DNA of 64,000 nucleotides. It comes from an uncultured Kordiimonas sp. Its GTDB lineage: Bacteria > Pseudomonadota > Alphaproteobacteria > Sphingomonadales > Kordiimonadaceae. Below the pieces are notes generated by a model. That model was not told the DNA's origin, searched no databases, and was given only the letters and a program-made list of their open reading frames with translations. Position numbers and translations under genes: made by a program. Positions 1-64,000 of the stretch are shown here, piece by piece. The stretch lies in the NCBI GenBank assembly GCA_947492375.1, contig CANLMI010000004.1, forward strand, positions 186,001 through 250,000, read 5' to 3'. The number at the start of each line of letters is the position of its first letter. Positions within the stretch are counted from its first letter, which is position 1.

Positions 1-27
1 GGATTGGGGCACTGGATACCTGAATAG
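1..27 (+). CDS. 3' end of an upstream gene, possibly YciI-like
   Basis: Only the last eight codons are inside the window, reading GLGHWIPE and then TAG. The gene would end 30 bases before the EVE-domain gene. In many alphaproteobacteria a YciI-family gene precedes an EVE-domain gene and YciI proteins can end in a similar WIP motif, so YciI is my guess. Eight residues cannot prove this; the open frame could also be chance. Confidence 0.3.
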   Translation, partial: GLGHWIPE

Positions 28-57
28 AATAACAGGTAATGATGTGTGGAGCGAACA

Positions 58-465
58 GTGGCATATTGGCTAGTAAAATCTGAACCTGGTGATTGGTCGT
101 GGGATAACCAGCTTGCGGTAGAGTATGAGCCTTGGGATGGTGTTAGAAACTTTCAAGCTCAGAAAAATATGCGCGCAATGAAAAACGGCGATAAGGTGTT
201 TTTCTATCATTCGGGTAAAGCAAAGGAAATCGTTGGTATATGTGAAGTGGTTCGTGAAGGGTATCCTGACCCAGATGATGAAACCAATAGATTTTGCTTG
301 GTCGACCTGAAAGCTATTCAATCTGTGACACCTATTTCCCTAGCGTCTATTAAGTCTGAAGCACAGCTTCAGGATATTGCCTTAGTGCGTCAACCCAGAT
401 TGTCGGTGATGCCAATTGATGAAGAAGCCTGGCACATAATTTTGAACATACAGCCCATTCAGTGA
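58..465 (+). CDS. EVE domain-containing protein
   Basis: A 135-residue protein that is a single EVE domain, the PUA-like fold found in thymocyte nuclear protein 1 and thought to bind modified bases in nucleic acids. The family signature is seen in YWLVKSEPGDW at the N-terminus, WDGVRNFQAQKNMR near residue 30 and the GDKVFFYHSG strand near residue 45. A GTG at 46 is also in frame, but GGAG at 48-51 lies six bases before the GTG at 58, and homologues begin with AYWLVKSEP, so 58 is preferred. The Rieske gene follows after four bases, so the two are probably cotranscribed. The cellular target is unknown. Confidence 0.85.
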   Translation: MAYWLVKSEPGDWSWDNQLAVEYEPWDGVRNFQAQKNMRAMKNGDKVFFYHSGKAKEIVGICEVVREGYPDPDDETNRFCLVDLKAIQSVTPISLASIKSEAQLQDIALVRQPRLSVMPIDEEAWHIILNIQPIQ

Positions 466-469
466 AATT

Positions 470-859
470 ATGGCAGTATCACCTGACTTAATGTTCTTGA
501 GTGATCATGTAGGCGGGCCGAAACCAGGCACTGTTTTGGCTTTGATTGATGATCTGCCGGATCATGGTGGTAAGTCATTGGATTTCAGGGTGGAAGAAGG
601 CCATTTAGTCAGTATATTTATCCAGAAAAAGGGTGACTGTGTTCAGGTATATCACAATCGATGCCCTCATGCAGGAACACCGCTTAATTTATTCAATGAT
701 AGATTTATGGACATAGAAAATGAAAGTTTGCTGTGCAGAACGCATGGAGCGAAGTTTGATTTTGAGACTGGTCAGTGTTTGTCTGGGCCATGCCGACAAG
801 AGTTTTTGAGGAAAGTTGCCTTTGAGGTTGATGCAAGTGGGCGCATTTTAAGTAAATAG
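470..859 (+). CDS. Rieske [2Fe-2S] domain protein
   Basis: A 129-residue soluble protein carrying one Rieske iron-sulfur domain. The cluster ligands are visible as C65-P-H67 and C89-x-x-H92, the usual CxH plus CxxH pair. No oxygenase catalytic domain or membrane anchor is attached, so it resembles stand-alone ferredoxin-like Rieske proteins such as those that feed electrons to oxygenases or nitrite reductase NirD-type proteins. It starts four bases after the EVE gene. The redox partner is not in the window. The gene is convergent with the lipoprotein gene, only six bases separating them. Confidence 0.85.
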   Translation: MAVSPDLMFLSDHVGGPKPGTVLALIDDLPDHGGKSLDFRVEEGHLVSIFIQKKGDCVQVYHNRCPHAGTPLNLFNDRFMDIENESLLCRTHGAKFDFETGQCLSGPCRQEFLRKVAFEVDASGRILSK

Positions 860-865
860 CCTTCT

Positions 866-1549
866 TTAGATCATCACTGTTCCTGATCGTCTTTGTTGCA
901 AGCGCGATGGCCGAGCAGGGTTATCCCCGGGGAATTCTAATGATGTAATACGCCAGTATACTTCTTTTCCATTAGAGTAGGAAACGCGCTTTAATACCAT
1001 TGAAATTTCAGGGGAGTAATAGACAGTTTCTGTTCGGCTACGTACACCCTCTGAGGTTTCAAACTCTTCTAATACGTTGATCACGAACACATTATAGCTT
1101 CGGTCGTCAATATTTAATGTTTGCTCGCTGACAACTTGCGCATTGATCCACAGGTTGAAACTGGTATTGGCTTCCAAAACGCGGGCTCTACCACGGAAAG
1201 TCGTCTTTTTTCCCACATCTAAAGGAAATATTTTTTCCATTTCAGCTGTATCAATATCAACTTCATAATTGAAAACCTGCCCGCCGCGATCATATTCCTG
1301 ACCGCTCAGTCTGAACAGCCCTCTATAATCTGTCTGACTAGAGCGAATTTGGTTATTAGAATATAATTCTTTTGTGACAAGCGTTTCATTAACCTCAACG
1401 ATTTTCATGACAATTTCTTCATTGTCACGCTTGATTATTGCATGTGTACCGCTGAGTGCGTTTGCTGTTAAAGGGGCTTTTGGAGCAAAGTCGCATGCCG
1501 TAATTAGCAACATTATGCTAAAAATTATTAAATACTGCATCGATCGCAT
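866..1549 (-). CDS. Putative lipoprotein of unknown function
   Basis: The N-terminus is a lipoprotein signal: a short basic start, a hydrophobic stretch and the lipobox LITAC. The rest is about 205 residues, rich in beta-type segments, with no family I recognise. The ATG at 1549 is preceded by GGAG with eight-base spacing; an ATG at 1573 with AAGG is also possible and would add eight residues. The mature protein probably sits in a membrane leaflet facing the periplasm. It does not form an obvious operon with a gene of known role. Confidence 0.65.
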   Translation of the reverse strand: MRSMQYLIIFSIMLLITACDFAPKAPLTANALSGTHAIIKRDNEEIVMKIVEVNETLVTKELYSNNQIRSSQTDYRGLFRLSGQEYDRGGQVFNYEVDIDTAEMEKIFPLDVGKKTTFRGRARVLEANTSFNLWINAQVVSEQTLNIDDRSYNVFVINVLEEFETSEGVRSRTETVYYSPEISMVLKRVSYSNGKEVYWRITSLEFPGDNPARPSRLQQRRSGTVMI

Positions 1550-1660
1550 GCAATGTGCTCCAGGGTGATTCATCTTATCCTTATCACCCTATAAGCGATT
1601 TAAAAAGAGTTGGTTGGCCGTAATCACCTTAACTTTAGTTCAGCTATAATGTGTAAGGTA

Positions 1661-2191
1661 TTAGATATTTGTTGTGCCTTTCTTCTTTCCAGCATTATTT
1701 TTTTCTGAATGACTGTTGAGGCGCGCCTGGGCCAAGCTGAGGTTGTTTTTGATAATATCAGATTTAGGTGAAAACTTTAGGCCCTTTTCATATTCAGAAA
1801 TTGCTTCTTTCAGCATGCCTGTCTCGAGGAAAATATTACCGCGATTGTTATAAAATCGCCAGTTCTGTGGGTAAATACGAATGGCTTTGTTGCAGTGGTT
1901 TAACGCTGTTTGCCAGATTTCTTCCATGATAAAGGCAACGCATAATCCATTATGGGCACGTGCTGTTTGCAGCCCGGTCAGGTCAGTTTTAAGGGCCCGT
2001 TCATATATTTTTTTTGCACCTAGACTATCTCCTTCTTCAAGTAGCGCCCGCCCTTTTTGTAATAATTGAGGAGAGCTAAACTTTAGCTCAAATATGGACT
2101 GTGCGAATGAAGGGTTATAATTGGCAGTACATACCGCAATCAAAATAGCTGAAGATATTCCTATGAAAATTTTTTGACAAATTTTGTGCAT
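1661..2191 (-). CDS. Exported TPR-repeat protein
   Basis: A 176-residue protein with a signal peptide (hydrophobic residues 8-24, likely cleavage after SFAQ) followed by tetratricopeptide repeats. Repeat features are seen in LQKGRALLEEGDSLGAKKIY, in the WRFYNNRGNIFLETG segment and in the following helix. Such small periplasmic TPR proteins usually act as protein-binding scaffolds. AAAGG lies eight bases before the ATG, and a perfect TATAAT (minus strand, 2223-2228) about 32 bases upstream may be its -10 box. Partner unknown. Confidence 0.7.
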   Translation of the reverse strand: MHKICQKIFIGISSAILIAVCTANYNPSFAQSIFELKFSSPQLLQKGRALLEEGDSLGAKKIYERALKTDLTGLQTARAHNGLCVAFIMEEIWQTALNHCNKAIRIYPQNWRFYNNRGNIFLETGMLKEAISEYEKGLKFSPKSDIIKNNLSLAQARLNSHSEKNNAGKKKGTTNI

Positions 2192-2263
2192 TTTCTTGAC
2201 CTTTCCGCTGATTCGTAAGTGAATTATACTATAAACTTGCGGAAATACCTAAAAACAGGTCGA

Positions 2264-2788
2264 TCAATTATCAACAGATAAAGACTTTGGTTTTGTAAAG
2301 CTTTCAAGCGTACCGCACCCCTGTGTGATCTCTGTATAAGAATTAATATTCAAGGTGATGTTTTGCAGCGTACCAGTTGGAAGGCGGTATTCCAGTTTGC
2401 GCCGTAGTGGAGCGTTTTGACCTTCGGTAAGCGTTAACCCGAGCATTTGTATGCCTGGGTTATGCCCAACAATCAGCAATGTATCGTATTTATCAGGACA
2501 GTTTGTGACGATACTTATTAAAGTTGATGCAGTCGCTTCATAAATGTCAGGAACATAATCAACAGGGCAAGAAAGGCCGCCCTGAGCAAGTAAAAGTGAC
2601 AGTGTCTGGCGGGTACGTTGGGCTGTTGAGCAATATATTATATCTGGATGAATGGTGTTATCAGCCATGTATGCCCCCATTTGTTGGGCATTATGCTGAC
2701 CGCGTTCGTTCAGAGGCCTTTCATGGTCCTCAAGTGTAAAGTCGTCCCAGTCTGACTTTGCATGCCTCAAAAGTAAAAGCTTCTTCAC
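2264..2788 (-). CDS. sixA: SixA-type histidine phosphatase
   Basis: A 174-residue member of the histidine phosphatase (phosphoglycerate mutase-like) superfamily, of the SixA branch that dephosphorylates phosphohistidine proteins. The active-site RHAKSDW places the nucleophile at H9; RPLNERG follows, and LLIVGHNPG gives the second histidine, H109. The start is a GTG with GAAGAGG five bases upstream. It lies 54 bases downstream of acs on the same strand, so the two may share a transcript. The real substrate could be a small phosphorylated compound rather than a phosphohistidine protein. Confidence 0.8.
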   Translation of the reverse strand: MKKLLLLRHAKSDWDDFTLEDHERPLNERGQHNAQQMGAYMADNTIHPDIIYCSTAQRTRQTLSLLLAQGGLSCPVDYVPDIYEATASTLISIVTNCPDKYDTLLIVGHNPGIQMLGLTLTEGQNAPLRRKLEYRLPTGTLQNITLNINSYTEITQGCGTLESFTKPKSLSVDN

Positions 2789-2842
2789 GCCGGCCTCTTC
2801 ATGTTAATAAGATACATGCAAATAATCCCCTTATCGATTACC

Positions 2843-4780
2843 TTATTTATTCATTCTATTTTCAATAAGGTCATTAACGACAGCAGGCTCTGCTAATGTT
2901 GATGTGTCACCCAAGTTTGAGAATTCATTCTCGGCAATTTTCCTGAGTATACGCCGCATAATTTTACCTGATCGTGTTTTAGGAAGACCGGGTGCAAATT
3001 GTATAAGGTCAGGTGTTGCGATAGGGCCAATTTCCTGTCTCACCCACCCTACAAGGCTAGCTCTTAATTCTTCGCTTGGTTCGATGCCTGCTGGTGGTGT
3101 AACAAATGCATAAATTCCTTGTCCTTTTATGTCGTGCGGATATCCGACCACAGCTGCTTCGCTTACACCTTCATGAGCTACTAATGCTGATTCTACTTCG
3201 GCGGTTCCCATACGATGGCCAGAAACATTAATCACATCATCAACGCGGCCTGTTATCCAGTAATAGCCATCTTCATCGCGGCGACAGCCATCACCAGTGA
3301 AATACAAACCTTTATATGTTGAAAAATAGGTTTGCTTAAAGCGTTCGTGATCGCCGTAAACGGTACGCATTTGGCCGGGCCAACTATCTTTGATGACTAA
3401 GTTGCCGCTGGTGGCACCTTCGAGAAAGTTTCCTTCTGTATCAACAAGGGCCGGCTCTACGCCAAACATAGGCAAGGTTGCAGAGCCTGGTTTGAGGTCT
3501 GTGGCGCCGGGCATTGGGCTGATCATAGCGCCCCCTGTTTCGGTTTGCCACCATGTATCCACAATCGGGCAGCGTTCATCGCCAACTGTTTTATAATACC
3601 ATTGCCATGCCTCTGGGTTTATGGGTTCACCGACAGTTCCAAGCAGCCTTATCGAGGAACGGTCATGGGCCTTAACGGGTTCGTCACCGAGGCGCATAAG
3701 CGCACGAATTGCAGTGGGTGCAGTATAGAAAATATTCACTTTATGCTTTGCGCACACTTCCCAGAAGCGCCCTGCATCGGGGTATGTTGGTACACCCTCA
3801 AATAAAAGGGTTGTGGCGCCGTTTGCAAGAGGGCCATATACAATATAGGTATGGCCTGTTACCCAGCCAACATCGGCACTGCACCAATAAATATCTCCCT
3901 CTTTGTAATCAAATACATACTGGTGGGTCATTGATGCCCAAACCATATAGCCGCCAGTTGTGTGTAATACGCCCTTTGGTTGGCCTGTAGAACCGGATGT
4001 ATATAAAATGAAAAGAGGGTCTTCAGCCTTCATCTCTTCTGGTGGGCAGTTTTCGTCAACTGTTTGGGTCGCTTCGTGATGCCATATATCACGTTTACTA
4101 TCCCATCCAATATGGCCACCAGTTCGTTTGATAACGAGGACTGTATCAACATCAGGGCATTGTTCTAATGCCATATCTGTATTCGCTTTTAGGGGAACAG
4201 TTTTACCGCCGCGCAGGCCTTCGTCAGCTGTGATTACGCAGGTTGATGCGCAGTCGATAATACGGCCTGCAAGTGCATCAGGCGAGAAGCCACCAAATAC
4301 GACAGAATGAACCGCGCCTATTCTGGTACATGCTAACATCGCGTATGCGGCCTCAGGTATCATCGGCATATATATTGTAACGCGGTCACCTTTTTTAACA
4401 CCGCGTGATTTCAGAATATTTGCCATGATACAAACTTCGCGGTGCAGGTCTGCGTATGTTATGTTTTTACTGTCTGTTGGGTCATCACCTTCCCAAATAA
4501 TGGCGGTATCATTAGCGCGTTTGGGCAAGTGTCTGTCGATACAGTTTGCAGATGCGTTTAAGGTACCATCTTCAAACCACTTAATACTGATATCGCCGTT
4601 AAAATTGGTATTTTTAACGATAGAAAAGTCTTGTATCCAATCGATACGCTTTGCTTCACTGCGCCAGAACTGGTCGGGGTCGTTTATCGATTGCGTATAG
4701 CGTTCTTGATATTGTTCTTTTGTATTGAAAGTGTTCGTCAAAGCACTGTCTTTGATCGCAATAATTCGCTCGTTATTCAT
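2843..4780 (-). CDS. acs: Acetyl-CoA synthetase
   Basis: A 645-residue AMP-forming acetyl-CoA synthetase, which activates acetate with ATP and CoA in the cytoplasm. Full length for the family. The adenylation P-loop [13 protein letters not shown], the [12 protein letters not shown] and WWQTETGG motifs, and the C-terminal [10 protein letters not shown] with the catalytic and acetylation-regulated lysine are all present. The sequence matches acetyl rather than propionyl enzymes in overall pattern, including the tryptophan of the WWQTE motif. It is followed by sixA and preceded by a methyltransferase gene on the same strand. Confidence 0.95.
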
Positions 4781-4881
4781 GTATAATCCCGCCCTTATAA
4801 AACATTATTTGATTTTGAAAGGGATTTGATCAGACTGCAAGCATGATCTTTGAATATTGATGAAATATTAGGAGGGATGTT

Positions 4882-5892
4882 TTACCAGTCAGACATGCCG
4901 CCGGGGCCACCTGCTTTTTTATTGGCGACAATACGCAGTAATTGTAGATCACCGCTCTCTAACATTTTCTTTCTGCGTGCCCAAAATTCGGCTTCTCGCA
5001 TTAATGTTTGAATTTTTTTAGTTCCATCATCTTCTTTTGCCAATTTCGCAGCTACTTGGTCCGCGCCGGCCCATGCCTGATTAATCATATCAATATATTG
5101 TTGGCTGATATCTTCTGATACGCGGACTTGAAGGTTATGTTTTTTCAATATACTTTTAAGCTCGTCTGCCGTTACAGGATAAGGCGTTGTTCGTTCTCCT
5201 ACTTTCCATTCCTTATAACTGTCACTTGATAAAATCTGTTCATTGCTGATGACATAATCGGTAATCAACATGAGACCACCTGGCTTGAGTTTTTCCTCTA
5301 TAGCCGCGATCATCTTCGTTTTATTTTGGATAGTAAACAGAGCCTCTTTAGCGAGTGCGCGATCAAATTTACGTTCAAATTCCTCTATTTCTTCAGGGCT
5401 ATATTGAGCAATCACGGCCTTGCGTTCTAGCCCTGCCATTTTTGACATTTCCTGAGCTTTTTCAACGAGCACTGATGATTCTTCGTACCCTGTCATCCAT
5501 ACGCCAAACTCTTCAGCTAGGACGCGTGCGGGCCCTCCGAGGCTGGCACCAATTTGAAGCATCGACATCTCTGGACTAAGGGCTAAAAGTTTGGATAGGG
5601 CAACAATATATTCGGGCCCTCCGGGGCCGCAGTAACCGTCTCCCCAAATATACTGGGCAATATCAACGGCCTCTTCATTCCAGCCTTGGTCTTCTTCCTG
5701 TGTTTCTGAAGGGTCTATTGTTCGTGTGGCGAGATCAATTTTTTCAGGTTCAAGGGAAGGGCGGTCACCTTCTAGGCCATCTCCTTGAGCTAACAGTCTT
5801 AATCTGAGCTCTTCAGGGTCATAGCCTTCCCACCACGCCTTCAAGCGCAGTTTCCATGGCAGTTTAACCTTTTTCTCGTCAGGTGAAGACAT
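4882..5892 (-). CDS. SAM-dependent methyltransferase
   Basis: A 336-residue protein with a central class I methyltransferase fold. The SAM-binding loop is LQIGASLGGPARVLAEEFG at about residue 120, and the acidic residue after the second strand (TGYEES) and the later PGGLMLITDYV strand are visible. An N-terminal extension of about 90 residues, rich in charged residues and tryptophan, is not part of the fold. The ATG at 5892 is chosen over an in-frame TTG at 5910, which has no ribosome site. The substrate cannot be named from sequence; it lies between acs and pheT on the same strand but with separate spacers. Confidence 0.7.
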   Translation of the reverse strand: MSSPDEKKVKLPWKLRLKAWWEGYDPEELRLRLLAQGDGLEGDRPSLEPEKIDLATRTIDPSETQEEDQGWNEEAVDIAQYIWGDGYCGPGGPEYIVALSKLLALSPEMSMLQIGASLGGPARVLAEEFGVWMTGYEESSVLVEKAQEMSKMAGLERKAVIAQYSPEEIEEFERKFDRALAKEALFTIQNKTKMIAAIEEKLKPGGLMLITDYVISNEQILSSDSYKEWKVGERTTPYPVTADELKSILKKHNLQVRVSEDISQQYIDMINQAWAGADQVAAKLAKEDDGTKKIQTLMREAEFWARRKKMLESGDLQLLRIVANKKAGGPGGMSDW

Positions 5893-5994
5893 GATGAATG
5901 TTGACCACAATTATTTAAATTGTACGAAAGATGACCAGTATTCCTGATTTTGTTGCGTACTATTAACCTCTCATTATTACTATGAAAGAGGAAT

Positions 5995-6013
5995 GGGGCT
6001 AATATCAAGCCCC
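5995..6013 (-). terminator. Hairpin terminator after pheT
   Basis: Perfect 6-bp stem (GGGGCT / AGCCCC) with a seven-base loop, 24 bases past the pheT stop on the minus strand, followed by a pyrimidine-rich ATTCCTCTTTC tail. It probably ends the rpmI-rplT-pheS-pheT transcription unit. Confidence 0.6.
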
Positions 6014-6036
6014 GATTCGCATTTTTATTGTTCTGG

Positions 6037-8436
6037 TTAGCTTCTCAGGGTCGCTCCAGTTGCCTTTTTCGCAGCATTGCATATTTCTTCAGCAATCGCA
6101 TCCAGTATCTGATCCGTAAATGTTTCCTTTGATGGCTCTAACGTTGCAGTAACAGCAAGGGACTTTTGCCCCTCTGGTACGCCTTTACCTTCGTAGATAT
6201 CAAATATGTTAACGTCAGAGATAACGTTTTTATCTGCGCCCTTGATGGCTTTAAGGAGTGTGCCAGCTGTGATATTTTTGTCTAACAGGAACGCAAAATC
6301 GCGTTTTACAGATTGTAGATTTGAAACGTGCAAGGCGCCTTTGGCAGCCCCTGATTTTTTGGGAGCCGGAACATTACCAATGAATATCTCAAAACCAACC
6401 GCTGGTCCATTGACATCGAGCTCTTTCAAAACACGCGGGTGTATTTCCCCGAAGTTAGCCAGAATATTTTTAGGGCCAAGTCTCAGAGTTCCTGAGCGCC
6501 CCGGGTGGTAATAAGCAGGTGCTTCAGCATATACTTGCAGATTACCAGTTGGTGCACCAATTGCCTCCAAAGCAGCTATTGCATCTGCTTTCGCGTCAAA
6601 AACAGAAACAGCCTCTACATCTGTATCCCAGTGCCGCGCTGCATTCTTACCAGTTCGTATGCCTGTCGCGACAAGCAATTGCCCTTTTTCGCTATCATCA
6701 AGATAAGCAGGGCCAACTTCAAACAACTGCATATTTTCAACACCGCGATCATGATTGCGCTGAGCAGCCTGCAATAGGTTTGCGAGGATGCTTGGGCGCA
6801 TATAATCGAGCTCGGAAGAGATTGGATTGTCAACGATCAACGCATCAGTTGTATCCGCGAATAGGGCAGCATCTTTTTGGCGCATGAATGACCATGTCAC
6901 AGCTTCAAATAGGCCTTCGCTTGCGAGGCGGCGTTTGATAGCCCGCGCACGTTTTTGCTGAAGGCTGAGCGTAGAACCTGCTTTGTGGTTAATATCGGGT
7001 AACTGAACGGATGGGATGTTATCATAGCCGTTGATACGCAGTACTTCTTCTACGATATCAGCCTCACCGTCAATATCACGGCGCCAGCTAGGCACATGAA
7101 TAGTCAGTGGCGACCCATCTGTTACCTCAAAACCAAGTTTTGTTAGTATTGATTTTGATGTGTTTGCATCAATATCCATACCGCCAAGAGTTTTGACGCG
7201 GTCCGGACGGAATGAAACGGTTCTTTTCCATTCAGGTGTGCTACCTGCTTCAAACATCGTGCTCGCGCTGCCGCCGCAGTGGTCCAAAATCATTTGGCTT
7301 GCGATCGCTAGGCCTCGATAGAGAAAATCGGGGTCTACGCCGCGCTCGAAGCGGTAGCGAGCATCCGTGATGATATTATGTTCACGGCCGGTCATTGCGG
7401 TACGGATAGGGTCAAAATAGGCAACTTCAAGAACAACATTTTTTGTTGTTTCAGTGCAACCGCTATCAAGGCCACCAATAATTCCGCCGAAACCCAGAAT
7501 ATTTTCATCATCAGCAATAACGGTTTCGCCGCCATTACATGTATATTCCTTATCGTCGAGTGCTGTGAATTTTTCGCCTTTGTTTGCGAGGCGTGCCTGC
7601 AAATTACCCTTTAATTTGTCAGCATCATAGACATGTAAGGGACGCCCGAGGTCGATGGAGATATAATTTGTAACATCCACGAGTGCGGAAATTGGCTTTT
7701 GTCCGACTGCTTTCAAACGAGCCTTCAGCCAATCAGGGCTTTCGCCGTTCTTCACGTCTGTGAACGTGCGGCCAATGAAATGCGAGCATGCGTTTGAGGC
7801 ATCGTCAGGGAGATTAATTTCTGCAACAGTTTGGCTAGCTGTGTTGCTTGCAATATCCATTGTCGTTGGCGTTTTTAACGTACCAAGACCTGCCGCCGCA
7901 AGATCACGGGCAATACCATAAACGCCTAAACAATCTTGACGGTTCGGTGTGATAGCAATTTCAATGACAGGGTCATCAAGCTTGGCCCATTTGACATAGC
8001 TTTCACCTACTGGCGCATCAGTATCGAGGTCAAGGATACCGTCATGATCTTCACCAAGTTCAAGCTCGGCGGCAGAACACATCATACCGTTTGACTCGAC
8101 ACCGCGCACCTTCCTGAGTGCAAGCGTGACATCAAGGCCTGGCACATAATCACCGGGGCGACCAAGTACCGCCCGCATACCTTTACGCGCGTTGGGAGCA
8201 CCGCAAACAACAGTGATTGTTTCGCTACCTGTATTAACTGTGCATACCTTCAGCTTATCCGCATCAGGGTGTTTAACGGCATCGACAACTTCAGCAATCG
8301 TGAAAGCGCCCAACTTGTCAGAAGGGTCTGTAACGTCCTCAACCTCGAGGCCGATTGCATTCAGTGTATCCAGAATTTCCTGAAGGCCCGCATCTGTATC
8401 CAGATAATCCTTCAGCCAATTTAAGGTGAACTTCAT
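6037..8436 (-). CDS. pheT: Phenylalanine--tRNA ligase beta subunit
   Basis: A 799-residue beta subunit of the (alpha-beta)2 phenylalanyl-tRNA synthetase. In order: N-terminal [12 protein letters not shown] motif, the EMAP-like tRNA-binding fold (about residues 40-150, with VVCGAPNARKGM), the B3/B4 editing region, the B5 domain near 400-475, the catalytic-like core and the C-terminal FDX-ACB anticodon-binding domain (about 705-799, beginning near VSNLQSVKRDFAFLL). Its ATG overlaps the pheS stop as TAATG, so translation is coupled to pheS. Confidence 0.97.
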   Translation of the reverse strand: MKFTLNWLKDYLDTDAGLQEILDTLNAIGLEVEDVTDPSDKLGAFTIAEVVDAVKHPDADKLKVCTVNTGSETITVVCGAPNARKGMRAVLGRPGDYVPGLDVTLALRKVRGVESNGMMCSAAELELGEDHDGILDLDTDAPVGESYVKWAKLDDPVIEIAITPNRQDCLGVYGIARDLAAAGLGTLKTPTTMDIASNTASQTVAEINLPDDASNACSHFIGRTFTDVKNGESPDWLKARLKAVGQKPISALVDVTNYISIDLGRPLHVYDADKLKGNLQARLANKGEKFTALDDKEYTCNGGETVIADDENILGFGGIIGGLDSGCTETTKNVVLEVAYFDPIRTAMTGREHNIITDARYRFERGVDPDFLYRGLAIASQMILDHCGGSASTMFEAGSTPEWKRTVSFRPDRVKTLGGMDIDANTSKSILTKLGFEVTDGSPLTIHVPSWRRDIDGEADIVEEVLRINGYDNIPSVQLPDINHKAGSTLSLQQKRARAIKRRLASEGLFEAVTWSFMRQKDAALFADTTDALIVDNPISSELDYMRPSILANLLQAAQRNHDRGVENMQLFEVGPAYLDDSEKGQLLVATGIRTGKNAARHWDTDVEAVSVFDAKADAIAALEAIGAPTGNLQVYAEAPAYYHPGRSGTLRLGPKNILANFGEIHPRVLKELDVNGPAVGFEIFIGNVPAPKKSGAAKGALHVSNLQSVKRDFAFLLDKNITAGTLLKAIKGADKNVISDVNIFDIYEGKGVPEGQKSLAVTATLEPSKETFTDQILDAIAEEICNAAKKATGATLRS

Positions 8437-9512
8437 TAGCTTAATCCCCCTGCGATCGTTGGTATATTGAGGGCTGAAAAGCCATAATGACGAAGCCAGC
8501 GCAGGTCGCTGTCAAAGAATGCGCGAAGGTCATTCATGCCGTATTTGAGCATTGCTAGGCGGTCGATACCGCAGCCAAAGGCAAAGCCCTGATATACACT
8601 CGGATCAAGGTCGCAGGCCTCCAATACCTTGCGGTGCACCATGCCGGAGCCTAGAACTTCAAGCCAGTCGTTTCCATCGCCGATTTTAACCGTGCCGCCT
8701 TCAAAACTGCATTGAACATCAACTTCCATCGATGGTTCAGTGAATGGGAAATAGCTTGGACGTAGGCGCAGGGTAACTGCATCTACCTCGAAGAAGGCTT
8801 TCAAGAAAGCCTCTAACGTACCCTTCAGGTGGCCAAGGTGTGTGTCTTTGTCAATTACAAGCCCCTCAACCTGATGGAACATCGGCGTGTGGGTCGCATC
8901 TGAATCAGATCGGTATGTTCGCCCGGGCGCAATAATGCGAATAGGCGGTTCTTTATTCACCATTGTTCTGATTTGAACAGGGCTTGTGTGTGTGCGCAGT
9001 ACCTTCCTGTCACCATTTGCATCAGGCTTTAGATAGAAAGTATCATGCATTTGACGTGCTGGGTGCTCTTCAGGAATGTTAAGCGCTGTGAAGTTGTAAA
9101 AATCCGTCTCTAGGTCTGGCCCTTCAGCGACATCAAAACCAAGGCTTGCAAAAATCTCTGCAATTTCGTCCATCACCTGACTGATCGGATGAATGCTTCC
9201 TTGCTGACGGTCACGTGGTGGCAGTGTGACATCAAGTTTTTCTTCCAGGAGGCGCGCATTAAGGGCGACTTCTTCAAGTGTTGCTTTTCTATCAGCAATT
9301 TCGTTCGCGATATCAGTCTTTAGCGCATTGAGGATAGGCCCCATTTCCTTGCGCTCTTCAGGTGTCATACCACCAAGGCCTTTCATAAGGCCTGATACAC
9401 TTCCCTTTTTACCTAAGGAAGAAACACGAATTTCTTCTAGAGTATCGAGATTTTCAGACGCCGCAATTGCGGATGTAATCTCGGTTTTTAATTTCTCAAT
9501 ATCTTGCTGCAT
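8436..9512 (-). CDS. pheS: Phenylalanine--tRNA ligase alpha subunit
   Basis: A 358-residue alpha (catalytic) subunit of phenylalanyl-tRNA synthetase. The N-terminal coiled coil ([12 protein letters not shown] onward), motif 1 near [10 protein letters not shown], motif 2 ([21 protein letters not shown]) and motif 3 ([14 protein letters not shown]) are all present. An open frame extends to 9587, but family alignment and the coiled-coil start favour the ATG at 9512. A terminator-like hairpin separates it from rplT, so part of its expression may come from readthrough or a separate promoter. Confidence 0.97.
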
Positions 9513-9589
9513 GATGTTCCAACGCGCTTGATGATTAGGGTTATTTTTATGTGATACTGGTTTCTTGCATTTTACGGCATTACGCAAGC

Positions 9590-9619
9590 AAAAAGGGGCC
9601 CAGCCAGCGGCTAGACCCC
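9590..9619 (-). terminator. Terminator-like hairpin between rplT and pheS
   Basis: On the minus strand an 11-bp stem, GGGGTCTAGCC with GGCTGGGCCCC (two G-U pairs), closes a three-base loop and is followed at once by TTTTT. It sits 37 bases past the rplT stop and about 80 bases before the pheS start. It looks like an intrinsic terminator that partly uncouples ribosomal protein and synthetase expression; I found no phenylalanine-rich leader peptide next to it. Confidence 0.7.
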
Positions 9620-9655
9620 TCTTTAACGTTGTTGCCGATTATTCAGCGAACCAGT

Positions 9656-10015
9656 TTATTCAGCGAGAGCGGTCTTTGCCTGAGCAACGAGCGCTTCAAA
9701 TGCCTGTGGTTCGTTAATCGCAATATCGCTGAGTACTTTACGGTCAAGCTCAATGCCAGCAAGCTTAAGGCCGTGCATAAACTGTCCATAAGGTAATCCA
9801 AGTGCACGTGCACCAGCGTTAATACGCTGAATCCATAGAGCGCGGAAAGTACGCTTGCGAGCCTTACGGTCGCGGTATGCATACTGGCCAGCCTTCTCTA
9901 CAGCTTGACGAGCAACTTTGATGGTATTTTTACGACGGCCACGGTAGCCCTTGGCTTCCTCAATGACCTTTTTGTGACGAGCGTGCGATGTGACGCCCCG
10001 TTTAACGCGTGCCAT
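9656..10015 (-). CDS. rplT: 50S ribosomal protein L20
   Basis: A 119-residue basic protein matching L20 along its full length: [17 protein letters not shown] at the N-terminus, [33 protein letters not shown] and the [19 protein letters not shown]-terminal fold. L20 binds 23S rRNA early in large-subunit assembly and can repress its own operon by binding mRNA. The gene lies 37 bases after rpmI. The usual upstream infC is not beside it. Confidence 0.98.
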
Positions 10016-10052
10016 GTTTCTAGTCTCCTAAACCTTGATTGCGTGCCGGGCC

Positions 10053-10256
10053 TTAGCCGTATGGCAGGAATTTCTTAACGATGTTGGCGTCACAATCGTT
10101 TAGGATCGTTGTACCACGTTGGTTACGGATTTGCTTGTTGGTCCGTTTGATCATGCCGTGCTGTTTACCAGCCTGGCTTGCACGTACCTTGCCTTTGGCA
10201 GTCAAGCTGAAACGCTTTTTCGCGCCAGATTTTGTCTTCATCTTGGGCATTTTCAT
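10053..10256 (-). CDS. rpmI: 50S ribosomal protein L35
   Basis: A 67-residue, strongly basic protein that matches L35: [19 protein letters not shown] at the N-terminus and [21 protein letters not shown] at the C-terminus. It is the first gene of the unit with rplT, pheS and pheT. TGAGGAATGAAA upstream supplies the ribosome site, and a sigma70-like promoter sits about 85 bases upstream. Confidence 0.97.
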
Positions 10257-10337
10257 TCCTCACATTCAGTAAAGAGTGTTACTTCTGAACAATCGCGGCA
10301 GCCCTTTAATTCAGCCGGATTATTCGACGGAACGCGG

Positions 10338-10366
10338 CTTATAACGAGGAATAGCAGGGAATGCAA
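10338..10366 (-). promoter_or_regulatory. Predicted promoter of the rpmI operon
   Basis: On the minus strand TTGCAT (10366-10361) and TATAAG (10343-10338) are separated by exactly 17 bases, a good match to housekeeping sigma-factor -35 and -10 boxes. It lies about 82 bases before the rpmI start, leaving a leader long enough for regulatory structure. Confidence 0.5.
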
Positions 10367-10406
10367 GGGAAGAATGCCTTTGCTAGGCGGTTAACATGAA
10401 TGATGT

Positions 10407-10420
10407 ATGATAATTATCAT
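10407..10420. promoter_or_regulatory. 14-bp perfect palindrome, possible operator
   Basis: ATGATAATTATCAT reads the same on both strands and lies 87 bases before the GumN-like gene and about 150 bases before rpmI. The GATAAT/ATTATC character recalls Fur-family sites, but the spacing is shorter than the classical 19-bp box. Regulator and direction are unknown. Confidence 0.3.
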
Positions 10421-10507
10421 TTATAATGAATAGCTTGATACTAACTAACCCAAACACTACTTAGAGTATGTATAACAAATACTACACTCAGGAATTAGGG
10501 GAACTCA

Positions 10508-11383
10508 ATGTTTAAAAAACTTATCTCGGGCTTATCTTTGCTGGCACTTGTAACGATTCCGTCTTGGGCGGAAGGTCCAGCTTTGTGGAAATTAAGTGAT
10601 GATGATAGTGAAATATGGCTGTTTGGTACTGTCCACATATTAAAACCAGACACGAGCTGGCGCACAGATAAAGTTACGAATGCTTTTTCATCTGCTGATA
10701 CTGTCTATTTTGAAGCGCCTACTGAAGAAACCAGCCAACAAGAGATGCAAACTATTATCGCACCACACATTCAAAACTCACAAGGGGTTACACTCTCTAG
10801 TCTTGTTAGTGCTGAATCGTATGCGCAATTTGGTGATGCAGCTACTAAGCTTGGCATACCCAAGGCTGCTCTAGTTAATTTTGAGCCATTACGTCCGTGG
10901 TTTGTCACATTAACTCTGTCGGTTCAGCAGATTGTTGCGCATGGTTATAATCCAGAATCAGGTGTTGAGAAAATCTTGTATGCTGATGCAAAACAGGCGG
11001 GGAAAAAGATTGCGTACTTTGAAACGATTGAGGAGCAAATTGGATTTTTAGCCAATATGTCTAGCGAAGATGAAGTAGCAATGTTTGAGGCTGGAATCCC
11101 ACAACTGAATGAGGGCGTAGAGTTTCTGGATAGTTTGGTTGCTTCTTGGGCATCAGGAGATATTGAAGGGATGGATGAAAAATTGAATGCAGCTTTTGTT
11201 GAATCTCCTGAGTTGAAAAAAGTACTTTTGATTGATCGTAATGAAAATTGGGCTGATAAAATTGCAGAATTAATGAACGGTTCTGGAAAAGCCTTTATTG
11301 CTGTTGGATCAGGCCATTTGGTTGGTGAAGGATCTGTTCAGTCATTACTTAAAGCAAAAGGTTATGTTCTTGAGAAGCAATAG
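10508..11383 (+). CDS. TraB/GumN family protein
   Basis: A 291-residue exported protein of the TraB/GumN (Tiki-like) family, proposed to be metal-dependent peptidases. A signal peptide covers residues 1-21 (hydrophobic SGLSLLALVTI, then SWAEG). Family hallmarks are IWLFGTVHILKPD near residue 38 and the C-terminal FIAVGSGHLVGEGSV, whose histidines sit in the putative metal site, with a conserved Glu in YFETIEEQ. The start is fixed by AGGGGA five bases upstream. Protein is likely periplasmic or outer-membrane facing; its target is not known. Confidence 0.85.
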   Translation: MFKKLISGLSLLALVTIPSWAEGPALWKLSDDDSEIWLFGTVHILKPDTSWRTDKVTNAFSSADTVYFEAPTEETSQQEMQTIIAPHIQNSQGVTLSSLVSAESYAQFGDAATKLGIPKAALVNFEPLRPWFVTLTLSVQQIVAHGYNPESGVEKILYADAKQAGKKIAYFETIEEQIGFLANMSSEDEVAMFEAGIPQLNEGVEFLDSLVASWASGDIEGMDEKLNAAFVESPELKKVLLIDRNENWADKIAELMNGSGKAFIAVGSGHLVGEGSVQSLLKAKGYVLEKQ

Positions 11384-11484
11384 TGGCGACTTAAAGTACC
11401 TCTTCTACAAATGTACCTTATGTTAGCTTAATAGGACCTTGTTGACCAACATCCTTTGATAAAGCTTCTTGCTGTATGGTAATT

Positions 11485-13044
11485 CTATTTTGATAAATCG
11501 CGTTGCCGCCCTTGCGGGGGCGGTGCAAGTGGGCCGGACTTCTTAAAAAAACTTAGAAGTATGTCAGAGACTTTGCCGATGTTACCTGTTTTTTTGATGT
11601 CGGCAAATGTTAGATACAGGTCTCCGCCTTCAGCGAGAAAGCTTGGCGCTGCGGCTGTGAATACATCCGATGGTTCGATTTCCTTGCCATTATACCGCAT
11701 GCTAATGAGCCGCTCTCCAATTGGTTTGGCAGAGTTGTAAATAATCTCAAATCCTGAAATCTGTAATAATCCACGCTCAAAAGTCAGTGATTGTTGAATA
11801 ATTCCCTTTAGCTGGTTGCCTGTTACTTGGAATGTCAAAACATCATCAACAAACGGATAGACATCAAGCACATTAGCGAGATTAAGGTCACCTTCAGGCA
11901 TATCTTTTCGCAGGCTACCAGCATGAATGAAAGCAATATTGGTTTCAGCCGCTCTTTTTAATTCATCGGCGAATAAGTTACCAATATCAGATTCTTCAAT
12001 ATAGCGTCTGCTCATATATTGAGTGGTTATACCTATTTTCTCGAATAGATCGGCGTGTTTTGCTCGGGCCTTGGTTAACTCAGCAAGCACCTTAACATCA
12101 GGCTTGTAAAGATCGGCATCGACCGGAATTAATTTACCCTCATACTGGGTAATTTGACCGTTTTTCTGGTTAAGTGTTAGCTCTAGAAAACCAAGATGTG
12201 TGCCTTGACCATATGTTTGCATGATAAGTGTGCCGGTTTCAGGGTGCACTACAGGTTCCAGTGTGCCAGCGTCTGCGTGCCCTGCGAACAACACATCAAC
12301 ACCTTTAACAGCACCAGCAAGGCGAATATCTGCATCAATGTCACGCTGTAGGCGTGGATCTGATTCTGCATCTGTTTGCATTGGAGCGGTTTTGCCCTGA
12401 TGTGTCAGGAGTACGACAAGATCAACATCATCTCTGATAGCATCAACCGACTTTTGAACGGCTAATGCCTCATCGCGGATATCAAGCGGTGCAATATAAG
12501 AAGGGATTATCGCTGAAACCGCATCTCTGCCCATTATACCAATAACACCGATGCGCAGACCATTACGCTCTATAATTGTGTGCGCCTGTGCGAAAGGGTG
12601 ATCGGTGCCTTTATAAAACATGTTGGCACCAAGAACAGGAAAGGGAGCGCGGTTTTTTTGCCATGCAAATATATCAACGCCGTATTCAAATTCATGGTTG
12701 CCGATACCAAGGGCATCATATTGCATTAATGTCATTAAATCGAATGCAAGGGCGCCCTCTGTTCTTTTGGCAAGGGCGCCAGTGAATATATCCCCAGCGT
12801 CAAAGAGAAACGTTGTTTCTGATTTATTTCTTATTTCATTAATCAGTGTTGTCATTTCTGCGATACCACCGATGCGGTCTATATCCTTTAGCCAGAAGGC
12901 TGGAATAGGGTCATAGGCGCTTTCAACATCGTTGGTAAATAATAGCGTTACTTTTTGTTCTGGTTGGCCTTTAGCCCCTAGAGGTAGAATATTCATGAGA
13001 AAGAAAATTACGAGACATAAAATTGGTACGATTTTCAGTTTCAT
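11485..13044 (-). CDS. Periplasmic 5'-nucleotidase/metallophosphoesterase
   Basis: A 519-residue enzyme of the UshA/5'-nucleotidase family: signal peptide (residues 1-24), N-terminal metallophosphoesterase domain and C-terminal 5'-nucleotidase domain (from about residue 310). Metal motifs FDAGDIFTG, GNHEFEYG, LLTHQG and FAGHADAG are visible. Unusually the first motif reads FTNDVESA, with glutamate (E41) where UshA has a metal-binding histidine, and the GHxH-type motif ends in Asp. Substrate specificity therefore cannot be assumed; the role is probably removal of phosphate from external nucleotides. GAGGTG seven bases upstream supports the start. Confidence 0.85.
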   Translation of the reverse strand: MKLKIVPILCLVIFFLMNILPLGAKGQPEQKVTLLFTNDVESAYDPIPAFWLKDIDRIGGIAEMTTLINEIRNKSETTFLFDAGDIFTGALAKRTEGALAFDLMTLMQYDALGIGNHEFEYGVDIFAWQKNRAPFPVLGANMFYKGTDHPFAQAHTIIERNGLRIGVIGIMGRDAVSAIIPSYIAPLDIRDEALAVQKSVDAIRDDVDLVVLLTHQGKTAPMQTDAESDPRLQRDIDADIRLAGAVKGVDVLFAGHADAGTLEPVVHPETGTLIMQTYGQGTHLGFLELTLNQKNGQITQYEGKLIPVDADLYKPDVKVLAELTKARAKHADLFEKIGITTQYMSRRYIEESDIGNLFADELKRAAETNIAFIHAGSLRKDMPEGDLNLANVLDVYPFVDDVLTFQVTGNQLKGIIQQSLTFERGLLQISGFEIIYNSAKPIGERLISMRYNGKEIEPSDVFTAAAPSFLAEGGDLYLTFADIKKTGNIGKVSDILLSFFKKSGPLAPPPQGRQRDLSK

Positions 13045-13145
13045 AATGTTTCACCTCGCGTGTAATACTTTAAGCAAAAGCGCTTTAAAGTAACGGTACG
13101 TTATTTTTGAAACTCGAAACTGATATAAGTATGATCAATAAGGTT

Positions 13146-13862
13146 CTAACGCATTAAAGCGCTAACGATATTCTTTGCCGCCTCTACAGGGTCAGGCGCT
13201 TGTGTTATTGGCCTGCCAATAACTAAAACATTAGCACCGTTATCGACAGCATCTTTTGGTGTCATGACGCGTTTTTGGTCGCCGGCTGCGCTACCTGTTG
13301 GTCTGATGCCTGGCACTATCAATTTGAAATCTTTTGAACTTACGCGCCGTAAAAGGTTAATCTCAATTGGACTACAAACAACACCATCCAACTGGTTTTT
13401 TTCTGCTAATAACCCCAAACGTTCAACCGATGCTGGCACTGATCCGGAAAGACCTGTTGCTGCAATATCGGTTGCATCCAAACTGGTAAGTACTGTCACA
13501 CCAATGACCCACGGTTTTTCACAGTTATGTTTTTCGGCTTCCTCTTTTGCAACTTCACTGGCGCGGCGCATCATTTCTGGTCCGCCTTGTGTATGAATTG
13601 TCAGGATTTTGGGCGCGAGGGGCGCGACTGAGCGAATCGCTCCCGCTACTGTATTGGGAATGTCGTGAAATTTAAGATCCAGAAAAATTGGTATTTCAGT
13701 ATCTGCAACTCGCTTAAAACCATCGGCACCATTTGCCATAAAAAATTCAAGACCAAGTTTGACGCCGCCAATAATGCCTTTGAGGCTTTTGGCTAACTGA
13801 ACAGCTTGATCGACATTGGTTGTATCAAGTGCGCAGAAAATTTTTTCAGATTGATTTAGCAT
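13146..13862 (-). CDS. pyrF: Orotidine 5'-phosphate decarboxylase
   Basis: A 238-residue TIM-barrel enzyme that decarboxylates OMP to UMP, the last step of de novo pyrimidine synthesis. The catalytic signature DLKFHDIPNTV holds the Asp-Lys-Asp array, and VPGIRPTGS and NVLVIGRPIT form the phosphate-binding loops. The ATG at 13862 has GGAG six bases upstream and is preferred over the longer frame that opens at 13904. It follows ihfB and lapA on the same strand with an 84-base spacer. Confidence 0.96.
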   Translation of the reverse strand: MLNQSEKIFCALDTTNVDQAVQLAKSLKGIIGGVKLGLEFFMANGADGFKRVADTEIPIFLDLKFHDIPNTVAGAIRSVAPLAPKILTIHTQGGPEMMRRASEVAKEEAEKHNCEKPWVIGVTVLTSLDATDIAATGLSGSVPASVERLGLLAEKNQLDGVVCSPIEINLLRRVSSKDFKLIVPGIRPTGSAAGDQKRVMTPKDAVDNGANVLVIGRPITQAPDPVEAAKNIVSALMR

Positions 13863-13946
13863 GCCGGTCTCCGATTTTAATCCTGTGGTGCTGCTCTGTA
13901 GCAATTAGGAAACGAATTGAAAATCAACAATATATTGGTTGAGTGA

Positions 13947-14309
13947 TCAGTTCTTATCAGTAATTAAATTTTCATCGATAGTGCGGTGAGCTTGTTCAGC
14001 TTTGTTTTTATGTACATCTTCTGAAAGACTTGAAACCTGTACTTCAAGATTAGAAGCCATGCGCTCAGCTTTGCGACGTTCTGTAAATCCTATCAGCCTC
14101 AACCAGTTAAGAGATAAGCCTGTGATAAGGATGCCAATAAAAATACCTGTAAACAGGATAAAGTAAACTGGGATTGGCGGTACACTTACGACAAAGGGGT
14201 CGAAGGATAATTCGGCATCATGGCGATTATTAACGGAAAAAAATATTAGTCCGATCCCTAGAATAAACCAGAACAGAAAACGGCAAAATTTTATTATTTT
14301 TGCAAACAT
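13947..14309 (-). CDS. lapA: LapA domain protein (lipopolysaccharide assembly protein A-like)
   Basis: A 120-residue inner-membrane protein with two hydrophobic helices (about residues 8-25 and 44-66), a short connecting segment with SVNN and a cytoplasmic coiled-coil tail. This is the LapA/DUF1049 arrangement. In proteobacteria LapA works with LapB to control LpxC turnover and so lipopolysaccharide synthesis; LapB is not next to it here. The gene sits between ihfB and pyrF, a common order. The start could also be a GTG at 14315. Confidence 0.8.
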   Translation of the reverse strand: MFAKIIKFCRFLFWFILGIGLIFFSVNNRHDAELSFDPFVVSVPPIPVYFILFTGIFIGILITGLSLNWLRLIGFTERRKAERMASNLEVQVSSLSEDVHKNKAEQAHRTIDENLITDKN

Positions 14310-14392
14310 AACCACATATTAACTAATGATTGCCCGAACATTATTTTCGGGCATTTTATCTATGTAGATACTAAGGTGACTTTAATATTTGT

Positions 14393-14671
14393 CTAGCCGT
14401 TAAGTTTTTCGCGTAGATCTTTACCTGTTTTGAAGTAAGGAACTCGTTTTTCTGCAACTTCGACTTTTTCGCCTGTCCTTGGATTACGCCCAATTCTTGA
14501 TGGACGGCTTTTGATAGAGAAAGCGCCAAACCCTCTTAACTCAACTCTATCGCCGCGCGACAGGGCATCTGTTATTTCGTCAAATATTTTGGATACGATG
14601 CGTTCTACGTCTCTATGGAATAGGTGAGGATTATCTTCCGCAATCTTGTTGATCAACTCGGATTTGATCAT
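14393..14671 (-). CDS. ihfB: Integration host factor subunit beta
   Basis: A 92-residue DNA-bending protein of the HU/IHF family. The beta-subunit features are [15 protein letters not shown] at the start, [15 protein letters not shown], the beta-arm tip [12 protein letters not shown] with the intercalating proline, and the [15 protein letters not shown] tail. It partners IHF alpha, which is not in the window. The ribosome site GGGAG lies seven bases before the ATG. Confidence 0.95.
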
Positions 14672-15100
14672 GTCTATTCTCCCTTTGGGTCAGGCTGTCG
14701 GTTTGATGCTCTCTTATAGGATCATGTTCTCGCCCCTATTTTTATAAGCGTGCCAAAGCTCATGGCCTGCGTCAAGTTAAGCCTTTTAATTAACACGACT
14801 TTTGGGCCTTTATAGAGTAAAAAAATGAATAAACGGTCTATTTAAGTCGATTATTAGGCTATTTTAGGGTGTTTGATCATTGTAAATGACCGGATATCAG
14901 CGATTTAATGAGTTAAAAGAATCAGTTAGAGTTCGATTTTTGTTTGTTATCTATCAAGCTATATGATGGATTCGGCAAGTTTTTTCATCGTGAGACCTAT
15001 CGATTTACGTTGCGGAAAGTGGGAATTCAGCATAGTTTCCCAGCATCGTTTTTTAGCGATCATCAGTAGTAATACAATAGCCTTTCCTTGGGAGTTTATA
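14672..15100. other. Intergenic region between ihfB and sdaA
   Basis: A 429-base, AT-rich divergent spacer. On the ihfB side it holds the ribosome site and a TTGACG/TATAAA pair whose spacing (about 23 bases) is too long for a standard promoter. The sdaA frame stays open back to 14963 but the family start is at 15101. I see no RNA gene, terminator or convincing small gene here. Confidence 0.5.
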
Positions 15101-16498
15101 GTGACAATAAGTGTGCTTGATTTATTCAATATTGGTATTGGTCCTTCGAGCTCTCATACAGTTGGGCCTATGCGTGCTGCGAGACAATTTGTTGAGCAAT
15201 TATCAGAGTTAAGCAAGCTTTCAAATGTTACTCGTATTGAAACTAAATTATACGGCTCGCTTGGCGCAACCGGGCGAGGGCACGGGTCCGATAAAGCAAT
15301 AATTTTGGGCTTGATGGGGGAAAGACCTTCTACAGTTAATGTTGATGAAATTGACAAGATGATTTTGGATGTCAGAGAGAACCACCAAATCATTTTGAAT
15401 AAGGCTCAGCAGATCAGTTTTGATGAAGAAAATGATCTTCTTCTTGTTCCGCGAGAGCGGCTGCCTTTTCATCCAAATGGATTAGAACTTAAAGCATTTG
15501 ATAGAAACGATACCGTTATTCATCAGGCGATTACCTATTCTATCGGTGGTGGGTTCGTTGTTTCTGAAGAAGAGGCTGAGGCTGATAGTTTTGATATGGT
15601 TGAGCCGATTGCCCAGCCATACCCTTTTAAAAGCGGTGCAAAATTATTGGAGCATTGTAAGCGCGAAGGTAAATCGATCAGTGATATTATGTTTGCGAAT
15701 GAAAGTGCTTTTCGAAACGAAAGAGACACTCGGGAAAAACTACTTGAAATCTGGCATGTTATGGAAGCTTGCGTTAAGCGTGGATGCACCCAGACAGGGA
15801 ATATGCCAGGTCTAAAAATAAAACGCCGTGCTGCTGATATGTATGAGCAACTGGCCTCAAGGCCAGAGACAGCTTTAACGGACCCACTGACTATTATAGA
15901 CTGGGTTAATCTTTATGCGCTGGCCGTAAACGAGGAAAATGCAGTTGGCGGACGTGTTGTAACCGCGCCTACAAACGGTGCAGCAGGTATTATACCGGCT
16001 GTATTGCATTATTATTCGAGGTTTTGCCCGGGTGCTAACGATGATGGTATTGTTCGCTTTCTTCTTACCGCGGGTGCCGTTGGAATATTGTTTAAGGAAA
16101 ATGCTTCTATTTCAGGCGCAGAGGTTGGCTGTCAGGGGGAGGTTGGTAGTGCATGCTCGATGGCCGCAGCAGGCCTGACAGAAGTTCTTGGCGGCACCGT
16201 CGAACAAGTTGAAAATGCTGCTGAAATTGGTATGGAGCATAATCTAGGCCTTACCTGTGACCCAATCGGCGGTTTGGTGCAAGTGCCATGCATTGAGCGT
16301 AACGCAATGGCGTCAGTAAAAGCTATTAATGCTGCCAGATTATCTCTTAGGGGCGATGGTAATCATTTTGTTTCCCTTGATAAAGTTATTAGGACGATGA
16401 GAATTACGGGCCGTGATATGCAGACCAAATACAAGGAAACTGCAGAGGGCGGGCTTGCTGTAACGGTTCCAATTGCTGCGACAGTTGTAGACTGTTAA
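15101..16498 (+). CDS. sdaA: L-serine ammonia-lyase (iron-sulfur type)
   Basis: A 465-residue single-chain L-serine dehydratase that converts serine to pyruvate and ammonia. The N-terminal beta domain starts [22 protein letters not shown], and the C-terminal alpha domain carries the cysteines for the [4Fe-4S] cluster in [12 protein letters not shown] and in [14 protein letters not shown]. The start is a GTG at 15101 with GGAG six bases upstream; upstream in-frame codons do not match the family. No regulator is adjacent. Confidence 0.95.
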
Positions 16499-16575
16499 CA
16501 GCTATTTTACTAACATTAGCACCATAACTGCGTATTCTCTATGTGCTAGTGCCATTCCAGAATAGGTTATAAGAT

Positions 16576-18363
16576 ATGTTCTCTCCTCCCGTTAAAGACA
16601 TGATGTTTACACTTAATGATATTGTTAACATCCGCGAGCTTAGTGGTTTTGAGCGTTTCGCCGAGGCTGGCCCTGATGTGGTTGAGGCTATTTTGGATGA
16701 ATGCGCTAAATTAATGCGTGATGAGATAGCGCCGATGAATGCTGTCGGCGACCGTGTTGAAGCGAAGTTTGATAACGGGAATGTGGTGTATCCACCGGGT
16801 GCGATTGAAGCATGGCAGAAGGTTCAGGAGCTTGGCCTTGTTGGACTGGCTAGTGAGTTAGAGTTTGGCGGCGGTGGTATGCCGCAGTCGGTTTTTGCGC
16901 CAGTGCAGGAAATGCTTTGCGGCGCCAACCTTGCGTTTGCGCAGCTTCCATCACTTACCATTGGCGCGGCTGAAGCAATTGCAGCGCATGGTTCGGATGC
17001 GTTGAAAGAAAAATATTTACCCAAACTTGTATCAGGTGAATGGGGTGGCACAATGAACCTAACTGAGCCTCAGGCCGGTTCGGATGTTGGGGCATTGACC
17101 ACCAAAGCTATAAGTGCTGGCGATGGTACATACAGGCTGCAAGGCCAGAAAATATATATTACCTGCGGTGAGCATGACCTTACTGATAATATTGTTCATC
17201 TTGTGCTTGCGAGGCTTGAAGGTGCACCAGAGGGGACGAGAGGCATCTCTCTGTTTTTGGTGCCTAAATTCATCGTAGATGATGAAGGTAGTTATGGAGT
17301 TAGAAATGATCTCAGGTGTGTCTCTATAGAGCATAAAATGGGCCTTAAGGGGTCTTGCGCCTGCACTATGGCTTACGGCGATAACGGCGAGTGTGTAGGC
17401 TATTTGATCGGTGAAGAAAATAAAGGCTTAATGGCAATGTTCACTATGATGAACACTGTTAGGCTGCATGTTGGTTTGCAAGGGGTTGGCTGTGCAGAAC
17501 GTGGGTACCAACAAGCACTGCAATACGCATCTGAGCGCGTACAAGGTAGCCCTGTAGGCGGCGACGGCGCGAAGACAACAATCATTAACCATGCCGATGT
17601 TCGCAGGATGTTGATGACAATGAAAGCGCGTACTGAAGCTGCGCGTGCGATCAATTACATGAACGGTAAGGCCATTGATATGGTGCATGTATTAGGCGGT
17701 GAGCAGGCAGGAAAATATTGGCGTACATTGTCTGATATTTTGACGCCGCTTTCAAAAGCTTATGGAACTGATATGGGGGTAGCGGTTGTAGATGATGCGG
17801 TGCAGGTTCACGGCGGGATGGGCTTCATTGAAGAAACAGGGATTGCCCAGATTTACCGGGATGTTCGTATTACGCCGATTTATGAGGGTACAAACGGGAT
17901 TCAATCCTGGGATCTTGCTAATCGCAAACTGAAAATGGACAATGGTGAGAGTATCAAGGGCCTCTTACATGAGATTAAGGCTTTTGCTGAGGAAAAACTG
18001 GATGATACATTAACGGGTGTTCAGTCATCTTTGTTATCAGCGGTAGATGCGGCTTTAGATGTTAGTAACTGGTTCCTTGAAATGCATGGCAGAAATGCGC
18101 GGGCTGTGGCTGCTGGTTCTGTTCCTTATCAGCGCCTTATGTCGGAAACAGTTGGCGCATGGTTGCTTGCAAAAGGTGCTGTTGCAGCGCAAAAGCGCAT
18201 TGCGGCTGGTGATAGCGATATTAAATATCTTACATCAAAAATTGTTACCGCTCGTTTCTATGCAGAACGTTTGCTTCCTGTATCAACATCTCTTGCACCC
18301 ACAATAAAAACAGGTGACGAATTACTGTTTGCCCTTGATGAACAGCAATTGGGTCTTGCTTGA
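16576..18363 (+). CDS. Acyl-CoA dehydrogenase
   Basis: A 595-residue FAD-dependent acyl-CoA dehydrogenase of the long form that carries an extra C-terminal domain (PF12806 type). The N-terminus VKDMMFTLNDIVNI, the MNLTEPQAGSDVG flavin loop, VQVHGGMGFIEE and the YEGTNGIQ segment with the catalytic glutamate are clear. It catalyses the first step of beta-oxidation of an acyl-CoA whose chain type cannot be read from sequence. It is followed after 30 bases by purT on the same strand, but the functions are unrelated. Confidence 0.93.
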   Translation: MFSPPVKDMMFTLNDIVNIRELSGFERFAEAGPDVVEAILDECAKLMRDEIAPMNAVGDRVEAKFDNGNVVYPPGAIEAWQKVQELGLVGLASELEFGGGGMPQSVFAPVQEMLCGANLAFAQLPSLTIGAAEAIAAHGSDALKEKYLPKLVSGEWGGTMNLTEPQAGSDVGALTTKAISAGDGTYRLQGQKIYITCGEHDLTDNIVHLVLARLEGAPEGTRGISLFLVPKFIVDDEGSYGVRNDLRCVSIEHKMGLKGSCACTMAYGDNGECVGYLIGEENKGLMAMFTMMNTVRLHVGLQGVGCAERGYQQALQYASERVQGSPVGGDGAKTTIINHADVRRMLMTMKARTEAARAINYMNGKAIDMVHVLGGEQAGKYWRTLSDILTPLSKAYGTDMGVAVVDDAVQVHGGMGFIEETGIAQIYRDVRITPIYEGTNGIQSWDLANRKLKMDNGESIKGLLHEIKAFAEEKLDDTLTGVQSSLLSAVDAALDVSNWFLEMHGRNARAVAAGSVPYQRLMSETVGAWLLAKGAVAAQKRIAAGDSDIKYLTSKIVTARFYAERLLPVSTSLAPTIKTGDELLFALDEQQLGLA

Positions 18364-18393
18364 TAGATGAATTTATATGTTTCGGAGTAGATT

Positions 18394-19593
18394 ATGAGGA
18401 TCGGTACACCGCTTAGTAATAGTGCAACCCGGGTTATGTTACTGGGTGCTGGTGAACTTGGTAAAGAAGTTATCATTGCTCTCCAACGGTACGGAGTTGA
18501 AGTGATTGCAGTTGATCGCTATGCAAATGCACCGGGTCATCAGGTTGCCCATAAGGCAATTGTAGTTGATATGACTGATTCTGTGGCACTGAAATCTGTT
18601 ATAGAAGAATACTCACCCCATTTTATAGTTCCCGAAATTGAAGCGATTGCGACGGATGTTCTGGCCGAGATAGAGAATGCAGGTATCAGTACAGTGATTC
18701 CAACCGCAAAGGCCGTTCAATTAACTATGAACCGCGAAGGCATCAGAACACTGGCAGCTAAGGAATTGGGCCTGCCAACCAGCCCTTATGCTTTTGCATC
18801 TACGGTTGACGAAGTGCGAAAAGCAATTTCTGACAATATTGGTTTTCCCTGCTTAATTAAGCCCGTGATGTCCTCATCGGGTAAAGGGCAAAGTTTGCTG
18901 AAATCGGAAGCTGATATAGATAAAGCCTGGTCGTATGCGCAAGAAGGTGGCCGCGTATCCGGATCACGCGTAATTATTGAAGGGTTTGTCGACTTTGAAT
19001 ATGAAATAACCTTGTTGACGGTCAGGTCAATTGGCAAGAATGGTCAAATAGAAACATCATTCTGTAACCCGATTGGACACCGTCAGGAAAGCGGTGATTA
19101 TATCGAATCATGGCAACCGATGACGATGAGCGATCAGGCCCTTTTGAATGCGCAGCAAATCGCAGAAAAAGTAACAACAGCCCTTGGGGGACAAGGGGTT
19201 TTTGGTGTTGAACTTTTTGTTAAGGGCGATGATGTCTGGTTTTCTGAAGTTAGCCCACGGCCGCACGATACTGGTCTGGTGACTTTAATCACTCAAAAGC
19301 AAAATGAGTTCGAACTTCATGCACGTGCACTTTTGGGGTTGCCAGTGGATCCATCTCAAACCATGCCAGGTGCAAGCGCAGTAATTTATGGTGGTATGGA
19401 TGCTAAGGCTATTACCTATGAAGGGCTTGAGGATGCCTTGATGCAGCCAGACACAGAAATCAGGTTATTTGGAAAACCGGAGGCGTTTAAGCGGCGGCGA
19501 ATGGGGGTTGCAGTTGCTGGTGGTGAGGATAGTGATGTGGCGCGTGCCAAAGCTTATCGTGCTGCATCAAAAGTGAAGCCAACAGTTAGTTAA
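18394..19593 (+). CDS. purT: Formate-dependent phosphoribosylglycinamide formyltransferase
   Basis: A 399-residue ATP-grasp enzyme that formylates GAR with formate and ATP, an alternative to PurN in purine synthesis. The N-terminal [12 protein letters not shown] domain, [13 protein letters not shown], the ATP-grasp core with [12 protein letters not shown], and [19 protein letters not shown] near residue 285 are typical. Length matches the family. It sits between the acyl-CoA dehydrogenase and the alkyltransferase-like gene, all on the plus strand with short gaps. Confidence 0.95.
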
Positions 19594-19616
19594 TCTGTGA
19601 CAGTGGTGATCAAATA

Positions 19617-19997
19617 ATGGCACGAGAATATAAAAGTTTCCCCGCTATCTATGAGCTTGTGAAAGAGATACCTGCGGGGCAAGTGGCCAGTTATGGTATG
19701 ATTGCGTCGCTGATTAAAAATGCAACACCGCGTATTGTTGGTTTTGCAATGGCTGGTGCACCTTCTGGTCAGGATATTCCGTGGCAACGAGTGATAAATA
19801 GCGCTGGTGCTATTAGTGAACGTGATGGTGCAGATCGCCAGCGTAGTTTTTTAAAAGCCGAAGGGATTAAGTTTAAACCTAATGGTAAGGTGGATTGGAA
19901 ACAACATCGCTGGCAAGGGCCGAGCGAAGAGTGGCTGGCAAGAATGAGTATAGACTTTATGGATTTTCTCGAAATCCAGTCTAAATGGCCCGGTTAG
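19617..19997 (+). CDS. Alkyltransferase-like protein (ATL)
   Basis: A 126-residue protein with the DNA-binding C-terminal fold of O6-alkylguanine-DNA alkyltransferases. The active-site PCHRV of true transferases is here P55-W-Q-R-V, so the methyl-accepting cysteine is replaced by Trp56, the hallmark of ATL proteins (E. coli YbaZ has the same PWQRV). ATLs bind O6-alkylguanine and hand the lesion to nucleotide excision repair rather than repairing it. It lies 23 bases after purT. Confidence 0.9.
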   Translation: MAREYKSFPAIYELVKEIPAGQVASYGMIASLIKNATPRIVGFAMAGAPSGQDIPWQRVINSAGAISERDGADRQRSFLKAEGIKFKPNGKVDWKQHRWQGPSEEWLARMSIDFMDFLEIQSKWPG

Positions 19998-20006
19998 GCT
20001 AAGGAG

Positions 20007-20531
20007 TTATTTGTTTAGCTGCTTTATCATAGCAACCCGCTCGCTTTTATTCAGGTCGCTCGCTCGCTCACCATTAATAATCATTTTTAATTCCGGTAAT
20101 GTGTTGTCCGGGTCAATTTCATTATAACCAAGTGATTGATACCAAGGGCCATTGAAAGCAACATGCTTGAAGGTTGTTAAACTGATTGCTTCAAAATCAT
20201 GCGAAGATGCCCATTTTTCTGCGTGCAGCATTAATAATTTACCAACCCCTTTACCCTGTGCACCATAGTCAACGGAAACTTCGAAAACATGGCCATGATT
20301 ATCTACCATTCCTAAATGAATGAAGCCCAAAAGGTTATCGCTTTCAGCGGCTATAAAGATAGACTTTGCATTAATTCCTTCCTCTAGTTCTTGTTTGTTT
20401 GATGATGGGCGGGCCGTAACCCATGCCATGCCAATATCAGTAAATTTTTTACCGCCATGTTGTTCGATTTCGGTAATGCGCGAGATATCCCGCACTATTG
20501 CAGGTCGAATTATAATGTTGGCTGATGACAT
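20007..20531 (-). CDS. GNAT family N-acetyltransferase
   Basis: A 174-residue acetyltransferase of the GNAT fold. The acetyl-CoA binding loop appears as VSVDYGAQGKGVGKLLMLHAEKW (QGKGVG, the R/QxxGxG/A motif) near residue 90, followed by the ISLTTFKHVAFNGPWYQSLGY end strand. The acceptor substrate is unknown. ATG at 20531 is chosen over an in-frame TTG one codon earlier. It lies 15 bases downstream of glpK on the same strand and may share its transcript. Confidence 0.8.
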   Translation of the reverse strand: MSSANIIIRPAIVRDISRITEIEQHGGKKFTDIGMAWVTARPSSNKQELEEGINAKSIFIAAESDNLLGFIHLGMVDNHGHVFEVSVDYGAQGKGVGKLLMLHAEKWASSHDFEAISLTTFKHVAFNGPWYQSLGYNEIDPDNTLPELKMIINGERASDLNKSERVAMIKQLNK

Positions 20532-20546
20532 CAAACGACTTTCTGT

Positions 20547-22046
20547 TTACGGCGTGTCAGCATAGACAAGAGTTGCTTTCACTGCTTTGTGCCAGTTTGT
20601 TAAATGCTTTTCCTGAATCTTGCGGTCCATTACACTTTTAAATTCCTGATTCATGCTCCATTGTGCATGAATATCTTCCAACGATTTGAATATACCAACC
20701 TTAAGACCTGCAAGATAAGCTGCTCCTAAGGCTGTTGTTTCCATAACTGATGGGCGCTGTACGGATAACCCTGTTAAGCCAGAGAGAAAATCACACATCC
20801 AGTTATTGGCAACCATCCCACCATCAATTTTCAATGCGGCGGCTGGCGCACCGTCTGCTGTCATAGCGCTCAATAAATCATGGGTTTGATAACAAACAGA
20901 CTCGACCGCTGCCCGGGCAAATTCGTTAGGGCCGCTGGCACGTGTTAAACCGAATATTGCACCGCGCGCATTTGGATTCCAATGGGGTGCCCCCAGACCG
21001 GTAAAGGCTGGAACAAGATAGATATGACTGTTTATATCAGCGTCTTTGATCATGTGTTCAGTATCTTTGGCATTTTCAATAATGCCGAGCTCATCCCGAA
21101 GCCATTGAACTGCGGCACCAGCGATGAAAATAGACCCTTCAAGCGCATAAGTTGGCTTGCCGTTCAATTGATAAGCGATTGTTGTTAGTAATTGGTTTTG
21201 TGAAAGAACAATATCATCGCCCGTATTCTGCATAATAAAGCAACCGGTTCCGTAGGTGCTTTTAGTATCGCCTTTTTGGAAACAGGCTTGGCCAACTGTT
21301 GCTGCTTGCTGATCACCTGCAACGCCGGTAATCGGAATATCTTTTCCAAATAATGATGGATCGATATTACCAAAATCATCCGCTGAATTCTTTACATCAG
21401 GCAGGATTGATGCTGGAACATTGAATAGCTCAAGTAGAGTATTATCCCATTTACCGCTCTTGATGTTATAAAGGTTGGTTCTGCTGGCGTTTGTTGCATC
21501 AGTTGCATGAACTTTGCCATTGGTAAGGCGCCATATAAGAAAGCTGTCGATGGTACCAAAAGCGAGATTGCCACTGTTGGCTAAAGCACGAGCACCTTCA
21601 ACATTATCGAGAATCCATGCAATTTTTGTTGCTGAAAAATATGGATCCAATCTTAGCCCGGTTGTTTTTTGAATGAGGGCTTCTATTTCGCTTGTATGAA
21701 GTTCCTGACATCGCTTAGCAGTTCGGCGATCTTGCCAGACGATGGCGTTATAAATTGCTTTGCCTGTGTTTTTGTTCCAAACAACAGTGGTTTCACGTTG
21801 GTTAGTTATGCCAGTTGCTTTGATTTCAAAGCCGTCGTCTTCAGCTTTTTTTATTGCTTGTTTGCAGACGTTCAAAACACTTTGCCAGATTTCTTCCGGG
21901 TCATGCTCAACCCAGCCATCATTGGGGTAATATTGGGTAAATTCCTGCTGTACTACACTGATAATGCGGGCTTGGTCATCAAAAATAATTGCCCTGCTTG
22001 AGGTTGTTCCTTGATCGATTGAAAGGATACCTGTTTTATCAGCCAT
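20547..22046 (-). CDS. glpK: Glycerol kinase
   Basis: A 499-residue FGGY-family kinase that phosphorylates glycerol to glycerol 3-phosphate. [14 protein letters not shown] at the N-terminus, [22 protein letters not shown] and the FGGY-type signature near [15 protein letters not shown] identify it. GGAGGG four bases before the ATG at 22046 sets the start; the open frame extends 11 codons further. No glpF, glpD or glpR is in the window, so the glycerol genes are dispersed. Confidence 0.95.
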
Positions 22047-22125
22047 TATGCCCTCCGTTATGTCTGAGACGTCCACCATAAACCCATAATATATCTGGGG
22101 CAGCCTGAATAGAGTGTTTCATTGA

Positions 22126-23184
22126 TTATGTTGGTTTGTTTATATTCAGTCTGGTTTTTCGTCTCTGTTCAAGGATCGGTTTTAGGGTGTCCGTGTGAAA
22201 TTTATCGCATCCGATGCATAAATTTGCATATGGTTTTCCTTGGGGTGTTTCTGTATGTGAAGCATCTAGAAATCGTTCCATTGACCAACCTTCGCTTATT
22301 CCCATCCGAGCTGGGTCGCCTGTGTTGATAGCTTCAAATATCGGATGGCCAGATAAATCATCTAGAATATCGGTTAGTTTTTCCTCTGTTAGATTACCGT
22401 ATGGTGCCTTGGTCTTCAAACAGCATGGATAAATGTTGCCGCCGGGTTCTATTGATACCTCGGAACCAGAGTAACCGTGATTAAGAAACCCTTTGCCGCC
22501 AGACCAGTTATTACAGAAATTATCTTTGATTGTGGCTCTTGATAGCCCGTTTTGCCATGCTCTTCCACGCGGCCATAATTTTCCAATCCATTCATCATCT
22601 TCTGCACCGAAGAAGTGATAAACAGGCCCTTCTTCTTCGGACCAGTCTTTAACTGGGGCGGAGTGCCCTGATGGTTTCATACCGCGTGCGTGAAACATGG
22701 TTTTCAAATGCGTGATCAGATCGTTTTTTTTATCCCCTTGCATACCAACATGATAATCATCCATACCTGAAATAGAGATCATCCAGATACCTTTAGATAA
22801 AAGGTCATCCAGAATTTCTTCGGTGACCAAATCCCCTGTGGTTTGAACGATGATACGAATGCCGCCAGTATTTTTATATTTGGCAGTAAGTTTTTCGAGA
22901 ACGGGATATAAAATTCTGGTTCTGACAGGATCAACCAGTACCTCACCGCCAGAGAGTACAATACGCCCTTGTTTCTCTTCAAAGCTGCCATCGTTACGTG
23001 GGTTTTGAAGGTCCAGATAGGTCATTTTGTCAGGGAGATTATTGATAATCGCTTCATGTGCTTTTTCGCCCTCTAAAACTACGTTTTCAAGCGCTTCCCG
23101 AACATAGGGGCGAAAACGGTCATCATAACAATGTTTGCATTTGCGGTGGCAGGCGTAGGAAATTGAATAATAAAGCGATTCCAT
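22126..23184 (-). CDS. Radical SAM protein with SPASM-like C-terminal cysteines
   Basis: A 352-residue radical SAM enzyme. The N-terminal CxxxCxxC (C12, C16, C19, followed by Y20) binds the catalytic [4Fe-4S] cluster, and RIVLSGGEVLVDP is the GGE motif that contacts SAM. The C-terminal part holds C224, C254-C255, C323 and C326, the spacing expected of a SPASM/Twitch-type auxiliary cluster used by peptide- or protein-modifying enzymes. I saw no small precursor peptide in the 190 bases upstream or in the short spacer to glpK. Substrate unknown. Confidence 0.75.
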   Translation of the reverse strand: MESLYYSISYACHRKCKHCYDDRFRPYVREALENVVLEGEKAHEAIINNLPDKMTYLDLQNPRNDGSFEEKQGRIVLSGGEVLVDPVRTRILYPVLEKLTAKYKNTGGIRIIVQTTGDLVTEEILDDLLSKGIWMISISGMDDYHVGMQGDKKNDLITHLKTMFHARGMKPSGHSAPVKDWSEEEGPVYHFFGAEDDEWIGKLWPRGRAWQNGLSRATIKDNFCNNWSGGKGFLNHGYSGSEVSIEPGGNIYPCCLKTKAPYGNLTEEKLTDILDDLSGHPIFEAINTGDPARMGISEGWSMERFLDASHTETPQGKPYANLCIGCDKFHTDTLKPILEQRRKTRLNINKPT

Positions 23185-23377
23185 AGGGCGATGAGTATCC
23201 GGTAATTCAAAAATTATATTATAGAGCGATTGAACGTATGCAGCAAAGTTTGCGGTTTCACAATTTCGCGTTCCGAAATATATTCTTATTAGTGTATTAT
23301 AAAACTATTACAAGGGTTTACAAAATCCGGTAGAACCCAATATGATTATTGATTGAATGACCGGAAGGGTAACAAAT

Positions 23378-26300
23378 ATGTCGAAGCCTCAGTTTGATCT
23401 TTTCAAAACCAAGCGATTCTGGCCTCTATTTGCGACCCAGTTTTTAGGTGCGTTTAATGATAATGTTTTCAAAACTGCGCTAGTTGCGATCATCACATTT
23501 GGCATCGCCAGTTCTAGCGACGTGGTTGCCCGTGAATTTCTTGTTACCGAAGAAACAGCCAAATTTCTGGTTACATTAGCACCGGGCCTTTTTATTCTGC
23601 CTTTCTTTCTGTTTTCAGCTATTGCAGGCCAACTTGCTGACAAAATGGAAAAATCCCGACTAATCCGTTATGTGAAACTATTTGAAATCGTTATTATGAC
23701 GCTTGGTGCGGTTGGCTTTTTTCTGAAAAGTATTCCTTTGCTGATGACGGTCTTGTTTTTAATGGGCGCACAGTCGTCGTTTTTTGGACCACTTAAATAT
23801 GCGATTATACCTGATCATTTAAAAGAAAATGAATTGATTGGCGGTAATGCTCTCGTTGAGTCAGGGACTTTTTTAGCAATTCTTATTGGCACGATATTGG
23901 GTGGTTTATTGCCGGATACAGGCTTGATAATTGTTTGTGTTCTGGTGGTGTTGTTTGCTGTTGCGGGATTTTTAACAGCAAAGAAAATCCCTTACGCCGA
24001 GCCAAAGGTTCCAGAGTTAAAGGTTAATAAAAATTTCTTAGGAGAAACCTTTTCGTTGATGCGGGAAGTCTATAAGCGCGAAGTCCTGTATCTATCAATC
24101 ATCGGTATTAGCTGGTTCTGGTTTCTGGGGGCAACGTATCTTGCGCAGTTTCCTAATTATGTTGATATTGTTTTAAATGCTGACTCTCGTGTTTTTACCC
24201 TTTTATTAGCGATATTTTCGCTCGGTATTGGCCTTGGCTCGATGCTTTGTAATCGGCTTCTAAATGGGGCAATTACAGCACGGTTTGTGCCCGTCGCAGC
24301 TATTTTTATGGCGTTTTTTGGTGTTGATTTATATTTCGCCAGTATCGGCTTTGAAAATACCACCGGAGAGAAATTTGGTATAGTGGCTTTTGTCACAGCA
24401 ACTGGCAGTTGGCGCATTCTCCTTGACATATTGGGGATAGCTGTTGCTGGTGGTATTTATATTGTGCCGCTTTATACAATTCTGCAAAGCCGCAGCCCCA
24501 AACATCTGCGTGCAAGGATGATTGCTGCTAACAATATTATGAACGCAGTCTTTATGGTTGGTTCTGCTCTCCTGTCTGTCGGCCTACTCGCGGTTGGTTT
24601 TTCAATTCATGGAATTTTTCTGGTTATATCTATTTTATCGATTGCAGCGGCAATCTATATTACCCGTCTTTTGCCGCAGGACCTGATTCAATCGATTATA
24701 CGAACGCTACTGAGGATCTTTTACCGGGTAGAAGTGAAAGGGATTGAAAACTATCATAAGGTTTCCAACAAAACGGTAATTATTGCTAATCATACCTCGT
24801 TTTTGGACGGACTTTTGATCAGTGCATTTTTGCCCCATCAGCTTACTTTTGCCATTAATACGCATATCGCGAACAAATGGTGGGTTAAGCCTGCATTTGC
24901 GCTGTTTGACTTGCTGACAGTTGATCCAACAAATCCGATGTCAACAAAATCACTGGTTAAGGAGGTGAAAAAAGGGCGGCGTATTGTGATATTCCCTGAG
25001 GGTCGGTTAACAGTAACGGGGGCCCTGATGAAGGTCTATGAAGGGCCAGGGATGATTGCAAACTTATCAAATTCTCCTATTTTGCCTATTCGTATTGACG
25101 GCGCCCAATTCAGTACATTTTCTCGGTTAAAAGGTTTATTGAAATTACGCGCGTTCCCTAAAATTACCTTATCAATTGAAGAAGCGGTTCGTTTTGAAGC
25201 GCCTGAAGGATTATCAGCACGTGCCCGCCGCGCTTGGTTGAGTGAAGCCTTGTATGACTTGATGTCGAACTTAATGTTTAGAACCAGCAATGTTGACCGC
25301 ACATTATTTGAGAGTGTTCTTGATGCTAAAAAAATGCATGGACGCGGTCAGGCTGTTCTGGAAGATATTGAACGCAACCCGGTTACATATGCGAAGCTAA
25401 TTCTGGGGTCGTTTGTACTTGGCGGGAAGCTGAAAAAATACACAAATACTGGTGAAAATGTAGGGTTATTATTGCCTAATTCTGTTGGCGCAGTGGTTAC
25501 TTTTATGGGGTTGCAGGCATATGGTGTGGTGCCTGCAATGTTAAATTATTCAACAGGCGTAAAGAATATTAGGGCTGCATGTACGGCGGCTGAAGTTAAA
25601 ACTGTTTTGACATCACGGCGATTTATCGAACTCGGTGATCTTTCGCATATTATTGATGCCTTAGATAGTGATTACCAAATAATTTACCTTGAAGACGTGC
25701 GGGCAAATATTGGTATCGTAAGCAAGGTAAAGGGCCTTTTAATGGCGTTGACGCCTGCGTTTTGGTATCGCCGATTAAGTGCGAAGGCGCGGCCGAGTGA
25801 TCCCGCAGTAATTTTATTCACCTCTGGGTCTGAAGGCATGCCAAAAGGCGTTGTACTTTCGCATAAAAATATTCAGGCTAACCGGCTTCAAATCAGTGCG
25901 CGGGTGGATTTTTCACCAGTGGATACAGTTTTTAATGCGCTTCCGATTTTCCATTCATTTGGTTTAACAGGTGGGTTGCTTTTACCCCTATTATCAGGGT
26001 TAAAAACCTTTTTATATCCATCCCCGTTACATTATCGCATCGTGCCTGAACTGGTTTACGATACTAATGCGACCATCATGTTTGGTACTGATACATTTCT
26101 TGCTGGTTATGCGCGGTTTGCACATTCATATGATTTTTATTCAATGCGGTATGTTTTTGCTGGTGCAGAGAAATTAAAGCCAGAAACCCGCCGGCTATAT
26201 GCCAATAAATTTGGAGTCAGGATATTTGAAGGTTACGGTGCCACAGAAACTGCACCAGTGTTGGCGGTTAATACTCCAATGCATGTGAAACCGGGAACAG

Positions 26301-26827
26301 TCGGTAGATTACTTCCGGGCATTAAACATAAACTGGAGCCTGTACCGGGCATTGAGAAGGGCGGAAAACTGATCGTCTCTGGGCCAAATATTATGAAAGG
26401 GTATTTTAGAGTAGAGGCCCCTGGTAAATTAGAAGAACCTATGGATGGTTGGTATGATACTGGTGACATCGTTGAAGTAGACAGTGATGGCTTTGTTACC
26501 ATTGCTGGCCGTGCGAAACGTTTTGCAAAAATTGCAGGAGAAATGGTTTCTTTGACGGCGGTTGAAGCTGCTGCAGATGGCCTTTGGCCTGACGGCACCC
26601 ACGCTGTATTATCGGTTTCGGATATGAAGAAGGGTGAACAACTTGTTCTTTTAACTACAGAAGAGACAGCAGCTAAAGATGCCCTCAGGTCATATTTACA
26701 GGCCGAAGGTATGTCAGAGTTGATGGCGCCTAAATATATCAAGTGCGTTGAAGAAATTCCTGTTTTGGGTACAGGAAAGACAGATTATGTCACGGCGCAA
26801 TTGCTTGCGGATGAATTCAGTACTTGA
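23378..26827 (+). CDS. LplT-Aas type fusion: MFS transporter, acyltransferase and acyl-ACP/CoA synthetase
   Basis: A 1149-residue fusion. Residues 1-430 form a 12-helix MFS transporter like LplT, the lysophospholipid flippase (start PQFDLFKTKRFWPLFATQFLGAFNDN); from about 450 a PlsC-type acyltransferase has NHTSFLDG (residue ~470) and FPEGRLT; from about 680 an AMP-binding domain has ILFTSGSEGMPKG (~811) and a C-terminal GTGKTDY. In enterics LplT imports lysophosphatidylethanolamine and Aas re-acylates it; here all steps sit in one inner-membrane protein. GGAAGGG eight bases before the ATG at 23378 fixes the start over the ATG at 23357. Confidence 0.92.
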   Translation: MSKPQFDLFKTKRFWPLFATQFLGAFNDNVFKTALVAIITFGIASSSDVVAREFLVTEETAKFLVTLAPGLFILPFFLFSAIAGQLADKMEKSRLIRYVKLFEIVIMTLGAVGFFLKSIPLLMTVLFLMGAQSSFFGPLKYAIIPDHLKENELIGGNALVESGTFLAILIGTILGGLLPDTGLIIVCVLVVLFAVAGFLTAKKIPYAEPKVPELKVNKNFLGETFSLMREVYKREVLYLSIIGISWFWFLGATYLAQFPNYVDIVLNADSRVFTLLLAIFSLGIGLGSMLCNRLLNGAITARFVPVAAIFMAFFGVDLYFASIGFENTTGEKFGIVAFVTATGSWRILLDILGIAVAGGIYIVPLYTILQSRSPKHLRARMIAANNIMNAVFMVGSALLSVGLLAVGFSIHGIFLVISILSIAAAIYITRLLPQDLIQSIIRTLLRIFYRVEVKGIENYHKVSNKTVIIANHTSFLDGLLISAFLPHQLTFAINTHIANKWWVKPAFALFDLLTVDPTNPMSTKSLVKEVKKGRRIVIFPEGRLTVTGALMKVYEGPGMIANLSNSPILPIRIDGAQFSTFSRLKGLLKLRAFPKITLSIEEAVRFEAPEGLSARARRAWLSEALYDLMSNLMFRTSNVDRTLFESVLDAKKMHGRGQAVLEDIERNPVTYAKLILGSFVLGGKLKKYTNTGENVGLLLPNSVGAVVTFMGLQAYGVVPAMLNYSTGVKNIRAACTAAEVKTVLTSRRFIELGDLSHIIDALDSDYQIIYLEDVRANIGIVSKVKGLLMALTPAFWYRRLSAKARPSDPAVILFTSGSEGMPKGVVLSHKNIQANRLQISARVDFSPVDTVFNALPIFHSFGLTGGLLLPLLSGLKTFLYPSPLHYRIVPELVYDTNATIMFGTDTFLAGYARFAHSYDFYSMRYVFAGAEKLKPETRRLYANKFGVRIFEGYGATETAPVLAVNTPMHVKPGTVGRLLPGIKHKLEPVPGIEKGGKLIVSGPNIMKGYFRVEAPGKLEEPMDGWYDTGDIVEVDSDGFVTIAGRAKRFAKIAGEMVSLTAVEAAADGLWPDGTHAVLSVSDMKKGEQLVLLTTEETAAKDALRSYLQAEGMSELMAPKYIKCVEEIPVLGTGKTDYVTAQLLADEFST

Positions 26828-26841
26828 TAGCAAAAAATGAA

Positions 26842-26862
26842 AAGGGCGCTCTGTACGCCCTT
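26842..26862 (-). terminator. Hairpin terminator after the exported RidA gene
   Basis: A 7-bp perfect stem (AAGGGCG / CGCCCTT) with a seven-base loop lies between the two convergent genes. On the minus strand it is followed by TTCATTTTTT, so it mainly ends the RidA transcript; it may also stop the plus-strand fusion gene. Confidence 0.65.
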
Positions 26863-26890
26863 AAATGAATTTGAAGATATTTTAGGGTAG

Positions 26891-27343
26891 TTAATTTTTA
26901 ATAGCGATACATTCGACTTCTAATTTGTACCCTAATCCTAATCCACCCACTTCATATGCGCTTCGCGCTGGGCGGTGATCAGGTTTGAAATATTGAACGT
27001 AAACCTCGTTAAATGAACCCCACTCACGAATATCAGTCAAAAATACAGTGCATTTGGCAATTCGGTCCATAGATGACCCATATTTTTCAGCAAGGGCTGA
27101 AATTTGTTTCATGACAAGATGGGCTTGCCCCTGAATATCTGCGGGTAGTTTACCCTCACTTGCTCGTGGTACTTGGCCGGCTAAAAAAACCATGTTTCCA
27201 ACTGTAACTGCCTCAGAGTACGGAGCGTTGTTAGCTTTTTGAGCAGGCGTCTGATGAAATGTTAAATCTTGCGCTGCCGCTTTAAGCGAAGGAATGGATA
27301 ACGCGATGATAGTTAGGGAAATGACAAGAGTTCTTTTAATCAT
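26891..27343 (-). CDS. Exported RidA family protein
   Basis: A 150-residue RidA/YjgF-family protein with an N-terminal signal peptide (hydrophobic residues 6-20, cleavage near AAAQ), so the mature domain is probably periplasmic. The family core APYSEAVTVGNMVFLAGQ, TDIREWGSFNEVY and the conserved RPARSAYEV are present; the second arginine of RPAR is the residue that binds the imine or carboxylate in active deaminases. Classical RidA destroys reactive enamines in the cytoplasm, so the exported form must act on something else. Confidence 0.85.
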   Translation of the reverse strand: MIKRTLVISLTIIALSIPSLKAAAQDLTFHQTPAQKANNAPYSEAVTVGNMVFLAGQVPRASEGKLPADIQGQAHLVMKQISALAEKYGSSMDRIAKCTVFLTDIREWGSFNEVYVQYFKPDHRPARSAYEVGGLGLGYKLEVECIAIKN

Positions 27344-27512
27344 GATTTTTCAATTGGTTTAGTTTTCGATTTATGCATCCATTTATTAGAAAAAAGTGAA
27401 TTGCGCTACTCTTTAAGCATTCACAATTCCGTGCATCCAATAAGTATACTTGTACTGGTTTATGCTTCCAATTACCAACTGTATATCAAATATGTTGAAT
27501 AGGAATTCTATT

Positions 27513-28301
27513 ATGGCCACGGGCTCTAACAGTGAACAAAGTGCAACGATCAAATTATATGGGTACGTAACCAGTCCTTATGTTATGAAGGTTGCTGCCT
27601 ATTTGAAATATAAAAATCTTTCTTATACGCATGTTCATGTCCGTCCTGGAACCAACGAAGCAATTAAGTTTACAGGGCAAAAGCAAGTCCCTGTTCTTGA
27701 AATTAATGATGAATGGCGAGTGAATTCATCTGATCTTGGCATTTGGCTGGATGAATTATTTCCTGATAAGCCACTCCTCGGAAAAACCGAGGAGGAGAGA
27801 AAGAAAATCCTGCATATTGATAGTTGGATAAGCGATATGATGATTCCGTCACGGTTTAGAGAAGCTGTAGACTGGACAAACAGTTTTAACTCTATTCGCA
27901 ATGGTTGGCGCTTAGCAAAAATTGTAAATTTTGGTACACCAATACCTTTCAAATGGCGTTTGCTTTGGCCAATCGGTGTAAAGAAAGCCCCGTTTATTGT
28001 GAATATGGTTAATGAACTTGATCGTAATGAGCCGATGGAACATATGCGTTTCCGTATTCTGGATGAATTGGAGAGCCATATTGCCAATGGGCCATTTCTT
28101 GGGGGGCTGGACGCACCCTCATTAGCTGATTTTTCAGCATACCCGATTATAATTTCGTCTTGGTTGATGGGAATGCGCGGCGATTTCCCTTGGAGGACGC
28201 GCCCTCAAATTCTAACTTGGATACAAAATGTCCAAAGCCATCTTCCTGCGAACCCATTACCAGCGGATGATAGATTTATTGTTCGGGCAATGCCATTCTA
28301 A
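27513..28301 (+). CDS. Glutathione S-transferase family protein
   Basis: A 262-residue protein with an N-terminal thioredoxin-fold GST domain (IKLYGYVTSPYVMKVAAYLKYK, then QVPVLEIN with the cis-proline, and the NSSDLGIWLDE segment) and a helical C-terminal domain ending in PSLADFSAYP. The catalytic Cys/Ser position holds S-P-Y, so activity is uncertain. The ATG at 27513 with AGGAA seven bases upstream is preferred; the frame opens at 27450. Substrate unknown. Confidence 0.8.
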   Translation: MATGSNSEQSATIKLYGYVTSPYVMKVAAYLKYKNLSYTHVHVRPGTNEAIKFTGQKQVPVLEINDEWRVNSSDLGIWLDELFPDKPLLGKTEEERKKILHIDSWISDMMIPSRFREAVDWTNSFNSIRNGWRLAKIVNFGTPIPFKWRLLWPIGVKKAPFIVNMVNELDRNEPMEHMRFRILDELESHIANGPFLGGLDAPSLADFSAYPIIISSWLMGMRGDFPWRTRPQILTWIQNVQSHLPANPLPADDRFIVRAMPF

Positions 28302-28373
28302 GTTTTGGTTGTTGTCAAAATACTTTTGAAGATAGCTTGTTTAGTTTGCCATTATTAAAAAACTAGACATTGT

Positions 28374-29372
28374 TCAGATTACGTTGGCTTCTGTTGAAGT
28401 AGGGTTTAGGCCTGCTTGCTTTATGTCTTTGTTTGATTTCACGTCATTAAGCGATGTTAAAATAAATGCACTTAGGTTGGCGATTTGAAATAGGGCGCCT
28501 GAGGCTAGGAACATACCTGCAATTACGGCCATTGGTGCATCGATATAGTTGGCTAATGTTAAACCTAGCCCGACGTAAAGTAGGTCTGTATTAGGCAGGA
28601 AGGGAACACGCGTAAGGACAAGTTGGGCTGTTAAAAAGAATACCCAAGTTGAAAACGGCACATCGGGTAAGACAACTGCCCATTGCAGTGCCTGAAATAA
28701 AAGCATTAAAATCAATCTGGAAAGATGGATCAGAAACACTTTCTTTGCGATTGTTGCATCTACGGTAATAATTTTTTTTCTGAACTTTATGATCAATGGT
28801 AGAATAATTAATCCAGCGAAGAAGGTTATTCCCAAGTAAAGACGGTAGTCAGGATCAGCATCGATAAGGGTAGATAATTGACCAGTAGCGAGAAAGGTGA
28901 TGAGCATTACAACCGTAAATGAATTTGATGCAATAGCTGATAAAAGCGAAGAGTCTTTGACATTAGCAAAAACAGTTTTGTTATCGATGGTTTTCTTACG
29001 TCGAGCCCAAAAGGCGATATATGCTTCGCCAGTGTAATTTAAGACAGCAAAATTATAGACGCGCTTACGAACAAAGGCAGATAAACTATTTCTGAGATTA
29101 ATTTCCTTCTTACCCCACATCAGTTGATAGGCGTATAGTTCAAAGACGGGCAGTGTAAAAAACATTGCGAGAAAAAGTATATAATATAACGGATTTTGGG
29201 GTAGAGCTTCCCAGACATCTGACCAGCCTATTGTGGATACTTTGTCGAATAGGAATACAGCAACTGTAATGACGATAATAAATTGAATAGCTTTTGCTAG
29301 CATCATAGCTGTTTTATTTTTTTCCAGCCTGTCGAATGCCTGTTTTAAGGTTCCGTATTGTACGTGTTTCAC
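28374..29372 (-). CDS. Flippase-like integral membrane protein (UPF0104/LPG-synthetase-type family)
   Basis: A 332-residue polytopic inner-membrane protein with about eight hydrophobic helices. The layout, a basic cytoplasmic start, a FxLxVxxLP-like segment near residue 75 and the late RVPFLPNTDLLYVGLGL motif, resembles the flippase-like domain family related to the lysylphosphatidylglycerol flippase half of MprF and to AglD. The start is a GTG with AAGGCG five bases upstream. It is divergent from the PAP2 and nucleotidyltransferase genes, which suggests a shared lipid or glycan task, by inference only. Confidence 0.65.
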   Translation of the reverse strand: MKHVQYGTLKQAFDRLEKNKTAMMLAKAIQFIIVITVAVFLFDKVSTIGWSDVWEALPQNPLYYILFLAMFFTLPVFELYAYQLMWGKKEINLRNSLSAFVRKRVYNFAVLNYTGEAYIAFWARRKKTIDNKTVFANVKDSSLLSAIASNSFTVVMLITFLATGQLSTLIDADPDYRLYLGITFFAGLIILPLIIKFRKKIITVDATIAKKVFLIHLSRLILMLLFQALQWAVVLPDVPFSTWVFFLTAQLVLTRVPFLPNTDLLYVGLGLTLANYIDAPMAVIAGMFLASGALFQIANLSAFILTSLNDVKSNKDIKQAGLNPTSTEANVI

Positions 29373-29638
29373 ATGTTCGCCTTACGCAAAAGTAATCTGT
29401 ATCTATACATATTAGATCACTTCTTAATAGGGGATTGTCGGGTTTGGATACAATCACAACGGATCATGTGTCTGTTATGTTGCGGTATTATCTTGTATCA
29501 ATTAAGCAAGAACTTGAGCGTTGGTATAATTAACACTTCTGTGAGTGTTGCTGCGCATAAATACTTTTGAATTTTTTAGTGTTGGTAGAGTTCAAATATA
29601 GGCGCTAGAGTTTTAAAGTAGAAAAAATGAGGCGGGAC

Positions 29639-30280
29639 ATGAAAGATTTATTTGGGGTCAGTAAAGGCCTCTTACTATCATTGGTGCTGATAGGTATTCT
29701 TATTATCACGGTGCAATTGGGGCTCACTCAATCCTTTGATGTCTGGGGTGTAGAATTTTTCCGAGACCCTGATAACCCATCATATGCACTAGGTGGAGAA
29801 TCAGTCAAAACGTTAATTATATGGTTTACCCATTCAGGGGATAGTAAATTTTTAGCCTTGATAGCTATTTTTATAATTTTTTTAGCTTATCGTGCCTATG
29901 GGAATAAATACGCGATAGCTATGGCTGTTTCATTTTTTGGGCCTTTTGTTTTAACTGCTGTTTTAAAAGCGCTTTTCGGACGTATTAGACCAGATATTGT
30001 GCCTCAATTTGTTGAAGCTACGAGTGCCAGTTTTCCAAGCGGGCATACATTGAGATCGACAGTAGTGTATTTTCTCGTGGCATTTTTTATTTTACGAGGG
30101 CAGAGTGTTGTAGTTACTCAAAAGCTTGTGATCGTTTTAACGGGACTTATTATAGTGTTAAACGGGCTCAGCAGGGTATATTTGGGGGTTCACTGGCCAA
30201 CTGATATTTTGGCTGGTTGGTTAATGGGGATGACTTGGATACTTGTGTGTACACAGTATTTGAGAAGAGAAGAGGGTTGA
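29639..30280 (+). CDS. PAP2 family lipid phosphatase
   Basis: A 213-residue membrane phosphatase of the PAP2 superfamily with about five to six helices. The three motifs are complete: KALFGRIRPD, SFPSGHT with the catalytic-helper histidine, and SRVYLGVHWPTDILAGW with the nucleophilic histidine. Members remove phosphate from phosphatidate, undecaprenyl pyrophosphate or lipid A. GAGG six bases before the ATG at 29639 is the best start; the ATG at 29627 is also in frame. The nucleotidyltransferase gene follows 46 bases later. Confidence 0.9.
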   Translation: MKDLFGVSKGLLLSLVLIGILIITVQLGLTQSFDVWGVEFFRDPDNPSYALGGESVKTLIIWFTHSGDSKFLALIAIFIIFLAYRAYGNKYAIAMAVSFFGPFVLTAVLKALFGRIRPDIVPQFVEATSASFPSGHTLRSTVVYFLVAFFILRGQSVVVTQKLVIVLTGLIIVLNGLSRVYLGVHWPTDILAGWLMGMTWILVCTQYLRREEG

Positions 30281-30326
30281 AAATAATTTTTGGTTTTTAG
30301 CCCTTAAATACTAAAGGGGAATGAGT

Positions 30327-31235
30327 TTGAGTAATGTGAGTATGGAAAGGACGGGGGAGTCTCTTTCTTTTAACGGTGATTGGGTTAGCCATAACTCCAG
30401 TGACCGATATGATCAAGCTGCATACACAGCGATCGTTCTTGCTGGTTGCAGACCTGGTTGTGATCCAGTTGCGCAAGCTTTTGGTGAAAAATATAAAGCA
30501 TTGGTGCCTATGGTTGGTCAGCCAATGATTTCTCATGTGGTTTCTACCCTTGATAGTTCGCCGTTCGTGAAGAAGATTATCGTTGCGTTTGAATGTGAAA
30601 CGACACTTTACGACACCTGCCCTGAATTTGAAGACTTACCTGGCGGAACCGAGATACAGGTTGTTGCTTGCGGTAAATCAATCAGTGCTAGTGTAGTTGC
30701 TGCTATTCAGGCAAGTGACGCTTCCTGGCCCTACCTTGTGACAACCGCCGATCATCCATTATTGACAAAAGAGATGGTTGATCATTTTTGTACAAGCGCT
30801 CGTTCAAGCGGAGGGGTGTCGGTTGGTATGGTTACACGGACTGAGCTTGAAGCAAGTTATCCAGAATCATCACGCACATATCTTTCTTTTAGAGATGCTG
30901 AATTATCTGGTGCCAATCTGTTTGCGTTTGTATCTGATGCTGCAAAACATGCTATTGATTTTTGGGAGCATATTGAGCAACAGCGTAAAAAGCCGTGGAA
31001 ACTTTTTAAGGCCTTTGGTTACAGGAATTTGTTTGGGCTATTAATGCGGCGGTTTACTGTTGATGAAGCCTTTAAGCGTGCCTCTAAAGTTCTTGGTGTT
31101 GATACGGATGTAATTCGTCTTCCATTTGCTGAAGCAGCCATTGATGTCGACAAGCCGCTTGATCATGATCAGGTAGCAGAAATTCTTCAGTGTCGGAATG
31201 ATGATTTGCCAATTTTTGGCGTGCCAGCCGAATAA
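30327..31235 (+). CDS. MobA-like NTP transferase domain protein
   Basis: A 302-residue nucleotidyltransferase of the MobA-like GT-A fold. TAIVLAGCRPGCDPVAQ near residue 35 is the nucleotide-binding loop (LAGxRPG), KALVPMVGQPMISHV follows with the conserved lysine, and VTTADHPLL carries the metal-binding aspartate. It should transfer a nucleotide to a phosphorylated acceptor, but the acceptor is not identifiable. AAGGGGA lies directly against the ATG at 30321 and six bases before a TTG at 30327, so the TTG start is more likely. It is downstream of the PAP2 gene. Confidence 0.75.
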   Translation: MSNVSMERTGESLSFNGDWVSHNSSDRYDQAAYTAIVLAGCRPGCDPVAQAFGEKYKALVPMVGQPMISHVVSTLDSSPFVKKIIVAFECETTLYDTCPEFEDLPGGTEIQVVACGKSISASVVAAIQASDASWPYLVTTADHPLLTKEMVDHFCTSARSSGGVSVGMVTRTELEASYPESSRTYLSFRDAELSGANLFAFVSDAAKHAIDFWEHIEQQRKKPWKLFKAFGYRNLFGLLMRRFTVDEAFKRASKVLGVDTDVIRLPFAEAAIDVDKPLDHDQVAEILQCRNDDLPIFGVPAE

Positions 31236-31379
31236 TTGATTAATTGATTCTTATCGGACTGCACAGGTTAGGTATGTAACATTTAAAATTAATATAGTGA
31301 AAATTCAAATAGTTATCTTGTGTAAAGCGCTTGTTATATCGTGGCCTTGACCTTTAAGGTTTTTCTTGTTAATGATATT

Positions 31380-31398
31380 GATAATAGTTCGCATTATC
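31380..31398. promoter_or_regulatory. Fur-box-like operator upstream of bfd
   Basis: A dyad GATAAT-N7-ATTATC that agrees with the 19-bp classical Fur box at 14 of 19 positions, 18 bases before the bfd ATG and just ahead of its ribosome site. Bfd is iron-repressed through Fur in other proteobacteria. In alphaproteobacteria RirA or Irr often replace Fur, so which protein binds is open. Confidence 0.55.
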
Positions 31399-31416
31399 TA
31401 TTTGGAGCAATTATTC

Positions 31417-31608
31417 ATGTATGTATGCATGTGTAATGGATACACTGATAAAGACATTCGCCGTGTGGTTCAACGTGGCGGCGTTTCATGTGCCACAGAT
31501 GCTTATGCTGCACTTGGGTCAGGGTTTTGCTGCGGTAAATGTAAGGACTGTGCAGAAGAAGTGGTAAGCGAAGAGCTACCCAATATTACCTTGATGGCTG
31601 CTGAATAG
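31417..31608 (+). CDS. bfd: Bacterioferritin-associated ferredoxin
   Basis: A 63-residue [2Fe-2S] protein of the Bfd/Fer2_BFD family, which reduces bacterioferritin so that stored iron is released. The cluster cysteines are the N-terminal C4-M-C6 and the later CCGKCKDC. GGAG nine bases before the ATG at 31417 gives the start; earlier in-frame codons (from 31366) are not family sequence. It is convergent with bfr, 21 bases apart, and preceded by a Fur-like site. Confidence 0.95.
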   Translation: MYVCMCNGYTDKDIRRVVQRGGVSCATDAYAALGSGFCCGKCKDCAEEVVSEELPNITLMAAE

Positions 31609-31629
31609 CTCTCGTATCATTAATCTATC

Positions 31630-32106
31630 TTATTGTGCTGCTGGGCTTTGCAGTTGTACATAATTCTGAAGACCCATTTTCTCCAGAAGCGAAATTTGCG
31701 TTTCCAGAAAATCAATATGCTCTTCTTCAGAATTTAAAATATCCTGAAATAGATCGCGTGATCCAAAATCGCGAACATTCTCGCTATGAATAATGGCTGC
31801 CTTAAGGTCTTCGTGGGCAATATGCTCGATATCGAGGTCGCAGCGTAATATCTCTTCTACATTCTCGCCGATACGAAGCTTGCCAAGGTCCTGAAGGTTG
31901 GGAAGGCCCTCAAGGAATAAAATACGTTCGATTAAGCTATCGGCATGTTTCATCTCGTCGATAGATTCTTCGTATTCTTTTGCCGCTAATTTTTCCATGC
32001 CCCAGTCTTTCAACATACGTGAATGCAGGAAATACTGGTTAATTGCTGTCAGCTCATTTTTTAGAATCACATTAAGATGACGAATTACTTCTGCGTCGCC
32101 TTTCAT
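31630..32106 (-). CDS. bfr: Bacterioferritin
   Basis: A 158-residue haem-containing ferritin that oxidises and stores iron as a 24-mer. With the start at 32106 numbering matches E. coli Bfr: ferroxidase ligands E18, E51 and H54, the haem-ligand M52, and the late EEEHIDFLE segment with the last Glu and His. GGAG seven bases upstream supports this start over an in-frame codon at 32130. It faces bfd tail to tail, so iron storage and release genes are adjacent but separately transcribed. Confidence 0.96.
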
Positions 32107-32139
32107 TGCGTGTCTCCATTTTTGTTGCATTTAAGTTGA

Positions 32140-32155
32140 TTTGATATTTATCAAA
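32140..32155. promoter_or_regulatory. 16-bp dyad upstream of bfr, possible operator
   Basis: TTTGATA-TT-TATCAAA, a perfect 7-bp inverted repeat with a two-base centre, 34 bases upstream of the bfr start in the likely promoter region. It may be a binding site for an iron-responsive regulator; the sequence alone does not say which. Confidence 0.3.
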
Positions 32156-32347
32156 AACGGTATGGGGTTTCTGCTAGTCCTTATTAATATCAGGCGTTTT
32201 TTTGAATTATCTTTGCTATCAATTCGCAGTTTCAGATCTGATTGGCGTTCAGGTCTGTATGGTATAATGAGTCAGTTTTACATTTAATATTGAGCACTGT
32301 ATAAGGCAGAAAAAATCAATCCAGTTTTACTATGATGGACTATTAAA

Positions 32348-33292
32348 ATGTCGAGATACCTTGTTGCAGCCTTATATAAATTTGTTGCTTTATCTGATTT
32401 TGAAGCTTTTCAAAAACCTATTCAGGAAAAATGCCTTGCGGAAGATATCAAAGGAACGATCTTGCTGGCTGGCGAAGGTATTAATGGTACTGTTGCTGGA
32501 TCGGAAGACGGTATGCGACGTTTCCTCGCCTTCCTAAGAGGTATGACTGAATTTCAGGATCTTGTGCACAAAGAATCCTGGGCCAGCGAAGCGCCGTTCC
32601 CTCGAATGAAAGTACGTCTTAAGAAAGAGATTGTCACCATGGGGGTGAACGGCATTGATCCGAATAAAATTGTTGGATCGTATGTGAAGCCAGAGGATTG
32701 GAATACATTAATTAGTGATCCGGATGTCGTTGTTGTTGATACCCGTAATGACTATGAGGTTGCCATCGGTACATTTAAGGGTGCGATTGACCCCAAAACA
32801 AAATCATTCCGTGAGTTTCCAAAGTGGGCCGAAGACAATAAAGAAATTCTCAAAAAGCCTAAGGTCGCCATGTTTTGTACGGGCGGCATTCGCTGTGAGA
32901 AGTCAACTGCCTATATGAAAGAACAAGGGTATGAAGAGGTGTATCACCTAGAAGGTGGTATTCTTAAGTATCTTGAAGAAATCCCTGAAAGTGAAAGCAT
33001 GTGGGACGGTGAGTGTTTTGTGTTTGATGAACGTGTTTCTGTTGGTCATGGCCTTAAGGAAGGCCCGTATGATATGTGCCATGGTTGTCGCCGGCCAATC
33101 AGTGAAGAAGATAAGCAATCGGGATATTATGTGGCTGGTGTTACATGCCCGTTTTGCCATGATGAATTGACAGACGAGCAAAAGGCCCGATTTGCAGAGC
33201 GACAAAAACAAATGGAGTTAGCGCGCAAACGCGGCGAATTGCACCGTGGTATCCAGTATCCGCCTCGTGAAATATCCGAAGGCACGGCGTAA
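32348..33292 (+). CDS. trhO: tRNA uridine(34) hydroxylase TrhO
   Basis: A 314-residue rhodanese-domain protein of the TrhO/YceA family, which makes 5-hydroxyuridine at the wobble position of certain tRNAs. An N-terminal acylphosphatase-like domain carries the [13 protein letters not shown] motif; the rhodanese domain (about 120-220) has the catalytic loop C177TGGIRCEKS; the C-terminus has a four-cysteine zinc-type pair (MCHGC and TCPFCHDE). A GST gene starts three bases after its stop, so they are translationally coupled. Confidence 0.95.
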
Positions 33293-33295
33293 TTT

Positions 33296-33952
33296 ATGGG
33301 GGTAGGTAATCCCATATTATATAGTTTTCGGCGTTGCCCTTATGCAATGCGGGCGCGCCTTGCCTTAACGGTAAGCGGCGCAAGCGTGGAATTAAGGGAG
33401 GTGATTCTACGGGATAAGCCTGCTCATATGCTTGACGTATCGCCGAAGGGAACAGTACCTGTTCTATTGCTGTCAGATGGTTCGATATTGGAGGAAAGCC
33501 TCGACGTAATGCTTTGGGCTTTGGGTAGAGCAGACCCTGAAAGCTGGTTGCAGCCTGAGCACAGTAGCCTTGAAGATATACATAAATTGATCGATCGGTG
33601 CGATACTGATTTCAAGTATCATTTAGACAGATATAAATATCATACACGGTATGATGATGCTGACCCAGTATATCATCGAAGTGAAGCTGAAAAGTTTCTC
33701 CAAGTTCTGGATGGGCGTTTAGAAAATCATCCATTTCTGTTTGGAAATCGTTTTAGTTTGGCTGACGCAGCTATAGCCCCTTTTATCCGCCAGTTTGTAA
33801 ATGCCAGTCAGGATTGGTTTCCTGAAAGTGAGTACGATAATATTAAGCACTGGTTAGCGCGGTTTCTGAATAGTAATTTATTCAAAAGCATTATGCACAA
33901 ATTCCCGCAGTGGCAGGAAAATGATCCGGTTACCCTTTTTCCGGTTATATAA
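33296..33952 (+). CDS. Glutathione S-transferase family protein with CPYA motif
   Basis: A 218-residue GST-fold protein. Its thioredoxin domain begins ILYSFRRCPYAMRARLAL, so the catalytic position is the cysteine of a CPYA motif, as in glutaredoxin- or omega-like GSTs that reduce mixed disulfides. GTVPVLLLSDG gives the cis-proline loop and FSLADAAIAPFIRQF lies in the helical domain. It starts three bases after trhO, and may therefore be functionally or only transcriptionally linked to it. Confidence 0.82.
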   Translation: MGVGNPILYSFRRCPYAMRARLALTVSGASVELREVILRDKPAHMLDVSPKGTVPVLLLSDGSILEESLDVMLWALGRADPESWLQPEHSSLEDIHKLIDRCDTDFKYHLDRYKYHTRYDDADPVYHRSEAEKFLQVLDGRLENHPFLFGNRFSLADAAIAPFIRQFVNASQDWFPESEYDNIKHWLARFLNSNLFKSIMHKFPQWQENDPVTLFPVI

Positions 33953-33967
33953 AGTTTGTAAGTGTTA

Positions 33968-33996
33968 CCTAAGCGCTGACTTGAGAGACGCTTAGG
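33968..33996 (+). other. Hairpin overlapping a ribosome-site-like sequence
   Basis: A perfect 8-bp stem (CCTAAGCG / CGCTTAGG, 13-base loop) starts 15 bases after the GST gene. Its 3' arm runs into AGGAGG (33994-33999), followed by an 11-codon frame at 34010-34045 that ends before a T-run. There is no T-tract directly after the stem, so this is not a standard terminator. Function unknown. Confidence 0.3.
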
Positions 33997-34197
33997 AGGC
34001 TTTGAAGGAATGGCTATCGTGACTCGGGCTGGTTTTTTTCGTTGAATTTAAAGTATTCGGTCTTTTCGAGTTTGGGAATGCTGTTGCGATAAGAAGTTTT
34101 TTACTTGCGACAAAGTGCAAATAGTATCATAGCGAAACTAAATCTATATTCATTGATCAGTTAAAAACGAACTATTATTTTGAAGGAGTTGCATAAC

Positions 34198-34620
34198 ATG
34201 ACACGTAAAGCGCGCGTTAAATGGGCTGGTGATATGACATTCATAGGCGAATCGCCGTCAGGTCATGCGGTTGTGATGGATTCAGGTTCTGCGGATGGCG
34301 GTCTTGATCACGGTATTCGCCCTATGGAAATGCTCCTTCTTGGTATGGGGGGCTGTGCCAGTATTGATGTTATGTTGATTTTGAAAAAAGCACGCCAGAA
34401 TGTTATTGATGCCTGGGTTGAATTGGAGGGCGAACGGGCCGATGATCATCCAAGATACTTTACAAAAATTCACGCGCACTTTGTTATTAAAGGTACTGAC
34501 ATTGCGAGCCATCATGTTGAGCGTGCGATCGAACTTTCACAGGAAAAATACTGTTCCGCTTCTGTACAATTAGGGGCACTTGCTAAAATCACGACAAGCT
34601 ATGAGGTAATCGAGGCTTAA
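34198..34620 (+). CDS. OsmC family protein
   Basis: A 140-residue protein of the OsmC/Ohr superfamily, thiol peroxidases that use a cysteine pair against organic hydroperoxides. The two cysteines are in GMGGCASIDVML and in EKYCSASVQLG, each in its usual context, so the protein should be redox active. AAGGAG nine bases before the ATG at 34198 sets the start; the frame opens at 34180. It lies between two GST genes, suggesting a thiol stress neighbourhood. Confidence 0.87.
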   Translation: MTRKARVKWAGDMTFIGESPSGHAVVMDSGSADGGLDHGIRPMEMLLLGMGGCASIDVMLILKKARQNVIDAWVELEGERADDHPRYFTKIHAHFVIKGTDIASHHVERAIELSQEKYCSASVQLGALAKITTSYEVIEA

Positions 34621-34734
34621 TGCTTTTTGCTCACAATAAAGAGAGCGCAGATAATGATGGTTGTAATGTGAGGCACTGATCATAAATACTCTGCATAATA
34701 GTTCTAAATATTGAAATGCTTGAGGGAGTTTATC

Positions 34735-35610
34735 ATGATAGATACAGAATACACACCGCCAAAGGTATGGAAATGGAATACTGAAAACGGTGGTAACTGG
34801 GCCAGTATAAATCGCCCGATTGCTGGTGCGACAAGCGAGAAAGAGTTACCCGTTGGAAAGCACCCGCTTCAGTTATATTCACTCGCAACTCCCAACGGTG
34901 TAAAAGTAACCATGATGCTCGAAGAGTTATTGGAATTGGGCCATAAAGGCGCAGAGTATGATGCGTACCTTATCAATATTGGTGATGGTGATCAGTTTGG
35001 TAGTGGGTTTGTCGATATCAATCCCAATTCAAAGATACCCGCCTTGATGGACCGCAGTGGGGATACGCCGACACGCGTTTTTGAATCTGGTTCTATCCTT
35101 TTGTATCTTGCCGAAAAATTTGGCGCTCTTTTACCAACAGATCCGGCGAAACGTGTTCAATGTATGAACTGGTTGTTTTGGCAAATGGGAAGCGCCCCTT
35201 ATCTTGGCGGTGGATTTGGGCATTTTTACACGTATGCTCCTATAAAAATAGAGTATTGCGTTGACCGGTTCGCAATGGAAGTAAAGCGCCAGCTTGATGT
35301 ACTTGACCGCCATTTGGCGGATAATCGTTTTATGGCGGGTGATGAATATACTATCGCTGATATTGCTATTTGGCCTTGGTATGGTGCGTTGGTTGCAAAT
35401 CGAATTTATGAGGCAGCAGAATTTTTAAGTACACATGAATACGAACATGTAAACCGCTGGGAAAAAGAGATTGGCGAGCGGCCGGCTGCCCAGCGTGGTA
35501 AAATGGTAAACCGTGCGTGGGGTGAGCTGAATGAGCAACTACGTGAGCGCCATGATGCCAGCGACTTTGAACTGCGTACGCAAGATAAGTTAGAGCCAGC
35601 AGAAGATTAA
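34735..35610 (+). CDS. yghU: YghU-like glutathione S-transferase (disulfide-bond oxidoreductase)
   Basis: A 291-residue protein matching the YghU/Nu-class GSTs, which reduce disulfides with two bound glutathiones. Family marks are PPKVWKWNTENGG, NRPIAGATSEKELPVGKHPLQLYSLATPNG and TRVFESGSILLYLAEKFG. The ATG at 34735 is preceded by GGGAG with a six-base spacer. It follows the OsmC gene on the same strand with a 114-base gap. Confidence 0.9.
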   Translation: MIDTEYTPPKVWKWNTENGGNWASINRPIAGATSEKELPVGKHPLQLYSLATPNGVKVTMMLEELLELGHKGAEYDAYLINIGDGDQFGSGFVDINPNSKIPALMDRSGDTPTRVFESGSILLYLAEKFGALLPTDPAKRVQCMNWLFWQMGSAPYLGGGFGHFYTYAPIKIEYCVDRFAMEVKRQLDVLDRHLADNRFMAGDEYTIADIAIWPWYGALVANRIYEAAEFLSTHEYEHVNRWEKEIGERPAAQRGKMVNRAWGELNEQLRERHDASDFELRTQDKLEPAED

Positions 35611-35634
35611 TAGAGTGAGAGTTAGAAATATGTG

Positions 35635-35670
35635 CAGGGCTATGTTTGATGCCCTGTGCGTCGCTTTTTA
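35635..35670 (+). terminator. Possible terminator after the YghU-like gene
   Basis: A 6-bp stem CAGGGC / GCCCTG with a ten-base loop, followed by TGCGTCGCTTTTTA on the plus strand. It overlaps the 3' end of the convergent membrane-protein gene. Confidence 0.4.
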
Positions 35671-36149
35671 AAATAACTATGGCCGCCAATTGTTGCGGCA
35701 ATAGTTGCTGTAACCAGCCCAAATAAAAATAATGTAAGCTTTAGGATAGTTAGAATAACCTTTAGCTCATAGAGTTCGGCAGTGTCTGTTAACAACAGAA
35801 CCTGAACTAACCCCTCCGATAAATCAACAGGTATCACAACCAAACTTGGTAAGGCTAAAACGGGGCCCCATTTGCCGAGAAATCTGAGGTTCAAGCTTAT
35901 AAACAGGGTTCCGTATGCAAAGGGGTACAAAATATCGAGAGAGGCTGTAGTCCACGCATGCGCCAATTTTTGTGTATCGGTCATGGCTGTGAGGTGTTGT
36001 TTTAAGGCTTCTACATCATATATTTCGTCAATGACTTCAAAATTCCAATAAGCCATTACCGTGATGAAACCAATTGATACAATCATTGTCGCTATAAAAG
36101 CAAACCATGTGGTTTTAGGTTTTAGTAAAGCGTTCTTTAATTCAATCAT
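35640..36149 (-). CDS. Four-helix membrane protein of unknown function
   Basis: A 169-residue protein with four hydrophobic segments (about 13-34, 70-88, 96-112 and 127-150) and a basic C-terminus ending FKKRRTG, consistent with an inner-membrane protein whose ends are cytoplasmic. I do not recognise a family. It starts six bases after the HExxH gene's stop and is the last gene of a five-gene minus-strand operon. Weak ribosome site. Confidence 0.6.
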   Translation of the reverse strand: MIELKNALLKPKTTWFAFIATMIVSIGFITVMAYWNFEVIDEIYDVEALKQHLTAMTDTQKLAHAWTTASLDILYPFAYGTLFISLNLRFLGKWGPVLALPSLVVIPVDLSEGLVQVLLLTDTAELYELKVILTILKLTLFLFGLVTATIAATIGGHSYFKKRRTGHQT

Positions 36150-36155
36150 TTAATT

Positions 36156-36899
36156 TTATGTACGTTTGGTTTTTAAATTATAGCTAATTGCTTTACGGAG
36201 TAATTTATATAAATGTGGTTTCACATAGGGTTTTATCGCCGTGACGTCTTCGGGTTTATTGCTAAAAATTTTTGATATACCGTATATTATTTCCCACTCA
36301 TTTAGATAACCACCGCCAGTAATCTTCCAACCTTGGCTATACGGGTCAGTGTGTTGAGAGAAATTAAAACGGGAATTAGCTAAAAAGAGACCAAATCCGC
36401 TAGTAATTGCAAACATGTCTGTGAGGTGTTCTTCTTCATCGTGATCCCCCAAACGTATTTTATTGCTAGTAAGTAAAATATAATGACATAGCTCATGTGC
36501 GAGTGTTGCTATAAGGTTTGTTGTGTCATTTAACAAATGTGGTGCATAGTTTATTATGGCTTTGCCATCTGAAGTATAGTCAAATTCAAAAGAACCTAAT
36601 GGTCTTGTTGGCGCGTTTTCTAAAATAACTGTTTCAGATACTCGCGGGTCTGTATCTTTTTCTTGAGCTATTAATTGGCACGGCCAATCTTCAATACTCA
36701 TAAGTTTCTTAATTACATTTAAAATAGCTTCGGCACGTTCATGCCCTGATTTTGGTAAGTCTCCAAAAAAATACTTTGTGGGTAAAATAATCTCTTCAGC
36801 ATAATTGAAATTATGAATTAACCAATTATACTGGCTGTCTATCCAATATTCTTGGTTATGATCGACGATGTTTTTTGGTTTGAATAATCTTTTAAGCAT
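36156..36899 (-). CDS. HExxH zinc-metallopeptidase-like protein
   Basis: A 247-residue protein with a HELCH metal motif (H135, E136, H139) inside LIATLAHELCHYILL, followed by an acidic run and EHLTD around residues 155-161 that could give the third ligand. This layout recalls ImmA/IrrE-like or minimal gluzincin peptidases, but no full family match is claimed. No signal peptide is visible. The ATG at 36899 has a G-rich ribosome site four bases away. The gene is AT-rich compared with its neighbours. It belongs to the five-gene operon with the HD hydrolase. Confidence 0.6.
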   Translation of the reverse strand: MLKRLFKPKNIVDHNQEYWIDSQYNWLIHNFNYAEEIILPTKYFFGDLPKSGHERAEAILNVIKKLMSIEDWPCQLIAQEKDTDPRVSETVILENAPTRPLGSFEFDYTSDGKAIINYAPHLLNDTTNLIATLAHELCHYILLTSNKIRLGDHDEEEHLTDMFAITSGFGLFLANSRFNFSQHTDPYSQGWKITGGGYLNEWEIIYGISKIFSNKPEDVTAIKPYVKPHLYKLLRKAISYNLKTKRT

Positions 36900-36932
36900 C
36901 TTGCCCCCCATGCTTTATTCTAGTTTATGGTA

Positions 36933-37121
36933 TCATCCGTCGACAACTTCAATAATACCTGCCCAGGCGATAGATTTGTCGCGTGACAGCTTATCTTCTA
37001 TGCTTTCTGCAAGTTTTTTATCTGCTGTCGTATGTTCTGAATACTTGGATTGACCGTCGGAAAAGTCATAGAAAACCTCGTGCCCGTCAATTTCGTGCAA
37101 AACTGCATATTTGATCGCCAT
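36933..37121 (-). CDS. 62-residue conserved-looking small protein
   Basis: A small acidic protein (starts MAIKYAVLHEIDGHEV) with no family I recognise. It is credible as a gene because AAAGGA lies six bases before its ATG, inside the last codons of the HD hydrolase gene, and its start is two bases past that gene's stop, a typical coupled arrangement. It ends 33 bases before the HExxH gene. It might be a partner or modulator of either neighbour. Confidence 0.6.
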   Translation of the reverse strand: MAIKYAVLHEIDGHEVFYDFSDGQSKYSEHTTADKKLAESIEDKLSRDKSIAWAGIIEVVDG

Positions 37122-37123
37122 TT

Positions 37124-37651
37124 TTAATCCTTTGCCCTAGAGCTATAGTATTGATCGAGTAAAGCCTTTGCTTGGCTATATAATTGCTTATCGCCTTTCG
37201 TTAGAACATTTAGCAATTCTTTTTTCTCGGCCATGTATACTTTTGCAAAACCCGGGTCGTGCTCTACAATTGATCTGGTATTGCTGATGAGGTCCGCTAG
37301 TTTGATTGTTTGGCCTTCTGCATCGGCCTTGGCTACGTGGTCTCTATCGATTGCTTTGCGGGTTTTGCGGTTTCCGTCTGCCAAGGTGCTAACATCGGTA
37401 ACCATATCGACCAAATCAGCGATTCGGCCCCCGAACAAGTTGGCAATCTGGTTTTTTGTAATGTCGCAGTCTTCAATAGTATCATGCAAAAGCCCGGCAA
37501 TTTGTGCATCTTCACTCATGCCGCGTTCTTTTAATATATGCGCCACTTCGAAGGGGTGCACATGGTAAGGCTCGTCAGTATATTTGCGTTGTTGGCCTTT
37601 GTGCCACTCTTTGCATTTTTCGCGCGCGAGATTAAGTAAACTGTTGGTCAT
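37124..37651 (-). CDS. Small HD-domain hydrolase, MESH1/SpoT-hydrolase-like
   Basis: A 175-residue single-domain HD protein. H32 in YHVHPFEVA, H56-D57 in LLHDTIEDCDIT with E60 and D61, and D120 with N124 in IKLADLISNTR match the metal and guanine-pocket pattern of small alarmone hydrolases that cut (p)ppGpp; no synthetase domain is attached. A nucleotide other than ppGpp is possible. The ATG at 37651 is chosen because the longer frame (GTG at 37717) overlaps the upstream gene and is not family sequence. Its ribosome site is weak, suggesting coupling to the upstream gene. Confidence 0.8.
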   Translation of the reverse strand: MTNSLLNLAREKCKEWHKGQQRKYTDEPYHVHPFEVAHILKERGMSEDAQIAGLLHDTIEDCDITKNQIANLFGGRIADLVDMVTDVSTLADGNRKTRKAIDRDHVAKADAEGQTIKLADLISNTRSIVEHDPGFAKVYMAEKKELLNVLTKGDKQLYSQAKALLDQYYSSRAKD

Positions 37652-37664
37652 AGTGCTCTGCCGT

Positions 37665-38210
37665 TTATGAGAATAATCCGAATCCAAGCATATGATCCAG
37701 ATAGATAGTTGCATCACGGATATCGAAAATAAATGAGAAAATAATGACTGCTGTAATCAAGCCTGACCAGTATTTGTAAAATGATTTTTCACCCATAAAT
37801 GGTTTGTTTTTTATCATCAAATAAAGCCCCGGTGTCCATGTGAGTATATGGATAAGTGCATAAAGGCCGCCAAGCGGTAGCATGTCAATTGCAGGGGCGA
37901 TAAAGAAAGCACACATAATTGTTGTGATCATGCCGCCAACAACCCAGCGTGCTTCAACGCGCTTCCAAACAAAGAAAAGCCCCAATACGAAGCTTAAAGA
38001 CATAAAGTTTATCCAGTATTTAACCCATGTTGGGGTTGTGGTGTCGGCGTCTTTATTGAAAAGCTCGAGGGCACCGTGTCCAGGTTGATATGCCAGTTGT
38101 TCGGTGTTTGTTACTATGTCGGGTGTTGATTGTGCTTCCACGCCAAATCCAGGCGAATACATACTTAAAACGAAAACGCTAATAGCGAAAAGGTAGGATA
38201 AATTTTTCAT
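37665..38210 (-). CDS. Membrane protein with signal peptide, unknown function
   Basis: A 181-residue protein with an N-terminal signal-like segment (residues 5-22) and about three further hydrophobic helices (75-90, 98-125 and 145-162). It has no family I recognise. GAGGGG five bases before the ATG is a strong ribosome site, consistent with being the first gene of the five-gene operon. Its stop is 13 bases before the HD hydrolase start. Confidence 0.6.
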   Translation of the reverse strand: MKNLSYLFAISVFVLSMYSPGFGVEAQSTPDIVTNTEQLAYQPGHGALELFNKDADTTTPTWVKYWINFMSLSFVLGLFFVWKRVEARWVVGGMITTIMCAFFIAPAIDMLPLGGLYALIHILTWTPGLYLMIKNKPFMGEKSFYKYWSGLITAVIIFSFIFDIRDATIYLDHMLGFGLFS

Positions 38211-38282
38211 GGTAGCCCCTCATTCCAATAGTTTAGCAGTATGAGATATACTGGCAATAACTTCAAGAATAAGGGGCGGTGA

Positions 38283-40070
38283 TTATGAAACTGGTGCGGT
38301 AGCTGCCTTTAACCAATCTAATGTTTCTGGCAAAACTAAACCCTTAACGTTCTTATAAACTGTTTGATGGTAATCATTTAACCAATTAATTTCATCTGGT
38401 GTCATGATCGAGGTATCAATGAGATTCCTGTCAATCGGTGCCCATGTAAGGTTTTCAAACTCGTACATTGTGCGCTCTGTATCACCGCCTACGCTTTTTA
38501 CCAGAACTAAATTTTCAATACGGATGCCGTATTCACCGGCTTTATAATACCCTGGTTCGTTCGAGAGAATCATACCTGGTTCAAGGTGAACGGGGCTGCC
38601 AAATTTTGCAATACGCTGTGGCCCTTCATGGACCGCGAGGAAAGAACCAACGCCGTGGCCTGTTCCGTGATCATAATCCAGGCCTGCTTCCCAAAGGGGG
38701 CGACGTGCGATGCTGTCAATCGAATGGCCTGATGTTCCTTTCGGGAACTTGGTCGTCGATAAGGCAATATGACCCTTTAAAACGCGGGTGAAGCGATCTT
38801 TCATTTCATCTGTGGGCGTGCCCACAATGACTGTTCGGGTAATATCGGTGGTACCGTCCAGGTATTGTCCGCCGCTATCAACGAGATAAATGCTATCCAT
38901 CTCCAGTTTTCGGTTTGTCTCAACGCTGGCGCGGTAATGAACAATAGCACCGTTTGGCCCAGCGCCTGATATGGTATCAAAGCTTTTATCACGTAAGAGG
39001 TCATTAAATCGGCTGCGGCACGCCCATAGCTTGTCGATGGCTTTCAATTCATCGACAGACCCTTTTGGTGCTTCAATTGATAACCAGTGAAGGAAATCAC
39101 TAATCGCGGCGCCGTCGCGGATATGGGCATCACGCGAGCCTTGTTGCTCGTGCTGGTTTTTTACGGCCTTGCGTATGATACAGGGGTCGCTGGCTTTGAC
39201 GATCTTGGCGTCTGACTGTTTTAGCGCTTCAAATACCTTCGCATTATTGCTGTTTGGATCAGCGATTACAGACTTTCCAGCTTTCCCAAGCTCGGAAAGG
39301 TGGTCATAAAAAGCTGTGCGCGGCTTTATCTCAACACTGTTGCCAAGGTGTAGACGAAGGGCATCGTCAACCTTTTGTTCATGCACGAATAAAACAGCAC
39401 TTTCATCTGCGTTTAATATCGCAAATGTATGCGGTACAGGGGTGTTCTCTACGTCACTACCCCGGATGTTGAAAGCCCATGCAACACTGTCGAGCATCGT
39501 GATAACAGCGGCGTCTGCGTTTTCATTTTTTAAAAAGCAGGCAATATCGCTGCGTTTTTCGCTTGCAGATTGGCCAGCATATTCAACCGGGTGCGGTGTA
39601 ACGATATTGAGTGGTTCAGATGGTTGGTCCTGCCATACAGCATCAATCGGGTTTTTCTGAACGGCAACAAGCTCGATGTTTTTCTTGGCAAAGATATGGT
39701 TAGCAGTTTTTTGCCAATCGATTGTGGTTAATTCAGCGTCATAGCCAATACGGGCATTGTTTTCGCTGTTATCCAGCGTCCAATTTAAAAGCGGATACTC
39801 TTCAAAATGAAAGTCATTGAAAACCGTAGTATCAACCTGATCTTTCACTTGCAAAGTATAACGGCCATCAACAAAAATTGCGGCTTGCTCTGATAAAACA
39901 ACAGCATTGCCAGCCGAACCTTCAAAGCCTGATATCCATGCAAGGCGCTGTGCATAACTACCGACATATTCACTCATGTGTTCGTCAGTAAGGGGAATGA
40001 TAAATCCATCAAGCTTTTGATGTTTTAATTCTTCCCGTAATGCTGCAATCCTTGCTGGGTTGGTTGCCAT
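38283..40070 (-). CDS. Aminopeptidase P family protein (M24B)
   Basis: A 595-residue cytoplasmic metallopeptidase of the long, three-domain Xaa-Pro aminopeptidase type. Two creatinase-like N-terminal domains are followed by the pita-bread catalytic domain, whose metal ligands are seen in VDSGGQYLDGTTDITRT (two Asp), HGTGHGVGSFL (His), NEPGYY (Glu) and GIRIENL (Glu). It removes N-terminal residues before proline. AAGGA eight bases upstream supports the start. It is divergent from the oligopeptidase B gene. Confidence 0.93.
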   Translation of the reverse strand: MATNPARIAALREELKHQKLDGFIIPLTDEHMSEYVGSYAQRLAWISGFEGSAGNAVVLSEQAAIFVDGRYTLQVKDQVDTTVFNDFHFEEYPLLNWTLDNSENNARIGYDAELTTIDWQKTANHIFAKKNIELVAVQKNPIDAVWQDQPSEPLNIVTPHPVEYAGQSASEKRSDIACFLKNENADAAVITMLDSVAWAFNIRGSDVENTPVPHTFAILNADESAVLFVHEQKVDDALRLHLGNSVEIKPRTAFYDHLSELGKAGKSVIADPNSNNAKVFEALKQSDAKIVKASDPCIIRKAVKNQHEQQGSRDAHIRDGAAISDFLHWLSIEAPKGSVDELKAIDKLWACRSRFNDLLRDKSFDTISGAGPNGAIVHYRASVETNRKLEMDSIYLVDSGGQYLDGTTDITRTVIVGTPTDEMKDRFTRVLKGHIALSTTKFPKGTSGHSIDSIARRPLWEAGLDYDHGTGHGVGSFLAVHEGPQRIAKFGSPVHLEPGMILSNEPGYYKAGEYGIRIENLVLVKSVGGDTERTMYEFENLTWAPIDRNLIDTSIMTPDEINWLNDYHQTVYKNVKGLVLPETLDWLKAATAPVS

Positions 40071-40171
40071 TCTTACAATCCTTCAGAAATTAAATTTGAT
40101 ATTTTATTTATAGTCGCTTTCGGCTTTACAGCAATGGTTTTCGCGCGGTAACTCTAGGTAAAATATTATAG

Positions 40172-42298
40172 ATGGATGCTTTATATATGCCTGTTACCTC
40201 TAAATTTCGCTTGCTTGCTCCCGAATTGCCAGTGGCACCTATTGCAAAACGTGAACCGCACACGCAAACACATCACGGTAAATCGCACATTGACGAATAT
40301 TTTTGGCTCAAAGATCCCAAGTATCCCGAAGTTACTGATAGTGATATTCTCGCATATCTTCAGGAAGAAAATACATATTACGAATCCGTAATGAATAAAC
40401 ATCAGCTCCTTACCGATACACTTTTCGAAGAAGTCAAAGGACGTATCAAGGAAGATGAAGACGGGGTTCCGTGGCAGGACGGCGATTATGATTATCGCTG
40501 GGCATTCAAAAAAGGAGCGCAGTATCGCACATGGTATCGCCGCTCGCGCACACCTGATCCGTCTCAGGGTGAATTTCCAGAGGGCGATTGGCAAGTCATT
40601 TTGGACGAAACGGTTGAGGCTGAAGCAAAAGAGTTTTTTAAACTGGGTGATATGGCAATTAGCCCAAGCGGTGAGTTGATGGCTTTCAGTGCCGATACCA
40701 ATGGTTCCGAACGCTTTACAATCTTTGTCCGTAACCTGATGACCGGAGAAACTTATAAAGATCAAATCACCGAAAGTTCTGGTGAAATTGTATGGGCTAG
40801 TGACAGTAAAAGTTTTTACTGCGTTAAGGTTTCTGAAGAATGGCGACCCTATCTGGTGCTTCGACATGCTTTGAGCGGCGAGACACAATCGGTTTATGAA
40901 GAAAAAGATACCAGTTTCTTTGTGCATATTTCTGGAACAAGTTCTGAAAAATATATGGTGATACGATCGGCTGATCACGTAACAGCAGAAAGCCATGCTG
41001 TATTATTAGATATTGATGACGCCCGATGTGACTTAATAGCGCCGCGGCAAACAGGTCATGATTATTATGTTGATCATGGTCGAGATGGGTTTGTTGTAAG
41101 GTCCAATAAGGACCAAACCAATTTTTCACTTTATAGCGCCGATATTAAAGGTGGCATAGATAGCTGGAAGCTAGTGATTGCTGGATCTGATACGCGCTAT
41201 ATTCGTGGCTTTCAATTGTTTCAGGACTTTATGGCCGTTCAGGAACGGATTGATGGTTTGGATCAGATATTGGTTGCACCAAACGAGACTGAGGCATACC
41301 ACATTGACATGCCAGAGAATGCGTATGAGGCATCAGTTGGCAATAACCCTGAATTTCATCAAAAACATTTGCGATTTGGCTATTCCAGTATGGTGACGCC
41401 ACCAACTGTTTTTGATTTTGACCTTGAGACCAGACAGTTAAACTTGCGGAAAGAGCAAGAGATTCCGTCTGGTTATGATAAATCAGAGTATCAGACCGAG
41501 CGTGTAATGGTGGAAGCACGTGATGGTGCAATGGTACCGGTCAGTATCGTGTATCATAAAGAATGGAAAAAGGGGGGTGGGGCGCCGCTCCATTTATATG
41601 GCTACGGTGCTTACGGGCTTGGCATGTCACCTTCTTTTTCAAGTGCGAGATTAAGTCTTCTTGATCGTGGGTTTGTGTATGCCATCGCGCATATTCGCGG
41701 TGGTGATGAGCAGGGGTATAGTTGGTATGAGGCAGGCAAACTTGATTGCCGGGAAAACACTTTCAATGATTTCGTGGATGTTGCGTCATATTTAACCACT
41801 GAAGGATATGCGCAAGCTGGCGGTATAAGCATATCAGGTGGTAGTGCCGGCGGTGAATTAATGGGGGCGGTTCTTAATCAGGCGCCTGATTTGTTCAAGG
41901 GGGCTGTATTGCATGTACCCTTTGTTGATGTTTTAAACACTATGCTTGATAAAGACTTGCCGCTAACGCCGATTGAATGGCCTGAATGGGGTAACCCGGT
42001 TGAAGATGAGGGCGCGTACGATCATATTCGCTCTTACTGCCCTTACACGAATGTTGAGGCAAAAAATTATCCCCCGATGATGGTCACAGGCGGGATTAAT
42101 GACCCGCGTGTTACATACTGGGAGCCGGCAAAATGGACGGCTAAAATGCGTGCCGTAAAGGCCGATAATAACTTATTGATGATGAAAATTAATATGGAGG
42201 CCGGGCACGGCGGTAAATCTGGCCGTTTTGAGCGCCTGCATGAAGTGGCAGAGGAATATACATTCCTCTTGATGGCCTTTGATCAAGTAAATGGGTAA
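40172..42298 (+). CDS. ptrB: S9 family oligopeptidase (protease II-like)
   Basis: A 708-residue prolyl-oligopeptidase-family serine peptidase, most like oligopeptidase B, which cuts short peptides after basic residues. The N-terminal beta-propeller (about 75-410) precedes the alpha/beta hydrolase domain, with YAIAHIRGGDEQGYSWYEAGK, the nucleophile in SISGGSAGGELMG and the catalytic histidine in EAGHGGKSGRF. No signal peptide is seen, so it should be cytoplasmic. Neither in-frame start (40172 or 40190) has a strong ribosome site. Confidence 0.92.
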   Translation: MDALYMPVTSKFRLLAPELPVAPIAKREPHTQTHHGKSHIDEYFWLKDPKYPEVTDSDILAYLQEENTYYESVMNKHQLLTDTLFEEVKGRIKEDEDGVPWQDGDYDYRWAFKKGAQYRTWYRRSRTPDPSQGEFPEGDWQVILDETVEAEAKEFFKLGDMAISPSGELMAFSADTNGSERFTIFVRNLMTGETYKDQITESSGEIVWASDSKSFYCVKVSEEWRPYLVLRHALSGETQSVYEEKDTSFFVHISGTSSEKYMVIRSADHVTAESHAVLLDIDDARCDLIAPRQTGHDYYVDHGRDGFVVRSNKDQTNFSLYSADIKGGIDSWKLVIAGSDTRYIRGFQLFQDFMAVQERIDGLDQILVAPNETEAYHIDMPENAYEASVGNNPEFHQKHLRFGYSSMVTPPTVFDFDLETRQLNLRKEQEIPSGYDKSEYQTERVMVEARDGAMVPVSIVYHKEWKKGGGAPLHLYGYGAYGLGMSPSFSSARLSLLDRGFVYAIAHIRGGDEQGYSWYEAGKLDCRENTFNDFVDVASYLTTEGYAQAGGISISGGSAGGELMGAVLNQAPDLFKGAVLHVPFVDVLNTMLDKDLPLTPIEWPEWGNPVEDEGAYDHIRSYCPYTNVEAKNYPPMMVTGGINDPRVTYWEPAKWTAKMRAVKADNNLLMMKINMEAGHGGKSGRFERLHEVAEEYTFLLMAFDQVNG

Positions 42299-42319
42299 TA
42301 TAACCGAACGATTGGTAAA

Positions 42320-42769
42320 TTATTTTTTACTTTGCTCTGCTGACTGATAAAATTGCTGGAATGCAGGTTCTATATTGGAAAGGTCAAACCCTGCATTTCG
42401 CGTTATCTCCGTTATTTCTTCGGGTGTTTTACTGAGGTTTAATGCGCTGGCAAGGCCCCACAGCATGGCGGAACGGGTGCCACTTTTACAATAAGCGTGT
42501 ATAATATTGTCAGGATTGCGTAGCATTGCCGCCAGATCAGATGCTTGTTGTATTGGAAATTCGCCGCCAACGGGTAGGGGGATAAAATCCATACCATATT
42601 CTGCGGCATAGGACATCATCGTTATGTTCATGGGCATGCCGGCTTCTTCGCCTTCAACGCGGTTACAAACAATGGTTTTAACCCCCATTTTTGCGGCTGT
42701 TTCAAAATCTTCTTTGCTCATCTGTGTTGATACAGTGATTGTGTTGTCCAGTTTTTTAAAGTCAGCCAC
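42320..42769 (-). CDS. TIGR01244/DUF442 family phosphatase-like protein
   Basis: A 149-residue protein of the beta-lactamase-hydrolase-like (BLH) phosphatase family, a small dual-specificity-like fold. The CKSGTRS loop carries the CX5R active-site signature with its nucleophilic cysteine. In other proteobacteria this domain is often fused to, or next to, sulfide-dioxygenase-type genes; none is present here. A GTG at 42769 with GGAAG five bases upstream is preferred over the GTG at 42781. Confidence 0.8.
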   Translation of the reverse strand: MADFKKLDNTITVSTQMSKEDFETAAKMGVKTIVCNRVEGEEAGMPMNITMMSYAAEYGMDFIPLPVGGEFPIQQASDLAAMLRNPDNIIHAYCKSGTRSAMLWGLASALNLSKTPEEITEITRNAGFDLSNIEPAFQQFYQSAEQSKK

Positions 42770-42801
42770 TTTTGCTTCCACTTCTTTTATTTATGTTTTA
42801 A

Positions 42802-43437
42802 TCACATCGGCGCGTTTGAGTAATAGTGCCATGCAAGTAATGCCATCGAGCTTCTGTATGGGCGCCATCTCTCGCCAATAGGGTCCATTTCTTTTTCTGT
42901 TGGCCGCTCTTCCATATTTATGATGCGACCAATACCCACGCGCACTGCCAAATCCCCAACGGGCCACATATCAGTGCGCCCAAGCGAGAACATCATATAC
43001 ATTTCTGCACTCCAGCGCCCCAAACCCTTAACGGACGTGATGGCTTTCATAGCGTCTTCGTCTGACATATTGGGCAATGCAGTAATATCAAGCGGGCCAT
43101 TTGTCACAGCGTCACACAGGCTACGAACATACCCTATTTTTTGCCGTGAAAGCCCTGCTTCTCTGAGTGTTGGGTCATCAAATAGCATTAAGGCTTCAGG
43201 CGTTGGTGCACCATCCATTAATGCTTCAACGCGGGCCGCAATCGAGGCAGCAGCTTTAACAGAGAGTTGTTGGCCAACAATTACGCGTAGGATTGTTGCA
43301 AAGCCATGAGGGCGCTTGCGCTCATCAGGATAACCTACCAGCTTAATCGCTTCTGCAACGTGTAGGTCGCTTTTAGCGATGGCATCCAGTGCTTCTTTAA
43401 TCGCGTCTCTATGTAAAGCAAAATCAAGAGTGCTCAT
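42802..43437 (-). CDS. DNA-3-methyladenine glycosylase II (AlkA-like)
   Basis: A 211-residue HhH-GPD base-excision glycosylase. The helix-hairpin-helix is in TSVKGLGRWSAEMYMMF, and the catalytic aspartate follows in MWPVGDLAVRVG. It removes alkylated bases such as 3-methyladenine. It is shorter than E. coli AlkA because the N-terminal domain is missing, like many alphaproteobacterial members. Downstream lies the DUF442 gene on the same strand. Confidence 0.9.
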   Translation of the reverse strand: MSTLDFALHRDAIKEALDAIAKSDLHVAEAIKLVGYPDERKRPHGFATILRVIVGQQLSVKAAASIAARVEALMDGAPTPEALMLFDDPTLREAGLSRQKIGYVRSLCDAVTNGPLDITALPNMSDEDAMKAITSVKGLGRWSAEMYMMFSLGRTDMWPVGDLAVRVGIGRIINMEERPTEKEMDPIGERWRPYRSSMALLAWHYYSNAPM

Positions 43438-43493
43438 ATTTTATCCATTTGTACTGTCTATGTTCTTATCTGTTTAAGGGGAAAATGATAGAA

Positions 43494-45224
43494 TTAATAG
43501 GCTAAAAATTCACCAGCTATGCCCCACGCTACCATAATAAAGAATACTAACAGTGATGCGGCGGTGAGGCATACAATATGGAGGTTCATTCCTGCCCCTA
43601 AAACACCACCGGGAATTAACTTACGCTTTGTAATTGAAAGAGTGAACATGGGGATTGTTAATATGGCCATGAGGCCGATATTTAAAATCAGTCGCCAGAG
43701 GAAAACCAGCATTGGTTTATTCCATAAATATAATGCATCGGCCCAGTAATGTAATTCACAGTATATGCCGATTCCAATTAATAACACACCGGCAACACTA
43801 AACATTCCCATGCGGCGTATCTGAATTGCAAGTGGGGTATTTCGTAGTGTTCTTGGCCAATATATAATCGCTGATAAGAGAAGTATGAATAGCCAAACAA
43901 CAGGCTTGATAACGAGATTCTTATCCCCGATTAAGCCAATATGCCGGTAGGTTTTTCCATCTAGGATGAAGTATCCGCCAGCTCGTGCCGGTGAAAAAGT
44001 AAGCGTGCGATGTTCGTCTATGAGACTTATATAATGGTAAGGCGCTGCTTTTCTGAAAAATGAGACATTCTCAACCTTGGTATTTCCGGCCGATTGTAAC
44101 GACAAGTTACCATCATTTAGGCGACTAATGGTAACGGTTGCGTTTTCAATATTTTCGAGGCGTGTTTTGAGCGATGTGTTTGGGTACTGTTCTTTTACGT
44201 AAATACCGTTTAGTAATTTAGGTTCTCGAAGTTTTTCCGCAAAACCATTTTCCGGGTTTCCTCTGCCTTTAGGGAAATATTTCTTAGCTACTTCTGTTGC
44301 CAGATCATTTAACTTTTCCCGGCTTACTTCCTTAGTTACGAAGGCGCTTCCTTGTTCTGGGAAGGCAATTAAACGCCAATTGGATCTGTTTGTGCTTAAA
44401 GTAAGCATCGCATTATCATTTTTGTAGGATTGTTGAAGTAAGAGCACCTTCTTGGGCGCTAAGGGGTGTAGTTTCCAGCTGGGCATTTCAGTGAACAATT
44501 TATATGTTTCTGGCGTCAGAAAACGGCCATCAACTGAACGGTTTCTTATAAGAAGGCGGCCAAGTTCTGCAATAAATTTACCTGATGCCTCCATGTCAAA
44601 AATGGGTGAGAAAATTGATGTGTTGTCTGGGATGCGAATTTCTTGCCCCGTAAGGCCGATGGGTTTGATGACTTCATCAGTAATAAGCTCGGTCAAAGTT
44701 TGTTTGGTAACGCGCTCGAGTATCTTTGCCAGAATTGCCCAACCAACAGGGTCATCATGGGGCATTTGACCAGCGCCGCGTGCCTGAATGATATAAGGTG
44801 TAAAGGTATCGACTATTATGTTCGGATTATATTCGTTTTCAATATACCACGGAGGGACAGCGAAACCCGCCGTGCCTGAAAGCAAATCCCGAATTGTAAT
44901 AATCTTTTGAAATGGTATTTTCTCCAGAATATCAGGAATCAAAACAGGGGCTTGATCATCAAGCGATAGTTTGCCTTGATCTATAAGGCGCAGGGTAACA
45001 GCAGATAAAACTATCCGGCTTAAGGCACCGAGGTTGTAATATTGGGTCTTCTCTTCTTGCGATATGCCATATGTGAAGGGTCCATTGACGTAAAAGGCAA
45101 GTCCGTCATCAGTTTTTAGCTCAGTGAGTTTTGGTAAGATTTCATCTTTAGGCAGTAATATGGCCTGCGCAAATGCAGCTACTTGCACAAATGCTAATGC
45201 GCAGATAAAACAAAACAAACGCAA
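43494..45224 (-). CDS. Beta-lactamase-fold membrane protein, apparently without catalytic residues
   Basis: A 576-residue protein: signal peptide (1-20), a class C beta-lactamase/serine-hydrolase domain (about 40-310) and four C-terminal membrane helices from about residue 435. The fold is recognisable from GKLSLDDQAPVLIPDIL and IRDLLSGTAGF, but the SxxK site is A67-L-S-R70, the YxN site is replaced by HDD at 156-158, and the usual His in LLSHTSG is Gly. It is therefore likely a binding or regulatory protein rather than an enzyme. Codon pattern looks like its neighbours and the frame is intact. Confidence 0.78.
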   Translation of the reverse strand: MRLFCFICALAFVQVAAFAQAILLPKDEILPKLTELKTDDGLAFYVNGPFTYGISQEEKTQYYNLGALSRIVLSAVTLRLIDQGKLSLDDQAPVLIPDILEKIPFQKIITIRDLLSGTAGFAVPPWYIENEYNPNIIVDTFTPYIIQARGAGQMPHDDPVGWAILAKILERVTKQTLTELITDEVIKPIGLTGQEIRIPDNTSIFSPIFDMEASGKFIAELGRLLIRNRSVDGRFLTPETYKLFTEMPSWKLHPLAPKKVLLLQQSYKNDNAMLTLSTNRSNWRLIAFPEQGSAFVTKEVSREKLNDLATEVAKKYFPKGRGNPENGFAEKLREPKLLNGIYVKEQYPNTSLKTRLENIENATVTISRLNDGNLSLQSAGNTKVENVSFFRKAAPYHYISLIDEHRTLTFSPARAGGYFILDGKTYRHIGLIGDKNLVIKPVVWLFILLLSAIIYWPRTLRNTPLAIQIRRMGMFSVAGVLLIGIGIYCELHYWADALYLWNKPMLVFLWRLILNIGLMAILTIPMFTLSITKRKLIPGGVLGAGMNLHIVCLTAASLLVFFIMVAWGIAGEFLAY

Positions 45225-45326
45225 GGGGTAATGTTTTGCGTGTAATATCGTGCTTGAGTATTGGATGCCTTACCCCTTTATAAATTGCTATATAGCTGTT
45301 TCTAATTCTTAGCCGAGGTTGCTTTA

Positions 45327-45998
45327 ATGACCAAATCGAATTTTGTACCACTTGAAGGTTTTGTTGAACGTAGCCATGAAGAAATGGTCGAAAGGTCACG
45401 TGAATTTTTTGATATGATCAAAACACGGCGCACCATTCGGGATTTTTCCGATAAGCCGGTTCCGCGTGAAGTGATTGAAAATGCAATAGCAGCCGCAGGG
45501 CGTGCGCCAAACGGTGCCAACAAGCAGCCATGGCATTTTGGCGTTATTTCAACAGCTGACGTGAAATCAAAACTGCGCGAAGCTGCGGAAGAAGAAGAGC
45601 AAGAGTTCTATAGCGGCCGCGCAGGTGAAGAATGGTTGAAGGATTTGGAAGTTTTTGAAACGGATGCCAATAAACCATTTCTGGAAACTGCCCCCTGGTT
45701 AATTGCAGTTTTTAGAGAGAATTATGGTATTGACCCAGAAACAGGCGGGCGTGTTGCAAATTATTATGTGCATGAAAGCGCAGGTATTGCCTGTGGTTTT
45801 CTGATTTCTGCCCTTCATTATGCTGGCCTTGCAACACTTACGCATACCCCATCACCGATGAACTTTTTAAGCGAAATATGTGGGCGTCCAAAAAACGAAA
45901 AACCAATTATGTTGATCGTTGCAGGATACCCAGCCGATAATGTTAGTGTTCCCAAGCTTAGCAAGAAGCCTTTGGAAGATATTATCAGCTGGATTTAA
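45327..45998 (+). CDS. Nitroreductase family protein
   Basis: A 223-residue FMN-dependent oxidoreductase of the nitroreductase fold. Residues 33-45 hold RRTIRDFSDKPVP (FMN phosphate contact), and APNGANKQPWHFGVI near residue 60 is the other FMN motif; GRPKNEKPIMLIVAGYPAD lies in the C-terminal part. The physiological substrate is unknown. CGAGG eight bases before the ATG supports the start. It is divergent from the beta-lactamase-like gene. Confidence 0.9.
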   Translation: MTKSNFVPLEGFVERSHEEMVERSREFFDMIKTRRTIRDFSDKPVPREVIENAIAAAGRAPNGANKQPWHFGVISTADVKSKLREAAEEEEQEFYSGRAGEEWLKDLEVFETDANKPFLETAPWLIAVFRENYGIDPETGGRVANYYVHESAGIACGFLISALHYAGLATLTHTPSPMNFLSEICGRPKNEKPIMLIVAGYPADNVSVPKLSKKPLEDIISWI

Positions 45999-46019
45999 GA
46001 CAAGTACCGTGTTTTTGCT

Positions 46020-46883
46020 CTATTGGAATTGATACGAAATAGCCAATCCGCCGATAAATTGGTTGGCTGAGCCGGCGCCGTTACCGTCAATACCACTTGA
46101 TAATGGGCTATCAGCAGCATCACCTAATAGTCGGCCATAGGATAATAAACCCAGTAATCTGAAACTTTTCGAGAGTTGGTAAGTACCTAAAAGATTACCA
46201 TTTATTTCTGAAAAGCCAGACGTTGCCTGAAACTCTGGTAAGCCAAACGTTGAGTTCTGGGATTGTTCGGCTGTGATCCCATAATTAGTCTGGGTAGCCG
46301 TTGACGATAGCCATTTGGCTCTGGCTGCAAAAGCCAGAGTGAAGTCACCATTTCTGTAAAAACCTTGCCCCAGCGTTAACCTAATGGACCTGCCTTGTCC
46401 AGAGCCGAGGGCTTGCCTGAAATTGGCATCAAGAAGCGTGGCTTTATAGCGATATCTGACATATCCACCAACTTCTACTGTGGTGCTTATATCATCGAGT
46501 CCATCAAGGGCAGCATTTAAGCTTTCATCGCGCCCTAATAGGAGATTGACGAGAGGGCCAACTTCAAAGTTGTTTTTATTATATATTGGTACATTTAATC
46601 GTCCATTGTTGAGGTACCATTTATCTTTATAACGGACATCAATGATTGGTAAAAATCGATTGCGGTAATTGTTCGAACCCGAATAATCCGGGACGAATCC
46701 ATTGCCGACTCCGATGCGAACTCGTACGTTTTTCATATCTACACTGTCTGGAATAAAAAATTCGATCCCGTTTTGAACTGTCTCAAATACGTCGGAAAAA
46801 CGATCAAAAATATCTGAAACTTGTGCCGATGCCGGGACGTTTAATAACAAAGTAGACAGTATGGAAACGCCAAGAATACGCAA
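46020..46883 (-). CDS. MipA/OmpV family outer membrane protein
   Basis: A 287-residue beta-barrel of the MipA/OmpV family: signal peptide (1-20, cleavage after ASAQ), then alternating strands, with VRIGVGNGFVPDYSGSNNYRNRFLPIIDVRYKDKW in the family's conserved region, and a C-terminal aromatic-ended strand (ISYQFQ). Members act as scaffolds for murein enzymes or as porins. The start is a TTG with GAGGAG seven bases upstream, an unusual but well supported codon. Confidence 0.85.
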   Translation of the reverse strand: MRILGVSILSTLLLNVPASAQVSDIFDRFSDVFETVQNGIEFFIPDSVDMKNVRVRIGVGNGFVPDYSGSNNYRNRFLPIIDVRYKDKWYLNNGRLNVPIYNKNNFEVGPLVNLLLGRDESLNAALDGLDDISTTVEVGGYVRYRYKATLLDANFRQALGSGQGRSIRLTLGQGFYRNGDFTLAFAARAKWLSSTATQTNYGITAEQSQNSTFGLPEFQATSGFSEINGNLLGTYQLSKSFRLLGLLSYGRLLGDAADSPLSSGIDGNGAGSANQFIGGLAISYQFQ

Positions 46884-47034
46884 AATGCTTCTCCTCTCTG
46901 GGCTATATAATTCTGGACAGAGTATGTATCATCAAAAACTAACTGATCGCTTGCAAATTATTAGACATCTTTGCAATTTTATCAGCCTAATCTGATCTAA
47001 TGGAAAAGTGCTGATATATAGTTTATTTATTAAT

Positions 47035-48426
47035 TTATACAGGGCTTTTATATTGAATTTTCTCTGCTCTTACAAGCCATATGAACCTGATGGATAGCAG
47101 TATCCATGATACGAATACCCCTATCAATGTGCCTTCCATTAGCCCTAAAAAGCCCCGGTCAAAATAAAATGTTAAGACATATGAGGCGGGTAACATTACC
47201 CCGACAAAGGAAATAGTTTGAAGGCTTGTTGGCCACCAGGTTTCTTTCAAACCTCGAAGCATTCCGGCTGATACCATTTGTGCGCCGTCGAAGATCATGC
47301 CGATGGTAAACACCAGGGTTGCAGGTATTATAAGCTCAATGATGTTGAGGTCTGCCGTGAAGATTTTCATAAGTGCGTGTGGTGATACTAAGATAACTAT
47401 AGCCAGACTTATACAAACTATCATGGTCAGAATTAAGCCAGATAAACCGGCAAGTATAGTATCGATACGGTCTTTTCTTGAAAAGGCAATGCCCACCCGA
47501 ACACTTGTTGCTACACCGATTCCAACAGAAATCATAATTGGCAACCCCAAGGCTTGGTACATAACACCGTGGGCTGCTAAAGGTACTGTTCCGAGCCAAC
47601 CAGCAAATACAGCTATAGCCGAGAAAGCAATGACTTCAGCGGCTAAAGAAACTGCTGATGCATATCCGATATGTCTCTGGTCTTTCCAATCCCGCCAGCG
47701 GCTTTGAACGGGCTTTCGGACGCCAAATTTCTGTATGCTCGGTGCAAACCAGATGAAAGCTATAGCTGTTATTGCAAGAAACAGGCGAACGCCGGTTGAT
47801 GCCCAGGCAGAACCAGCGGCCCCAAGTTCGGGCACGTCAGCATATCCGTAAATGAGGGTATAATTTAGTCCGACATTCACAATATTCGCTGCAAACATTA
47901 AGTAAAAGCCAATTTCAGCGCGTTTAATGCCTTCCAGAAACATGGAACAGTTTACAAATAGCAGATTTGCAGGCAGGCCAATTGCTAAAATTTGTATCAG
48001 TTTACCTGCTTCACGTGCTTGGTCCTCATTCTGGCCGAAGGCGCTTAACCAAAACTCCGCTGGCCATGAGACGACGACAACGCCCAGCCCTACCAATAGG
48101 GTAAATGGTAATGTACGCCGCCACACTTGACCACATTCTTCAAGGTTTTCTTCACCAAAGGCACTTGCGGTCATAATCAGGATGCCCATCATCAAACCTA
48201 TGCCGACGACAAGGGCAAACATAACCACTGACTGGTTCGCCAGGTTCAGCCAGGCTAAATGATCGGTTGCGTAATGACCAACCATTGCTGTGTCTACAAC
48301 CCCAAGACCTAAAACGCCAACACGCGTTAAAACAACCGGAAGCGCTAGGCGACCGAGTTCACTAAGATGGCGTTTTAATCGCTCCTTCAACCATGAATTG
48401 GCGAACGAAGGGCTATCCTTCAACAT
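47035..48426 (-). CDS. MATE family efflux transporter
   Basis: A 463-residue multidrug and toxic compound extrusion protein with about 12 hydrophobic helices. The N-terminal LALPVVLTRVGVLGLGVVDTAMVGH and the GVMYQALGLPIMISVGIGVATSVRVG segment are typical. It exports organic cations in exchange for sodium or protons; substrate unknown. The frame opens at 48570, but the ATG at 48426 starts the conserved part. Confidence 0.9.
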   Translation of the reverse strand: MLKDSPSFANSWLKERLKRHLSELGRLALPVVLTRVGVLGLGVVDTAMVGHYATDHLAWLNLANQSVVMFALVVGIGLMMGILIMTASAFGEENLEECGQVWRRTLPFTLLVGLGVVVVSWPAEFWLSAFGQNEDQAREAGKLIQILAIGLPANLLFVNCSMFLEGIKRAEIGFYLMFAANIVNVGLNYTLIYGYADVPELGAAGSAWASTGVRLFLAITAIAFIWFAPSIQKFGVRKPVQSRWRDWKDQRHIGYASAVSLAAEVIAFSAIAVFAGWLGTVPLAAHGVMYQALGLPIMISVGIGVATSVRVGIAFSRKDRIDTILAGLSGLILTMIVCISLAIVILVSPHALMKIFTADLNIIELIIPATLVFTIGMIFDGAQMVSAGMLRGLKETWWPTSLQTISFVGVMLPASYVLTFYFDRGFLGLMEGTLIGVFVSWILLSIRFIWLVRAEKIQYKSPV

Positions 48427-48703
48427 AATTGGCTCTTGGGTTTCTAGGTACTGGAAAGAGAAATTCTTCAGGATAGTTGCTAAAGCGCATATTCCAGTTT
48501 GGCAAGCAATTGCTAGCAGAAAGGCCAGTGTTTTACTAAAAAGTCTTGAGTGCTGTGTGCAAATTATCACGTTGCCTTTGGTGTAATTAGGTAAGATATA
48601 GAAGTGTATTTATCAGGTAATCTTGTCTGATTGCTAGACCTAGACAACTTGACTGTGACAGCTTAGCTTGATCGCGAAGCGCAAATGAAAAATCGAGGAT
48701 CTC

Positions 48704-49990
48704 ATGAAAATTATAGATAAGCTATTTATGGTTACCGCATTAGTTTGTGCGTCAACAGCTCATATTCATGCTGCGGATACGTATCTAACTGCGGATGCTA
48801 TGGTGGATATTACAACTGGTAATATTATAGAAAACCCGGCGCTTGTGATCAGTAATGGAAAAATTATCCAAATTGGCCAGCAGGGACGTGTGCCAAAACC
48901 AAACGGAGCAGAAGAAATAACGTTGGCAGGTCAAACGATTATGCCTGGATTGATGGATATGCATGTGCATTTATCTGGTGACGCTACGACCCCGTTTTTT
49001 GTTGAAATGGGGTATTCTATCCCCCGGCAGACCGTAGTTGCAGTTAAGAATGCTCGGAAGACTTTGATGGCAGGTTACACAACTGTTCGTAATGTTGGCG
49101 CTGCTGGTTATAGCGTTATCGGTGTACGTGATGGCATTAATGACGGCGATGTTGTTGGACCGCGTATTTTTGCGACCGGACCTGCGCTTGGTATTACGGG
49201 TGGACACTGTGACAATAATTTTCTGGCTCCGGAGTTGAAAGCAAAATCCGAGGGTATTGCTGACGGCGTTGACGCTGTACGTGCAAAAGTGCGGGAAAAT
49301 ATAAAATATGGTGCCAATGCAATTAAGTTGTGTGCAACAGGGGGGGTATTCTCAAAAGGAACCAAAGTGGGTATTCAACAATACACAGTGGAAGAAATAA
49401 AGTCTGCTGTCGATGAAGCTCATCGTCGTGGATTGACGGTTGCGGCTCATGCTCATGGTACAGAAGGTATCAAGGCTGCCATAATTGGCGGTGTAGATTC
49501 AGTTGAACATGCCAGTTTTCTTGATGCGGAGGCGATAAGCCTTGCAAAAGAATATGGTACGTACCTTTCAATGGATATTTATAATACAGAATACACTTTG
49601 ACATATGGCGAAAAAAACGGAGTTCCTGAGGAAAATCTGAATAAGGAACGACAGGTTTCCAAACGTCAACGTGATAGTTTTACAATGGCGGTTAAGGCTG
49701 GCGTTAAGATGGTGTTTGGCAGTGATGCAGCTATATATCCGCATGGTGATAACGCTAAGCAATTATCGCGGATGGTACGGTATGGTATGACACCACTTCA
49801 GGTTTTACAGGCAGCAACGATTAATTCTGCAACGTTACTTGGCCGTGAGAGTGATCTTGGTCTTTTAGAACAGGGGTATTGGGCTGATATTGTTGCGGTA
49901 CGAGGTAATCCGCTTGAAGATGTCAGTGTTTTGGAAAATGTTACCTTTGTTATGAAAGAAGGTAAATCATACAAAAATCTCAATCAGTAA
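48704..49990 (+). CDS. Exported amidohydrolase family protein
   Basis: A 428-residue metal-dependent hydrolase with a signal peptide (1-23, cleavage near IHAAD) and the imidazolonepropionase/prolidase-like amidohydrolase fold. Metal ligands appear in MDMHVHLSG, in AIKLCATGG (carboxylated lysine), in HAHGTEG, EHASF and GSDAAIYPHG. Such enzymes from other bacteria hydrolyse Xaa-Pro or other dipeptides. GAGGA four bases before the ATG fixes the start. A second exported peptidase follows after 27 bases. Confidence 0.88.
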   Translation: MKIIDKLFMVTALVCASTAHIHAADTYLTADAMVDITTGNIIENPALVISNGKIIQIGQQGRVPKPNGAEEITLAGQTIMPGLMDMHVHLSGDATTPFFVEMGYSIPRQTVVAVKNARKTLMAGYTTVRNVGAAGYSVIGVRDGINDGDVVGPRIFATGPALGITGGHCDNNFLAPELKAKSEGIADGVDAVRAKVRENIKYGANAIKLCATGGVFSKGTKVGIQQYTVEEIKSAVDEAHRRGLTVAAHAHGTEGIKAAIIGGVDSVEHASFLDAEAISLAKEYGTYLSMDIYNTEYTLTYGEKNGVPEENLNKERQVSKRQRDSFTMAVKAGVKMVFGSDAAIYPHGDNAKQLSRMVRYGMTPLQVLQAATINSATLLGRESDLGLLEQGYWADIVAVRGNPLEDVSVLENVTFVMKEGKSYKNLNQ

Positions 49991-50017
49991 ACTTTAGGTC
50001 GCTAGAAGGCGGATTTC

Positions 50018-51304
50018 ATGACAATCAGTAAGCGGAACTTTATTAAATTGGCTGGTGCTGCGGGAACTTCACTTGCAGTTTCCTCTTTCTCTTCACACGC
50101 CGTAAATTCTCAACAAAGAACGATCCAAAATATAACGGGTGATGTTTCCCCAATAACGGTCAATGAACGAATAAAGCGGATAAAAAAGGCGCAGGAATTG
50201 ATGGCGAACAATGATATTGATGCCATTATTCTTGAGCCCGGTTCTGCGATGCTCTATTTCACGGGCATTCGTTGGCGGCGAAGCGAACGTTTGACAGCGA
50301 TTGTTATTCCGCGCGAGGGCGATATTGCTGTAGTTACGCCGTTTTTCGAAGAACCAAGTGTTCGTGAAAGTATGACTTTTGGCGATGACGTAAGGCCTTG
50401 GCATGAACATGAAAGCCCTTTCAAGCGAGTGGTTGATATTCTAAGAGACCGAGGCATTAAGAGCGGTAAAATTGGTCTTGAAGATACGGTTCGATATTTT
50501 GTTGTTGAAGGCTTGAAAAAAGCGTCACCAGATTATGAAATAGTATCCGCTTTACTGGTGACACTTGGCTGTAGAATGTTCAAATCTGAGCATGAAATCG
50601 CCTTGATGAGAAAAGCCAACGAGATAACGTTGAAAGCATATGACCAAGTATATAATCAACTAGAAAGAGGTATGACCCCGGCGGATGTACGCTCTTTGAT
50701 GGGAGCAACTCAGCGAGCACTTGGCGGTGAAAATGTATGGGCTTTGATTTTAATGGGCGAAGCGAGCGCGTATCCGCACGGTACGAACCAACCTCAAATT
50801 ATTGAAGATGGGCAAATCGTGTTAATGGATTGTGGCTGCTCCGTTTATGGTTACCAGTCTGATATTTCGCGTACATTTGTTTTTGGTGAACCAAATAATC
50901 GTCAAAAGGAAGTTTGGAATACGGTTAAAAGGGGACAGGAGATTGCTTTTGAAGCTGCACAGGTGGGCACGCCTGCTGGTGTAGTAGACGATGCTGTTCG
51001 CCGCTATTATGAAACTTTGGGATATGGCCCTGGCTATAAAACCCCGGGCCTTAGCCACCGGACGGGCCATGGTATCGGGATGGATGGCCATGAGAGTGTT
51101 AATTTTGTCCACGGTGAAGAAACTGAGCTTGCACCGGGAATGTGTTTTTCCAATGAACCAGGACTTTATATCTTTGGTGAATTTGGCGTGCGGCTTGAGG
51201 ATTGTATTTACATGACGGCAAAAGGGCCAGCCTGGTTTACTGTGCCGCCTGCCAGCCTTGATGACCCAATTGGACATCTTGGCCCGGTCAAGAGCCTTGC
51301 ATAA
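50018..51304 (+). CDS. Exported M24 family Xaa-Pro peptidase with Tat-like signal
   Basis: A 428-residue M24 metallopeptidase. The N-terminus SKRNFIKLAGAAGTSLAV resembles a twin-arginine signal with Lys-Arg instead of Arg-Arg. The catalytic domain has LMDCGCSVYGYQSDISRT (two Asp), HRTGHGIGMDGHES (His), SNEPGLY (Glu) and GVRLEDC (Glu). It should cleave an N-terminal residue preceding proline outside the cytoplasm. It is 27 bases after the amidohydrolase gene, so the two probably act on the same peptides. Confidence 0.9.
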   Translation: MTISKRNFIKLAGAAGTSLAVSSFSSHAVNSQQRTIQNITGDVSPITVNERIKRIKKAQELMANNDIDAIILEPGSAMLYFTGIRWRRSERLTAIVIPREGDIAVVTPFFEEPSVRESMTFGDDVRPWHEHESPFKRVVDILRDRGIKSGKIGLEDTVRYFVVEGLKKASPDYEIVSALLVTLGCRMFKSEHEIALMRKANEITLKAYDQVYNQLERGMTPADVRSLMGATQRALGGENVWALILMGEASAYPHGTNQPQIIEDGQIVLMDCGCSVYGYQSDISRTFVFGEPNNRQKEVWNTVKRGQEIAFEAAQVGTPAGVVDDAVRRYYETLGYGPGYKTPGLSHRTGHGIGMDGHESVNFVHGEETELAPGMCFSNEPGLYIFGEFGVRLEDCIYMTAKGPAWFTVPPASLDDPIGHLGPVKSLA

Positions 51305-51399
51305 AGTAGAAAAAATACACAATCCGTAAATTTTCCTAGAAAAAATTTGTTAATCTAGTAGATTAATATCACAAACGCGTGATTCGTACGCTCATAACA

Positions 51400-51435
51400 G
51401 GACGTGTCTCTGATGGGGGAGACATGTCCTTTTTA
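51400..51435 (+). terminator. Intrinsic terminator after the M24 peptidase gene
   Basis: An 11-bp stem GGACGTGTCTC / GAGACATGTCC (one G-U pair) with an eight-base loop, followed by TTTTT at 51430. It lies 96 bases past the peptidase stop and clearly separates it from the polysaccharide flippase gene. Confidence 0.85.
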
Positions 51436-51549
51436 TTATCTCGTAGATTTTATAATACTGATGTAAAAACGTAAAAGACTAACGTTGGGGTAATCAGAAT
51501 ATAAGTCTTCTCTGGCGGCATAAATTACTATTGGGTTAGGGTAAAAGTT

Positions 51550-52998
51550 ATTATTGCAAAACCAAGAGTTTCAGTTTCTGTATCTCGCCTCATTATCGGT
51601 CGGGCATTCCAGTCTGCTGTACAATTGGCTAGTGCGATAGTTGTGGCCCGGTTGCTAAGCCCTGATCAAATTGGACTGTTTGCTGTTTCATTTGCCGTTC
51701 TACTTATGATGTATGGCTTTCGGGGTTTAGGTGTTGGTGCCTATATGATCCAGGTCCATGATCTCGATTTATCAACTATCAAGTCAGCTTTTTCTCTTGT
51801 GGCATTTATGGGCCTGCTTTTGGTATCTGTTGTAAATGTGGCCGCATTTTTTATAGCGCAAATCTATGGCTCTTCGGAGATGGAGGGCATACTCAGGGTA
51901 TTATCGCTTAACTTTCTCATTTTCCCCTTCACAATAATGGTCCAGTCAAAAGCATCACGTACTCATGATTTTGGATGGTTAGCACTGTCTGAATTACTTG
52001 CCGCGGTTGCTTCATCCGCAGTTTCGATTTGCTTTGCTATATTTGGGTATGGTGCGATTTCACTTGCCTTTGGCGCTATAACATTCAGTGCCGTGTCTAC
52101 GATAGTTTGCGGTGTGCGATATTTTAAACCGGCTGAATATGGTATCGCGTTTGATAAAGCTGGAACATTAGTAGCATTTGGGGGCTGGGTAACAGGCTCT
52201 AATGTTATTTACCAATTTAATACAGCTATCGTTGATCTGGTAATCGGGAAAGTACAAGGGCTGTCTGTAGCTGGATTATATGACCGTGCAGCAACGGTAA
52301 ATCGGTTGGTGTGGGAGCAAATATACCCAGCGCTTGGTCAAGTGCTGTTTTCCAGTTTTGCGAACGAAAAGCGCGACGGTCACGATTTAACGGCTGCCTA
52401 TTTTTACCGATTACGCTGTGTTCTTGATTTGCTTTGGCCGCTGTTGATTTGGTTGGTGGTGTTTGGCGATTATGCTGTCTTATTTCTTTTCGGTGATCAA
52501 TGGCATGACGCAGGGGTAATTGCGCGCATTTTGGCCTTTTCGGCACTCTTTTCTGTACCATTCACTATTGCGAAAGAGCTGAGTGTTGCAATGGGTGAGG
52601 CCAAGGTTTTTTTTAAGCTGGATCTATGGATTTTCTGTTGCAGGATTGTAGTGGTCGCTATTGCTGCACACTACAGTATCAATATGGTTGCCATAGCGCT
52701 GATTTTACCTGCATTTCTTTATATGATTTTTAGTCAATATACGCTCGGTAATGTTATTGATCTATCATACCGAGAGCTTTTTAAATTAGTGTTCAAGTCT
52801 TCGGTATCCGCACTTTTGTTGGCTATGGCTTTGATATTGATCAGGTTTGGGATAACGGAAACAGAGATTGGCCAGTTTGGGGGCTTTATGATGGCCTGTA
52901 TTTTGGGTGCGACTGCAATGATATTGATTTTATTAGTTGGTCGGTCACCTTTGAAAGCACTGGTATTACAGAGGTTAAGACCATTAATCGTTAGATAA
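51550..52998 (+). CDS. Polysaccharide/oligosaccharide flippase family protein
   Basis: A membrane protein of the MOP superfamily (Wzx-like), with about 12-14 hydrophobic helices, thought to move lipid-linked sugars across the inner membrane. VVARLLSPDQIGLFAVSFAV and the VIYQFNTAIVDLVIGKVQG stretch are typical. The only standard start in frame is a TTG at 51625, but conserved-looking sequence (RAFQSAVQLASA) begins upstream of it. The frame is open from 51505; I give an ATT at 51550 as a candidate start because AGGG lies eight bases before it. Its 3' end overlaps the convergent receiver gene by eight bases. Confidence 0.75.
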   Translation: MIAKPRVSVSVSRLIIGRAFQSAVQLASAIVVARLLSPDQIGLFAVSFAVLLMMYGFRGLGVGAYMIQVHDLDLSTIKSAFSLVAFMGLLLVSVVNVAAFFIAQIYGSSEMEGILRVLSLNFLIFPFTIMVQSKASRTHDFGWLALSELLAAVASSAVSICFAIFGYGAISLAFGAITFSAVSTIVCGVRYFKPAEYGIAFDKAGTLVAFGGWVTGSNVIYQFNTAIVDLVIGKVQGLSVAGLYDRAATVNRLVWEQIYPALGQVLFSSFANEKRDGHDLTAAYFYRLRCVLDLLWPLLIWLVVFGDYAVLFLFGDQWHDAGVIARILAFSALFSVPFTIAKELSVAMGEAKVFFKLDLWIFCCRIVVVAIAAHYSINMVAIALILPAFLYMIFSQYTLGNVIDLSYRELFKLVFKSSVSALLLAMALILIRFGITETEIGQFGGFMMACILGATAMILILLVGRSPLKALVLQRLRPLIVR

Positions 52999-53503
52999 GT
53001 GTTTGCCGTATAATATCAACAGGGATTTCTCCTCGGCGTTGATGGCGGCGGCATGGGCCTTTGTATTCTTCGGTATCGATGAAAGGTTTTGTGACGCGTC
53101 TGGCTGTGTCTACTTTATTTGCAAGATAAAGAGGGTCATCTTTAATCACGCTAAGCATATTAATACCAGCATCACGAACGGTGATTGCTAATTTTTCTGA
53201 TGGCAGGGAAGCTGCGAGTATGATCGGGGCGCGGGCCATAGGAGAATTGGTCAGGCGTATAAATTTTCCAAAGTCAATACCACCTAAATCAGGAAATTCT
53301 TTGTGAAGAACGAACATATTAAATCGTAATTTATGCATTTCCTGCATAGCGTCTTTATGATTTTCAACAATTTTGATGTTGGAGGCATTTCCATTTTGAA
53401 GAATGGCAATCAATTTTTCACTGAATACACATTTTTTAAGACCTAAAAGCACTCTCAGGCCTTTGTATTTATCAGTTTTTTGTACCGAGTGTATCAGTTC
53501 CAT
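52991..53503 (-). CDS. Degenerate CheY-like receiver domain protein
   Basis: A 170-residue protein with a receiver-like fold: alternating segments LRVLLGLKK, NIKIVENHKD, FNMFVLHKEFPDLGG, APIILAAS and a C-terminal tail KGPCRRHQRRGEIPVD of a type seen in alphaproteobacterial response regulators. The phospho-accepting Asp is missing, its position reading V-L-H, and the N-terminal acidic pair is absent. It may signal without phosphorylation. The last codons overlap the flippase gene's end. Confidence 0.55.
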   Translation of the reverse strand: MELIHSVQKTDKYKGLRVLLGLKKCVFSEKLIAILQNGNASNIKIVENHKDAMQEMHKLRFNMFVLHKEFPDLGGIDFGKFIRLTNSPMARAPIILAASLPSEKLAITVRDAGINMLSVIKDDPLYLANKVDTARRVTKPFIDTEEYKGPCRRHQRRGEIPVDIIRQTLI

Positions 53504-53562
53504 TTTCGAAATATGAGCTGTACTTTTCTAAAATGCAAATACAATCGCCTAATAAGTGCTTT

Positions 53563-54474
53563 TTATTGTTTATGGTTGCTTTGTTTGGAGATAGAGCTTT
53601 CGCGTTTCACGATATACAGGGATGCTGCGACAATCATGATTGCGCCGATCCATAAATTCCCCGTAGGAAGAAAACCAAACACTAGCCAACCGGCCAGAAC
53701 ATTAAGGGGTAATTTCAGGTGATCGAAAGGCTGGATATATGATGCATCAGCGCGGTTATAAGCTTTGGCAATAAAAAATTGAGCAAGCATTGTCAGGATA
53801 CCAAGAATACCGATCATCAGTATCGCCAGTTCATCATGAATTATGAAGCCACCTTCTCCAAAGGCTAATGCTGTGTTTATTGGTGTTAATAAAAGTAATA
53901 GGTAAATGGTGATACTCTCAGGTGTTTCGCTTTTTGTAAGACGCTTTGTTATTAAGGAGACACCTGCCCATAAAAGCGCAGCAATAATGGGAAGGGTTGC
54001 ATATATTGAAAAAGCGTCTGACCACGGCGCCAGAATGATCATTCCACCACTGAACCCAATAAAAGTTGCAAACCAGCGATGAATGCCAATCTTTTCTTTC
54101 AGAAAAAAGAAAGCACCCATTGTAACAAAAAAGGGTGATGTCATAACAAGCGCTATTGCTTGCCAAATAGGTACGGAAGCGAGGCCTGCTATCCACAACT
54201 GTACCCCCACCGCTGCAAGGCATACACGTAAAAGATGAAGCTTTATATTAGTAGTTTTTAGATGACGTAGTCCGTTTTTAATAAGCCAGGGCACGCCGAA
54301 CAATAAGGCGGCTAAATATTGCCAGAAAGCAACGGTTGTGGATGCCAGGCCTAACCGCATGGTCACATATTGGGTTAGTGTGTTTACACCTGCGAAACAA
54401 ATTCCCGCCAGCACCATTAAAGATGCGGCTTCAACACTATTTGTATTTGATGAAGTCAATTCGTTTTGCGACAA
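53563..54474 (-). CDS. EamA/DMT family transporter
   Basis: A 303-residue drug/metabolite transporter with ten hydrophobic helices in two EamA repeats (about 18-145 and 160-290). Small positive loops and the repeat pattern are clear; substrate unknown. The start is a TTG with AGGA seven bases upstream. It sits 60 bases past the receiver gene start and is on the same strand. Confidence 0.85.
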   Translation of the reverse strand: MSQNELTSSNTNSVEAASLMVLAGICFAGVNTLTQYVTMRLGLASTTVAFWQYLAALLFGVPWLIKNGLRHLKTTNIKLHLLRVCLAAVGVQLWIAGLASVPIWQAIALVMTSPFFVTMGAFFFLKEKIGIHRWFATFIGFSGGMIILAPWSDAFSIYATLPIIAALLWAGVSLITKRLTKSETPESITIYLLLLLTPINTALAFGEGGFIIHDELAILMIGILGILTMLAQFFIAKAYNRADASYIQPFDHLKLPLNVLAGWLVFGFLPTGNLWIGAIMIVAASLYIVKRESSISKQSNHKQ

Positions 54475-54585
54475 TATCTGTTCCTGTCTAGCTGTTGTGC
54501 GAGGCTAATCTATATGATTGTTGCCGCGATATACAGGATGTAAGTGCGAGTATTTATAATGAACTGATTACTTGCCTTCTGTAAA

Positions 54586-55527
54586 TTACTCTTTAGTGAA
54601 TTGCACGACTTTCCTGTCGCGTTCATCAACCGTTAGCGTAAAGATATCAGGTCTGCCATAATGCCCTACTGCGTCAAAATCATATTTGCCTCTTGGGATT
54701 TCATTTAGATCAATCTCGGCCGTTAAGACACACTCTCTACCATAGACTGCTTCCGCTAGTATTTCACCGCGTGGTGCGATGATTGTACTGCCACCCCGGA
54801 TTAGGGGGCCTCCAGATGCTACCATTGGGCCACTATTATAATCCGCAGGCAAATCATCTACTGTCATATACTGGCATGCGGATAAAACAAAACAACGGCC
54901 TTCACATGAAATGTGACGCATGGTTGATTGCCATGTGTCTCGGTCGTCAACAGTGGGGGCACAATAAAGCTCGATACCTTTTGCATACATTGTTGTACGC
55001 AGAAGAGGCATATAGTTTTCCCAGCAGATAACGCCGCCAACGTTACCTTCTGGTGTTGATAAGACAGGTAATGTGGAGCCATCACCTTGCCCCCATGTCA
55101 GGCGCTCTAATGCTGTGGGCATAAGTTTTCTATGTTTGCTGAGGAAGTTACCGTCTTTATCGAAGAAAAAGACAGAGCAGTATAAGGTTCCGCCATCACG
55201 TTCTATAACACCGAGAACAATCTGTGATCCGATTTGCTTTACTATTTTTGACAGGCGTTCCATTTCCGTACTGCCAATTTCAATGGCACTGTCGTAATAT
55301 CGTTTGAATTCATCCCTGCCTTCTTCAGTGCGATAGCCAAAACGTGTTCCGAAATCACTGTCTTTTGGATAGGCAGACAAAAAGGCCTCCGGAAACACGG
55401 TTAACTTAGAGCCTTGCTGTTTTGCATCCGATGCAAGATCAGCAAACTTCTCAATAGACCGGTTTAGGTCAAAGATAACAGGTGCTGCTTGAACAACAGC
55501 GGCTGTAAAAGGCTGATTTTTAGGCAT
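54586..55527 (-). CDS. Nitrilase family carbon-nitrogen hydrolase
   Basis: A 313-residue enzyme of the nitrilase branch of the carbon-nitrogen hydrolases, converting nitriles to carboxylic acids and ammonia. The catalytic triad is visible: E47 in VFPEAFLSAYP, K134 in KHRKLMPT and C168 in GGVICWENYMPL. The LMPTALERLTWGQGDG segment is typical of true nitrilases rather than amidases. GGAG seven bases before the ATG supports the start. It is divergent from a zinc alcohol dehydrogenase gene. Confidence 0.92.
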   Translation of the reverse strand: MPKNQPFTAAVVQAAPVIFDLNRSIEKFADLASDAKQQGSKLTVFPEAFLSAYPKDSDFGTRFGYRTEEGRDEFKRYYDSAIEIGSTEMERLSKIVKQIGSQIVLGVIERDGGTLYCSVFFFDKDGNFLSKHRKLMPTALERLTWGQGDGSTLPVLSTPEGNVGGVICWENYMPLLRTTMYAKGIELYCAPTVDDRDTWQSTMRHISCEGRCFVLSACQYMTVDDLPADYNSGPMVASGGPLIRGGSTIIAPRGEILAEAVYGRECVLTAEIDLNEIPRGKYDFDAVGHYGRPDIFTLTVDERDRKVVQFTKE

Positions 55528-55669
55528 GGCATCGCTCCGGCAATTAAGAATTTAATGTGTGATGTAAGAGGCTTGCGGTCCAGAAGTCAATTGGCGAATT
55601 CGTGATATGACAAACGACCGATAATTAGGAAAATTGATATCTATAAGAACCTTTCAAAGGAGACATTTT

Positions 55670-56710
55670 GTGCGGGCAGCAATTTACCATGAATTTGGCG
55701 GATCTATTACGGTGGAGGCAATCGATGACCCTTTACCGACACAGGGTGGGGTAGTTATTAGAACGCTAGCAAATGGTATCTGCCGAAGTGATTGGCATGG
55801 GTGGATGGGGCATGATCCTTCGATCATTTTACCTAATGTACCCGGGCATGAATGTTGCGGTGAAATTGTTGCAGTTGGGGCTGATGTGGAAAGGTGGTCG
55901 GTCGGTGAAAAAGTGATTGTACCGTTTTCCGGTGGATGCGGCATATGCCCAAGTTGTCAGGCTGATAATCAGCATATTTGCGATAATGATTTTCAGCCAG
56001 GATTTACGGCTTATGGTGCTTTTGCGGAATATTGCGCGATAGATTATGCAGATGTTAATTTGGTAAAGTTACCTGAAACAATCTCTCCTGTGACCGCAGC
56101 GAGTTTAGGGTGCCGTTTTATGACAAGTTTTCGGGCAGTTAGCGCCCGTGCAAACGTGCGGCCCGGTGAATGGATTGCAGTTCACGGTGCTGGTGGTATT
56201 GGGCTTTCGGTTATTATGATTGCAAAAGCGTTAGGGGCAAAAATTATTGCTGTTGATGTTAAACCATCAGCGCTTGATAAAGCGAAAGCGATTGGTGCTG
56301 ATATGTGCCTGAATGCAAATCAAACAGAAAACCTCGTTGATGCGATTGTCGATATAACGAAAGGTGGTGCACAGGTGTCTTTCGATGCTCTGGGTTCACC
56401 GCAAACAGCTTATAACTCGATTGCCTGTTTAGCTAAGCGTGGACGTCATATTCAGGTTGGGCTTGCGGTTGATCATTATAAAGATATGGCTGTACCGATG
56501 AATTTGGTTATTGGCCGTGAACTCGACATTATGGGTAGTCATGGTATGCAGGGGCACAAGTATCCAGATATGCTAGAAATGATCGTAAGTGGCCAGCTAA
56601 AGCCGCAAATGCTGGTTGGTGAAACAGTGACACTTGATCAATCAACTTCGATATTGATGGCAATGGATAATAATCCGCCTGATGGGGTTGTTGTTATTGA
56701 TAGCTTTTAA
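55670..56710 (+). CDS. Zinc-dependent alcohol dehydrogenase
   Basis: A 346-residue medium-chain dehydrogenase with both zinc sites: catalytic ligands in ICRSDWHGW and GHECCGE, structural cysteines in CGICPSCQADNQHIC. The nucleotide-binding loop is VHGAGGIGLSVIMIAKALG. Oxidises an alcohol to an aldehyde with NAD(P); substrate unknown. The start is a GTG with AAAGGAG seven bases upstream, well inside a frame that opens at 55634. Divergent from nitrilase, sharing its promoter region. Confidence 0.92.
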   Translation: MRAAIYHEFGGSITVEAIDDPLPTQGGVVIRTLANGICRSDWHGWMGHDPSIILPNVPGHECCGEIVAVGADVERWSVGEKVIVPFSGGCGICPSCQADNQHICDNDFQPGFTAYGAFAEYCAIDYADVNLVKLPETISPVTAASLGCRFMTSFRAVSARANVRPGEWIAVHGAGGIGLSVIMIAKALGAKIIAVDVKPSALDKAKAIGADMCLNANQTENLVDAIVDITKGGAQVSFDALGSPQTAYNSIACLAKRGRHIQVGLAVDHYKDMAVPMNLVIGRELDIMGSHGMQGHKYPDMLEMIVSGQLKPQMLVGETVTLDQSTSILMAMDNNPPDGVVVIDSF

Positions 56711-56786
56711 TCTGCTCTCAGGTGCTTATATCTTTTATATAAGTTTATAAAATATATTCATAAGTGCGCAGAGAGGATACAATATA

Positions 56787-57296
56787 ATGGCGAAACGGCT
56801 ACCTGATTATTTTGAAGATATTCGGCAGGCATTGTTTGGAAAAACTAGCCAGATGAACATACAGGAAAGCGCTGTACAAGCTTATGGTGCGATGACCCGT
56901 GAATTAAAAAATCTTGGCGGCGATACTTTGTCAAAAACTGCTCAGCAATTTAATGAGGCACTACCCTATATCGAACGGGCTGGCTATGACGTTACTGAGG
57001 TTGAAGTTGCTCTTGGGTTATCCCCCAAAGTGGTACCCCATTTAAGATTACGGGAATTGATTGAAGAAGACCAGCAGCAGGCTCTTTTGGAAGAAACACA
57101 GGATAAAACGTTGATTAATACCATTTTATCATCGCTTTTCAGGGCGAGTGCTGCCAGAAGGAAATTGAATTTCAAGCGATTTCATTTTGAGGAAATTGAA
57201 TTGGAAATTGGGATTATTCCGGGTGTTGTACTGAAGTTTAGGCCAAATGATCAGACAGAAAAGCATGAGATGGTAAATGCTATTGCGGCTGATTAG
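56787..57296 (+). CDS. Conserved-looking protein of unknown function
   Basis: A 169-residue soluble protein (begins MAKRLPDYFEDIRQAL) without signal peptide or membrane helix. Mostly helical in appearance: a helical first half, an acidic helix (LIEEDQQQALLEETQDK) near residue 95 and a C-terminal strand pair (EEIELEIGIIPGVVLKF). Family not recognised. GAGAGGA nine bases before the ATG is a good ribosome site, and a terminator follows. Confidence 0.6.
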   Translation: MAKRLPDYFEDIRQALFGKTSQMNIQESAVQAYGAMTRELKNLGGDTLSKTAQQFNEALPYIERAGYDVTEVEVALGLSPKVVPHLRLRELIEEDQQQALLEETQDKTLINTILSSLFRASAARRKLNFKRFHFEEIELEIGIIPGVVLKFRPNDQTEKHEMVNAIAAD

Positions 57297-57431
57297 TACG
57301 CAGTTGTATATTTCACCAAACGTTAGCCAGTCGCGTAAAAGTGAGCGGCGAAAATTTGCAACTGCGCAGCATTATGCCTATGTTAACTATGAAGCTTAAT
57401 AAAAATTTAGGCTTCTTTCAGTCTGAACTTA

Positions 57432-57459
57432 AAAGGTGATGGTAACATCACCTTTTTTT
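57432..57459. terminator. Bidirectional-looking terminator between convergent genes
   Basis: A perfect 10-bp stem AAAGGTGATG / CATCACCTTT with a GTAA loop, followed on the plus strand by a run of seven T. It ends the gene at 56787-57296; the four A on the other side could let it also stop the convergent MFS transcript. Confidence 0.85.
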
Positions 57460-57468
57460 ATGCACCGT

Positions 57469-58818
57469 TTATGCCTGTGCCGCTAATCTTTCCGAGATCC
57501 TTTTTTCTTCGTCTTTAAGGGCAATTTTGAAATGCTTACGACCCCACTGGAACAAAAGTAAGCTACAAGGAAAAGCGATTGCAGCCACTAAACTCGCGCC
57601 GTACCCAATACTTTCAGGTCCGGTAAAGAGCGTGTCGGCGAAAAAACCAATCATGGTTGGCCCAAGCCCATAGCCTAGTATGTTTGTCAGTAAAATATGA
57701 AAAGCGATAATCTGCCCACGCATTCTATTGGGCGTTATAAGCTGTAAGGCGGCAAAAGCTACACCAGCTGGCAGGTTCAAGAATAAATTAGACAGACCTA
57801 TCATCACCCATAATGTTGGTGAGTAATCCATAAAAGGAAAGATAATTGATGGTATTGCAAAACCAATAGGCGATAGCATCAATGCTTTCAGGTGAGCATC
57901 ACGTTTACCCTTTTTGGACCAACGATCAGCTATAATACCCCCTAGTAGCAATCCAATAGGGCCGGTTATCATGGCAATTGCGCCAAAAGTTTGCCCCATA
58001 TCGGACGGAGCAACGCCGTGAATTCTTAGAAAGAATGCAGGCAGAAATACAGCACTCCCAAACCCTAGAGCCGCGATAAAAGATGTTCCCAGCGAGATGG
58101 CTGTGTATGCCCGCCAACGGGCGACAAAGAACCCTTTCACTTCTTTTAAAGGCATTTGAGTTTTTGTGGTGCTGATGCCTTTTCGTGTGGGTTCGCGCAG
58201 TATGAGTACGAATATTGTTATCAATAGGCCGGGTAAGCCAACTAGCAGAAAAGTTTTTTGCCATATTTTAGTGACGGTGAAATCAAATAGCTGAATATCT
58301 GGTATCATGGCGGCAAGTGCTATCATTTGCCCGCCAAGCAAATAGGAAAAGCCTATACCAAAGGGGATGCCCATAGCATAGATGGATAAGGCTGTTGCAA
58401 GCTTTTCCTTTGGAAAACTATCCGCAATAATTGAGTTGGCGGCTGGTGCGAGTGTTGCTTCGCCAATTCCGACACCAATGCGCATCATAAATAGCATACT
58501 ATATGACCGTGCAAATGCTGATACAGCTGTCATAACACTCCAGATAACCAGACCTATGGCGATAAGGCGTTTTCGGCTTTTACTATCTGCTACCCTCGCG
58601 AAATAAAGCCCAAAGATGGTATAAAAAATTGCAAAGGCAAAGCCGCTAAGAAAGCCAAATTCTGTGTCTGACAACTGGAAGTCGTCAGTTATCATGGGAC
58701 CGAGCAATGCAAGTATTTGCCGGTCTATAAACGAAAAGGTATAAACAAACAGTAAGAGGAAGACAGAATACCAAGCGTACTTGGGTGGTGGATAAAGAGC
58801 AGATGTTTTTTCAGCCAT
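57469..58818 (-). CDS. MFS transporter, spinster-like
   Basis: A 449-residue major facilitator transporter with 12 hydrophobic helices. The LLLFVYTFSFIDRQILALLGPMI first helix and the RVADSKSRKRLIAIGLVIWS loop (the A motif) match the spinster-like sphingosine/hopanoid-type branch common in alphaproteobacteria. Substrate unknown. GGGAGG nine bases before the ATG supports the start. Confidence 0.88.
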   Translation of the reverse strand: MAEKTSALYPPPKYAWYSVFLLLFVYTFSFIDRQILALLGPMITDDFQLSDTEFGFLSGFAFAIFYTIFGLYFARVADSKSRKRLIAIGLVIWSVMTAVSAFARSYSMLFMMRIGVGIGEATLAPAANSIIADSFPKEKLATALSIYAMGIPFGIGFSYLLGGQMIALAAMIPDIQLFDFTVTKIWQKTFLLVGLPGLLITIFVLILREPTRKGISTTKTQMPLKEVKGFFVARWRAYTAISLGTSFIAALGFGSAVFLPAFFLRIHGVAPSDMGQTFGAIAMITGPIGLLLGGIIADRWSKKGKRDAHLKALMLSPIGFAIPSIIFPFMDYSPTLWVMIGLSNLFLNLPAGVAFAALQLITPNRMRGQIIAFHILLTNILGYGLGPTMIGFFADTLFTGPESIGYGASLVAAIAFPCSLLLFQWGRKHFKIALKDEEKRISERLAAQA

Positions 58819-58983
58819 TAGCTAATGCCTCCCATTATTTCCCTTTAAATAACCCTACGCCTGTGTCGAGAGTGAATGCAAGGTACAACTATAATGAATT
58901 TGACAGTTGCTATTTGCACTTCATTGCATTTCTCTCTAAACACTCATGTTAATGCGCATATACACAACATGAGGCTAACGAGT

Positions 58984-59400
58984 ATGTCACTGTCAGAGGT
59001 ATCACTTGAAGAAGTGGTTGATACTTTCGAATTTCTTGATGATTGGGAAGACCGATATAAATATATTATCGACCTTGGACGGAAATTGCCGCCCTTGGAT
59101 AGTGATGAAATGGTTGATGCCTTTAAGGTGAGAGGCTGCCAGTCTAAGGTATGGCTTATTCCTGAAATTCAATCTGATCAGATTATGCTTAGAGGCGATA
59201 GTGACGCTCATATTGTAAAGGGTTTAGTTGCGTTGATGTTGCTTGTGTACTCGGGAAAAACGGCGGCTGACATTTTGAGTGTTGACGCTAAAAAAATTCT
59301 GGGTGATCTGGGGTTATCTTCGCACCTGTCGCCAATGCGGGCGAATGGATTGTTTTCTATGGTGGAACGCATTCGTGAAATTGCTGCGAACGCTGGATAG
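58984..59400 (+). CDS. sufE: SufE family Fe-S assembly protein
   Basis: A 138-residue SufE-type sulfur acceptor that takes persulfide from SufS for iron-sulfur cluster assembly. The active cysteine is C52 in VRGCQSKVWL, and FEFLDDWEDRYKYIIDLGRKLPPL begins the fold. The ATG at 58984 with GAGG nine bases upstream is chosen; the frame opens at 58876 with non-family sequence. No suf operon lies beside it. Terminator directly downstream. Confidence 0.92.
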   Translation: MSLSEVSLEEVVDTFEFLDDWEDRYKYIIDLGRKLPPLDSDEMVDAFKVRGCQSKVWLIPEIQSDQIMLRGDSDAHIVKGLVALMLLVYSGKTAADILSVDAKKILGDLGLSSHLSPMRANGLFSMVERIREIAANAG

Positions 59401-59425
59401 TGTTTGATAATATTTCGATCATTAA

Positions 59426-59455
59426 AAAGGCCTCAATTGAGGCCTTTGGTTTTTT
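59426..59455 (+). terminator. Terminator after sufE
   Basis: A 22-bp perfect palindrome AAAGGCCTCAA / TTGAGGCCTTT followed by GGTTTTTTATT. Since it is symmetrical and lies between convergent genes it may also stop the sodium-transporter transcript from the other side. Confidence 0.88.
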
Positions 59456-59472
59456 ATTGGGTTTGTTTGGCC

Positions 59473-60825
59473 TTACAGGAACATTATCGAAATAAAGACC
59501 GCTGCAATCGCTACAGGGCAAACAAAGCGAACAAGGAAATACCAGACCCTGAAGGAACTGTCTTCCATCGCAAGCTCGTCCATCATCGACTTCCGGCTGA
59601 CAAACCAACCAACAAATAATGCCGTAAACATACCGCCGATTGGCATCATAATATTATTAGTCAAAAAGTCTTTAATCCCTAGAATATCGTAACCACCAAT
59701 TTTCAATGTAGATACCCAGTTATCGCCTTGGCTTAATGAGGATGCGATGCCTACTATGAAAATTACAATACCCATTATGATCGCAATTTTCCGCCGGTCT
59801 TTGCCGGTTTTTTCCTCTAGGTAGGAAACTGATGGCTCAAGAAGTGATATTGCACTTGTTACAGCTGCGACTACCAGCAGGCCAAAAAATAATGTTCCTA
59901 CAATTGCACCGCCAGGCATTTGGCCAAAAGCAATTGGAAGCGTTGCGAAAATCAAGCCTGGCCCTTGCCCTAAGTCTAGGCCATAGGCAAATACAATTGG
60001 GAAGATTGCAAGACCAGCCAAAACGGCAACACCGGTATCAGCACTGGCAATGATGGCTGCTGATTTTCCAATATTCACATCTCTGGTAAGGTAGGCGCCG
60101 TATGTCATGATTGAGCCTAAAGCGAGCGATAAGGAAAAGAAGGATTGCCCAAGCGCTTGAAGCACCGTATCAAATGTTAATTTTGAAAAATCTGGTGTAA
60201 AAAGAAAACTCAGCGCTGCGCCAAAATCGGCAGTAATAGCTGAATAAATAACCAGTACAATTAATAAAACAAACAGAGCGGGCATTAATACTGTTACGGC
60301 TTTTTCAAGCCCGCCTTCTACGCCCCGTGCAACAATAAAGATAGTAATCCCCATAAAAACAGCATGCCAGAATATAGCAAGCCATTCATTTGCCAAGAGG
60401 CTGCCGAATAAAGCGCCGGCACCTTCTTTATCGATATTAGTAAAAGCACCTGTTGCTGCATCTACCATATAGGAAATTGTCCATCCACCAATGACTGAAT
60501 AGAAACTCAGAACAATGAATGAGCCAATAACGCCGGACCAGCCTATAAGCTGCCACATGCTGTTTTTGCGTTCTGCCTCAGCGATTTTACGCATTGAACC
60601 GATTGGTGATAATTGCCCACGACGTCCAAGTGACAGCTCTGCAATTAATACAGGCATACCAATTGCAAACACGAACAATAAATAAACCAAAACAAAAGCA
60701 CCGCCGCCACCTTGGCCTGCTTCGTATGGGAACTTCCATATATTACCTAGCCCAACAGCACTGCCGACAGCCGCCATAATAAAAGCCCAGCGCGATGACC
60801 ATTGAGCGTTTGAAGAAGACGCCAT
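59473..60825 (-). CDS. Sodium-dependent transporter (NSS/SNF family)
   Basis: A 450-residue neurotransmitter:sodium symporter-family protein with about 11-12 helices, which imports amino acids or similar compounds with sodium. The signature WSSRWAFIMAAVGSAVGLGNIWKFPYEAGQGGGGAFV at residues 8-45 contains the sodium-site helix 1. Reliance on sodium is in keeping with a marine habitat. GGGGAGAG seven bases before the ATG supports the start. Confidence 0.93.
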   Translation of the reverse strand: MASSSNAQWSSRWAFIMAAVGSAVGLGNIWKFPYEAGQGGGGAFVLVYLLFVFAIGMPVLIAELSLGRRGQLSPIGSMRKIAEAERKNSMWQLIGWSGVIGSFIVLSFYSVIGGWTISYMVDAATGAFTNIDKEGAGALFGSLLANEWLAIFWHAVFMGITIFIVARGVEGGLEKAVTVLMPALFVLLIVLVIYSAITADFGAALSFLFTPDFSKLTFDTVLQALGQSFFSLSLALGSIMTYGAYLTRDVNIGKSAAIIASADTGVAVLAGLAIFPIVFAYGLDLGQGPGLIFATLPIAFGQMPGGAIVGTLFFGLLVVAAVTSAISLLEPSVSYLEEKTGKDRRKIAIIMGIVIFIVGIASSLSQGDNWVSTLKIGGYDILGIKDFLTNNIMMPIGGMFTALFVGWFVSRKSMMDELAMEDSSFRVWYFLVRFVCPVAIAAVFISIMFL

Positions 60826-61024
60826 AAAAATACTCTCCCCTATTAGTATGCTTCCATAAAGTCAGAAGCAGAAACCCAGATTGTTACCCCACCGTTTTCA
60901 ATTGGTTTGAGATCAATCCAATTTTTTCGGCATTCTATAAGCGGTAGTTATGTTTCGCCAGTTATAAATGGGTATTCAGGTTAAATGGTATGATCATGCT
61001 AAAAATGAGGAGGTATTGATAATT

Positions 61025-61894
61025 TTATTTTGTTGTATCGATCACTCGGCAGTATTCTTCCTTTGATCGGATGATCACGCATAGCCTGTCGGCGTCAGAC
61101 CATTCATTCACACGCACCCCCAAGCGCCATGTTGGCCCTTTACTTGTAGTAATTTGCCATTTCTGGGTATTGCCTTTAAGGGCAGGGTACTGTTCTTCCA
61201 ATTTACCGTGATAGGAGTTAGCGTTCTCTTCAGTGCGATATGAAGCTATGTGTGCAAACCATTGACCGTTTGCGCTGACGCTATCTGGAAGGGTCACTTC
61301 TAGGTGTTTAAAAAATGGGTTTTTGGCCTTTGGCTTTTGACCTTGTAGCTCGGCGGCTGTTTTTTTGACCTTGTTCGCAGATGGGGGTACGGGGTCGTTT
61401 TGAATTGAGGTTTGCTGGACTGCTTGCTTGATTGTAGGTGGTAGGCCGCTGTGGTGCGGGGCTGTTAGTATGGATTGTCGTACGCCCATTTCTGTTAATT
61501 GAGCGGTAATGATATGTATTCTGGCCGCGATGATTTCATGAAAGTCGCCAGTGAAGTGTGTTTGGTTCATGCACTTTAACGACATTGGCCCAGTTGCTAG
61601 ATTGGCAGCAGCCAGTGATTGATAAATGGATATAGCTTTTATCGGATGCCCGCCCAATTCATATGCATAAGCATCTAAAAATCGGCTTTTGGGGGGTAAT
61701 TCGAATTTAGTTTTAAGGATTGTATGCACCTCTTTGTACTGGCCGTTACAGATTGCTGCTTCAGCAGGTGATAGCGTTAATGATGTGCTTTGAGTATTTG
61801 GGGCCTTAGAGGGTGGTGCGGCGTCAAACGGTGTTGCACATCCTGTGAGCAAAAATAAACCAAGAGCCAAAAGTCTGGATTTCTGAGCTATCAT
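61025..61894 (-). CDS. SPOR-domain lipoprotein
   Basis: A 289-residue lipoprotein: signal peptide with lipobox LLTGC (Cys19), a helical TPR-like middle (residues 45-115), a proline- and lysine-rich linker and a C-terminal SPOR domain (about 205-289, with WFAHIASYRTEENANSY and VNEWSDADRLCVIIRSKEEYC). SPOR domains bind denuded peptidoglycan at division sites, so this may act at the septum. It follows the carbonic-anhydrase-like gene by 13 bases on the same strand. Confidence 0.8.
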   Translation of the reverse strand: MIAQKSRLLALGLFLLTGCATPFDAAPPSKAPNTQSTSLTLSPAEAAICNGQYKEVHTILKTKFELPPKSRFLDAYAYELGGHPIKAISIYQSLAAANLATGPMSLKCMNQTHFTGDFHEIIAARIHIITAQLTEMGVRQSILTAPHHSGLPPTIKQAVQQTSIQNDPVPPSANKVKKTAAELQGQKPKAKNPFFKHLEVTLPDSVSANGQWFAHIASYRTEENANSYHGKLEEQYPALKGNTQKWQITTSKGPTWRLGVRVNEWSDADRLCVIIRSKEEYCRVIDTTK

Positions 61895-61907
61895 AGTATG
61901 CTTTCAC

Positions 61908-62657
61908 TTACTGGTTTGTATCCAGAATGATACGATGGTTTCTTGAGTGTAATGGCCGCGCGTTATTACCGGATAATGCATTTAGCAAATTGATCTGTTC
62001 TTTCGAGAACTCAATAGGCGTTTTTAAAATATACCAGTTAACCCCTTCTGTGCAGGGCGGGTATGTAAGGGAACCATTGTATCGATAATAGGATTTATTA
62101 TGGGGTACCAGATCGCGTGCATTGATAAAGGTTGTTGTTAATGTACTGGTTTGGCCAGGTTCTAGGGGAAGATTAGTAATGAGTTCTTTTAACGCCTTAT
62201 TTTCTGGCCCTTCTGACCCTAAAACACTCAGAATTGCTTTTGTGCCATCCACTCCGGTATGCTCGAATTGGATTTCTAATGGGTATGATTTTTCGGCGAT
62301 TGTATGCTCAGCGGGGGTCCGAAATGTAAAGTTTCTCAATTCAAAGCGTTTGTCACCCACATGAAGAAAACTACCAGTTTTGTAATTTTGGATGATTTGT
62401 TTGCCTGTATGACGCAGGTCAACTTCGTTAACATTATAATGTAATTGAAGAGCATGAAGTATTGCCGGGTCTGTTCCTTCGATGTTAATCGGTGATTGAT
62501 AGTTTCCCGTATTACATGTTGCAAACTCGTTGGATAGTGACCCCCATTTTTCTGGTCCATTCGCTGGGTCATAAGACCATAAATCTTGGGCCTTAGTTTG
62601 AGCCGAGAATAAAATGCCCGATAGAATGGCGATTATACTGAAAGAAAACCTAGTCAT
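61908..62657 (-). CDS. Alpha carbonic anhydrase homologue lacking the zinc ligands
   Basis: A 249-residue exported protein with a signal peptide (1-23) and the alpha carbonic anhydrase fold: WSYDPANGPEKWG, QSPINI, PAEHTIAEKSYPLE, GSLTYPPCTEGVNWYILK and NARPL. The zinc-binding F-H-F-H and the later EAH are here F-T111-F-R113 and E-I-Q130, so all three zinc histidines are missing, and the proton-shuttle histidine is replaced too. It cannot be a classical carbonic anhydrase and may instead bind a ligand or protein. It heads an operon with a SPOR lipoprotein. Confidence 0.85.
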   Translation of the reverse strand: MTRFSFSIIAILSGILFSAQTKAQDLWSYDPANGPEKWGSLSNEFATCNTGNYQSPINIEGTDPAILHALQLHYNVNEVDLRHTGKQIIQNYKTGSFLHVGDKRFELRNFTFRTPAEHTIAEKSYPLEIQFEHTGVDGTKAILSVLGSEGPENKALKELITNLPLEPGQTSTLTTTFINARDLVPHNKSYYRYNGSLTYPPCTEGVNWYILKTPIEFSKEQINLLNALSGNNARPLHSRNHRIILDTNQ

Positions 62658-62808
62658 ATTGTGCCTGTCAGATGTATCAATTTTAACTCACACTCTTATT
62701 TGTAGTTATCTGTATTATCTAAACAAATAAGGTTAACAACTAGTGTATTGGCCAGGTTGCTTATATGTTTGTGATATCGATTTAACATTATGTTTTGTGG
62801 GGTGAGTT

Positions 62809-63117
62809 ATGCTTCAGCTTCGGTCCAGTTGTGAGAATTGTAATAAAGATCTAGCGTATGATAGTTGTGACGCTATGATTTGCTCATATGAATGCACTTT
62901 CTGTGTTTCATGCGTTGATGAGGTCCTTGAGAATGTTTGCCCGAACTGCGGTGGAGGTTTTGTTATGCGCCCTATTCGCCCTAAAAGAGAATGGAGGCCG
63001 GGAGTGTCGGTAGAACATCAACCCCCGGTATTCAATAGGGTACACAAACCTGTTGATGTAGTAGAGCACAAGCTTTATGCAAAACGGATTAAAGATATTA
63101 GCCCTAATGAACGTTAG
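62809..63117 (+). CDS. DUF1272 domain protein
   Basis: A 102-residue protein of the DUF1272 family. Nine cysteines (C8, C11, C20, C25, C29, C32, C35, C44, C47) in CxxC-like pairs suggest two zinc sites, with CPNCGGG as the clearest zinc knuckle. The function of DUF1272 is not known; its C-terminal 50 residues are not cysteine-rich. It is convergent with a J-domain gene. Confidence 0.88.
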   Translation: MLQLRSSCENCNKDLAYDSCDAMICSYECTFCVSCVDEVLENVCPNCGGGFVMRPIRPKREWRPGVSVEHQPPVFNRVHKPVDVVEHKLYAKRIKDISPNER

Positions 63118-63138
63118 AAGGGCTTTGTGAACACGTAA

Positions 63139-63654
63139 CTAAAAAACAGGCCGTTCTTTTAATAAGTCATAAGCAGCTTGAATCTGTTGGAAACGTTCGG
63201 CTGCGGCCGGGTCACCCGGATTAGCATCAGGGTGGTATATTTTAGCGAGTTTACGGAACTGCCGTTTAATTTCTTCTTGTGTTGCTGTGTTGTCTAATTC
63301 GAGTGTATCAAAAGCGCTATTTTCGGTTGAAGAGAAGCCATCTTCGTCCAAACCGCCGCCCCATTCATATGTTTTTGCTTGGGAAAATGCATCTGATGAT
63401 TCACTGGTATCGTTCATGTGGCGCATTGCTTCTTCGTCGCTCATGCCCTGAAAAAAGTCCCAGTTTCTATTGTATTCAGCAGCGTGGGGCTTGCAAAAAT
63501 ACCAGCGTTCATTCGAGCCCGGTGACTTGGGTGCTGGATGTGCCCCTTTTTCATTGCAGCCACTATAATCACACATCCGTACTACTTCAGCTTCGCGTTC
63601 GCGGCCGTATTCGCCCCACCTGGGAAAACCGAAATTTTTTATATCACTTGGCAT
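63139..63654 (-). CDS. J-domain protein
   Basis: A 171-residue protein with a C-terminal J domain (about 110-171) carrying the HPD motif in KIYHPDANPGDP, which stimulates DnaK ATPase. The N-terminal 70 residues have a cysteine/histidine group (MCDYSGC, then WYFCKPHAAEYN) that looks like a small zinc module, as in the short J proteins common in alphaproteobacteria. No DnaK is near. It is divergent from the glycosylase gene at the window end. Confidence 0.88.
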   Translation of the reverse strand: MPSDIKNFGFPRWGEYGREREAEVVRMCDYSGCNEKGAHPAPKSPGSNERWYFCKPHAAEYNRNWDFFQGMSDEEAMRHMNDTSESSDAFSQAKTYEWGGGLDEDGFSSTENSAFDTLELDNTATQEEIKRQFRKLAKIYHPDANPGDPAAAERFQQIQAAYDLLKERPVF

Positions 63655-63756
63655 GTGCTACTCTTGATAAAATATTCAATGATGCAGTGCTTTACACCAT
63701 ATAAATATACTCGTCCAGACGCGAGAAAATTATGTCGAAGGTGAGGGGAGCGGTAG

Positions 63757-64000
63757 ATGAAAAAATTTGAAGATATATACAATATAGCTGCAACCAAAAA
63801 AGGTAGTATTGCACGTGTTGAAGAGTCGGTACCGATAATCAAATCAGCAGATCAACTTAGACAAATTTCTGACGATAGAGTTTTGTCTGAGATGACAAAA
63901 GCAGTTTTTAAAGCCGGCTTTAGCTGGAAAGTTATAGATAGTAAGTGGTCAGGTTTTGAAGAAGCTTTCGAAGGGTTTGAACCTGTTCGGTGGAAATTTA
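63757..64000 (+). CDS. DNA-3-methyladenine glycosylase I-like protein, 3' end outside window
   Basis: The first 81 codons of a gene running off the window end. It starts at an ATG with GGGGAG six bases upstream. The sequence DRVLSEMTKAVFKAGFSWKVIDSKWSGFEEAFEGFEP matches the N-terminal part of Tag-like glycosylases (the GFSWKVI/W segment and FEEAF). Whether the zinc-binding and catalytic parts are intact cannot be judged here. Confidence 0.75.
   Translation, partial: MKKFEDIYNIAATKKGSIARVEESVPIIKSADQLRQISDDRVLSEMTKAVFKAGFSWKVIDSKWSGFEEAFEGFEPVRWKF

Follow-up and report, generated by a model that had tools for sequence, protein, structure and literature searches.

The five closely spaced genes analysed here very probably represent cargo of a variable slot between pepP and osmC, brought together as a patchwork, and encode proteins that probably act separately. 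A convincing operon can be such a local patchwork, made up of a two-gene core common to the genus and of added pieces.

Organization of the gene run

The window, i.e., the whole 64,000-nucleotide stretch of Kordiimonas DNA under study, contains the five genes, the two borders of the slot and a convergent neighbour as follows.

38283..40070, minus strand: pepP (M24 aminopeptidase; Pfam M24), conserved upstream border of the slot
37665..38210, minus strand: TM1, 181-aa membrane protein
37124..37651, minus strand: HD, 175 aa from ATG, predicted HD_4 small alarmone hydrolase of the phage/plasmid type (phrog_990)
36933..37121, minus strand: sm62, 62-aa protein
36156..36899, minus strand: HExxH, 247 aa (251 aa from 36911), possibly minigluzincin-like in part
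35640..36149, minus strand: TM2, 169-aa membrane protein, common to the congener
34711..35610, plus strand: yghU-type GSH-dependent disulfide oxidoreductase (NCBIfam PRK11752, above cut-off), convergent neighbour
34180..34620, plus strand: OsmC-like protein (Pfam OsmC), conserved downstream border of the slot

As originally predicted, the five ORFs all lie on the minus strand with gaps of 13, 2, 33 (with the HExxH start at 36899) and 6 bases, and one ribosome site is found within the preceding gene: the AAGGA in front of sm62 falls inside the last codons of HD. In the mechanical reading, the HD ORF starts further upstream, with a GTG at 37717. The ATG at 36899, which follows six Gs in a row, appears to suit the HExxH family N-terminus better than the start at 36911. 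Because the gaps measure only 2 to 33 bases, shared transcription is possible. Same-strand gene runs with short gaps are common in bacteria and, alone, are no proof of a functional unit. Promoter-like sites are about as frequent as in shuffled sequence (13 vs 11.7 in shuffles), as are terminator-like sites (6 vs 5.1 in shuffles), and no RNA family was detected in the window at the gathering cut-off. As a point against a patchwork, the tight spacing and the position of the sm62 ribosome site within HD would permit real coupling.

The pepP–osmC slot and the congener

Every one of the 29 family genomes has a match to pepP, 28 of these matches reaching E 1e-200 or better, and osmC is convergent with pepP in 16 of the 19 family loci examined. 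The interval between the match ends of these 16 loci ranges from 14 to 2869 bases and its cargo differs; four intervals are without any ORF of at least 60 aa, three other genomes carry an Xre/MbcA/ParS-type antitoxin gene at this position and one a SIR2-like gene. The locus thus resembles other slots in which cargo varies between convergent core genes: the pepP and osmC borders are kept, the cargo differs and some slots are empty. It differs from them in that the window has no tRNA gene. Inverted repeats and convincing flanking direct repeats were not found at the slot; the repeats detected, three families with two copies each of 16-20 bases, are likely due to chance.

The genus comparison comprises two genomes, the source genome (G000) and one congener (G001). 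At the corresponding locus, the congener carries pepP, sm62 (77% identity), TM2 (52%) and yghU (93%), and TM1, HD and HExxH are absent there. In this congener TM2 directly follows sm62, with a TAATG overlap. By sequence, sm62 appears to be convincingly found in this genus only: its best matches outside the genus are at chance level (E 0.1 among 29 family genomes, E 0.048 among 289 class genomes), and no match was obtained among phages or plasmids at E 0.1. TM2 has relatives in two other genomes, G119 (51%) and G211 (32%), without the other four genes. The TM1 protein has a signal-like segment at its N-terminus and further hydrophobic segments; its family is matched in 19 of the 289 class genomes at E 0.001, own genome counted, with several paralogues in some. 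Within the family, the search for TM1 and TM2 covered the 19 pepP loci, in addition to the class sample; neither gene was found on plasmids.

Co-occurrence of the five genes in other genomes

The original prediction had proposed that the five genes could be a stress or defence module, to be checked by the recurrence of the same genes together in unrelated lineages. Partner genes were found within the flanks of none of 84 HExxH, 29 TM1, 10 HD and 4 TM2 loci. These flanks were about 1.5 kb per side for loci from genome searches and at most 5 kb for loci from the contig collection, 56 of whose 80 HExxH loci are at least 10 kb long; the 29 TM1 loci span 2.5-3.5 kb each, two of them overlapping, and co-occurrence elsewhere in the genomes was sampled. 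Three of the five genes are lacking at this place in the congener, and none of the five proteins was matched by PADLOC (2023 library) at E 1. We dropped the module reading because homologues of the genes do not recur together in the DNA examined.

A related proposal is that the run is a young, lineage-specific anti-phage or stress unit, in which HD would clear a signal nucleotide and HExxH would cleave a target at the membrane proteins. The operon-like spacing and the company found in the slot elsewhere (the antitoxin and SIR2-like genes mentioned above) are indirect hints of such a unit. We nevertheless regard it as very unlikely, given the lack of PADLOC matches, the absence of any pair of the genes together in other loci examined and the occurrence of partner-free HExxH relatives in seven phyla; since these relatives stand without partners, the protein seems to work elsewhere in the absence of the other four. 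The boldest version, to which we assign a minimal probability, would make the pepP–osmC slot a defence island and the five genes a fresh cassette. Here HD would remove a toxic or signalling nucleotide, possibly made by the caspase-like protein that is the second RelA_SpoT protein of the genome, and HExxH, as founder of an undescribed seven-phylum metallopeptidase family, would cleave an activated target at the membrane proteins.

Base composition and proposed assembly of the cargo

Base composition was compared with a baseline of 61 mechanical ORFs of at least 90 aa in the window. HExxH is the most AT-rich of these (GC 0.351, z -3.1; GC3 0.290, z -2.9), HD deviates in the opposite direction (GC3 0.477, z +2.7), and the GC3 of sm62, TM1 and TM2 lies within one standard deviation. 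By a codon-adaptation-like index, none of the five genes stands out (z -1.6 to +1.0). The AT-richness of HExxH, originally taken as a hint of recent acquisition, is therefore real and is accompanied by a patchy distribution; across the five genes, signs of foreign origin are mixed, because the index marks none of them. This lack of a foreign-origin sign is in itself an observation against a patchwork.

If gains are assumed, the gene orders suggest that the cargo was assembled in at least two steps. Starting from pepP adjoining osmC, sm62, TM2 and yghU would have arrived in the genus; TM1 with HD would then have entered before sm62 in this species and, as a separate step, HExxH would have entered between sm62 and TM2, again in this species. 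Alternatively, the five-gene operon could be ancestral to the genus, the congener having lost TM1, HD and HExxH. The comparison rests on two genus genomes, the congener genome is the smaller one (3.5 vs 3.9 Mb) and the codon-adaptation-like index leaves the genes without a foreign mark, all of which would suit an ancestral operon. It would, however, require two separate clean deletions flanking sm62 on either side, HD and HExxH have opposite GC3 biases, and an intact stand-alone HD and HExxH are missing from the 27 other family genomes as well, which makes this alternative unlikely. We infer that stepwise gain into the slot is the better account.

The HD protein

By sequence and modelled fold, HD is a predicted small alarmone hydrolase (SAH). 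It matches Pfam HD_4 (5e-19) and phrog_990 (2e-40) and is a stand-alone domain, HD_4 and HD being the only matches at E 1, with RelA_SpoT (PF04607) unmatched. Residues R22, H32, H56, D57, E60, D61, K117, D120 and N124 are invariant in all 11 aligned rows, five of which are RSH hydrolase domains. They comprise the R, H, HD, ED and KxADxxxN residues of the hydrolase pocket. The AF2 model (pLDDT 93.4) is similar to 3nqw (Foldseek E 5e-7, TM 0.86) and to human MESH1 (TM 0.85). The MESH1-like residue pattern noticed originally is thus confirmed, with the pocket residues intact and a fold of the MESH1/SpoT type. With a bound metal (manganese in characterised relatives), the protein would remove the 3'-pyrophosphate, or a 2'- or 3'-phosphate, from alarmone-like nucleotides.

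HD shares with the SAHs MESH1, PaSAH and RelH of C. glutamicum, and presumably with XccSAH, the stand-alone HD domain and the HDxxED and KxADxxxN motifs. Its fold is closer to MESH1 and RelH (TMq 0.83-0.86) than to PaSAH (6yvc; 0.76-0.78), but identity to solved stand-alone SAHs is only 19-29% in the fold alignments listed. Unlike these SAHs, it groups by sequence with the phage/plasmid set phrog_990. The nearest relatives found (57-58% identity) are from one phage and one viral contig, with phage phiKM1 at 58%. A by-product of the analysis is a phage/plasmid group of predicted small alarmone hydrolases. In PMC3153485, the distribution of published SAHs is described as scattered, which its authors read as horizontal gene transfer. 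Among the family genomes, an intact stand-alone HD is absent from the congener and 27 others; one of these, G004, has only a fragment with a stop.

No alarmone synthetase gene of the kind expected in a toxSAS-SAH pair lies beside HD: the PF04607 search of the own genome gave two matches, on contig C1 and at C4:66 kb, with the HD locus at C4:223 kb. HD might nonetheless be the antidote to a 934-aa protein, the genome's second with a RelA_SpoT domain, whose gene lies 157 kb off on the same contig. The place of HD in the operon would then be incidental, a proposal that is compatible with the slot-cargo explanation. The source genome alone among the 29 family genomes has an intact stand-alone HD, and a second PF04607 match occurs in it and in two others. 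This is a single case of co-occurrence, however, and in G024 and G025 a second synthetase domain occurs without a stand-alone HD; moreover, the two genes are far apart and the synthetase role of the 934-aa protein is putative, so that we consider an antidote role distinctly unlikely.

The HExxH protein

Sequence and model suggest that HExxH resembles proteases, depends on a metal and belongs to a family that is widespread but has been little described. The HELCH motif originally noted in the fourth gene is present at residues 139-143 (251-aa reading). The protein scores below every Pfam and NCBIfam cut-off, has no match at E 1 among the sequences of solved structures and none in the congener or the 27 other family genomes. 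A single-sequence scan of the contig collection returned nothing; an alignment scan of the same collection detected 101 relatives, and 80 of these were retained. Relatives occur in seven phyla. In a limited keyword search of the literature only the topic of polymorphic toxins was matched, and the family may already have been published. H143 and E161 are invariant in all 84 aligned rows (251-aa numbering), the invariance of H139-L141 being partly imposed by the search pattern. E161 is located in helix 157-181 of the AF2 model (pLDDT 89.8). The protein would act as a Zn-peptidase-like enzyme, with His139, His143 and Glu161 as presumed ligands and Glu140 as presumed base.

An HExxH helix followed by a long helix that carries a Glu is shared with SprT/Spartan, the minigluzincins (jannalysin, selecase) and IrrE/PprI (M78). 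In VIA comparisons the model aligned with jannalysin (4jix; Z 7.8, rmsd 3.2, 99 residues), SPRTN (Z 7.4, rmsd 3.9, 120 residues) and PprI (Z 5.2, rmsd 3.9, 105 residues). This ranking is not decisive, because Ste24p (Z 7.5, rmsd 8.8) and further proteins score as well as these three. Foldseek gave no match at E 1e-3, the best being 6mdw at E 0.14, and none was obtained among viral models at E 1e-3; low-ranking Foldseek rows (unrelated human and other proteins) and lower VIA rows were treated as background. The model may partly resemble small gluzincin proteases, at a level of similarity possibly due to chance.

Several assignments were rejected. A SprT-like identity (PF10263) fails at 22.6 vs 25.6 bits needed; 17 of 46 family members have SprT-like matches at E 0.01 or better, the best E equalling that of the window protein. 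Peptidase M78/IrrE fails at 15.4 vs 22 bits. Unlike SprT/Spartan, the minigluzincins and M78, the protein has its own conserved N-terminal region and a GYL motif. As an aKG-HExxH peptide beta-hydroxylase (TIGR04267), the window protein is unmatched at E 1; ten of the 46 members show a weak likeness near the HExxH helix at E<=0.01 (best E 2e-4), with scores of at most 20.1 vs the 40-bit cut-off. A phage-borne origin was also discarded, as viral contigs and phage records hold no relative.

Genes next to HExxH are shared mostly by close relatives: among 741 ORFs from 80 loci, the largest common cluster spans 5 loci. As a second by-product, the family offers candidate peptidases that are directly assayable. 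One distant relative (28%) is found on a Persicobacter plasmid, and some family members are fused to ankyrin or HEAT repeats.

Organization and composition of the gene run

The five genes between pepP and osmC form a genuine and unremarkable run, probably assembled locally, whose interest lies in a little-described HExxH family and a putative phage-type small alarmone hydrolase (SAH) rather than in the operon itself. The run and its borders are as follows.

38283-40070, minus strand: pepP, M24 aminopeptidase, bordering the run
35640-38210, minus strand: membrane protein TM1 (181 aa), putative SAH HD (175 aa), sm62 (62 aa), HELCH-motif protein HExxH (247 or 251 aa) and membrane protein TM2 (169 aa)
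34711-35610, plus strand: yghU-type gene, convergent with the run at its opposite border

The original prediction of five minus-strand genes, with intergenic gaps of 13, 2, 33 and 6 bases and the ribosome site of sm62 within the HD gene, is borne out. Against a background of window ORFs only, the HExxH gene (GC 0.351, GC3 0.290) ranks first in AT content among the 61 mechanical ORFs with a length of 90 aa or more, HD has a high GC3 (0.477, z +2.7), and the GC3 values of TM1, sm62 and TM2 lie within one s.d. of the window mean. A codon-adaptation-like index with the same background marked none of the five (HExxH +1.0, HD −1.6, TM2 −1.1). The AT-richness of HExxH thus stands, but composition is no strong proof of the recent transfer suggested from it, because that index is unremarkable.

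Conservation of the gene set

It had been proposed that the run forms a joint stress or defence module, and comparison with other genomes argues against this. In G001, the one congener examined, the order is pepP, sm62 (77%), TM2 (52%), yghU (93%), osmC; TM1, HD and HExxH are not found at this locus, nor are stand-alone HD and HExxH found anywhere in that genome. In G001, sm62 and TM2 overlap by TAATG, and the window HExxH gene is placed exactly between these two. When 84 HExxH loci were searched with the other four proteins at E 1, only a chance-level HD match (E 0.63) was obtained; weak pepP and GST matches in these loci came from flank queries. No partner gene was detected at E 0.01 in 29 TM1 loci (two overlapping), 10 HD loci and four TM2 loci (two convincing), and only two weak GST-type matches were seen besides. 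Within the flanks of all these loci (about 1.5 to 6 kb, some incomplete), the five genes were therefore not found to recur together. HExxH neighbours (741 ORFs, 80 loci) form clusters mainly within close relatives, the largest comprising five loci. Relatives of HExxH and TM1 (G151), TM1 and HD (G092), and TM1 and TM2 (G119) share a genome on different contigs, each a single case.

Taken separately, TM1 has relatives in 19 of 289 alphaproteobacterial genomes including its own, with paralogues in several, and TM2, again counting its own genome, in five of the 289 (E 0.01), with two of the four others convincing (G119, 51%, and G211, 32%); both searches covered the class sample and the pepP loci fetched from the family, Kordiimonadaceae. 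Convincing relatives of sm62 are limited to this genus, and none was found in phages or plasmids.

The pepP–osmC slot

To survey the interval between the convergent core genes pepP and osmC, pepP was taken together with the DNA following it in 19 of the 28 remaining genomes of the family. Convergent osmC was inside the fetched stretch in 16 of the 19 loci, at a distance (match end to match end) of 14 to 2869 bases, and not in it in three (L073, L074, L084); the window interval measures 3662 bases. Four of the 16 slots lack any ORF of at least 60 aa. Others carry an Xre/MbcA/ParS-type antitoxin with a 230-240-aa partner (L068 2094-3220, L069 10139-11265, L083 2216-3369). The L069 antitoxin is 98% identical to that of L068; the partners in L068 and L083 are 31% identical to each other and matched no Pfam model at E 0.001. 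In G026 (L079 2104-4557) the slot holds a single protein of 817 aa, which combines a ThsA-like SIR2-type domain with, at cut-off, a STAND-NTPase-like stretch. Chemotaxis receptor, M23 peptidase, beta-lactamase-like and metallophosphatase genes are further cargo in the family. No tRNA gene or convincing repeats mark the slot in the window. On the best reading, the run would have been built here by stepwise accretion, the steps probably being gains rather than losses, a direction drawn from the one congener, G001, and from 27 further genomes that lack HD and HExxH.

The HD protein

Sequence and a structural model identify HD as a putative phage-type SAH. It matches Pfam HD_4 (5e-19) and phage family phrog_990 (2e-40), and the solved structures nearest by sequence are Lmo0812, then Rel enzymes, then MESH1. 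R22, H32, H56, D57, E60, D61, K117, D120 and N124 are invariant in an 11-row alignment of phage-type relatives and five RSH hydrolase domains of the family; from RSH enzyme work, we take these nine to be pocket residues. The AF2 model (pLDDT 93.4) gives TM 0.85-0.86 to Drosophila and human MESH1 and 0.76-0.78 to the P. aeruginosa SAH (6yvc). The invariant residues and the MESH1 fold match therefore place a hydrolase pocket in HD by sequence and fold, as originally predicted.

The closest relative found is from Komagataeibacter phage phiKM1 (58%), followed by one on a viral contig (57%) and plasmid relatives mostly at about 40-51%. Two other genomes of the 289 sampled in the class have relatives that reach at least the E 1e-22 level, one at 50% and one at 40%, the latter inside a 548-aa frame. 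An intact stand-alone HD occurs in one of 29 family genomes, its own; G004 carries a fragment with a stop (L085 7189-7449). Genes resembling IS transposases by eye sit within a few kb of this fragment. The phiKM1 gene (L254 4283-5462) comes after a HicA/HicB-like pair, near a phage integrase.

The SAHs characterised so far hydrolyse (p)ppGpp, (p)ppApp and, for some, NADPH in assays with Mn (PMC9765508, PMC7644958). The scattered distribution of SAHs across bacteria has been read as horizontal gene transfer (PMC3153485), and a phage SAH of unknown substrate preference has been discussed (PMC12846349).

The genome encodes a second RelA_SpoT domain at C4:66 kb of its contig, 157 kb from HD.

L224 4724-7911 (C4:64.7-67.9 kb): 123-aa gene, then the gene for a 934-aa RelA_SpoT protein (domain residues 341-505)

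By eye, the flanking genes resemble TraG/VirD4 and resolvase, and the two genes between them are possibly conjugative-element cargo. The 934-aa protein has a repeat-like C-terminus (by eye), a weak PADLOC PDC-S33 match (E 5e-4) and N-terminal GHG and DCC motifs that we presume to be caspase-like; no Pfam caspase match was obtained at E 0.01. A second RelA_SpoT domain occurs in three of 29 family genomes, two of them without stand-alone HD. That HD might be a toxSAS-type antidote to this protein is a lead, not evidence.

The HExxH family

The window HExxH protein reached no Pfam or NCBIfam cut-off (SprT-like, 22.6 of 25.6 bits), and its model (pLDDT 89.8) had no Foldseek match in PDB at E 1e-3. 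VIA-align scores were at the level of common arrangements, with the top rows tied: jannalysin (Z 7.8, rmsd 3.2, 99 residues), selecase (7.6, 3.0, 99), Ste24p (7.5, 8.8, 149), SPRTN (7.4, 3.9, 120) and PprI (5.2, 3.9, 105). Wss1 and Spartan have been classed as minigluzincins (PMC4559962). We take HExxH as a minigluzincin-like Zn enzyme, with predicted ligands and activity. An oxygenase role may be a candidate solely through weak matches to TIGR04267 (aKG-HExxH hydroxylase) at the HExxH helix in 10 of 46 family members.

Relatives occur in one of 29 family and four of 385 class genomes (own genome counted in both), and an alignment scan of an 84,980-species collection yielded 101, of which the best 80 were used. 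The tree (83 rows, each at least 200 aa, trimmed at 300; one locus left out) spans seven phyla. In it one branch sets off Bacteroidota, another Pseudomonadota and a third Actinomycetota, that of Pseudomonadota not fully supported. The window protein forms a long branch among Pseudomonadota, its placement unsure. In the 84-row alignment (251-aa reading), G106, H139, E140, L141, H143, E161, T164, D165, G172, G201 and Y202 are invariant, H139-L141 being partly imposed by the search pattern and the other positions not. Among the 83 relatives, ten have a length of 449-487 aa (L124, L130, L131, L135, L140, L143, L146, L150, L153, L152), and all three scanned carry C-terminal repeats: ankyrin in flavobacterial L124 and L135 and, apparently, HEAT in Planctomycetia L152.
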